From Bacteroidaceae bacterium (GTDB taxonomy: Bacteria; Bacteroidota; Bacteroidia; Bacteroidales; Bacteroidaceae): DNA of 32,255 bases. Under the pieces are notes generated by a model, which was not told the origin of the DNA, ran no database searches, and saw only the letters and a list, made by a program, of their open reading frames with translations. Shown here piece after piece: positions 1-32,255 of this stretch. The translations under genes were made by a program, and so were the position numbers. The stretch covers positions 1-32,255 of the forward strand of contig JAFNXL010000006.1 of NCBI GenBank assembly GCA_017379075.1, read 5' to 3'. The stretch's first letter is position 1, and every line of letters starts with the position of its first letter.

Positions 1-2493
1 AAGAGCGGTGTGCTGTACGTGGAACTGCTGAACCACGACGGCTATCTGATGGAACGCAAGCTGATTGAAATGAGCCAGGGTGAGGGGCACGGCTTCTTCC
101 ACCTGAAGAACGACTCCAGCCTGTACAGCGGATTCTACGAGCTGCGGGCCTATACACGCTGGCAGCTCAACTGGGGAGAATTTGAGCACAAGAAGACGCA
201 GGCTTCAAGAAAATGGTTCTTCAACAAGACCATGGAATACGAGTTCTTCCGCGACTATGAGAAACTGTACAGCCGTGTGTTCCCCGTCTATGACAAACCG
301 GAAGAAGCGGGGGAATACGTACTGAGCATGAGCGAAAGGCCCAAGTTGCGCTACTACAGCATGAACCCATCGGAAGCGGAAATGACGCTCAGTTTCTTCC
401 CCGAAGGCGGCACGATGGTGGAGGGTCTGCCCTGCCGTGTGGCATTTGAGGCGGCCATGACGGACGGGGAGTATTTGGAAGGGGAACTGACGGTGGAAGG
501 AAAGACCGTCCCCGTGACCGACCGCGGAAGGGGCGTGTTCACCGTTACACCGAAAGCGGGCGAACGGATAAAGGCTGTCTTCCGCACAAAGGAAGGAAAG
601 GAGATAAGCAAGGAACTGCCCAAGGCGGAAGCGCAGGGTGCAACCCTTTGCGTGGAAGAGCGCAACGGCAAATGGACAATAGGCGTGCAGGCATCGGGAG
701 GACTCTCCACAGGAAACATGGCGATGACGCTGATGCACGAAGGAAGGATGATACACTTTGCTCCGCTGGACGGAAAGGCGAAGGCGGAAATCCGTCTGGA
801 CAGCGATACGCTGAAGGCCGGCGTACACCAGGCCACGCTGTACGATGCGGACGGAAGGGTGTGGGCAGACCGTCTGTTCTTTGTGAAGAAAAAAGACATT
901 GAGCGCCCCACGCTGACATTCAACGGTGCGAAGGAACAGTACAAGCCCTACGAACAGATCAGCCTGGGCGTGCAGGGCATCCAGGGAAACACCCGCATAT
1001 CCGTGGCGGTGAGGGATGCCGTGCGCGGTTCGAGGAACGACGACACGGGAAACATCCTGACCGAGATGCTGCTCGCAAGCGAGATAAAGGGCTTTGTACC
1101 GCAGCCGGAATGGTACTTCGAGGCGGACGACGAACGGCACAACCGTGCGCTGGATCTGCTGATGATGGTGCAGGGATGGCGCCGATTCGACTGGAAGGAA
1201 ATGGCGGTGAAGGGCAATTTCATTCCCGTGCATCCAGTGGAGAAGACGCCCTACATCTTCGGCTCGGTGCATACCTATGAGGCGGATGAGGAATACAGCC
1301 AGTTATTGGATAAGAACGACAAAGGGAAATTCCAGACTTTTATGGAGTTTAACAAAATCTTTGGAAAAAAAAGGAAAGGTATTAATTGGCGCGATTCCAA
1401 AGGAAATCGCACACAAATAGGAAAAGATTTGACCAGTGGAGATTGGGAAAAGGATGCCGACACAACAGGATTATCCAGAGAAGAATACAGGAGATGGAAA
1501 GGGGATGGAGAATGGATGAAAAAGAAAATAAACGTACATGGAGTTCTGCACCACAATTATTATGCATATTCAATGGATGCAGAAACATGGGATGGCCAGT
1601 TCCGCTTCAGAGCACAAAAAGTGTACGGCACATGCAAGTTTTTTTTAGGAGCAAAACGATACAGGAAATGGGAAGACACATGGATTTGGGAAAAGGAATT
1701 TTATGCGCCAAAATACTATGTAAGGCTCTCCTTGCCCTACCCTAAGTTTGTTAAGCCCTACAACCACTTCCAAACGGTGCATCGTTCACTGCAAGCGACG
1801 AACAAGGACGACAAACTTTCTATAGAAATGCAGAAGGTAGAGGCCAATACAGGCAACATTATGCGCCCAGTTGTCTGTTTAGATGCATATGACGCCTTCA
1901 ACATGATAGTAGATGCGGGGCTGATGGATGGTTGGTATTCCACTTCCACGATATTTTCCAGAGCACTGGCTCAATATCATGTCGGGCATATGGGACTGGA
2001 AGAAAATTACGAAGTATCAAACCAGCTGAAACAAACAAATGACACAACATCCACAACATTCCGCATAAACGGTATGACTGAAGAGGATACCAACAAAAAG
2101 TTCAGTCGTCTGGGCAAATTGGATTCAGTCTTCATATTTACCGATTACGCTCCGCGCCTCGAGGGCGACAAGCGTTATCACGGAAACGGCCAGCCCAAAG
2201 TCGTAGTGCTCTTCAAACCCGGCAACAGAAAAGCCTACAGCGACCGCTACACCAAGATACAGGGCTTTGCATATCCTGCCGAATGCTACAGTCCCGACTA
2301 CAGCAAGCAGACACCGCCCGAAAGCATCAAGGACTACCGTCGCACGCTGTACTGGAACCCCAACCTGATGCTGGACAAGGACGGAAAGGCCACTATTACA
2401 TTATATAATAACGCGCGCACGACACAAATCAGCGTGGATGCCGCCGGACAGGCAGCGGATGGAACATTGTTGTGGGGGGGGAGAGAACGATGA
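1..2493 (+). CDS. Large macroglobulin/MG2-like surface protein, 3' part (5' truncated by window edge)
   Basis: The frame is open from base 1, so the true start lies upstream and only the last 830 or so residues are present. The first 70 residues read like an MG2-type beta-sandwich (SGVLYVELLNHDGYLMERK, then SGFYELRAYTRWQ). The end (YWNPNLMLDKDGKATITLYNN) resembles the closing beta-strand block of Bacteroidetes envelope proteins that combine macroglobulin-like and carboxypeptidase-regulatory domains, sometimes with a TonB-plug domain; none of these is proven here. No catalytic motif or thioester is visible. Codon use changes inside the gene: about 1300-2150 is clearly A-rich while both flanks are GC-rich. 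The last codons cross a run of eight G (2474-2481), so the C-terminus is sensitive to slippage. A terminator follows at 2556. The precise function is unknown. Confidence 0.85.
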   Translation, partial: KSGVLYVELLNHDGYLMERKLIEMSQGEGHGFFHLKNDSSLYSGFYELRAYTRWQLNWGEFEHKKTQASRKWFFNKTMEYEFFRDYEKLYSRVFPVYDKPEEAGEYVLSMSERPKLRYYSMNPSEAEMTLSFFPEGGTMVEGLPCRVAFEAAMTDGEYLEGELTVEGKTVPVTDRGRGVFTVTPKAGERIKAVFRTKEGKEISKELPKAEAQGATLCVEERNGKWTIGVQASGGLSTGNMAMTLMHEGRMIHFAPLDGKAKAEIRLDSDTLKAGVHQATLYDADGRVWADRLFFVKKKDIERPTLTFNGAKEQYKPYEQISLGVQGIQGNTRISVAVRDAVRGSRNDDTGNILTEMLLASEIKGFVPQPEWYFEADDERHNRALDLLMMVQGWRRFDWKEMAVKGNFIPVHPVEKTPYIFGSVHTYEADEEYSQLLDKNDKGKFQTFMEFNKIFGKKRKGINWRDSKGNRTQIGKDLTSGDWEKDADTTGLSREEYRRWKGDGEWMKKKINVHGVLHHNYYAYSMDAETWDGQFRFRAQKVYGTCKFFLGAKRYRKWEDTWIWEKEFYAPKYYVRLSLPYPKFVKPYNHFQTVHRSLQATNKDDKLSIEMQKVEANTGNIMRPVVCLDAYDAFNMIVDAGLMDGWYSTSTIFSRALAQYHVGHMGLEENYEVSNQLKQTNDTTSTTFRINGMTEEDTNKKFSRLGKLDSVFIFTDYAPRLEGDKRYHGNGQPKVVVLFKPGNRKAYSDRYTKIQGFAYPAECYSPDYSKQTPPESIKDYRRTLYWNPNLMLDKDGKATITLYNNARTTQISVDAAGQAADGTLLWGGRER

Positions 2494-2555
2494 ACGGTGA
2501 GCGAAAAAACGCAATGCGATGCGTTGGCAAAGACAATACGTTGCGTGAGCGGATG

Positions 2556-2595
2556 CAATGCGGTGACTTTATCGGGGCACCGCATTGTCTTTTTT
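2556..2595 (+). terminator. Intrinsic terminator after the macroglobulin-like gene
   Basis: A perfect 10-bp stem pairs CAATGCGGTG (2556-2565) with CACCGCATTG (2578-2587) around a 12-nt loop, followed directly by TCTTTTTTG. This is a standard Rho-independent terminator for the upstream plus-strand gene. A smaller hairpin (AACGCA/TGCGTT) lies just upstream, near 2508-2525. Confidence 0.8.
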
Positions 2596-2619
2596 GAGAA
2601 GAAATACTAGGTTCTCAGA

Positions 2620-2710
2620 GCAGATATACTGCATGGGCCGATGCAGATATACTGCAACGGCTGTAGAAGATATCTTAAACGGGCAATGCAGTACTACTGC
2701 TATGGGAATT
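2620..2710. repeat. Tandem array, about 23-bp period, dyad-containing units
   Basis: Four units start at 2620, 2643, 2666 and 2688. Units 1 and 2 open with GCAGATATACTGCA. Unit 3 contains AAGATATCTT and unit 4 contains GCAGTACTACTGC. Each unit begins with a short inverted repeat (GCAG/CTGC, AAGAT/ATCTT, GCAGT/ACTGC), so the arms differ but stay complementary. The rest of each unit is loosely conserved, with GGGC or CGGC near the end. A fifth, decayed unit may start at 2711. The role is unknown. It sits downstream of a terminator, between convergent genes. Confidence 0.6.
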
Positions 2711-2723
2711 GAGATTTGTTTTA

Positions 2724-2819
2724 CTCACGCAAATCGCGCCAATCCCGCCAAAGGCTTAGAGCAAAATTTGCGAGATCCGTGAGATTATCTCTTCGGACGC
2801 TGCACGCAGACGTCCCTAC
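2724..2819. repeat. Dispersed repeat modules A and B, copy in island 1
   Basis: Module A (2724-2748, starting CTCACGCAAATC and ending CCAATCCCGC) recurs at 17771-17795 with one mismatch. Just after it, TTTGCGAGATCCGTGAGATT (2768-2787) resembles the reverse complement of module A, giving a partly palindromic element. Module B (2791-2819, starting CTTCGGACGC and ending GACGTCCCTAC) recurs at 17858-17886 in the same orientation and at 17735-17762 inverted. These are noncoding dispersed repeats; small open frames crossing them should not be called genes. Confidence 0.8.
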
Positions 2820-2820
2820 T

Positions 2821-2882
2821 TGCTCACCACTCATTGCTCACCACTCATTGCTCACCACTCATTGCTCACTGCTCATCGCTCA
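2821..2882. repeat. 14-bp tandem repeat
   Basis: The unit TGCTCACCACTCAT is present three times exactly, followed by a diverged copy (TGCTCACTGCTCAT) and a partial CGCTCA. The period is 14, not a multiple of three, so it is not a coding repeat. The complementary sequence (GTGAGCAATGAGC type) appears at 17701-17731 in the second repeat island. Confidence 0.9.
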
Positions 2883-2936
2883 AGATTCTGCGGTCATCCG
2901 TCGCATCGGCGTCATCTGCGTGCCATTAAAAAACGA

Positions 2937-3024
2937 AAGGCGCTTTCTTCACAAAGTTAAGGCGATTCATTGCGGAATGAAAGGCGATTCATCGGCAAAG
3001 TAAAGGCGACTCTTTAAAAATAGC
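2937..3024. repeat. Tandem array with exact 22-bp period, AAGGCG core
   Basis: AAGGCG occurs at 2937, 2959, 2981 and 3003, spaced exactly 22 bp each time. Units 2 and 3 share AAGGCGATTCAT; units 1 and 4 keep the core only. Inverted repeats lie between cores, for example TTCATT/AATGAA across units 2 and 3, and CTTT/AAAG in unit 1. From 3025 to 3179 nothing further is recognised before the queG stop codon. Confidence 0.75.
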
Positions 3025-3179
3025 TAAAACCGTAAACACAAAGCGCCATTTATTAGTTAGTTGCGCCGTTCCGCCCAAAACAATGAGCGTCCCTTGTCTC
3101 ATCATTTATGAACGCATTTCTCTCGCATTTCAGCAACAAACAGGATAGTTACAGGCTTGCTAGTGATGGGCATTATGAT

Positions 3180-4073
3180 TTATCGGCGGTCAAGCCGCGC
3201 AATATTACGCATCAATCCTTCGTAGCCGGCGCGTTCTATGGCGCTTTGGGGAAAGAGTTGGCCGTACTGCTCTTCCGTGAGCAGTTTCCACTGATGGGGC
3301 AGCATAGCCAAAAGACGGTCGGAGGGTTGGAACTCGGGCAGGCCAACGGGGGCTTGCTTCATGTAGGGACAGGCTTTCAGACAATGGTCGCAGCCATAGA
3401 ACGTGTCTTCCAAAGCGACATCCGAAGGGAAGGGACCGCGATGTTCTATGGTGAGATAACTGAGACAACGGCGCGCATCGAGGCGCTTGTCCGCAAGAGC
3501 GCCGGCGGGACAGGCTTCCTGACAACGGCTGCACGAACCGCAACGAGGGGAAAGGGGGATGTCGTATCGGTCTGAACGCTGATGCACAAAGAGCTCACCC
3601 AGAAAATGAGTGCTTCCCATGCCGGGAAGGATTAGCTGGGTGTGCTGTCCCTGCCAACCCAGTCCGCATCGCCATGCCCAGTATTTCTCCAACACGGGTG
3701 CGGTGTCCACAAAGCAGCGGCCTGTGGCTCCGATGTCCTGCATCAGCTGGCGGAGGCGCTGGCGCACCACAAGATGATAGTCCTGCCCCTGCGCATACAT
3801 GCTGATGCCGGCGGCCTGACGCAAGGGGCGGTAGGGCAACGCCACGCTGATGACCGTACGCACTCCGGGCACAAGGGCATCAGGATTGTAGCGCAAGCGC
3901 TCGTTGCGGGCCAGATAGCCCATCCCGGCATGGCATCCGTCTGCAATCCAACGGCGGAAACGCTCCCTCACCACAGCGGGCAAGGGAAGGGCGGGAGCCA
4001 GTCCGCAAGCAACAAAGCCAAGGCTCCGAGCCTTGGCTTTGACCATTTCGCTATTCAAACACCCGGAATTCAT
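3180..4073 (-). CDS. queG: Epoxyqueuosine reductase QueG
   Basis: This enzyme carries out the last step of queuosine synthesis, reducing epoxyqueuosine at the tRNA wobble base with cobalamin and two [4Fe-4S] clusters in the cytoplasm. Visible features are the N-terminal KARSLGFVACGLAPA block, the proposed catalytic Asp in FVDTAPVLEK (Asp123), and ferredoxin-like cysteines 178, 181, 184 and 188, then 203, 228, 231 and 235 (CGSCSRCQEACP and CDHCLKACP). The 297-residue length fits the short form of the family without the C-terminal HEAT extension. The start is uncertain: ATG at 4073 overlaps the upstream deacetylase by 23 bp, while ATG at 4046 (MVKAKARSLGF) begins 4 bp after that gene's stop. 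It is the last gene of the GT117-deacetylase-queG unit. Confidence 0.95.
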   Translation of the reverse strand: MNSGCLNSEMVKAKARSLGFVACGLAPALPLPAVVRERFRRWIADGCHAGMGYLARNERLRYNPDALVPGVRTVISVALPYRPLRQAAGISMYAQGQDYHLVVRQRLRQLMQDIGATGRCFVDTAPVLEKYWAWRCGLGWQGQHTQLILPGMGSTHFLGELFVHQRSDRYDIPLSPRCGSCSRCQEACPAGALADKRLDARRCLSYLTIEHRGPFPSDVALEDTFYGCDHCLKACPYMKQAPVGLPEFQPSDRLLAMLPHQWKLLTEEQYGQLFPQSAIERAGYEGLMRNIARLDRR

Positions 4074-4665
4074 ATCCTTCTTGTGTGAGCCATTGCAATG
4101 CCCTTGGAAGGGCGCTTTTGAGCTTGTCTATGCTTTTGAGCGAATCATGAAACGTGATGATGCTGCCGGGGCGTGTGAAGCGCTGCACGTTGTGCAACAC
4201 GTCATCGGCAGTGAGGTAGCGGCTGTAATCGCGCGTAACGACATCCCACATGACCACCCGATAGCCATGCTTGCGCAGCATGTGGTATTGGGCCAGACGC
4301 ATCCATCCGCGCGGCGGGCGGAACAGGTTGGTGCCGAGCAACGCTTCGGCCTGCTCCACATTGTCCATATAATCGGACGTGCTGCGCCAATATCCGCCTA
4401 TGTGGTTGAAGGTGTGGTTGCCAATGCGATGGCCGCGAATGCGCACCTCGTGCAGAAGGTGGGGATACTTGCGCACGTTGTCGCCCACCATAAAGAATGT
4501 GGCGCGGGCGCCGAACCTTTCCAGCGTGTCAAGGATGAAGGGAGTGGCCTCGGGAATGGGGCCGTCATCAAAAGTCAGATAGACGGCCCTTTCCGAGGGA
4601 TTCATTCGCCATAACGCATTGGGATATATCCAACGCAGGTATATTGCCGGCTGTTCAATGAACAT
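4051..4665 (-). CDS. Polysaccharide deacetylase family protein (NodB domain, CE4)
   Basis: A compact 204-residue NodB-type metal-dependent deacetylase. The motifs are TFDDGP (31-36; Asp33 and Asp34), the metal-binding H84-x3-H88 in NHTFNH, RPPRG (116-120) and the late catalytic His in ITFHDS (His173). The family removes N- or O-acetyl groups from sugar polymers or lipid-linked sugars. There is no convincing signal peptide: the N-terminus (MFIEQPAIYLRWIYPNALW) is amphipathic or membrane-adjacent rather than cleavable. This suggests action at the inner membrane, perhaps on a lipid-linked sugar; that is inference. It starts 12 bp after the GT117 gene, so co-transcription and a shared glycan pathway are likely. 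The substrate is unknown. Confidence 0.92.
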   Translation of the reverse strand: MFIEQPAIYLRWIYPNALWRMNPSERAVYLTFDDGPIPEATPFILDTLERFGARATFFMVGDNVRKYPHLLHEVRIRGHRIGNHTFNHIGGYWRSTSDYMDNVEQAEALLGTNLFRPPRGWMRLAQYHMLRKHGYRVVMWDVVTRDYSRYLTADDVLHNVQRFTRPGSIITFHDSLKSIDKLKSALPRALQWLTQEGYEFRVFE

Positions 4666-4677
4666 GATTCGTTTCTC

Positions 4678-7600
4678 TTAAATGCCGAGGTCCATGCCTT
4701 CCAGGCGCGACTGAAGAGAGCGGTTGTAGCCCTCAAGGCGTTCTTCGAAGGTCTTGGCCTCATCACAATTGGCCTCCTTGAGCACTTCGGCTGCGGCATG
4801 CAACTGGTACATATAGTACATGCAGTCACGGTCGTCGCGCAAAAGAATGGAGGTGGGGAGCGAGAGATACCACTCGATGTACTCGCAAGCACCCTGTGCC
4901 ACGGCACGCGACAGATTGATGGCATGGTCAGCCTTCTTCACACGCAATGAAACGCGTGCCAGATCAAGCGATCCGCTGGGATAGTTGTGGGGCACATTCT
5001 CGGGCGAGATAACCTGCTCGGCATAGTCAATCAGCTTGGCCACCTTGTCCGTCTTGCCTTCCTGGAGCAGGCGCAAAGCCAGCTGGGCAAAGGCGCGGCG
5101 ATGGGTGTAGCACATGCGCATTACGGTTTCGTCGAGATAGATGCCGGGCTTGTCCAGACCACCGAACTTGAACTTGTTCATCATGTTGTCATACATGCGG
5201 TCGGTGTCCATGTTCTGGCCGTTGGCCTTGGTGTTGAAGGGGGTGATGCGGTTGACCAAACCTTCCTGTACAAAATAGTTGCCCAGAGAGCCGTAGTTGT
5301 CCGGTCCCACGGTGGTGGCCACATAGAGGGGACGCTCCCAGTTGCACTGTGCCAACATCTCGTACATCATCATCTCGCTCTTGTAGACAGCACGTTTGCC
5401 CTTGAGGCTGATGTGCATGAAGTCGGGGATGCTGTCTCCGGCCAGCATCATGCCACTGCGGCGCACCGCTTCCTTGTCCACGGCAAAGACAATGCTGTCC
5501 GTGGGAATGATCTGCAGTTCGGGGTTGTCATTCAGTACCCACTTGTCTATGATATTGCGCAATTCATAGGGGTTGTCGCCCAATGCCTCGCGCATGGCGG
5601 CTGGGTCGTCCTTGTAGTAGTTGATTACCTGCTCCAGCATGCCGGGACGCACAGCCACGCCCTCGCGCGTACCTTCTACATATTGCAGACGGCTCCAGTG
5701 GATGGGCACTGCGGGACTGTCATAGGCGGGACGCTTCATCTGGTCAATGTACCAGTCGGTCTGCAAATAAGAGAGGTTGCAGACACGGGCGTCTGTGCGC
5801 ATGCCTTCAGTTTCCTGGCAATACCAAAGAGGGAAGGTGTCGTTGTCGCCATTGGTGAACACAATGGGATTCTTGCCCTCGTCCAAAGACTGGAGATAGT
5901 TCTGACCAAAGTCGCGACAAGTATAGCGTCCGCTGCGGTCGTGGTCGTCCCAGGTCTGTCCTGCCATCTGGATGGGCACAAGCACACACAAACAGCTGAG
6001 GCCGGCACACAGGTTCTCGTTGCGCAGAACACGGCGCAAGGCCTCAGCCACTCCAGCCACACCCATACCACACCAAATGGCAAAGGCATAGAAAGAACCG
6101 GCATAGGCATAGTCGCGTTCGCGGGGCTGCACAGGAGTCTGGTTCAGATAAATGACAATGGCCAGACCGGTCATAAAGAACAGGAAGAACACCACCCAGA
6201 ACTGCTTCTCGCCCTCGCCACGATTCTCCTTGGTGTTGCGGAAAAGCTGCCAGAAAAGGCCGATGAGTCCCAAAATCAGGGGCAGGCAATAGAAGACATT
6301 GCGTCCCTTGTTCTCGCGCAATTCGGTGGGAAGCTTGCTCTGGTCGCCCAAACGAAGGTTGTCGAGGAAGGGGATACCGGTAATCCAGTTGCCGTGTTCC
6401 CATTCGCCATGACCCTGAACGTCGTTCTGACGGCCGGCAAAATTCCACATGAAATAGCGCCAATACATGAAGTTGACCTGATAGCTCAAGAAGAAACGTA
6501 TGTTCTCAAACATGGTGGGCACCTTAACCTGAACCAGCTCGCCACAACGGTCATAGGGGACAGTATTGCCCTTAACTCCTCCCAGCCAACTTTCATAGTC
6601 GGCGGCATGGCGCTCGCTGTACATTCGGGGGAAGAGCACATTCTGCGCATAGACGTAGTCAATGTCGTAGCGCTGGATGATGTAGCGGTCCTTTTCCTCG
6701 GGACTGGCTTTTTCCTTGCGCTGGTAAACAGGCGCACCCTGCTTGGAGACGGGGGTGCAATACTGGCCGTCGCTCTTGTATTTCACCTGGCTGGTATACT
6801 GCTGTCCGTAGAACAAAGGACGGTCGCCATACTGCTCACGGCTCAGATAGCTGCCAAGCGTGAAAATGTCCTCGGGACTGTTCTGGTCCATGGGCGTGTT
6901 GGCCGAACTTCTGATTACAATTACGGCATAAGAGCTGTATCCAATCATGATCATGAGCATGCAAAGCAGGCTGGTGTTCATGAGGCGGGCACTGATCCAG
7001 TGGGTCTTGTTCACCTGTCTGTTCAGTACAAAATACAGGAGTGCCAGCACAAGGATTCCGACAAATACGCTGGTGAGGCCATGGCTGTAGAAGGGAATTC
7101 CGAGCATACCCACGCTGAACAGGTAAGAAAGGTTCATGCGCAGGCGGTTGCGCTGGACTGTGGTTTCCCAAATGCTCCACAACACAATACCCACCAAAAG
7201 TATCATATAGACGATCATTCCGGTATTGAAGGGAAGTCCGAGCGTGTTGACAAAGAGCAGTTCGAACCATCCGCCCACCTTTACAATACCAGGCACAATG
7301 CCGTAAAGCACTGCCGCCACCAGGGCAAAACTGCCGGCAAGGGCAATCAGCGAGCCACGGGCATTGGCATTGGGATAACGGCGGAAATAATATACCAGCA
7401 CAAGCGCAGGCAGACAAAGCAGGTTAAGCAAGTGTACGCCGATACTAAGACCCGTCAGATAGGCAATGAAAATGAGCCAGCGGTCTGAATGGGGTTCATC
7501 GGCATGGTCTTCCCATTTGAGCATAAGCCAGAACACCACTGCGGTGAAAAGGCTACTGTAGGCATACACCTCGCCCTCTACTGCACTGTACCAGAACGTG

Positions 7601-8004
7601 TCGCTGAAAGTATAAATAAGCGCACCGGTAAGCGCACTTGCCTCAACGGTAATGAGTTGGCCCAATGTGCTTATCTGTCCGTTGGTTCCTACCAGCTTGC
7701 GAGTGAGGTGGCTGATGCTCCAGAAAAGGAACATGATACATGCCGCACTGAAAAGCGCGCTCATGATATTCACCATCAAAGCCACCTTTGTGGGGTCGCT
7801 TACAAACTGAGTGAAAAGATTACCCGTAAGCATAAAGAAGGGCGCACCGGGGGGATGTCCCACCTCCAGCTTATAGGCGGTGGTAATGAATTCCGGGCAG
7901 TCCCAGAAACTTGCCGTAGGCTCCACTGTGCTACAATACACAAAGGCTGCAATGGCAAATGTAATCCAACCCATCAGGTTGTCTACAAGTCTGAACTGTT
8001 TCAT
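4678..8004 (-). CDS. GT117 / DUF2723 multi-pass membrane protein (TMEM260-like)
   Basis: An 1108-residue protein with many hydrophobic segments in roughly the first 60 percent and a largely soluble C-terminal third. The N-terminus carries the family signature SFWDCPEFI (Asp35, Glu38), with GHPPGAPFF shortly after. DUF2723 proteins have a GT-C fold; the human homologue TMEM260 is a protein O-mannosyltransferase, and the family is nearly universal in Bacteroidetes. A role in lipid-sugar-dependent glycosylation of exported proteins is therefore likely, but donor and acceptor cannot be read from sequence. It is the first gene of a unit with the deacetylase and queG, behind its own promoter-like box. 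A long antisense open frame across it is a codon-bias shadow. Confidence 0.92.
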   Translation of the reverse strand: MKQFRLVDNLMGWITFAIAAFVYCSTVEPTASFWDCPEFITTAYKLEVGHPPGAPFFMLTGNLFTQFVSDPTKVALMVNIMSALFSAACIMFLFWSISHLTRKLVGTNGQISTLGQLITVEASALTGALIYTFSDTFWYSAVEGEVYAYSSLFTAVVFWLMLKWEDHADEPHSDRWLIFIAYLTGLSIGVHLLNLLCLPALVLVYYFRRYPNANARGSLIALAGSFALVAAVLYGIVPGIVKVGGWFELLFVNTLGLPFNTGMIVYMILLVGIVLWSIWETTVQRNRLRMNLSYLFSVGMLGIPFYSHGLTSVFVGILVLALLYFVLNRQVNKTHWISARLMNTSLLCMLMIMIGYSSYAVIVIRSSANTPMDQNSPEDIFTLGSYLSREQYGDRPLFYGQQYTSQVKYKSDGQYCTPVSKQGAPVYQRKEKASPEEKDRYIIQRYDIDYVYAQNVLFPRMYSERHAADYESWLGGVKGNTVPYDRCGELVQVKVPTMFENIRFFLSYQVNFMYWRYFMWNFAGRQNDVQGHGEWEHGNWITGIPFLDNLRLGDQSKLPTELRENKGRNVFYCLPLILGLIGLFWQLFRNTKENRGEGEKQFWVVFFLFFMTGLAIVIYLNQTPVQPRERDYAYAGSFYAFAIWCGMGVAGVAEALRRVLRNENLCAGLSCLCVLVPIQMAGQTWDDHDRSGRYTCRDFGQNYLQSLDEGKNPIVFTNGDNDTFPLWYCQETEGMRTDARVCNLSYLQTDWYIDQMKRPAYDSPAVPIHWSRLQYVEGTREGVAVRPGMLEQVINYYKDDPAAMREALGDNPYELRNIIDKWVLNDNPELQIIPTDSIVFAVDKEAVRRSGMMLAGDSIPDFMHISLKGKRAVYKSEMMMYEMLAQCNWERPLYVATTVGPDNYGSLGNYFVQEGLVNRITPFNTKANGQNMDTDRMYDNMMNKFKFGGLDKPGIYLDETVMRMCYTHRRAFAQLALRLLQEGKTDKVAKLIDYAEQVISPENVPHNYPSGSLDLARVSLRVKKADHAINLSRAVAQGACEYIEWYLSLPTSILLRDDRDCMYYMYQLHAAAEVLKEANCDEAKTFEERLEGYNRSLQSRLEGMDLGI

Positions 8005-8058
8005 TTGTATTTACTTATTTTTTAATTGATTAAACTTTCCTTTTTTGAAAATTCGTTG

Positions 8059-8066
8059 CAAAGATA
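8059..8066 (-). promoter_or_regulatory. Probable -7 promoter box for the GT117 unit
   Basis: On the minus strand the sequence reads TATCTTTG, a match to the Bacteroidetes -7 consensus TAnnTTTG, 54 bp upstream of the GT117 ATG. No good TTG is found 19-21 nt further upstream; that place holds a GGGGACTCCCC dyad (8081-8091). The promoter is therefore only moderately supported. Confidence 0.45.
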
Positions 8067-8124
8067 CGACCTTTTTGTGGGGGGACTCCCCTAACTTATG
8101 TTTTTTTTCGTTAAAATCACTCAA

Positions 8125-8574
8125 TTACACCATATTGATTGCCCAAATAAGTATTGCATAGCGCAAAGCCTTTCCCAAAAAGATACTTATGGCAGTTAGC
8201 ACAACATTGGCGCGCATAAAACCTAATGTAACGCTGATGACATCTCCCAAAAGGGGAATAAAGGCCAGAATCCCCATCCACGCACCTCCGTGATTGAGCC
8301 ACTCCTGCGTGGAGTGTACCTTGTCCGGGGGCACATGCAGATAACGCTCAATCCACTCCAATCGCCCAAGATGCCCAATCCAATAATTGAGCATACTGCC
8401 CAAGCAATTGCCTATTGTGGCACTCAGAAACAGGGGCATCTCCCTCATTCCGGCCAGTTGAAGTCCGGCCAGCACAGCCTCGCTGCTGAAAGGGAAAACG
8501 CTTCCGGCAGCAAACGCGGCTATGAACATACCAACGTAGCCATATTGCAGCATAAAATCTATAAAGGCATCCAT
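8125..8574 (-). CDS. YqaA/DedA-like (VTT domain) membrane protein
   Basis: A small inner-membrane protein of the SNARE-associated/DedA superfamily, YqaA subgroup. It shows an N-terminal hydrophobic helix (YGYVGMFIAAFAAGSVFPFS), a Gly-rich re-entrant-type segment (SATIGNCLGSMLNYWIGHLG) and a second half ending in hydrophobic helices (FIPLLGDVISVTLGFMRAN). DedA-family proteins are linked to membrane-potential homeostasis and lipid-carrier flipping; the YqaA role is not settled. The open frame extends to 8619, but ATG 8574 (MDAFIDFML) gives the usual family start and only 16 bp of overlap with the upstream gene, so it is preferred. It is the last gene of the epsC-to-yqaA unit. Confidence 0.88.
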   Translation of the reverse strand: MDAFIDFMLQYGYVGMFIAAFAAGSVFPFSSEAVLAGLQLAGMREMPLFLSATIGNCLGSMLNYWIGHLGRLEWIERYLHVPPDKVHSTQEWLNHGGAWMGILAFIPLLGDVISVTLGFMRANVVLTAISIFLGKALRYAILIWAINMV

Positions 8575-9497
8575 ACACTTATCACGGCCAACGCTACAAA
8601 AAGTAAAAGAGAAAGACAAAAGAACAAATTACTGAGCCAACTGCCCGTCAAAGCAAAATAATGGGCAACCAAGGGATTGCTGCTTACCATGAGCATGGGA
8701 AGCAGAAACATAATGAACTGGGGCTGGAGAAGCACCGCAATCTGGAAAAACACAGTCTGGCAAACAAAGATATACAGCAACATACGCACCTTTATCTTGT
8801 CGTCATACCGGTTGCGCAGATAATGTATTGTACCCACAACAGAAAGCAGATTCACCAACGCCCAAGCAGAAATAACGGGTAAAGACACTTGGTCGTAAAC
8901 CTCCTGCGTGGACATGTGGAAATCCACCACTGCGGATAGATGAGACAACAATGGGGTGAAATCAAGTTGCCACACACACCATCCCGACCAGAACCAATAT
9001 GGCAACAACAAGGCAAGCAGACTGGCCATCACCAAGCGCAGGTTCACACATCGCATATAGACTGAGAAATATATTCCATAAAGAACGGACAGCAGAAGCA
9101 TGGGCGGAAACATCAAACTGGCCACGGAAAGGAGCAAGTTTGCATGGAACGCCTGTACGGCTGCGTCATATCTTTGATAGGTGCGGCACAACTGGCTGTA
9201 ACTGAGCGAAAGGCAAAATGTCACAAACAGGGGCTCTATGGCCGTGTGCAGGAATCCCATGCACGCTACACTGATGAGCCACAGAGAGGAGAGCAAGCGG
9301 GTACGAACCCTGATTAGCGCGTTCGCATTGTTGGTTTCCAGAATGATATAAGCCGTAAGCGCACAAAAAAGCAGTCCCAGCATATTGGCTTTGCTGAAAC
9401 CGCCCTGAAACCACCACATAAGCGCAGCGAAAACTGCGCTTATGGGTAGGGTGAATACACTCTCAACAACACGATTCTGAAACCGACGCTGCTTCAT
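8559..9497 (-). CDS. Conserved hypothetical multi-pass membrane protein
   Basis: 312 residues, mostly hydrophobic, with about 7-9 predicted membrane helices and short charged loops (for example MRCVNLRLVM and LRNRYDDKIKVR). No catalytic motif is recognised. I do not recognise a named family beyond a Bacteroidetes membrane protein of unknown function. Its start ATG overlaps the purD stop by one base (TAATG), and its 3' end overlaps the YqaA-like gene, so translational coupling with both is likely. Charged segments are few and there is no signal peptide distinct from the first helix. A transporter-like or lipid-related role is possible, but nothing in the sequence decides it. Confidence 0.8.
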   Translation of the reverse strand: MKQRRFQNRVVESVFTLPISAVFAALMWWFQGGFSKANMLGLLFCALTAYIILETNNANALIRVRTRLLSSLWLISVACMGFLHTAIEPLFVTFCLSLSYSQLCRTYQRYDAAVQAFHANLLLSVASLMFPPMLLLSVLYGIYFSVYMRCVNLRLVMASLLALLLPYWFWSGWCVWQLDFTPLLSHLSAVVDFHMSTQEVYDQVSLPVISAWALVNLLSVVGTIHYLRNRYDDKIKVRMLLYIFVCQTVFFQIAVLLQPQFIMFLLPMLMVSSNPLVAHYFALTGSWLSNLFFCLSLLLFVALAVISVWMPL

Positions 9498-10765
9498 TAA
9501 AGGTCTTTTCCTATGTCGCTACGGAAATATTTCTTTTCAAACTGAATCTTCTGGGCTTCCTGGAAACTCTTTGCCAAAGCCTCTTCCTTGGTTTCGCCGT
9601 AACTGCTCACCGCAATCACACGGCCGCCGCTGGTTACCACCTGGCCATCCTTCATGGCTGTGCCGGCATGGAAAACCACGCTTCCTTCCACCTGGTCTAT
9701 GCCAGTTATGGGGAAGCCCTTGTCGTAGGCACCAGGATAACCGCCGCTTACGAGCATTACGCATACGGCACTACGGGGATCGAACTCAACCTTACATGCG
9801 CCCAGATTCTGCTGTGCAACAGCCTGGAAGAGGTCTACGATATCCGTTTTCAGACGCAACATCACAGATTCTGTCTCGGGGTCTCCCATGCGTACATTAT
9901 ATTCAATGACCTTGGGTTCGCCATCGACGTTGATCAGACCAAAGAAGATGAATCCCTTGTAATCGATTCCTTCCTGAGCCAATCCCTCAACAGTAGGACG
10001 GATAATGCGGTCTTCCACCTTCTTCATCCAAGCCTCATCAGCAAAAGGAACAGGGCTGACACTTCCCATACCACCGGTATTGAGGCCTGTGTCGCCTTCA
10101 CCAATGCGCTTATAATCCTTCGCCTCGGGCAGAATGGCATAATCTTTTCCGTCGGTAAGAACAAATACTGAACATTCTATGCCCGACATAAACTCTTCTA
10201 TCACCACTCGGCTACTGGCGTTGCCGAACATTCCGCCCAACATCTCTTCCAGTTCTTTCTCCGCTTCTTCCAAAGTGGGCAGAATGAGAACACCCTTTCC
10301 AGCGCAAAGTCCGTCAGCCTTAAGCACATAAGGAGCCTTTAGCGTACGCAGGAATTCTTTTCCTTGCTGAAGCGTATCGCCATTAAAGGTCTGGTATGCA
10401 GCAGTGGGAATACCATGACGCAGCATGAAAGCCTTGGCAAAATCCTTACTTCCTTCCAACACCGCTCCCTGCTTGCTGGGGCCGATGACGGGAATGTTCT
10501 TCAACTCGGCATCGTTCTGGAAATAATCGTAAATTCCCTTTACCAACGGATCTTCGGGGCCAACCACAACCATATCTATTTGGTTGCAGAGCACAAATTT
10601 CTTGATTTCATCAAAATCGTCTGCCTTGATGGATACGTTCTCCCCCACTTCGGCCGTTCCGGCATTTCCGGGAGCAATATATAATTTCTTTACTTTGGTG
10701 CTTTGGGCAATCTTCCAAGCCAAGGCGTGCTCACGGCCGCCACTTCCTAATAAAAGAATCTTCAT
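9497..10765 (-). CDS. purD: Phosphoribosylamine-glycine ligase
   Basis: The second committed step of de novo purine synthesis: ATP-dependent ligation of glycine to phosphoribosylamine, in the cytosol. The 422-residue length is typical of a monofunctional PurD. The N-terminus [20 protein letters not shown] is diagnostic. Other family blocks include [26 protein letters not shown], the ATP-grasp segment [16 protein letters not shown], and [11 protein letters not shown] near the metal site. It lies 28 bp after the DPP IV gene and shares a TAATG overlap with the downstream membrane protein. No purine riboswitch or PurR-like site is visible in the short gap, so it probably depends on the upstream promoter. 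Confidence 0.98.
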
Positions 10766-10793
10766 GTCTGTATATTTGATTTTGGGTTTCTAT

Positions 10794-12941
10794 TTATTTT
10801 AAAAAATCCTCGAAATAACGGGTTATACGTTCGTGCAAGTGAATCTGGTCCCTACCGGACATATTATGACCTGCGCCCGGATAGAAAAACAAATCGGGCT
10901 GTGTTCCGGCATCAGCACAAGCGCGGATAAAGGACAGGGCATGCTGTGGCACACAAGTGGGGTCATTGTATCCGTGAATTACCTGCAAGCGTCCCTTCAG
11001 ATTGCCCGCCTTGTTCAACAAACTGGTTTTGGCGTAGCCCTCAGGATTGTTCTGGGGTGTTCCCATATAGCGTTCGCCATACATCACCTCATAATACTTC
11101 CAGTCGATAACAGGACCGCCGGCCACACCCACCTTGAACACATCGGGGTAGTTGCAGATCAGGCTGGTAGTCATAAAGCCTCCAAAGCTCCATCCATGAA
11201 CGCCCAAACGGTTGGCATCCACATAAGGAAGGCTCTTCAGATAGGCTACGCCCTGCATCTGGTCCTGCATTTCCACCTGTCCCAACTGGTGCCAGGTGGC
11301 CTGCTCAAACTCCAGGCCACGCCATTCGCTACCTCGGTTGTCCAGGATGAAAAGCAAATATCCCTTTTGCGCCATATAGGCTTCCCAGCCACGCAATCCC
11401 CAGTGCCAACTGGCCTGCACATTATGGGCGTGAGGACCACCATAGACATAAACCACAGTGGGGTATTTCTTATTGGGGTCAAAACCGATGGGCTTTACCA
11501 TGCGATAGTACAGGTCGGTGGTTCCGTCTGCAGCCTTGATGCTGCCACTGGTAATCTCAGGAATGTTGAATCCGTTAGCCACCCACGAATCGGCAGCGGT
11601 AAGGATATTCTGCGACTTGCCCTTTGCCGTAGAAATCAAGTCAATACTGCGGGGAACGGTGGGGCTGCTGTAACGATCTATCACCGCTGTTCCCAAATAG
11701 TTGGGAGATGCAGAATGTACGCCGTCCATCACACTCAACGCTGTCTTCTTACCAGACTTCACGACAATGCTGTACAAACACTTTTGACGGGGATCGCTCT
11801 CGTTGCTCATGTAGAGGACACTCTTCTGCTTCTGGTTGAATCCGACCAGTTCCTGTACCACCCAGTTTCCCTTGGTCAGCTGAGTGAGGTTTCCGGTGTT
11901 GACATCCAATACATAAAGGTGGTTATAACCGTCACGCTGGGTCTGCATAATGGCTTTTGTCTCATCCCAAGGCAAAAAGTCCAAACCGTGCTGCGGTTCC
12001 ACATACTTTTTGCTGGTTTCCTGCAACAATTGCTTCAAACACTTGCCAGTCTCCGTGTCGTATGCCATCAAACGCATATCATTCTGGGCACGGTTCAACT
12101 CAAATATATAGAGCGTCTTACCGTCGGGAGCCCAAGACAAGTTGGTATGATAATCCTCCGGTCCGCCCACCAACTGGAGCCAAACGGTCTTTTCATTCGT
12201 CACGTCATAGATACCCACCTTGACCTGATGGCTGGTTTCGCCCGCCATGGGATAATGGTCTGTGTATGTGGTGGAAATACGGGAAGAGATATCCACTTGC
12301 GGATAACTGGGCACCATACTCTGGTCCATGCGGTAAAAGGCCAGTTTCTGTCCGTCCGGGCTCCAAAAAGTTCCCTTTCGGATGCCGAATTCATCGCGAT
12401 GCACGCTACGTCCATACACAATGTTGTCCGTTCCGTCCGTGCTGCCGTCCTTGCTTATCTGCAAAGTCTTGTCTTCAGAAGTCTGTACATAAAGATTGCC
12501 AGAAATCGTGTATGCCAAATGGCGGCTCTCGGTATTCCAGTCCTGATGCTGCGCCTGCTGTGGGATGCTCTGTTTCCACTCCACTTTTTTCTGTTCAAAG
12601 TCCACCAACATACGTTCTTGAGGACTATTTACCAGCACCAGACTTTTTTCTGGATAGGGAAAAATCAGGTTGTGTCCGTTGCGGGCCACTTTCTTTCCTG
12701 CCCATTCATTTATCTGTTCAACGGTTACAAGTGTTTTTCCGGAAACCAGTTCCTTCACTTCTTCGGGCGTTGTTTCCAGTGCTGTCTCGCCCCACCAAGT
12801 GGTGTACTTGTTTTCGGGCTGTATCTGCCAATAGTTCTTTCCGCCTCCTAACAGTTCTTCCAGCGTGAAAGGCTTTTGGGCAGCGGCTGTGAAGTTACCT
12901 ACTACCATAAGCAATGCGGCTATCCATTTAATCTTCATCAT
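10794..12941 (-). CDS. Dipeptidyl peptidase IV (S9B prolyl peptidase), exported
   Basis: A periplasmic serine peptidase that removes X-Pro or X-Ala dipeptides from peptide N-termini. The 715-residue product has a signal peptide (MMKIKWIAALLMVVGNFTAAA) with likely cleavage before Gln, an N-terminal beta-propeller (DPPIV_N), and a C-terminal alpha/beta-hydrolase with triad Ser585 (GWSFGG), Asp660 (HGYNDP) and His692 (GAGHNM). The oxyanion-region motif YVYGGPHAHNV is present. The open frame runs upstream to 13247, but that extension is only the out-of-frame shadow of the methyltransferase tail. ATG 12941 (or 12938) is chosen because it starts a clean signal peptide; it overlaps the upstream gene by 14 bp. 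Relatives include prolyl tripeptidyl peptidases; DPP IV is the better guess. Confidence 0.93.
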   Translation of the reverse strand: MMKIKWIAALLMVVGNFTAAAQKPFTLEELLGGGKNYWQIQPENKYTTWWGETALETTPEEVKELVSGKTLVTVEQINEWAGKKVARNGHNLIFPYPEKSLVLVNSPQERMLVDFEQKKVEWKQSIPQQAQHQDWNTESRHLAYTISGNLYVQTSEDKTLQISKDGSTDGTDNIVYGRSVHRDEFGIRKGTFWSPDGQKLAFYRMDQSMVPSYPQVDISSRISTTYTDHYPMAGETSHQVKVGIYDVTNEKTVWLQLVGGPEDYHTNLSWAPDGKTLYIFELNRAQNDMRLMAYDTETGKCLKQLLQETSKKYVEPQHGLDFLPWDETKAIMQTQRDGYNHLYVLDVNTGNLTQLTKGNWVVQELVGFNQKQKSVLYMSNESDPRQKCLYSIVVKSGKKTALSVMDGVHSASPNYLGTAVIDRYSSPTVPRSIDLISTAKGKSQNILTAADSWVANGFNIPEITSGSIKAADGTTDLYYRMVKPIGFDPNKKYPTVVYVYGGPHAHNVQASWHWGLRGWEAYMAQKGYLLFILDNRGSEWRGLEFEQATWHQLGQVEMQDQMQGVAYLKSLPYVDANRLGVHGWSFGGFMTTSLICNYPDVFKVGVAGGPVIDWKYYEVMYGERYMGTPQNNPEGYAKTSLLNKAGNLKGRLQVIHGYNDPTCVPQHALSFIRACADAGTQPDLFFYPGAGHNMSGRDQIHLHERITRYFEDFLK

Positions 12942-14496
12942 CTTCAAAACGGTTGGAATTATCGAATCTGTTGAAATTTCCCTTGCGGTTATTGGGGCGC
13001 GGTCCCTTGCGGTCAAATGAACGGCGAGGTTTTTCCGCACCGTCAAAACGCGGACGACGGTTTTCTCTGCGGAAATCCTTGCGGTCTTCCCTGCGTCCTT
13101 CGTTGCGGTCATTTCGGTCGTTGCGGTCGTTACGGAAACCGCGGCGTTCGCCACCGCCTCTGCGTTCGCCATCGCGTTCAAAAGGCTTACGGTCAAACGG
13201 CTTGCGCTCACGACGGTCTCTGCCAAAATTGCGTACCGGCATTTCATCGTCAGCCTCGTCCAGCCCCTTCTTGAAAGAACGGTTTTGCTTGAAACGCTTC
13301 TTTTCAGACATCATGCGACGCTCCACGGCAGTCTTGATGTCGCCGCCCTGGGCACGCATCTCATTGAACTTTCCTTCAAATGTCTGATACTTTCTCAGCT
13401 CACATTCCAGAGAACCGTTGAACAGAGGTGTACGCAATGAAGGTCTCAGACCAATCTGGTCAAAGCATTCCTCACGATAGCTCAGCACCCATGCGTCATT
13501 TCCATGGAACTGGTGCTTCAGACGTTCGCCAATCATCTTATACAAGCCCAACAGGTCTGGTGAAGAGATGCGCTCGCCATACGGAGGATTCATAACCATG
13601 ATGCTCTTCTGCTCCGGTCTCTTGAAGTCCTTGAAGTCCTGCTGTGCCACGGTAATGTCCTTGCCCAATCCGGCAGCCTTTACATTGGTAGATGCAATCT
13701 CCACGGCATGGCGGTTGATGTCATAAGCATAGATGTGGTGCTCGAATCCATGTTCGTTGCTGTCATCCTCATAAATGCGGTCAAAGAGTTCGCGGTCAAA
13801 GTCGGGCCACTTCTCAAAGGCGTATTCCTGACGGAACACACCGGGACTGATGCCTCTGGCAATCAAAGCCGCCTCAATGGCAAAGGTTCCGCTTCCGCAC
13901 ATCGGGTCAATCAGGTCACACTCGCCACGCCATCCGGTCTGCAGGATGATTCCCGCAGCCAACACCTCGTTGAGCGGTGCCTCCACAGCCTCCTGACGGT
14001 ATCCACGGCGGTGCAAGCTCTCACCGCTGCTGTCCAGACTCAAAGTACAGTCATACTCAGCCACATGAATGTGCAGTTTTATGTCGGGGTTTACTATTCG
14101 TATGTTGGGACGGTCGCCAGTTTTCTCGCGGAACTGGTCCACAATGGCATCCTTTACCTTGTATGCCACAAACTTGCTGTGGCGAAACTCGTTGCTGAAC
14201 ACCACACTGTCCACGGAGAATGTGGTCTCGTTTGTCAGATACTGCGACCAGTCTATCGCCTTTACGGCATCGTACACCTCTTCGGCAGCCTTGGCCTGGA
14301 AGTGCTTGATAGGTTTCAGCACACGAATGGCAGTACGCAACTGGAAGTTGGCTCTGTACATCAATTCCTTGTCTCCTGTAAAGGAAACCATTCGCCGGCC
14401 TATCTTGATGTTGTTGGCTCCCAATTCAATCAGTTCTGTGGCCAACACGTTCTCCAATCCTTGAAAGGTTTTGGCGATCAATTCAAATTCTTGCAT
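12928..14496 (-). CDS. THUMP-domain RNA methyltransferase (RlmL N-terminal-domain type) with basic low-complexity tail
   Basis: An AdoMet-dependent RNA guanine-N2 methyltransferase related to the m2G2445 half of RlmL (YcbY). A THUMP domain occupies about residues 45-155, the AdoMet motif is DPMCGSGTF (197-205), and the amino-methylase catalytic motif NPPY is at 303-306 (VMNPPYGERI). The conserved fold ends near residue 395. After that comes a tail of about 125 residues made almost only of R, D, N, F, G, E and K (RNDRNDRNDRN and similar), likely disordered and RNA-binding, then an acidic end (EDDED). The 23S rRNA target is inferred from homology. It follows the serine acetyltransferase by 20 bp and overlaps the DPP IV start by 14 bp. 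Confidence 0.93.
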   Translation of the reverse strand: MQEFELIAKTFQGLENVLATELIELGANNIKIGRRMVSFTGDKELMYRANFQLRTAIRVLKPIKHFQAKAAEEVYDAVKAIDWSQYLTNETTFSVDSVVFSNEFRHSKFVAYKVKDAIVDQFREKTGDRPNIRIVNPDIKLHIHVAEYDCTLSLDSSGESLHRRGYRQEAVEAPLNEVLAAGIILQTGWRGECDLIDPMCGSGTFAIEAALIARGISPGVFRQEYAFEKWPDFDRELFDRIYEDDSNEHGFEHHIYAYDINRHAVEIASTNVKAAGLGKDITVAQQDFKDFKRPEQKSIMVMNPPYGERISSPDLLGLYKMIGERLKHQFHGNDAWVLSYREECFDQIGLRPSLRTPLFNGSLECELRKYQTFEGKFNEMRAQGGDIKTAVERRMMSEKKRFKQNRSFKKGLDEADDEMPVRNFGRDRRERKPFDRKPFERDGERRGGGERRGFRNDRNDRNDRNEGRREDRKDFRRENRRPRFDGAEKPRRSFDRKGPRPNNRKGNFNRFDNSNRFEDDED

Positions 14497-14516
14497 AAAT
14501 ATATTTTGGTAAAAAC

Positions 14517-15422
14517 TTATTCACTTATCCGTTTGCGGGCCTGAACCAGATGTTCGCCAGGCTTTGTACTTTCCGTCACCCAAAGGTTTCCGCCAATGAC
14601 CGTACCTTCGGCCAGCGTGATGCGGCCCAGTACTGTGGCGTTGCTGTACACGATGACATTGTCCTCCAGAATGGGATGGCGGGGAATTCCCTTGATGGGG
14701 TTTCCGTTTTCGTCCAGGGGAAAACTCTTTGCGCCCAAGGTTACGCCTTGATAGAGCTTCACGTTGTTTCCTATGATACAAGTGGCGCCAATCACCACAC
14801 CCGTGCCGTGGTCAATCGTAAAATGATGGCCGATGGTGGCGGCGGGATGAATGTCTATTCCAGTCTCGCTATGCGCCATTTCGCTTATAATGCGCGGAAT
14901 CAAAGGCACGCCTTGCAACAGGAGCTGATGAGCTATGCGATAATTGGTAATGGCCTTGATAATGGGATAACAACTGATGATTTCCCCATACGATTCGGCT
15001 GCCGGATCTCCGTTGTATGCCGCCTCCACATCTGTGGCCAGCACAGCACGCAGCTCGGGCAGATGGGCTATGAATTCTGCCGCCAGCGTCTGCGCCTTCT
15101 CCAGGCAGCGGTCCTCATTGTTGTTACAATTACAGTTACAACCGAAGCAAAGTCCGGCCAGGATCTGTTCACAAAGCAGACCGTACAGGCGCTCCACATT
15201 CACACCGATATGATAAGGGAGGGTTTCACTGCTCAGGGTGGAATTACCGTAAAATCCGGGAAAAATTATGGCACGGCACAGGTCTATAATCTCTGCCAAT
15301 ACCGGACCCGAAGGAAGCGGGTCGCCATCACGATGTTCATGGAACAGTCCATGCAAGGAATTGCTTGCAGACAACTCGTCTGTCGTTTGTCGCAGCAAAT
15401 TATTCAATTTTCTGGGATTCAT
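14517..15422 (-). CDS. Serine O-acetyltransferase, EpsC/CysE type
   Basis: Transfers acetyl from acetyl-CoA to L-serine, the first step of cysteine synthesis, in the cytosol. The C-terminal left-handed beta-helix shows hexapeptide repeats (DIHPAATIGHHFTIDHGTG, VVIGATCIIGNNVKLYQG) with His192 and His205. NPIKGIPRHP and the closing VIGGNLWV block are typical of EpsC. A Cys cluster (residues 92, 95, 97, 99 and 106: CFGCNCNCNNNEDRC) interrupts the helical N-terminal domain. The open frame extends to a TTG at 15452, but that TTG lies inside the promoter -7 box, so ATG 15422 (MNPRKLNNLL, 301 residues) is taken. First gene of the operon running to the YqaA-like gene. Confidence 0.94.
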   Translation of the reverse strand: MNPRKLNNLLRQTTDELSASNSLHGLFHEHRDGDPLPSGPVLAEIIDLCRAIIFPGFYGNSTLSSETLPYHIGVNVERLYGLLCEQILAGLCFGCNCNCNNNEDRCLEKAQTLAAEFIAHLPELRAVLATDVEAAYNGDPAAESYGEIISCYPIIKAITNYRIAHQLLLQGVPLIPRIISEMAHSETGIDIHPAATIGHHFTIDHGTGVVIGATCIIGNNVKLYQGVTLGAKSFPLDENGNPIKGIPRHPILEDNVIVYSNATVLGRITLAEGTVIGGNLWVTESTKPGEHLVQARKRISE

Positions 15423-15449
15423 GCAATGAAAACAAGTCAAAAAGCTATG

Positions 15450-15457
15450 CAAAGATA
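15450..15457 (-). promoter_or_regulatory. -7 promoter box for the serine acetyltransferase operon
   Basis: The minus strand reads TATCTTTG, an exact TAnnTTTG match, 28 bp upstream of ATG 15422. This predicts a short leader of about 20 nt and rules against the upstream TTG as start. The -33 element is weak. Confidence 0.5.
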
Positions 15458-15510
15458 AGAAAAAGATACGAAACTTATCCAGCCAGCACCAGATATTCTG
15501 AAAAAAATCA

Positions 15511-15518
15511 TAAATTTG
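15511..15518 (+). promoter_or_regulatory. -7 promoter box for the metallophosphoesterase
   Basis: TAAATTTG matches the Bacteroidetes -7 consensus TAnnTTTG, 53 bp before the ATG at 15572, in a divergent intergenic region. No clear TTG lies 19-21 nt upstream, so support is moderate. Confidence 0.4.
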
Positions 15519-15571
15519 TACAAAAGTATTGATTATACGCCTTATTTTTATCCATTTAATACATCACAAGT

Positions 15572-16642
15572 ATGAGAAAAACCATCCTTACCGCATTGGC
15601 CTTTACGGCTGTTCTGGGCGGACAGGCCCAACACAGAGCCGACCAACAGCAACTGGACAATCCAGAGTCCTTCAGTATGATTGTGCTGGGCGACCCCCAG
15701 GGCTACATGAAGTACGACATCAACCAGCCCCTCTTTGAACTCTGCACGGCATGGATTGCCGACAATGTGGACCATCTTAACATCAAGAGCGTACTCTGCA
15801 CCGGCGACCTGGTAGAGACAAACGAGTGCATAACCCGCATCCGCACCATGGTAAACCAAACCAGTCGCGAGCAATGGGAATGCGTTTCGCGCTGCTTCGG
15901 CCGTTTGGACAACAAGGTTCCCTATATCATCAGTCCCGGAAACCACGACTACGGCTACCGCAGCGCGGAAAACGGACGCACCGAATTTCCCAAATACTTC
16001 CCCCTGGAGCGTAACGAAAAACTGCGCGATGTCATTGTTTCCGACTACCCCAACCGAATGGGCGATATCAGCACGGAAAACGGTGCCTTCCGCATAGAAG
16101 CGCCGGGATGGGGCCACATCCTCATCGTATGTGCCGAATTCGCTCCCCGCGATGAAGTCCTCGAATGGGCAAAGAAAGTCATCAGCGACCCCAAGTACAA
16201 GGACGACAAGGTCATCTTCCTCACCCACTCTTACATGAGAGAACGCACCGGCGCACTTACAGACAACGAGGGATACAAGATTAGACCTGCCAACTGGGGA
16301 AAACAGATTTGGGAAAAACTCATTCAGCCCCTGCCCAACGTAGACATGGTCATTTGCGGACATACCGGAAAACCCGGAGAATTTGAGGATGCCACCGCCT
16401 ATGTCAAGAGCAAGAACGCAGCCGGAAACACCGTTCACCAGATGATGTTTAACGTCCAGATTCTGGGCGGAGGATGGGAAGGAAACGGCGGCGACGGATG
16501 GGTGCGCATTCTGGAATTCTATCCAGACGGAAAGACCATCCATGTCAAGACCTACTCTCCCATGTTTGGCATCAGCCCCACTACCAAGGAGCATGCCCAC
16601 CGCAAAGGCAAGTTGGATGACTATAAGATAACTATAGAATAA
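15572..16642 (+). CDS. Secreted calcineurin-like metallophosphoesterase
   Basis: A 356-residue exported hydrolase of the calcineurin-like superfamily. The signal peptide is MRKTILTALAFTAVLGGQA with Gln as the likely first mature residue. Metal-site motifs appear in order: LGDPQG (40-45; the usual GDxH His is Gln), CTGDLVE (Asp79), GNHDYG (123-128), LTHSYM (His219) and CGHTG (263-267; the second His of the usual GHxH is Gly). The two replaced positions suggest altered metal ligation or a distinct subfamily; loss of activity is not implied. The substrate could be a phosphomonoester, nucleotide or phospholipid and is not evident. It has its own divergent promoter-like box and is followed by a 14-bp hairpin. 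Confidence 0.9.
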   Translation: MRKTILTALAFTAVLGGQAQHRADQQQLDNPESFSMIVLGDPQGYMKYDINQPLFELCTAWIADNVDHLNIKSVLCTGDLVETNECITRIRTMVNQTSREQWECVSRCFGRLDNKVPYIISPGNHDYGYRSAENGRTEFPKYFPLERNEKLRDVIVSDYPNRMGDISTENGAFRIEAPGWGHILIVCAEFAPRDEVLEWAKKVISDPKYKDDKVIFLTHSYMRERTGALTDNEGYKIRPANWGKQIWEKLIQPLPNVDMVICGHTGKPGEFEDATAYVKSKNAAGNTVHQMMFNVQILGGGWEGNGGDGWVRILEFYPDGKTIHVKTYSPMFGISPTTKEHAHRKGKLDDYKITIE

Positions 16643-16665
16643 TAACACACTGATTCCTAACAGAC

Positions 16666-16699
16666 AAGGGGTGGTTTCCGAAACAGGAAACCACCCCTT
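16666..16699 (+). terminator. Strong hairpin after the metallophosphoesterase
   Basis: A perfect 14-bp stem pairs AAGGGGTGGTTTCC (16666-16679) with GGAAACCACCCCTT (16686-16699) around loop GAAACA, 24 bp after the stop codon. No uninterrupted T-tract follows (AATTGTAAT), so it is a strong hairpin likely to terminate or to stabilise the 3' end. From 16700 to 16860 no clear promoter is recognised. An A-rich stretch ending AAAAAGAAAGACATT precedes the next ATG. Confidence 0.75.
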
Positions 16700-16860
16700 A
16701 ATTGTAATAAAAACAAAACAAATATTAAAGATAGTTAAAAGCGAAGGAGTGCGTTAAACCAATCTTTTGTAATCATGTCAATTCAGTACAAGGGCAACAA
16801 AAAGCCCAACAAAAAAGAGAAAATGAAAATAGAAAAATAACAATTAAAAAGAAAGACATT

Positions 16861-17298
16861 ATGAAGAAGACTTTGATTACCCTGTTTGTAGCTTTAGTAA
16901 GTTTCACAACAGCTCTCGCCGACAATGACCGTGCCATACAGTTCAACCAACTCCCCCAAGCGGCACAGACCTTCCTGAACAGCCATTTCAAGAACGCAAA
17001 GATTGCAATGGTAACCACAGAACGCGACTGGCTGAGCCAAGAGTACAACGTGGTATTTGTAAACGGAGACAAGATTGAGTTTGACAGCAAAGGCAACTGG
17101 GAGAACATCGAGTGCAAGCGCACCTTCATCCCCCAAGGAGCAGTGCCCGCAGCCATAACCAAGTACCTCAACGAGAACTTCCCCGGCACAAAAGTTACCG
17201 AAATTGATCTGGACAACCGCGGATACGACGTAGACCTGTCCAACGGAATGGAAATCAAATTCGACAAGAACTTCCTGGTTTACAAGATCAAGAAATAA
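16861..17298 (+). CDS. Secreted PepSY-like domain protein
   Basis: A 145-residue periplasmic protein with a clear signal peptide (MKKTLITLFVALVSFTTALA, cleaved before Asp). The mature part contains two similar halves of the PepSY-like/BLIP-like fold found widely in Bacteroidetes: LPQAAQTFLNSHFKNAKI followed by YNVVFVNGDKIEFDSKGNW, and VPAAITKYLNENFPGTKV followed by YDVDLSNGMEIKFDKNF. These proteins are small and usually stress- or envelope-associated, and no enzyme activity is established. There is no catalytic residue pattern. It is monocistronic: a hairpin lies upstream at 16666 and a terminator 27 bp after its stop. Confidence 0.88.
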   Translation: MKKTLITLFVALVSFTTALADNDRAIQFNQLPQAAQTFLNSHFKNAKIAMVTTERDWLSQEYNVVFVNGDKIEFDSKGNWENIECKRTFIPQGAVPAAITKYLNENFPGTKVTEIDLDNRGYDVDLSNGMEIKFDKNFLVYKIKK

Positions 17299-17325
17299 GT
17301 TTTAGAACAAGACCTCATAGCGATA

Positions 17326-17365
17326 CTTAGGATGCGCCCGTGATGGGTGCATCCTAAGTTTTTTT
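17326..17365 (+). terminator. Intrinsic terminator after the PepSY-like gene
   Basis: CTTAGGATGC (17326-17335) pairs with GCATCCTAAG (17349-17358), extended inward by partly paired GCCC/GGGT. A run of seven T (17359-17365) follows directly. It is a textbook Rho-independent terminator. Confidence 0.9.
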
Positions 17366-17390
17366 ATTTCACTCCGCATACTCCCCTACG

Positions 17391-17453
17391 TTTGCCAAAA
17401 AACAAGAAAAAGGAGCTTTTACGGAATACGTTGAGTTCTTACAAATACACAAA
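17391..17453. repeat. Conserved block in front of a 22-bp array, copy 1
   Basis: A stretch containing CAAAAAACAAGAAAAAGGAG, then ACGGAAT and ATACACAAA, is repeated at 17914-17970 with small differences and an 8-nt gap. Each copy begins about 100 bp before the first unit of a 22-bp tandem array (17489 and 18015). This gives a recurring block-plus-array layout. No open frame is supported. Confidence 0.7.
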
Positions 17454-17488
17454 AAAACTTTACAAAGAAACAATTTGAAGTAAAACCA

Positions 17489-17598
17489 GTTGGAAAGCCG
17501 GAAACGGCCAGTTGGGAAAATTTTATTTCCCTGTTGGAAAAATATTTTTTCTCAGTTGGAAAATTATTTTTTTCCAGTTGGGCACTTTCAGAAGCCCT
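17489..17598. repeat. Tandem array with exact 22-bp period, GTTGG core
   Basis: GTTGG occurs at 17489, 17511, 17533, 17555 and 17577, exactly 22 bp apart, mostly preceded by CA. Each unit contains an inverted repeat with different arms: GCCG/CGGC, GGGAAA/TTTCCC, GAAAAAT/ATTTTTC, TGGAAA/TTTCCA and GGGC/GCCC. The fixed core with changing but complementary arms suggests selection or a copying process that preserves hairpins. It lies between convergent genes. Confidence 0.8.
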
Positions 17599-17700
17599 TT
17601 TTTACGCATTTTTGCTCGTTTTTGACTTCTTATGGTTATTATCAGTGAATACCAAAAATGTTTTACGTTTTCATTTTCGTTTCGACAAAAGAAAGATTTT

Positions 17701-17731
17701 GAGCGGTGAGCAGTGAGCAATGAGCAATGAG
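17701..17731. repeat. Short GAGCAATGAGC-type repeat, relative of the 2821-2882 array
   Basis: GAGCGGTGAGCAGTGAGCAA is followed by another TGAGCAATGAG. It is the reverse-complement counterpart of the TGCTCACCACTCAT repeats at 2821-2882. As in island 1 it directly adjoins a module B copy. Confidence 0.7.
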
Positions 17732-17734
17732 GGG

Positions 17735-17886
17735 GTAGGGACGTTGCGTGCAGCGTCCGAAGATTTTTCCCTCACGCAAATCTCGCCAATCCCGCAAATA
17801 CTTCTTTTATTTCGTGAGATTCGTGAGATTTGCTTGTGACATAACTCCAACAAAACCCTTCGGACGCAGCACGCTGACGTCCCTAC
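17735..17886. repeat. Dispersed modules B(inverted)-A-A'-B in island 2
   Basis: An inverted module B (17735-17762, starting GTAGGGACG), module A (17771-17795), its loosely inverted partner CGTGAGATTCGTGAGATTTG (17813-17832) and a direct module B (17858-17886) form a large imperfect palindrome. The same modules occur once each at 2724-2819. These sequences are noncoding. Confidence 0.8.
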
Positions 17887-17913
17887 AAAATTAATCGCCT
17901 TACAAGGAATAAA

Positions 17914-17970
17914 TCTGTCAAAAAACAAGAAAAAGGAGTTTGCACGGAATGCAGCAAAATACACAAACAC
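17914..17970. repeat. Conserved block in front of a 22-bp array, copy 2
   Basis: Second copy of the 17391-17453 block, sharing the exact core CAAAAAACAAGAAAAAGGAG plus ACGGAAT and ATACACAAA. It starts 101 bp before the first ACTTAA unit of the following array. Confidence 0.7.
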
Positions 17971-18014
17971 ACATCTAACTAATATTCAGCACGATACAAT
18001 AACTCTAAAACCAC

Positions 18015-18124
18015 ACTTAAAACACACGAAAAAAAGACTTAAGTGTTTCTCGAGTTTTACTTAAGTCTTTCTTGAAAAACACTTAACTGTTTCAGGAGAA
18101 ACACTTAAGTGATACTTTTTGCCG
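18015..18124. repeat. Tandem array with exact 22-bp period, ACTTAAGT core
   Basis: ACTTAA occurs at 18015, 18037, 18059, 18081 and 18103, exactly 22 bp apart; four of the five continue as ACTTAAGT or ACTTAACT. Between cores lie dyads such as GTTTC/GAAAC and TTTC/GAAA, so 18081-18110 folds as a 13-bp stem with one mismatch and a 4-nt loop. On the minus strand the last dyad is followed by CTTTTTTTCG, so the array could also stop transcription from the PAP2 gene. From 18125 to 18195 nothing else is recognised. Confidence 0.85.
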
Positions 18125-18195
18125 TTTTTTATGTTAAAGTTTTTTACTCACATCCTGTCTCCCCACATATTCCTATGCAGATGTCATGAGTTTAA

Positions 18196-18963
18196 TCAGA
18201 AGACGGCAACTAAATTCAAGCCTGCACTCTCATTCGAAAAATATGGCATTCCAACAACAAAACCTTGGTTACAAACCGATTTCTTAAATAATTTAGGATA
18301 TAACCAATAGGCGAACTTTGTGCTTAATATTCCAACACATGCCCCGGCTACTACATCATTTATATAATGTCGGTTGTTATATATTCTCAAATAACCAGTT
18401 GTAGCCGCCACTGCGTAACCGGTGTATCCAATCCAAGGCGATATGTCCTTATATTCTTCATAAAGATATTGTGCGCCCATAAAAGCAGTCGCCGTATGTC
18501 CCGAAGGAAAGGAATTTGTTGCATTTGAATCTGGACGTTTCTCGTTAAAAGCCAACTTCATGGAACGTACGACTATACCCATTGTCGCATACGACATGGC
18601 AAGAATCAGTGTCCTTTCCTTTAACGAATGAGTGGCTTGTACACCAGTAAACCCCAAACCATAACCTACAACCATAGGTGAATACTGTATATAATCATCT
18701 ACCTTAATTTTTTTCTTTCCTTTGGCGGAAAGAGCATCTTGTACGTTCATTTTCTGCTTCTTAAACCAGCCGTTTTCTATACTCAATGCTGAAATGCCGA
18801 CCAATGAAGCAGGAATTACAATTTCTTTCCAGTTCAATCTGTGTGTGTTGAGCTGGACACATAGAGGAAGTGGCTTGTTTTGCAGAGTGTCCGTGACAGC
18901 ATCCTGTGCTTTTAAAGGCATAAGGAATCCGATCACAAGACAGATTATCCACACACGTTTCAT
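18196..18963 (-). CDS. PAP2-superfamily phosphatase, exported or membrane-anchored
   Basis: A 255-residue phosphatase of the type 2 phosphatidic-acid-phosphatase superfamily. The three motifs are complete: K136 to RP (KLAFNEKRP), SFPSGH (151-156) and R193-x5-H199-x3-D203. It begins with a signal peptide (MKRVWIICLVIGFLMPLKA) leaving Gln at the mature end. Members dephosphorylate undecaprenyl-pyrophosphate, lipid A or phosphatidylglycerol-phosphate; the actual substrate cannot be chosen here. The gene is AT-rich relative to the core genes nearby. Its leader carries copy 1 of the structured RNA, so regulation at the leader is possible. It stands alone downstream of the lipoprotein gene. Confidence 0.92.
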   Translation of the reverse strand: MKRVWIICLVIGFLMPLKAQDAVTDTLQNKPLPLCVQLNTHRLNWKEIVIPASLVGISALSIENGWFKKQKMNVQDALSAKGKKKIKVDDYIQYSPMVVGYGLGFTGVQATHSLKERTLILAMSYATMGIVVRSMKLAFNEKRPDSNATNSFPSGHTATAFMGAQYLYEEYKDISPWIGYTGYAVAATTGYLRIYNNRHYINDVVAGACVGILSTKFAYWLYPKLFKKSVCNQGFVVGMPYFSNESAGLNLVAVF

Positions 18964-19024
18964 TTGATTTCGTTTATTTTTATTGTCTTAACCTTCTCAA
19001 TATCATTGTACATTTCCCTATTCA

Positions 19025-19238
19025 GACAATAAAAAAAGCGCAGACTAAAACTTTTGTCTACGCTATCCGAAAATCACCAAATACCATGTTGCCGTATACA
19101 AGTATAAGCTCACACCAATGCGTGAGCATTAACTTTTACTCTTGACAGCTACTTCAATTTGGCGATTTCAGATAGCAAGAATAAAACTAACGCTTTTTTA
19201 TCTTAAAATGTCTTTCATTCGTTGTGTTACATAGGCAA
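19025..19238 (-). ncRNA. Structured leader RNA candidate, copy 1 (upstream of PAP2 gene)
   Basis: About 210 bp strongly similar to 20304-20514. Read on the minus strand, it forms nested helices: GCTATCTG with CGGATAGC, ATCGCCAAAT with ATTTGGTGAT, and GCTCACGC with GTGTGAGC. A terminator hairpin (19038-19063, GCGTAGAC/GTCTGCGC) with a T-tract follows. Most changes against copy 2 keep pairing through G-U on the minus strand. TTATTGTC after the T-tract is complementary to GACAATAA just before the PAP2 start. No convincing promoter is seen directly upstream of this copy. Confidence 0.55.
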
Positions 19239-19265
19239 GTATTTTATTGTAAGTAAATAGAAATC

Positions 19266-20240
19266 CTATTTTCTGCGATTCTTATGGCGTAATCCAAACA
19301 TGTATCCCCTATTTCTTGACTTTTCCGCACGAGTCACCTTGGCTTTGTACTTATCAACATCTCCCTGTTCTGCGATAGTTCCGTATTTAAAGAAAGTCTC
19401 ACCTGCTCTGTGTAAAGTACCATCCTCATTAAACTCGTATGTGAATTGCTCTGTATCAGAATCAGAATACTTTTCTCCTTCATATTCTTCTATATATGTT
19501 TCTGTAGCTCGTACAGGCAAGTAATCCGGTCCATTCCCGAATAGACCTAAATAGAAATAGAAACCATGCATGAAACTTGCGAATTGTTTATATTTGTTCC
19601 AATTCTCACCATTTTCATATTCATATGAAATTATTTCCTTTTCAGAGGAGCCATCATCATATTTTTCTATAGCTTCATATTTTTTCAGAAGTCCATTTGT
19701 CCAAGTTAAAGCCACTGTTCCTATTCCACTTTCTTTATATGACTCACCTTCTTCAACACCTTGTTCTGTAAAGGTGGAATTTACTTTGACTAAATGCCCT
19801 TCAGCATCATACGATAGAGTAGATGTATATGAGTCATTCCAACTTCCATATTCATCTGAACCAGTTTCGGTGAAGTGCATTTTAGAAATATATCCAAGTT
19901 TATTATACGAAACTGTATAAACTTCTTTGTCCTCAAAGTCTTCATCATATGCGTAATTGCAAATAATTTGGTTCGGAGAGTAGGTAAATTCATATTTCTC
20001 GTAATCACCACACACTACATATTTTATTTTTCCATCTGGTGTGTAAAAAAAATCATAATCATCGACAGAGAGCAGTTTCTTTCCGCTTCCTGGAATAACT
20101 TCTCCTACGCTGGCTGTTGGAGTTCCGTTTCCATTGCTGCCGCCATTGTCATTTTCATTGTCATCACTACACGCAATAAAAGTCATGCCACAAACTACGG
20201 CCATAAAATAAAGGCTCAAATATTTGGATATTGTTTTCAT
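19266..20240 (-). CDS. Surface lipoprotein of unknown function (DUF4595-like)
   Basis: 324 residues with a type II signal peptide ending FIAC; the mature protein starts CSDDNENDN, and the acidic residues after Cys fit the Bacteroidetes lipoprotein export signal, so surface display is likely. A low-complexity linker (NDNGGSNGNGTP) is followed by repeated beta-hairpin units of the type YDAEGHLVKV, YEFNEDGTLHRAG and YTPDGKIKYV, resembling DUF4595/RHS-like wrapped sheets. No catalytic residues are apparent. It ends with a basic tail (RAEKSRNRG...KNRRK). It is the most AT-rich gene of the window, suggesting a different history. It is transcribed from the promoter at 20532 through the leader RNA copy 2. 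Function is unknown. Confidence 0.85.
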   Translation of the reverse strand: MKTISKYLSLYFMAVVCGMTFIACSDDNENDNGGSNGNGTPTASVGEVIPGSGKKLLSVDDYDFFYTPDGKIKYVVCGDYEKYEFTYSPNQIICNYAYDEDFEDKEVYTVSYNKLGYISKMHFTETGSDEYGSWNDSYTSTLSYDAEGHLVKVNSTFTEQGVEEGESYKESGIGTVALTWTNGLLKKYEAIEKYDDGSSEKEIISYEYENGENWNKYKQFASFMHGFYFYLGLFGNGPDYLPVRATETYIEEYEGEKYSDSDTEQFTYEFNEDGTLHRAGETFFKYGTIAEQGDVDKYKAKVTRAEKSRNRGYMFGLRHKNRRK

Positions 20241-20303
20241 TTTGTTATAATTTTATTGTCTTAAATATTCTTTATCTCAATCTTATAGTCCATTCTGAAT
20301 TCT

Positions 20304-20514
20304 GACAATAAAAAACGTGGACTAAAACTTCGTCTACGCTATCTCGGTATCGCCAAACACCATGCTGCCATATACGAGTAAAAGCCCACGCCAAGGCGTG
20401 AGCATCAACTTTTACTCTTGACAGCTACTTCAATTTGGCGATTTCAGATAGCAAGAATAAAGCTAACGCTTTTTTATCTTAAAATGTCTTTTTTCCGTTG
20501 TGTTACATAGGCAA
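20304..20514 (-). ncRNA. Structured leader RNA candidate, copy 2 (upstream of lipoprotein gene)
   Basis: Minus-strand pairing, in plus coordinates: P1 20446-20452 with 20338-20344; P2 20434-20442 with 20349-20357; P3 20420-20425 with 20364-20369; P4 20409-20417 with 20376-20384; P5 20395-20403 with 20384-20392 (the last base is shared with P4). A terminator hairpin (20316-20338) and T-tract (20310-20315) follow, 70 bp before the lipoprotein ATG. A complete promoter stands just upstream. It is either a small RNA with its own terminator or a regulated leader. It resembles the promoter-to-terminator layout described for the Bacteroidales-1 RNA motif, but identity was not tested. Confidence 0.65.
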
Positions 20515-20531
20515 TTCTTTTTAATTGCTGG

Positions 20532-20562
20532 CAAAGTTAATGATTTTTTCTTTAAAAACAAA
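20532..20562 (-). promoter_or_regulatory. Bacteroidetes promoter for leader RNA copy 2 and lipoprotein
   Basis: On the minus strand TTTG (20559-20562) is separated by exactly 19 nt from TAACTTTG (20532-20539), matching both consensus elements. The predicted transcript start is near 20525, at the 5' edge of the structured RNA. It begins within 30 bp after the FAD oxidoreductase stop codon. Confidence 0.75.
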
Positions 20563-20582
20563 TTTTATAATCGACTTTTAGC

Positions 20583-21890
20583 CTACCATTCCAGCTTTAC
20601 TTTATTCGTGCGCAAGGTCTCCTGCAAACGGCGGACATCAATGTCTCGGCATCCTCTGCGCAGGGAAACGGCTTGGGCCGCTGCCGTTCCGGCTGCCTCA
20701 CCTGTCATGAAACACGTTCCCACCTCGCGTGCATCATAGGTAAGACCTTTCTCATACCCAAAGCAACGGCCGGCAACCAGCAGGTTCTCCACCGTCTTGG
20801 GAACAAGCGAGCGGTAAGGCACCTGCCAAATCTTCCTGTCCTTACCTGGAATTCGGGTGTCTCCCCAATGTAGGGTGGAATCGCTGCCGGTAAATCCTAT
20901 CACATCATCGTATGACTTTCCTGTGGCGGCCCCTTCTACGGTTACGTTCAATACGGCATTCAAAACTCTGGTAACGCGCACGCCCACTATGGACGGGGTA
21001 CTGAGCAAATAGGCATTTTCATTTCCCTCTTTGGAACGGACATCCAGCGTCTTTTCCCACATCCTTTTGCGAAGCTCCAGTTGTGCCTTCGATGCCACAT
21101 AGGCATTCAGCCCGTCCACATTGGAGATTCCCTGACCAAGATGCATCGTGTACACGCCCTCATTCGGGGTATGGCTGCCCGACGTCCTGTTACGCACATT
21201 GCCAATGCGATACATGGCACTGATGTGGTTTTTGTATTCTATGAAGTCCTCTCCTGTCCAGGCAAGCACGTCACCGTCTCCGCTGCAATCTATGACAAAG
21301 TTTGTCTTCATGGCCACTCGGCCACTCTTGGTCTCCACAAAAACGGCATCAATGCGGTCGCCGCTCATGGACACTTCCGATGCATGGGCACCATAAAGAA
21401 TCCTTACTCCGGCCTCGGCACACATTTCTTCCATGAAATACTTCGTGGCCTCGGTATCTACATTGGGCGGAGTGCCGGCCCACACCATCATCTTATGCGA
21501 ATTCAATCTGTTGCAGAGTTCGTCACAGATTCCGAACACAGCCTGTACCCTCCCGTTGTGTGTGGGAGAGTACATATTGTTGAGCAGGGTTACATCGCAT
21601 CCCGTGAAAAGGCCTCCAAGAAAATATCCTCTCTCCAGCATAATCACGTCAAGTCCCTGCCTTGCCGCGGCAACAGAAGCGGCAAATCCCGCCGGTCCGC
21701 CTCCGACAACAATGAGGTCTGCGCTGTCCACCACCGGTATCCTGCGCGACGGTTCTTTAATCGTTTGCCCATATTCAAGTCTGGTCTTCACCTTTACTGT
21801 CTTTGCAGACGCTTCGGTTGCTACCACTCCTGTAGTGGCGATTCCCGCTGCCGAGACAACAGACCTTTTAAGGAAATGCCTTCTGTCCAT
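20583..21890 (-). CDS. Tat-exported FAD-dependent oxidoreductase
   Basis: 435 residues. The N-terminus MDRRHFLKRSVVSAAGIATT is a twin-arginine signal (RRHFLK), so the folded flavoprotein is exported. A Rossmann FAD-binding motif follows (DLIVVGGGPAGFAASVAAAR; GGGPAG 63-68), and the second FAD block is NFVIDCSGDGD. It fits the FAD_oxidored family common beside glycoside hydrolases in Bacteroidetes. The C-terminus contains VAGRCFGYEKG and an AREVGTCFMTGEAAG block typical of the dinucleotide-binding lid. The electron acceptor and substrate are unknown; an alcohol or sugar oxidation is plausible from context. It starts 31 bp after GH43 and is the last gene of the long minus-strand run. Confidence 0.9.
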   Translation of the reverse strand: MDRRHFLKRSVVSAAGIATTGVVATEASAKTVKVKTRLEYGQTIKEPSRRIPVVDSADLIVVGGGPAGFAASVAAARQGLDVIMLERGYFLGGLFTGCDVTLLNNMYSPTHNGRVQAVFGICDELCNRLNSHKMMVWAGTPPNVDTEATKYFMEEMCAEAGVRILYGAHASEVSMSGDRIDAVFVETKSGRVAMKTNFVIDCSGDGDVLAWTGEDFIEYKNHISAMYRIGNVRNRTSGSHTPNEGVYTMHLGQGISNVDGLNAYVASKAQLELRKRMWEKTLDVRSKEGNENAYLLSTPSIVGVRVTRVLNAVLNVTVEGAATGKSYDDVIGFTGSDSTLHWGDTRIPGKDRKIWQVPYRSLVPKTVENLLVAGRCFGYEKGLTYDAREVGTCFMTGEAAGTAAAQAVSLRRGCRDIDVRRLQETLRTNKVKLEW

Positions 21891-21921
21891 GTTTTCTTTC
21901 TCTGCGTTAGACTTATATGAC

Positions 21922-23967
21922 CTAGTTCACAAGGAATATCTTTTCCTTTCCCTTATAGGTGCAGCGGATGGTGGCACGGCCGTCTGTGATGGGGCTTACC
22001 TGAATCCTTACATCGGGATGGGAGGATGTGGCCTGCAGGCGGGTTGTGGACGTGAGCGGAGCATAAACCTGATAGCGGATGGCATCGGTATACCCATTCT
22101 GGTTGGTACTGCGGATGGGGGTATCGGGAATCTGAAGACGCTTACCATCAGCGGTGATGGTAATATGGGGCACTATGGGTACATTGAAAGGAACAGCCTT
22201 AGAAGAAAAACCTATTCCGTGCAGATCGAAGAGGCCGGTGGGGCGCTGCGGTTCGCGACGGGGACCGCCGGGACGGTGGTTATCATCGGGACGTTTCACC
22301 TCGGGGCCTTCGGCCAGCAGATAGATGGCATGCTTGCCACTAAGGCCCTCCACATCAGGCACATTGACCGTATATGTGGTGGGGATTCGGGGTGCATCGG
22401 CAGGAATCTTCAGGGTGGCAATCTCCTTGCCATTCCAAACGGCATTGGCATAGGGACCGTCCAGCATCACACGAATGGTGAAGGCACCGTTTCCGCCTGG
22501 AGTGAGGCGCAGATTGAGTTGTGCGCCATCGCCTTTGCGTGTGGCGGCAAAAGCCTTCACGCCCTTGCCGTCCTTCTCCAATCCTCCAAAGCCGAAATAC
22601 TTGAATCCCACCACACCACCATTGGTGATGCCAGCCAGATCCATGCTGTTGTTCCACACATCGTGGTTATCCTGCATCCAGTGGTTACCAGTCATGTAAC
22701 AGGCTATTCCAGCTGAGTAATAGGCATAGGGAGGAAGACCGAATATCTGGAATCCTTCGCTGGTAACCTCGGCACCGGTATAGCATGTGCCGTCTGTGGC
22801 CGAAGCCGTCCATTCGTTTCGCTTGGCATAGGGGTCGTATCCTACAATGGTTACCTTTCCGCCATCGGCCACCGCTTTCTTGTCCCAAGTAATCTTGACG
22901 GGAGCCACCATGGCTTGGCGTGCATTGCCAAAACCGCGGGGCGGACGGTGGTAGAAAACATACCACTGGCCGTTGATTTCCTCCAAAGAACCGTGGGTGT
23001 TATGGGCTGCATTGGTAGTGGTGAGCCTTGTGCCGTCTGCGTTGGGCACCACGCCACGCGAGTCTACCAATACACCACCGGAACGCCAGGGACCGAGAGG
23101 AGAATCGCCAAAGGCATAGCGCAGAGCCGAATTGGTGGAACCCAGTCCGTAATCGGGGCCGCTGTAACCAGAGAACACCATCACATACTTGTTGCCCACC
23201 TTTCGGATGGAAGAGGCCTCGAAGAAGTTGAAGTCGCCGGGATTCTGTTCCTTATAAAGTGCGGGATATTGTGTGCCGACTGGGTCTCTTACCTCGCCGT
23301 AACGAGAGCTTGCTGGGATGAAATAATCATGAATCTTGGTGCCAGGACGAAGGGAGTACATGGTCTCCGGGTCCAGTTCAAAAGCCGTGGAGTGCTGGAA
23401 TCCGTAGTAGACGTATGCACGGAAACCACGTTCGTAATCAGGGTCTTTCTTGTCTGTTACATATTCTACAAAGACAGAGGGGTCGAAATCTATGATGGAA
23501 CCCTGCACACAACTACGGCCGTCCTCGGTAAGGTTGATGGGGGTGAAAGGTCCGTCGGGGCGGTCGCCCTTGCACACCATGGGCACACGGCGCCATCCGC
23601 GCGAATGGGGATAGAGATAGTATGTCTTCTTTCCGGTCTTGCGGTCTTTCACTTCCACCAAGTCGGGTGCAAACATGGTGTCCCACTGCCCGTCCACAAA
23701 ATGCGTGAAGATGGGGCCTTCGTCTTCCCACCGGCTGAGGTCTTCCACTGGAGCGGACCACATTCGGATGTCCGGCCCGCAATAGGCGGAATAAGTCACA
23801 TCGTGCGAGCCAATGATATAAGCACGGTACTTGCCGGGGTTATCTGGGTCTTCAAACACTCGGGGTTCACCGTCGGGAAGATGTTCCCACAACGGAAGGT
23901 AGGGGTTCTGTGCCGTGACAAACATGGCGCAGCAGGCCATCCACATTGAAAACAATCTTTTCTTCAT
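21922..23967 (-). CDS. GH43-like glycoside hydrolase with C-terminal carbohydrate-binding-type domain
   Basis: A secreted 681-residue enzyme. The signal peptide MKKRLFSMWMACCAMFVTA ends before Gln; the upstream TTG at 23985 is less likely than ATG 23967. The five-bladed propeller runs to about residue 390. Candidate GH43 residues are the base Asp32 in PDGEPRVF, the pKa-modulating Asp162 in IDFDPSVF (Asp101 in FAPDLVEV is another conserved blade site), and the acid Glu250 in FFEASSIRKV. After it comes a CBM6-like beta-sandwich (about 410-545: GVVGFKYFGFGG through YLLAEGPE), then a Pro/Arg-rich linker and a last beta domain. Likely arabinofuranosidase, xylosidase or galactosidase activity; specificity is unknown. 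It lies between the phytase-like and FAD oxidoreductase genes. Confidence 0.88.
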   Translation of the reverse strand: MKKRLFSMWMACCAMFVTAQNPYLPLWEHLPDGEPRVFEDPDNPGKYRAYIIGSHDVTYSAYCGPDIRMWSAPVEDLSRWEDEGPIFTHFVDGQWDTMFAPDLVEVKDRKTGKKTYYLYPHSRGWRRVPMVCKGDRPDGPFTPINLTEDGRSCVQGSIIDFDPSVFVEYVTDKKDPDYERGFRAYVYYGFQHSTAFELDPETMYSLRPGTKIHDYFIPASSRYGEVRDPVGTQYPALYKEQNPGDFNFFEASSIRKVGNKYVMVFSGYSGPDYGLGSTNSALRYAFGDSPLGPWRSGGVLVDSRGVVPNADGTRLTTTNAAHNTHGSLEEINGQWYVFYHRPPRGFGNARQAMVAPVKITWDKKAVADGGKVTIVGYDPYAKRNEWTASATDGTCYTGAEVTSEGFQIFGLPPYAYYSAGIACYMTGNHWMQDNHDVWNNSMDLAGITNGGVVGFKYFGFGGLEKDGKGVKAFAATRKGDGAQLNLRLTPGGNGAFTIRVMLDGPYANAVWNGKEIATLKIPADAPRIPTTYTVNVPDVEGLSGKHAIYLLAEGPEVKRPDDNHRPGGPRREPQRPTGLFDLHGIGFSSKAVPFNVPIVPHITITADGKRLQIPDTPIRSTNQNGYTDAIRYQVYAPLTSTTRLQATSSHPDVRIQVSPITDGRATIRCTYKGKEKIFLVN

Positions 23968-23997
23968 GCCTTTCACTAATAACAAGGGTTAATATTC

Positions 23998-25011
23998 TTA
24001 AAAATGTAAGTCGGATTTTTCGGGATTCAGACGTATGACCTTCAGCCGGTCTCTGAGCCTCCACGGTCCAACGCCGCTTCCGCCCTGCGAATCGGCAAGG
24101 AGCAGAAGGGTTTGTGTGCCATCGGCAAGCACGGGGCCCAGACACATTCCTTCGTAATTGGAAAATCGGGTATTGAACAGATGGAAGCGGGTGCTCCACC
24201 GCTCCAGCAGTTTCTTTTGGCCACTGAGGGGATTGTACAGAAAGAGTTTGCACCAGCAACGGCTTCCGTTATAGGCGCGGGCAATGCGGGCCTCGCGTTC
24301 CAGTACCAGCAGACCGCCTCCTGGAAAAGGAGTTACAGCCACAACTCCGTGGTAATGGTCGCGCCCATGATTGCGGGCTTGTGGCAAGTCCAAGCAGTAG
24401 GAATATTCGGATGCAAGTTTCAAATCAAGGCCAAAGCTCATCATGCGCAAATGCAAAGCCTCATCCTCCTTGAGCGGACTTTCCGTTACCGTCCAGAAAA
24501 GATGTTCCCGAGGGTCATAACCCAGCGCCTCGAAGCCTCTGTTGTACTGTATGAATTCTTTTCCGACATATTGGGGCACCCGAATTTCTTCACCGGTGAG
24601 CGTGCCGTCAAGGCGGTGTTCCAGAATGCGCTGGTCTTCCTCGCCGCTTACGAACAAAGTGTTCCGCTGAGGGCAAAAAGCAATTCCCTCGGCATCGCGG
24701 TCAAACGGCCACGCGAGGCCGTAAAAACCGTCGTTGCTTACATCAATAATTTTTCCCGTTACGGTATCCATTCTGAGCGTCCAGACAAAGAACCCCGCTT
24801 CTGATTGTTCGTCCGAAACCACGGCATATTTTTGTCCGCCCAAAGGAGCGATTCCGCTATAGTTGGCTTTGGGAATGTCCCACCGCGAAAGACGGTAGCG
24901 TTTTGCCACAACCGGTTGGAGCATGAAGAGCATGAACAGAAGTGGCAAGCTGCAAGATGGCAGTCTGCCCGCTGACACACTCTTCCTTGTCATCCAACTA
25001 CTTGATGCCAT
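23998..25011 (-). CDS. Phytase-like / esterase-like beta-propeller protein, exported
   Basis: 337 residues of the phytase-like (PF13449-type) fold. Landmarks are YSGIAPLGGQKYAVVSDE near the start, DAEGIAFCPQRNTLFVSGEED, FEALGYDPREHLFWTVTES and NYEGMCLGPVLADG, which are repeated propeller strands with acidic, potentially metal-binding loops. A hydrophobic export segment (LPLLFMLFMLQPVVA) precedes the mature part. True phytase activity is not established for this family. The start is ambiguous: ATG 25011 overlaps the SGNH gene by 14 bp and has an A-rich upstream region; ATG 24993 (MTRKSVSAG) begins just after that gene's stop. It is translationally coupled inside the secreted cassette. Confidence 0.85.
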   Translation of the reverse strand: MASSSWMTRKSVSAGRLPSCSLPLLFMLFMLQPVVAKRYRLSRWDIPKANYSGIAPLGGQKYAVVSDEQSEAGFFVWTLRMDTVTGKIIDVSNDGFYGLAWPFDRDAEGIAFCPQRNTLFVSGEEDQRILEHRLDGTLTGEEIRVPQYVGKEFIQYNRGFEALGYDPREHLFWTVTESPLKEDEALHLRMMSFGLDLKLASEYSYCLDLPQARNHGRDHYHGVVAVTPFPGGGLLVLEREARIARAYNGSRCWCKLFLYNPLSGQKKLLERWSTRFHLFNTRFSNYEGMCLGPVLADGTQTLLLLADSQGGSGVGPWRLRDRLKVIRLNPEKSDLHF

Positions 25012-26095
25012 ATTTCTTGAGAATCTTCAACAATGGCTTGCGCAGCGACTCGGCCCAAAGCGTATAGCCATAATCGCCAGGATGCGTGCCGTCCACGCTG
25101 GTCTCGTGCGTGGGCGAAGTGGCATTGGTTACCTCTATGTAATATACATCGGCATATTTCTTAATGGCCTCGCGCATAAGCTTTTCCGCACAGTCCTGAC
25201 GTTTCTTTTCCGCACGTTCAGAACCAGTATTGAAATTACGGCTCTCACGATAGATGGTACGCTGGAATATCAAAGGTTTTCCGGGATGAGCCTTCTGAAG
25301 CTTCTCGATGAAAGGGAAAAGCCTTTCTTCTATCTGTTCAACAGAGGGGTTGGAAAAGGCATCAAAAACAAAGGCATCCGCATCCGTTGCGCAAAGCACA
25401 TCGCAGAAATAGGGCTGAAGCTTGCAGTTACCGGCACAACCCAGGTTAAGGACGTGCAGTCCTGTGGCACGGCTCAACTGCGAAGGATAGTTCATTGCAG
25501 GTCGGGAGGTGCTGCTGCCGTGCGTGAAACTGCTGCCGAAGAAAGCGATGCGATGGCGGAAAGGATTTTCAAGGGGCAGAAGTGTTTTTCCAGCCTGGAC
25601 GCCAATCTTCAGTTCAAGCAACTCGCTCTGGATGGGCAGATAAATCAGGCATTCCTTCTCCTCTCCATCCATATTGTTTATCAGCGTAACCGGATTGTTC
25701 AAACTCTTGTCGCCAGAAACAGTACTGGCAGCATTGATCCACTGGCCGTCCTTACGGATGTAAAGGTCGAAACCGCGGGCTGAAATCCCCATTGTATTGG
25801 TGGGGAAACCCACATCGCCATATTGCGGGTCCACGGAAATGATGGTGGAGTTGGTGCGAAAGGCACAAATCATTCCCACTCCGCAACGGACCTGCCTGTT
25901 CTCGCCTGCCGTAAAGCCCTTGAAACGCGTAGTATCCACACGATGGAAGGGGTTGGGATTTTCGGGAAAGAACTGGCCCAGCATTGTAAGGTCTGTGGCA
26001 TCGGTCCATGCAAACTTCACATCTTTAGCCGATTGGGCAACAAGAACCATCGGACTCAGAAGCAACAACAATATAAATAATGCGGTATTCTTCAT
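24998..26095 (-). CDS. SGNH/GDSL hydrolase with N-terminal GxDLY domain, secreted
   Basis: A 365-residue exported esterase. The signal peptide MKNTALFILLLLLSPMVLVA is cleaved before Gln. The N-terminal half is the GxDLY beta-sandwich (GFDLYIRKDG, 108-117). The hydrolase follows: block I GSSFTHG (Ser189 as nucleophile), NLGCAGN (oxyanion Gly/Asn) and the catalytic pair DGTHP (Asp335, His338). Such enzymes remove acetyl or other acyl groups from carbohydrates. It sits 25 bp after the U32 gene and overlaps the phytase-like gene. Together with GH43 it suggests processing of an acylated plant or mucin glycan; the specific substrate is inference. Confidence 0.92.
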   Translation of the reverse strand: MKNTALFILLLLLSPMVLVAQSAKDVKFAWTDATDLTMLGQFFPENPNPFHRVDTTRFKGFTAGENRQVRCGVGMICAFRTNSTIISVDPQYGDVGFPTNTMGISARGFDLYIRKDGQWINAASTVSGDKSLNNPVTLINNMDGEEKECLIYLPIQSELLELKIGVQAGKTLLPLENPFRHRIAFFGSSFTHGSSTSRPAMNYPSQLSRATGLHVLNLGCAGNCKLQPYFCDVLCATDADAFVFDAFSNPSVEQIEERLFPFIEKLQKAHPGKPLIFQRTIYRESRNFNTGSERAEKKRQDCAEKLMREAIKKYADVYYIEVTNATSPTHETSVDGTHPGDYGYTLWAESLRKPLLKILKKYGIK

Positions 26096-26120
26096 AATTT
26101 TTATTTTAAAAATGTGACAA

Positions 26121-27362
26121 TCAAGGATTTGGTATCAGTTTATAGAGCTTGTCGCTACTACGAATCTTGCTTTCCAGCGGAATGCTGATGCGCTGGCCCT
26201 GCAACGCAGTTTCAACGGGATTCAAGTCGAAACGGATTTCCTTTACAACGGTTTCCAATGCGCCCGTGGTGGGACCGGTAATCAGAATCTTGTCCCCCAC
26301 ACTTAACGGAGCGGCCTCAATCTTGAACTCGGCAACCTTCAGACGGTTAAAATACTTCATTCCCTTGCCCACATACACTTTCTTCTCCGTGGCCAGGGAA
26401 CCGGGCTGGTCGTTCCACTCCCCTAACATCTGTCCCTGGTAATATCCATCCCAGAATCCGCGGTTGAAAACGCGGGAAAGGCGTTCATCCCAATCGTCCA
26501 TGCGTTCGGGGGTGAAGTCATTGTCAAGCACAGCCTGGATGGCCTCGCTGTAACAACGCACCACCGTTGAAACATATTCCGCACCTCGGGCACGGCCTTC
26601 AATCTTGAAAACCCGGACGCCCGACTGCATCATCCGGTCGATGAAACGGATGGTCTTAAGGTCGCGGGGCGACATGATATACTTGTTGTCAATGTCCAGT
26701 TCGGTACCCGTCTCGCGGTCACGGACAGTATAACCTCTTCTGCAAAGTTGCATACATTCGCCACGATTGGCGCTACGGCCCATATTCTGAAGACTCAGGT
26801 AACACTTTCCGCTGATGGCCATACACAAGGCTCCATGACAGAACATCTCAATGCGGATGAGTTCTCCACTGGGGCCACAGATGTTCTGCTCCACAATCTG
26901 CCGATAGATTTCTGCCACCTGATCCATATTCAGCTCACGGGCAAGAACCACCACATCGGCAAACTGCGCATAGAACCTCAACGCTTCTATATTACTGATA
27001 TTGAGCTGTGTACTCAAATGCACTTCAAGGCCAATCTGACGGCAGTACTGCATCACAGCCACATCACTGGCAATTACGGCAGATATACGGGCTTCCAGTG
27101 CCGCATCCAGAATCTGGCGCATCATGGCCAAGTCCTCACCATAGATAATCGTATTAACGGTAAGATAACTCTTGACACCACAATGACGGCATTCGCTGGC
27201 AATGTCCTTGAGGTCATCTATGGTGAAAGTGCGGGCGGAATGGGCACGCATATTCAGATGCTCAATACCAAAATATATGCTGTCCGTACCGGCACGCAAG
27301 GCTGCAGACAACGCTTCCCGCGAGCCTACCGGAGCCATTATTTCAAAATCTTTTCTGTTCAT
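26121..27362 (-). CDS. U32-family protein (TrhP/RlhA-type RNA hydroxylation)
   Basis: 413 residues of the peptidase U32 family, now linked to prephenate-dependent hydroxylation of RNA (tRNA ho5U34 by TrhP/YegQ, 23S rRNA by RlhA) rather than proteolysis. The signature is RIEMFCHGALCMAISGKCYL (170-189), with further Cys203 and Cys207 (GECMQLCRRG), fitting an iron-sulfur or metal-binding Cys set. The N-terminus (MAPVGSREALSAALRAGTDS) is the typical TIM-barrel start. The C-terminus carries a small beta-barrel (VGDKILITGPTTG). It follows dusB by 32 bp. YegQ-type function is more likely for a single-copy short protein, but the two alternatives are not separated here. Confidence 0.92.
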   Translation of the reverse strand: MNRKDFEIMAPVGSREALSAALRAGTDSIYFGIEHLNMRAHSARTFTIDDLKDIASECRHCGVKSYLTVNTIIYGEDLAMMRQILDAALEARISAVIASDVAVMQYCRQIGLEVHLSTQLNISNIEALRFYAQFADVVVLARELNMDQVAEIYRQIVEQNICGPSGELIRIEMFCHGALCMAISGKCYLSLQNMGRSANRGECMQLCRRGYTVRDRETGTELDIDNKYIMSPRDLKTIRFIDRMMQSGVRVFKIEGRARGAEYVSTVVRCYSEAIQAVLDNDFTPERMDDWDERLSRVFNRGFWDGYYQGQMLGEWNDQPGSLATEKKVYVGKGMKYFNRLKVAEFKIEAAPLSVGDKILITGPTTGALETVVKEIRFDLNPVETALQGQRISIPLESKIRSSDKLYKLIPNP

Positions 27363-27394
27363 CGTCGAAATATTACCTTATTATATATACACAA

Positions 27395-28411
27395 TCAGAG
27401 ATACTTGGTCTCTATCTCGTCCAGAATGCCAAAGAGTTCGCTTACCGTCTCGGCACGGAGCATGCGGATGCGTGTCTCGCGGAAATTGGGAATACCCTTG
27501 AATATTGGACTGGCTGCCAAGTGGCGGCGTACATGCAATATGCCGCGATACTCGTCTATGCGGTTCACGCTGGTAAGTACCTGCTCCCTTAAGATATCCA
27601 TTTTCCAGCCCGTACTGAGCAGGGGATGCTTTGAAGGCAGCATGCCCGCACTTGGAGCGGTGTGCCCCAACGCCTGGTTGATTTCATAGAAAATCCATGG
27701 TTGTCCAAAGGTGGCACGACCCACCATTATGGCATCCACACCATAGCGTTCAAAGCATTCGACGGCACGCTCGGGAGTGGTGATGTCTCCATTTCCAATG
27801 ATGGGAATATGCATTCTGGGATTCTCCTTAACCTCGGCAATCAGCGACCAATCGGCTTCGCCGGTATACATCTGGGCACGGGTTCGGCCATGAATGGTGA
27901 GTGCCTTGATGCCACAGTCCTGCAACTGTTCGGCCAACTCTACGATTATACGGTGGTCATGATCCCATCCCAGACGTGTCTTTACCGTTACCGGTGTATC
28001 CGGCACCGCATCCACCACTGCACGGGTTATGGCCAGCATTTGCGGAACATTCTGTAACATTCCGGCACCGGCACCTTTCCCCGCCACTTTCTTCACCGGG
28101 CAACCAAAGTTCAAGTCAAGCACATCGGGATGTGCCTGTTCAACCACAATGCGGGCAGCCTCGCGCATGGCATCCACGTCACGACCGTAAATTTGAATGG
28201 CAACAGGCCGTTCATCGGCACAGACCTTCAGCTTTTCCAGGCTTTTGTTCACCATCCGTATCAGGGCATCGCTTGACACGAACTCAGAATATACCATAGC
28301 CGCTCCCATCTGTCTGCATAACAGGCGGAAACCGATGTCAGTTACGTCCTCCATCGGGGCAAGCAGCACAGGCTTATCTCCTAAATCAATGTTTCCTATC
28401 CTCACAGGCAA
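27395..28411 (-). CDS. dusB: tRNA-dihydrouridine synthase, DusB type
   Basis: An FMN-dependent enzyme that reduces uridines in the D-loop of tRNA using NADPH. 338 residues. The TIM-barrel start is VLLAPMEDVTDIGFR, the catalytic Cys104 lies in LNFGCPVKKV, and the FMN/RNA blocks are VTVKTRLGWD, LTIHGRTRAQMYTGEADW, PIIGNGDI and IMVGRATFGQPW. The helical C-terminal domain is complete. It follows sufE by 8 bp and precedes the U32 protein, making a local pair of RNA-modification genes. Some Dus enzymes are annotated by number only from phylogeny; DusB is the expected single-copy type outside Proteobacteria. Confidence 0.96.
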   Translation of the reverse strand: MPVRIGNIDLGDKPVLLAPMEDVTDIGFRLLCRQMGAAMVYSEFVSSDALIRMVNKSLEKLKVCADERPVAIQIYGRDVDAMREAARIVVEQAHPDVLDLNFGCPVKKVAGKGAGAGMLQNVPQMLAITRAVVDAVPDTPVTVKTRLGWDHDHRIIVELAEQLQDCGIKALTIHGRTRAQMYTGEADWSLIAEVKENPRMHIPIIGNGDITTPERAVECFERYGVDAIMVGRATFGQPWIFYEINQALGHTAPSAGMLPSKHPLLSTGWKMDILREQVLTSVNRIDEYRGILHVRRHLAASPIFKGIPNFRETRIRMLRAETVSELFGILDEIETKYL

Positions 28412-28419
28412 AACATGTT

Positions 28420-28845
28420 TTAAAACCCTTTGGCCTTGAATGCCAGGGCATACATCTTCATCTGTTTTATCATGGCCAGCAAACCGTTGCTACGAGTGGG
28501 CGAAAGATGTTCGCTGAGTCCTATTCTTTCTATAAAATACAAATCTGTATCCAGTATTTCCTGTGGTGTGTGGTCACCAAGCACACGAATGAGCAACGCC
28601 ACTATTCCTTTTACAATCAGTGCATCGCTTTCTGCCTGGAAGTGAAGCTTGCCGTCAATCATATCGGCCTGAAGCCACACTCTGCTTTGGCAACCGTCAA
28701 TCAGGTTCTGCTCGTTCTTGTACTTTTCCTCCAAAGGCGGCTGGTCGCTGCCCAGGTCAATGAGCAGCTGATATTTGTCCATCCAGTCTTCAAAATCAGA
28801 GAATTCCTCTATAATCTCGTCTTGTATCTCGTTTATCGTCATCAT
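28420..28845 (-). CDS. sufE: SufE-like sulfur acceptor protein
   Basis: 141 residues of the SufE/CsdE family: it accepts persulfide sulfur from the SufS cysteine desulfurase for Fe-S cluster assembly in the cytosol. The acceptor Cys52 is in LIDGCQSRVW, the family signature, and the acidic N-terminal helix (INEIQDEIIEEFSDFEDWMDKY) plus the C-terminal GLSEHLSPTRSNGL block are complete. It overlaps the glutaminyl cyclase by 4 bp (ATGA), so translation is coupled. A second ATG directly follows the first (28842). Fe-S enzymes in the window that could depend on it are QueG and possibly the U32 protein. Confidence 0.95.
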   Translation of the reverse strand: MMTINEIQDEIIEEFSDFEDWMDKYQLLIDLGSDQPPLEEKYKNEQNLIDGCQSRVWLQADMIDGKLHFQAESDALIVKGIVALLIRVLGDHTPQEILDTDLYFIERIGLSEHLSPTRSNGLLAMIKQMKMYALAFKAKGF

Positions 28846-29852
28846 TGTGCGTCTTCGTTATAAATAAGTTGTACCAAAGTCTGTCCCACAGCATTGAGCA
28901 CATTGGGGTCAATGTTCTCGGGCGTATCCTCCACCGTATGCCAAGTGGGTCCAAAGTTGCTAGGGCCTTCCGTAAAATGGGGAACGATGTCCAGACAAGG
29001 AATGCCGGCAATAAGGTTCACATTCACATGGTCGTCCATAAGATAGCCTCCGTCCTTCAAGGGGAAATAGTGGCGATATCCCATCTGGCCGGCCAGTTTC
29101 CAGACCATTTCCACAATGGGGCCGGCATATTCCTGAGAAATCAACTCCTTGGAGAAGGTACATCCACGGCCGCCCACCATATCCATAAGTATGCCATAGC
29201 GGGCAGAATACTGGTTGTTACGGGCGGCTTCGGCCCAGGCCTTCGAGCCAAGACACCAGGTTTCCCTACCGCTGTCAAACTCGTTTTCCGCCCATTCCGG
29301 AGTGCCCATGTCTTCTACATCGAAACAAACAAAGTCAATGCCCAACTTGACCGGACTTTGCTGAAGGACACGGGCCATTTCCAACATCACAGCCACACCG
29401 CTGGCACCATCATTCGCTCCCATTACGGGCTTCATGTGATTGTCCGGATTGGGATCGTTGTCGGCCCAAGGACGACTGTCCCAATGTGCGCAGAAAAGTA
29501 TGCGGTCTGGGTTTTCTGGATTGATGCTGGCAATTATATTGCGGGCAGAAACCTTTGAACCGTCGTATACGGTTACTTCTGCAAACTGTTCAGAAACCTG
29601 AGTGCCGAACTGCTCAAACTTGTCCACGATATAGTCTCCACACTGGGCAGAGGCTTCGCTCTCCGGCAAGCGGGGACCGAAACTGCACTGGTCCTTCACA
29701 TACTGCATCGCGCTGTCTGAAACAAAAACAGGGCAGGGAGCCAACGCTATGGTATCGGCCTTCTTTGTGTTAGACTGCTTTTGCCCTGTACAGGACATTA
29801 TTCCTACTATACAGAGAAAGATGTTTGCTATCAAGATTTTCCTTGCGTTCAT
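28842..29852 (-). CDS. M28-type glutaminyl-peptide cyclotransferase (type II QC), lipoprotein
   Basis: 336 residues. A lipoprotein-type signal (MNARKILIANIFLCIVGIMS, Cys21) places it in the periplasm or envelope. The zinc-peptidase fold has FCAHWDSRP (His123, Asp125), GANDGASG (Asp148), DVEDMGTPEW (Glu180/Asp181) and TWHTVED (His305). The HWDSRP(W/Y)ADND block and single-zinc ligand set match the Bacteroidetes glutaminyl cyclases described from Porphyromonas, Prevotella and Tannerella more than aminopeptidases. It converts N-terminal Gln of exported proteins to pyroglutamate. Five exported proteins of this window have such a predicted N-terminus. It lies 6 bp after the C26-M19 fusion and overlaps sufE. 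Confidence 0.88.
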   Translation of the reverse strand: MNARKILIANIFLCIVGIMSCTGQKQSNTKKADTIALAPCPVFVSDSAMQYVKDQCSFGPRLPESEASAQCGDYIVDKFEQFGTQVSEQFAEVTVYDGSKVSARNIIASINPENPDRILFCAHWDSRPWADNDPNPDNHMKPVMGANDGASGVAVMLEMARVLQQSPVKLGIDFVCFDVEDMGTPEWAENEFDSGRETWCLGSKAWAEAARNNQYSARYGILMDMVGGRGCTFSKELISQEYAGPIVEMVWKLAGQMGYRHYFPLKDGGYLMDDHVNVNLIAGIPCLDIVPHFTEGPSNFGPTWHTVEDTPENIDPNVLNAVGQTLVQLIYNEDAQ

Positions 29853-29858
29853 TTATTT

Positions 29859-31643
29859 TCAAGATTTAAAATTCTGTATTTCATTCATCACGCGCAAAAA
29901 GTTTCCTCCCCAAATCAGCTGAAGATCCGCCTCCGAGAAACCATTCTTCAGCAACATTCGGGTAAGGTTTATCACTTCCGATGCCGAAGCAATTCCGGGC
30001 ACACCGCCGTCACCGTCAAAGTCGGTACCTATTCCTATGTGTTCAACACCCATAACCTTTGCCATGTGCTTCAGATGAGTTATGGCATCCAGAATGTCCG
30101 CCTTGCCGTCCTTGCGCAGAAACCCTTCGTAAAAGGTTACCTGTGCCACACCGCCCTTTCGGGCCAATGCCCGCATCTGCTCATCGGTCAGATTGCGCGG
30201 ATGGTCACACAATGCACGGCTGCTGCTGTGGCTGCACACAATGGGCACGTCACTGATTTCCAGCGCGTCGTAAAAACTCTTTTCAGAAGCATGGCTCAAA
30301 TCCACCATCATGCCCACCCTGTTCATCTCCTTGATGACCCGGGCACCGAAATCGCTCACGCCCTGATGCTCGGAATTTCCACGGGCAGAATCGCAGATAT
30401 CATTGTCTCCATTGTGGCAAAGCGTCATATATACCACACCTCTTTTTCGGAATGCCTCCACATTATTTATATCCTTTCCTATGGCATAACCGTTTTCAAC
30501 CCCCATCATAAGAGCCTTTTTCCCTTGCCCTTTCAGGTCATAGAGTTCCTTGGGTGTGCGGGCAATTCCAATCGCATCCGCATTGTCCGCCACCATTTCC
30601 TCAATCTGGTCCAATATGTGGTGTGCGGTTCGGTTTGCCAGTTCCAGGGAAGCCTCGTCTCTTCCACCTTGCGGCAGATAAGCCACCATAATGCTGGCAT
30701 CGAGCCTTCCTTCATGCATCTTGTGCAGATCCACCAAAGCCAGGTCAGAACGGGAACTTATCAAGCGTGAGGGTGAAATTCCTCTTTCCGCAGCTTTCGG
30801 GAAACACATTGGCGTATCGCAATGACTGTCCAGGGTGAGGATACGTTGATGAATGCCGCGTGCCTGCAAAAAGGAACGGGCTTCCTTCACCAACCACTCA
30901 AAAAGAGGCATCATACTGTCGTCTCCGCCCAAGACAAAACATTCGGGATGCCATTGCACGCCCAAAAGACTCTTGTGCTCAGTGCTTTCCACCGCTTCAA
31001 TCACACCGTCGGCCGAACGGGCACATACCTTAAGCAAACTACCCGTCTCGCATACAGCCTGATGATGGAAAGAATTGACGGCAATTCGGGTTTCCTTCAT
31101 TATCCTGTGCAACAACGAATCTTCCTCAATCAGAACCATGTGCGAGGCATATTCTCTGGCCAGATTCTGACTATGCTTTATCAGGGGTTGGTCATGATAC
31201 TGCGAGGGAAGATCCTGAAAGACTTTTCCGCCCAATGCGCAAGTCATCATCTGTATACCCCTGCAAATGCCCAAAATGGGCAACTGACGGTTATAGGCCA
31301 TGCGCACCAACCACAATTCAGCCTTGTCACGCTGGGGACATATTCCACCAAGTCCGGGAAGCGGTTCATCACCCATGAACAAAGGATTCATGTCACCACC
31401 TCCGGAAAGCAACAAAGCGTCAATCCTGTCCAAGGTGGCCGAAAGGGTGTCCATGTCCTCATAGGCAGGAATGACCAGCGGGGTACCGCCGGCCTTCAGC
31501 ACAGACTGATAATACCCCTGCGCCAGTTCACAACCTTTTTCGCCAAAATTACCCGTAATACCGATTACCGGCTTCTTTTCTCCCACGGTGAACTTGCCAT
31601 GGAATTCCCCCAACTGCCCAAACCAATCATAGCCTTTGCTCAT
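29859..31643 (-). CDS. Fusion: C26/GATase-1 gamma-glutamyl hydrolase plus M19 membrane dipeptidase
   Basis: A 594-residue two-domain hydrolase. Residues 25-257 form a class I glutamine-amidotransferase-like domain of the gamma-glutamyl-GABA hydrolase type: GICRGIQ with Cys127, and GVQWHPE with His232 and Glu234. Residues 265-594 form an M19 renal-dipeptidase-like TIM barrel with binuclear zinc ligands: LDSHCD (His274, Asp276), GVEN (Glu383), DLSHAS (His451), SHSSSR (His472) and GTDFDG (Asp541). Both active sites look intact. There is no signal peptide, so it is probably cytosolic. Gamma-glutamyl removal followed by dipeptide cleavage would suit glutathione-like or gamma-glutamyl-peptide salvage; that pairing is inference. 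It overlaps the Lrp gene by 4 bp (ATGA). Confidence 0.92.
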   Translation of the reverse strand: MSKGYDWFGQLGEFHGKFTVGEKKPVIGITGNFGEKGCELAQGYYQSVLKAGGTPLVIPAYEDMDTLSATLDRIDALLLSGGGDMNPLFMGDEPLPGLGGICPQRDKAELWLVRMAYNRQLPILGICRGIQMMTCALGGKVFQDLPSQYHDQPLIKHSQNLAREYASHMVLIEEDSLLHRIMKETRIAVNSFHHQAVCETGSLLKVCARSADGVIEAVESTEHKSLLGVQWHPECFVLGGDDSMMPLFEWLVKEARSFLQARGIHQRILTLDSHCDTPMCFPKAAERGISPSRLISSRSDLALVDLHKMHEGRLDASIMVAYLPQGGRDEASLELANRTAHHILDQIEEMVADNADAIGIARTPKELYDLKGQGKKALMMGVENGYAIGKDINNVEAFRKRGVVYMTLCHNGDNDICDSARGNSEHQGVSDFGARVIKEMNRVGMMVDLSHASEKSFYDALEISDVPIVCSHSSSRALCDHPRNLTDEQMRALARKGGVAQVTFYEGFLRKDGKADILDAITHLKHMAKVMGVEHIGIGTDFDGDGGVPGIASASEVINLTRMLLKNGFSEADLQLIWGGNFLRVMNEIQNFKS

Positions 31644-32137
31644 GATTCCTCCAGTGCAATCGGTTTGCTTTCCTTACGCTGCACGCCTATGGGTACTTCC
31701 TTCTTTATACTCTGTTTCAGAGAGATAAGCGTTTCTGTAGTTGTCACTCCCGGTATCTCCTGCAAGCGGTTGTTCAAGAGTTCCATCAGATGGGCATTGT
31801 CCTTGGCATACAGTTTCACCAGCATGGTATAGGGGCCAGTGGTAAAATGGCACTCCACAATCTCCGGTATTTTCTGAAATTCCTTCACCACATCCTTGTA
31901 CATGGAACCTCTTTCCAGTGTAATACCAATATAAGTACAGGTATTGTAACCCAGGCTTACAGGATTCACATGATAGCCAGAACCGACAATCACTCCCATG
32001 TCAATCAATCGCTGCACACGCTGATGAATGGCAGCACGGCTCACGCCACACTCCGTGGCAACGTCCTTGAACGGAATGCGTGCATTGCAAGAAATGATTT
32101 CCAAGATTTTCTTATCAAGGTTATCTATCTTTTCCAT
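31640..32137 (-). CDS. Lrp/AsnC-family transcriptional regulator
   Basis: 165 residues. The N-terminal winged helix-turn-helix (IDNLDKKILEIISCNARIPF, then ECGVSRAAIHQRVQRL) is followed by the RAM/AsnC ligand domain (YIGITLERGSM through VTTTETLISL), where amino acids usually bind and cause a change in octamer state. The last 18 residues or so are a Lys/Glu-rich tail. As first gene of the run, and coupled to an amino-acid and peptide hydrolase, it probably senses an amino acid and controls this operon; that is inference. A 10-bp palindrome ATATCGATAT (32187-32196) inside its promoter spacer is a candidate autoregulatory site. Confidence 0.94.
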   Translation of the reverse strand: MEKIDNLDKKILEIISCNARIPFKDVATECGVSRAAIHQRVQRLIDMGVIVGSGYHVNPVSLGYNTCTYIGITLERGSMYKDVVKEFQKIPEIVECHFTTGPYTMLVKLYAKDNAHLMELLNNRLQEIPGVTTTETLISLKQSIKKEVPIGVQRKESKPIALEES

Positions 32138-32171
32138 TTCTTAAAAGTGTATTTTTGTATTAAACTGTAAG

Positions 32172-32201
32172 CAAAAATAGATAAAAATATCGATATATCA
32201 A
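32172..32201 (-). promoter_or_regulatory. Promoter with candidate operator for the Lrp-led operon
   Basis: On the minus strand TTG (32199-32201) is 19 nt from TATTTTTG (32172-32179), matching Bacteroidetes -33 and -7 elements, 35 bp upstream of the ATG. The perfect palindrome ATATCGATAT lies in the spacer, a place where a bound regulator would block RNA polymerase. From 32202 to the window end the sequence is AT-rich with no gene seen. Confidence 0.65.
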
Positions 32202-32255
32202 TCATTTTGATAAGAAAAATGACATTTTAACACTTTTTTTGTGTCTATTTGTATA

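What the first reader, a model, noticed from the sequence alone, without database searches (positions are those of the whole stretch)
17489..18124. Two different tandem arrays sharing an exact 22-bp period and hairpin-forming units
GTTGG recurs at 17489, 17511, 17533, 17555 and 17577; ACTTAA recurs at 18015, 18037, 18059, 18081 and 18103. Both periods are exactly 22 bp although the cores are unrelated. In the GTTGG array each unit carries an inverted repeat with different arms (GCCG/CGGC, GGGAAA/TTTCCC, GAAAAAT/ATTTTTC, TGGAAA/TTTCCA, GGGC/GCCC). Arms that change while staying complementary argue that pairing matters, or that a hairpin-copying replication process builds the units. 22 bp is about two helical turns, so a protein could bind the cores on one face of the DNA. 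I know no named repeat family with this plan. A simpler alternative is decayed terminator clusters.
Basis: seen in the sequence. Interest (0 to 1): 0.75.

Follow-up and report, generated by a model that had tools for sequence, protein, structure and literature searches.

The report
Intergenic palindrome arrays on 22-bp ruler
Between its genes this gut bacterium carries short arrays of mirror-image DNA units that repeat every 22 bases although the unit sequences differ from family to family; one such family is clearly conserved between relatives, which suggests an undescribed kind of gene-boundary element.

Summary
The window's arrays are single copies of two interspersed families in a Bacteroidaceae genome: A (CCAGYTGG cores, 20 held copies) and B (ACTTAAGT cores, 21 held copies). 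Both have near-constant length (mostly 236 and 231 bp), near-constant unit number and related end boxes, but unrelated arrays. Nine A-B pairs exist, all in one arrangement. Lag-22 arrays of many other unit sequences are over-represented elsewhere in this genome, G222 and G063, not clearly in G263 and G320. With ACTTAA gaps left free, 16 preselected genomes give 177 matches; the fixed 22/22 pattern gives 169. Units are palindromic at 11-bp half-spacing. Orthologous B arrays are 98/97% identical against 87/76% for the adjoining spacer, and more alike than paralogues, so purifying selection fits best. B's M1 box faces a gene 3' end in 17 of 19 scorable own copies; A shows no clear bias. Pooled mismatches show no G.U excess. 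Y1/RAYT was not detected in several array-rich genomes. I favour a DNA-level, two-turn protein platform at gene ends (inferred). Nearest known: BrickBuilt and REP/BIME.

The parts
17452..17667 (+). Family A element, window copy (216 bp between end boxes; other copies mostly 236)
   Evidence: alignment of 20 own-genome copies; M1-to-M2 lengths
17452..17464 (+). M1 end box of A (AAAAAACTTTACA), 153 bp from the stop of the PepSY-like gene
17486..17598 (+). Array A: five CCAGTTGG-type cores at exact 22-bp spacing, palindromic between cores; last unit is GGGC-loop-GCCC followed by T6
17654..17667 (+). M2 end box of A (AAAAATGTTTTACG)
17914..18144 (-). Family B element, window copy (231 bp); its M1 box is on the right, so read from M1 it runs on the minus strand
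   Evidence: alignment of 21 own copies; lengths
17914..17933 (-). M2-like end box of B (reverse complement of TTTTCTTGTTTTTTGACA type)
   Evidence: 97.3% (G236) and 94.0% (G125) identity over the orthologue comparisons
17934..18030 (-). B spacer, 97 bp: near-constant length, freely diverging sequence
18031..18119 (-). Array B: four 22-bp ACTTAA units forming two adjacent hairpins
18132..18144 (-). M1 end box of B (plus strand TGTTAAAGTTTTT; family consensus TGTAAAGATTTTT), 51 bp from the PAP2 ORF
17699..17886 (.). Sequence between A and B: TGAGCAA 7-mer repeats and an inverted pair (GTAGGGACGTTGCGTGCAGCGTCCGAAG and its partner), with many similar stretches elsewhere in the genome
16861..17298 (+). 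Flanking gene, PepSY_like (PF11396), convergent with the PAP2 gene
18196..18963 (-). Flanking gene, PAP2 superfamily (PF01569)

Best explanation
The two arrays are copies of two related families of interspersed intergenic elements of near-constant size. They belong to a wider class in Bacteroidaceae: short arrays (often 3-5 units, more in some genomes) of palindromic units at an exact 22-bp period, with unit sequences that differ between families and genera. Shown: copy number, near-constant architecture of A and B, the 22-bp ruler, palindromicity with 11-bp half-spacing, conservation of B's array and end boxes at orthologous loci, 3'-end bias of family B. Inferred: each unit is a dyad bound by a DNA-binding protein, units being two helical turns apart so that bound proteins sit on nearly one face and cooperate; the resulting platform works as a boundary between transcription units (stopping or insulating transcription, or anchoring the nucleoid) downstream of genes. 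Families arise and spread as whole elements by an unidentified route.
For: Ruler: ACTTAA triplets with each gap free from 8 to 24 bases, in 16 of the 25 other genomes that had a 22/22 hit, give 177 matches; the fixed 22/22 pattern gives 169 in the same genomes, though the letters between cores vary freely (G222). Core-free lag scans: 22 is the highest of lags 12-45 in the own genome, G222 and G063. Palindromic centres 1.93, 2.66 and 3.12 per array against controls 0.22, 0.39 and 0.26, mostly 11, 22 and 33 bp apart. Purifying selection: B array identity 958/979 (G236) and 431/445 (G125) against spacer 917/1054 and 369/485 in 16 orthologue comparisons, Fisher p below 1e-21 in both; paralogue arrays average only 0.873, arguing against gene conversion. 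DNA rather than RNA: on the sense strand of 31 tandem-gene arrays G.T mismatches are 19 and A.C 42. 3'-end bias: B's M1 side faces a gene 3' end in 17/19 own, 9/9 G125 and 12/15 G236 scorable copies, 9 of the 17 within 20 bp.
Against: No protein identified and no binding data. 22 bp is slightly longer than two B-DNA turns (21). Unit sequences differ between families, so one sequence-specific protein cannot explain the class; many specificities, or a structure-specific protein, would be needed. RNA folding is also strong (mean z -3.4 to -5.6), one compensatory double change (L034 vs L157) fits RNA hairpins or hairpin copying equally, and in B's first hairpin the sense strand has 6 G.T against 1 A.C (second hairpin 8 and 8; 37 arrays). 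A.C above G.T in the pooled set was not predicted either. Family A shows no consistent 3'-end bias (own 11 of 16, G236 5 of 9, G125 1 of 4). Some arrays lie in divergent regions (3 of 17 own, 2 of 6 placed in G063), though my gene caller is crude.
Confidence: 0.4

Rival explanations
1. RNA-level element: the arrays are read out as 3' UTR and fold into hairpins that terminate transcription in both directions or stabilise mRNA ends.
For: B often sits directly downstream of stop codons with fixed orientation; A-run before and T-run after array B; strong folding; one compensatory change between orthologues; G.T 6 vs A.C 1 in B's first hairpin on the sense strand; last unit of array A is GGGC/GCCC followed by T6.
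Against: No G.U excess on the sense strand of 31 pooled tandem-gene arrays (19 G.T vs 42 A.C); the simple terminator scan flags neither array; hairpin function does not require an exact 22-nt period.
Confidence: 0.27
2. Transposon ends: A and B are left and right ends of a non-autonomous element, the 22-bp units being transposase-binding sites (as recalled for Tn7/Mu ends), M1 being the terminal inverted repeat.
For: Nine A-B pairs in the own genome, all in one arrangement with M1 boxes outward, no A-A or B-B pair within 2.5 kb among held copies; 3 of 3 orientable pairs in G236 the same; near-constant element lengths.
Against: No exact target-site duplication in the 7 pairs where both outer M1 boxes were found (2 of 9 not scorable; one shared 5-base word at shifted ends in L016); 0 pairs in the G125 stretches; more than half of the held copies are unpaired; no clean insertion polymorphism of A or B in the comparisons made, although an unrelated MITE was caught; selection keeps B arrays at orthologous loci, unexpected for dead ends; A and B units are unrelated.
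Confidence: 0.18
3. Neutral product of replication: hairpin template switching and slippage keep units palindromic and homogeneous, with no function.
For: Linker orientation flips in family A and an inverted loop in one B copy; such events create paired changes without selection.
Against: B array conserved more than the spacer and more than adjacent, mostly coding, sequence; near-constant unit number in A and B; no reason for exactly 22 bp in unrelated sequences.
Confidence: 0.1

Closest known systems
BrickBuilt MITE of Porphyromonas gingivalis (PMC4596501; abstract, some passages and sections 5, 7 part 1, 8 and 9 read)
   Same: Bacteroidales; intergenic; 19 copies in ATCC 33277; tandem short repeats between a leader and a tail; predicted long stem-loops. 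The paper also cites 41-, 23- and 22-nt tandem repeats in strain W83.
   Different: 23-nt unit; unit number varies from 1 to 22.8 and changes between strains; 12-bp IS5-type terminal inverted repeats and some target duplications. Here: 22 bp, near-constant unit number in families A and B, no exact TSD found, many unrelated unit families per genome.
REP/BIME repeats mobilised by RAYT (Y1) transposases
   Same: Intergenic palindromic units, often in alternating orientation (abstract start of PMC2817692 seen in a listing).
   Different: No Y1_Tnp match in array-rich G222, G063, G281, G116, G132, some of them incomplete; period exactly 22; unit sequences unrelated between families.
Pneumococcal BOX elements (recalled; only the start of one abstract, PMC3049150, seen in a listing)
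   Same: Modular interspersed repeat forming a long hairpin, with a repeated central module (recalled).
   Different: BOX module is about 45 bp with variable copy number (recalled); here 22 bp and unrelated modules.
Tn7/Mu transposon ends (recalled)
   Same: Several about 22-bp transposase sites at a transposon end.
   Different: Not palindromic, same site at both ends, 5-bp target duplications (recalled); here palindromic, different arrays at the two ends, no exact TSD.

Membership tests
BrickBuilt-type MITE | 23-nt tandem unit | tested here: not met
   period 22
BrickBuilt-type MITE | leader and tail flanking the repeats | tested here: met
   end boxes and spacer; sequences were not compared with BrickBuilt's
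BrickBuilt-type MITE | terminal inverted repeats with target-site duplication | tested here: not met
   no inverted ends seen on single A or B elements (by eye); A-B pairs have outward M1 boxes but no exact TSD in 7 of 7 scorable pairs of 9
REP/BIME | RAYT/Y1 transposase in genomes with the repeats | tested here: not met
   PF01797 not detected in G222 (89% complete), G063 (99), G281 (63), G116 (90), G132 (84); 2 matches in the own genome; 10 of 18 genomes searched have one
REP/BIME | GTAG or CGTC tag at the foot of the palindrome | not tested
   a lead from the listing of PMC3733652; not searched
Intrinsic terminator | G+C-rich stem, short loop, then T-run | tested here: not met
   scan of 17280-18220 flags 17325-17359 and 17739-17758, not the arrays
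Tn7/Mu-type end | target-site duplication at element ends | tested here: not met
   7 of 9 pairs scorable, none exact
CRISPR array | identical repeats separated by unique spacers | tested here: not met
   contiguous palindromic units; similar arrays recur around the genome
Known Rfam RNA | match over gathering score | tested here: not met
   four sub-threshold microRNA models on 16700-19300

The most novel reading that the evidence does not exclude
A class of bacterial boundary element defined by geometry, not sequence: palindromic half-sites every 11 bp in exact 22-bp units, rebuilt many times from unrelated sequences within one family of bacteria, read by a structure- or phase-specific protein at gene ends.
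Probability: 0.3. Interest if true: 0.85.

Novelty: new variant of a known kind. Interest (0 to 1): 0.66.

Why it matters
A period that stays exactly 22 bp while the sequence turns over points to a physical constraint that sequence searches cannot see. If a protein or process sets that ruler, it would be an undescribed layer of gene-boundary or chromosome organisation in abundant gut bacteria, and it gives a simple computational handle (lag-22 scans of intergenic DNA). If it is an RNA or transposon feature, it still accounts for much intergenic DNA in these genomes that similarity-based annotation misses.

Tried and rejected
Rejected: Rfam families (sub-threshold only); REP/RAYT; phage or plasmid carriage (no match for B on plasmids, or for A+B on phages); CRISPR-like arrays; pure gene conversion (orthologues 0.97-0.98, paralogues 0.87).

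Led nowhere: target-site duplications; a cargo gene between A and B (one ORF, only a weak Mpv17/PMP22 match at E 0.016); end boxes shared by other array families (boxes near arrays per kb against other intergenic DNA: own 0.82 vs 0.27, G063 0.72 vs 0.12 from 3 matches, G222 0 vs 0.14); turnover of array families at orthologous gaps (too few gaps: 16 own-G236, 11 own-G125, 5 own-G222).

Results against my reading: at the order level 9 of 246 other genomes have the ACTTAA 22/22 pattern, several of them plain 11-bp microsatellites, and the backwards control hits 6 of 247 (my count). In the family sample the pattern hits 26 of 301 genomes and the backwards control 19 (my count); that control may itself catch 22-bp arrays of another sequence, but it is not an empty control. 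In one search it gives 49 matches against 177. The six order-level stretches (79 kb) have no cluster at any lag tested. G320 (1 in 200 kb) and G263 (3 in 100 kb; lag 24 has 4) show no clear lag-22 peak. G063 arrays show no convergent excess (0 of 6 placed). Family A shows no consistent 3'-end bias, and several of its box calls there rest on 3 mismatches.

Full report
CHECK. The unit stems exceed letter shuffles: array 1 sum 27 against 16.5, none of 2000 as high; array 2 P = 0.0035.

ELEMENTS. Searching the window's own assembly (3.0 Mb, 106 contigs) with 17400-18200 gives 133 matches. The array matches resolve into two families; many other matches are to the repeats between the arrays. Family B (the ACTTAA array): 21 own copies were aligned. 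Each has a left box TTTGTCAAAAAACAAGAAAA, a spacer of about 97 bp and diverging sequence, four 22-bp units and a right box TGTAAAGATTTTT; the total is 230-232 bp in 19 of 21, the others being 255 and a truncated copy. Family A (the GTTGG array): 20 own copies were aligned: M1 box AAAAWTCTTTACA, cores at 22 bp, spacer, M2 box GTAAAAATGTTTGACA. Of 18 copies measured, 16 have both boxes; 12 of these are exactly 236 bp, two are 235 and 237, and two are 216 (the window) and 214. By fuzzy matching most A copies show five or six cores in register. Read in reverse, B has the same M1 box and a similar far box (TTTTGACA), so A and B look like one element type with unrelated arrays. Among the held copies nine A-B pairs lie within 1.2 kb (centre to centre), all in the arrangement M1-A-M2 // M2-B-M1, with no A-A or B-B pair within 2.5 kb. 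Three of three orientable G236 pairs agree (a fourth could not be oriented), and the G125 stretches have none. One search lists further A-like places on contigs that I did not fetch (for example C1, C4, C31), so the census is of held sequence only.

CONTEXT. B's M1 side faces a gene's 3' end in 17 of 19 scorable own copies (22 examined, one of them a fragment: 2 at edges, 1 without box), in 9 of 9 in G125 and in 12 of 15 in G236 (16 examined, 1 at an edge); 9 of the 17 own distances are 20 bp or less. For A it is 11 of 16 (own), 5 of 9 (G236) and 1 of 4 (G125), which is not a bias. For the window copy of B the caller missed the PAP2 gene, whose ORF ends 51 bp away. All 17 lag-22 arrays of the own test set are intergenic (6 convergent, 8 tandem, 3 divergent; by base pairs 4.1, 10.0 and 2.9 expected). 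In G222, 9 of 27 placed arrays are convergent against 4.1 expected (2 more lie in a called gene or at an edge); in G125, 9 of 14 against 3.2 (10 more in a called gene or at an edge); in G063, 0 of 6 against 0.7 (2 more not placed) (simple codon-usage gene caller).

RULER. In 430 kb of the own genome (20 stretches from five large contigs, mostly away from the A/B loci fetched before, plus the window) ungapped lag scans give 17 clusters at lag 22, 5 at 21, 1 at 23 and 0 at 19, 20 and 25-27. Without the window: 14 at lag 22, against a mean of 0.43 over lags 15-40 except 21-23. G222 (same genus, 200 kb): 29; G063 (another genus, 200 kb): 8; G040: 5 in 100 kb; G263: 3 in 100 kb with no clear peak; G320: 1 in 200 kb. 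Copies of one family are not independent, so the Poisson values overstate. Unit sequences differ, for example TGTAAANNNNTTTACA and GATGCAATGCATTGCATC (own), CGCCGCACGCGG and ATAGATACATGTATGTATAATT (G222), and one array of G281 (L063) carries two unit types in succession (by eye). With ACTTAA gaps free from 8 to 24, in 16 of the 25 other genomes that had a 22/22 hit, there are 177 matches and 49 to the backwards control; the fixed 22/22 pattern gives 169 in the same genomes. Across the family sample 25 of 300 other genomes have the 22/22 pattern, the backwards control 19 of 301; across the order sample 9 of 246, the control 6 of 247. Downstream of two genes that carry B in this genome (rhaD-like P0002 and S41-peptidase-like P0003; these names are my reading of the proteins, no call named them), lag-22 arrays occur in 3 of 30 and 5 of 29 loci (the best 30 matches of each search; one P0003 locus had no downstream DNA), one own copy in each, the others with other unit sequences; no other lag exceeds 2.

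PALINDROMES. Centres with at least 7 of 9 pairs average 1.93 (own, 14 arrays), 2.66 (G222, 29) and 3.12 (G063, 8) per array, against 0.22, 0.39 and 0.26 after permuting the 22 columns, mostly 11, 22 and 33 bp apart. The arrays therefore read as alternating inverted arms every 11 bp. RNA folding favours long imperfect hairpins (mean z -3.4 own, -4.0 G222, -5.6 G063, -5.4 other genera). On the sense strand of 31 tandem-gene arrays, G.T mismatches number 19 and A.C 42, so RNA wobble is not favoured; but in 37 B arrays the first hairpin has 6 G.T against 1 A.C on the sense strand and the second 8 and 8.

SELECTION. In 16 comparisons of B at orthologous places (13 own loci; 11 with G236, 5 with G125; chosen because the element was present in both) array identity is 958/979 and 431/445, spacer 917/1054 and 369/485, adjacent 300 bp 2803/2969 and 1351/1497 (Fisher tests). 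In 15 of the 16 the array is better conserved than the spacer, with one tie. Caveats: one pair (L031-L162) is lowered by a MITE insertion in G236; one (L018-L153) has a poorly conserved right flank (240/300); one (L026-L147) was not among the spanning alignments and rests on its own flank (263/279). Paralogous own arrays average 0.873 (190 pairs of 20 arrays). One orthologous pair (L034-L157) shows a complementary double change. Syntenic gaps of the own genome and G236 agree in array presence in 16 of 16; of the own genome and G125 in 9 of 11. The gap between the PepSY-like and FAD-oxidoreductase genes is 3.3 kb here and 0.4 kb in G125, which lacks both arrays and the PAP2 gene there.

WHAT IT IS NOT. 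Y1_Tnp was not detected in G222, G063, G281, G116 or G132 (several of these genomes are incomplete). No Rfam family passes. No match on plasmids for B or on phages for A+B. No exact target duplication in the 7 scorable A-B pairs of 9. Seven paper searches found no description of this class; BrickBuilt (PMC4596501: abstract, passages, sections 5, 7 part 1, 8 and 9) is nearest. Of PMC5771137 only passages were seen; all other papers only as listings. The library lacks most subscription papers, and I did not see the W83 genome paper that BrickBuilt's authors cite for 22-nt repeats.

ORGANISM. Two relatives that carry family B correspond, by matching contig lengths, to MAGs titled Bacteroidaceae bacterium RGIG7333 (water buffalo caecum; G236) and RGIG9105 (water deer rectum; G125).

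JUDGEMENT. Shown: two multi-copy elements of near-constant architecture within a broader class kept at 22 bp, palindromic and mostly intergenic; family B is conserved and has a 3'-end bias. Inferred: a two-turn protein platform at gene ends. RNA termination and transposon-end readings remain open.

Noticed in passing
L162 (G236) around 9660-9850: A roughly 190-bp MITE with inverted ends (GGGCGGTTCTAAAAATT...) is inserted into a TTAA of array B in G236, empty in the own genome (L031); a similar element flanked by TTAA is in G125 L141.
   Followed up: partly
window 17391-17415: A second B-type end box (TTTGCCAAAAAACAAGAAAAAGGAG) lies just left of element A, with no B array attached.
   Followed up: no
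window 2616-2688 and 2926-3020: Further periodic arrays in the window: 23-bp (AGATATACTGCA...) and 22-bp (AAAGGCGATTCATTGC...).
   Followed up: partly
L094 16635-16741, L101 7906-8020, L104 357-482: A 21-bp array family (TGGAACGTACGTTTCATC type) in the same genome.
   Followed up: partly
window 17699-17762 and 17858-17886; many loci: Dispersed 7-mer repeats (TGAGCAA/ACTCATT) and an inverted GGGACGTTGCGTGCAGCGTCC repeat make intergenic regions mosaic; contents can differ between close relatives (L016 vs G236 L151).
   Followed up: partly
window 17299-20582: The PAP2 gene, an ORF without Pfam match (19266-20240) and both arrays are missing from the syntenic gap in G125.
   Followed up: partly
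G222 (L177-L186): Very high array density (29 lag-22 clusters in 200 kb), including ACTTAACACG arrays of up to nine in-register cores.
   Followed up: partly
family A copies, e.g. L134, L142, L145; family B copy L032: The linker between stems of A flips orientation between copies (CCAGTTGG vs CCAACTGG), and in L032 the loop of B's first hairpin is inverted.
   Followed up: no
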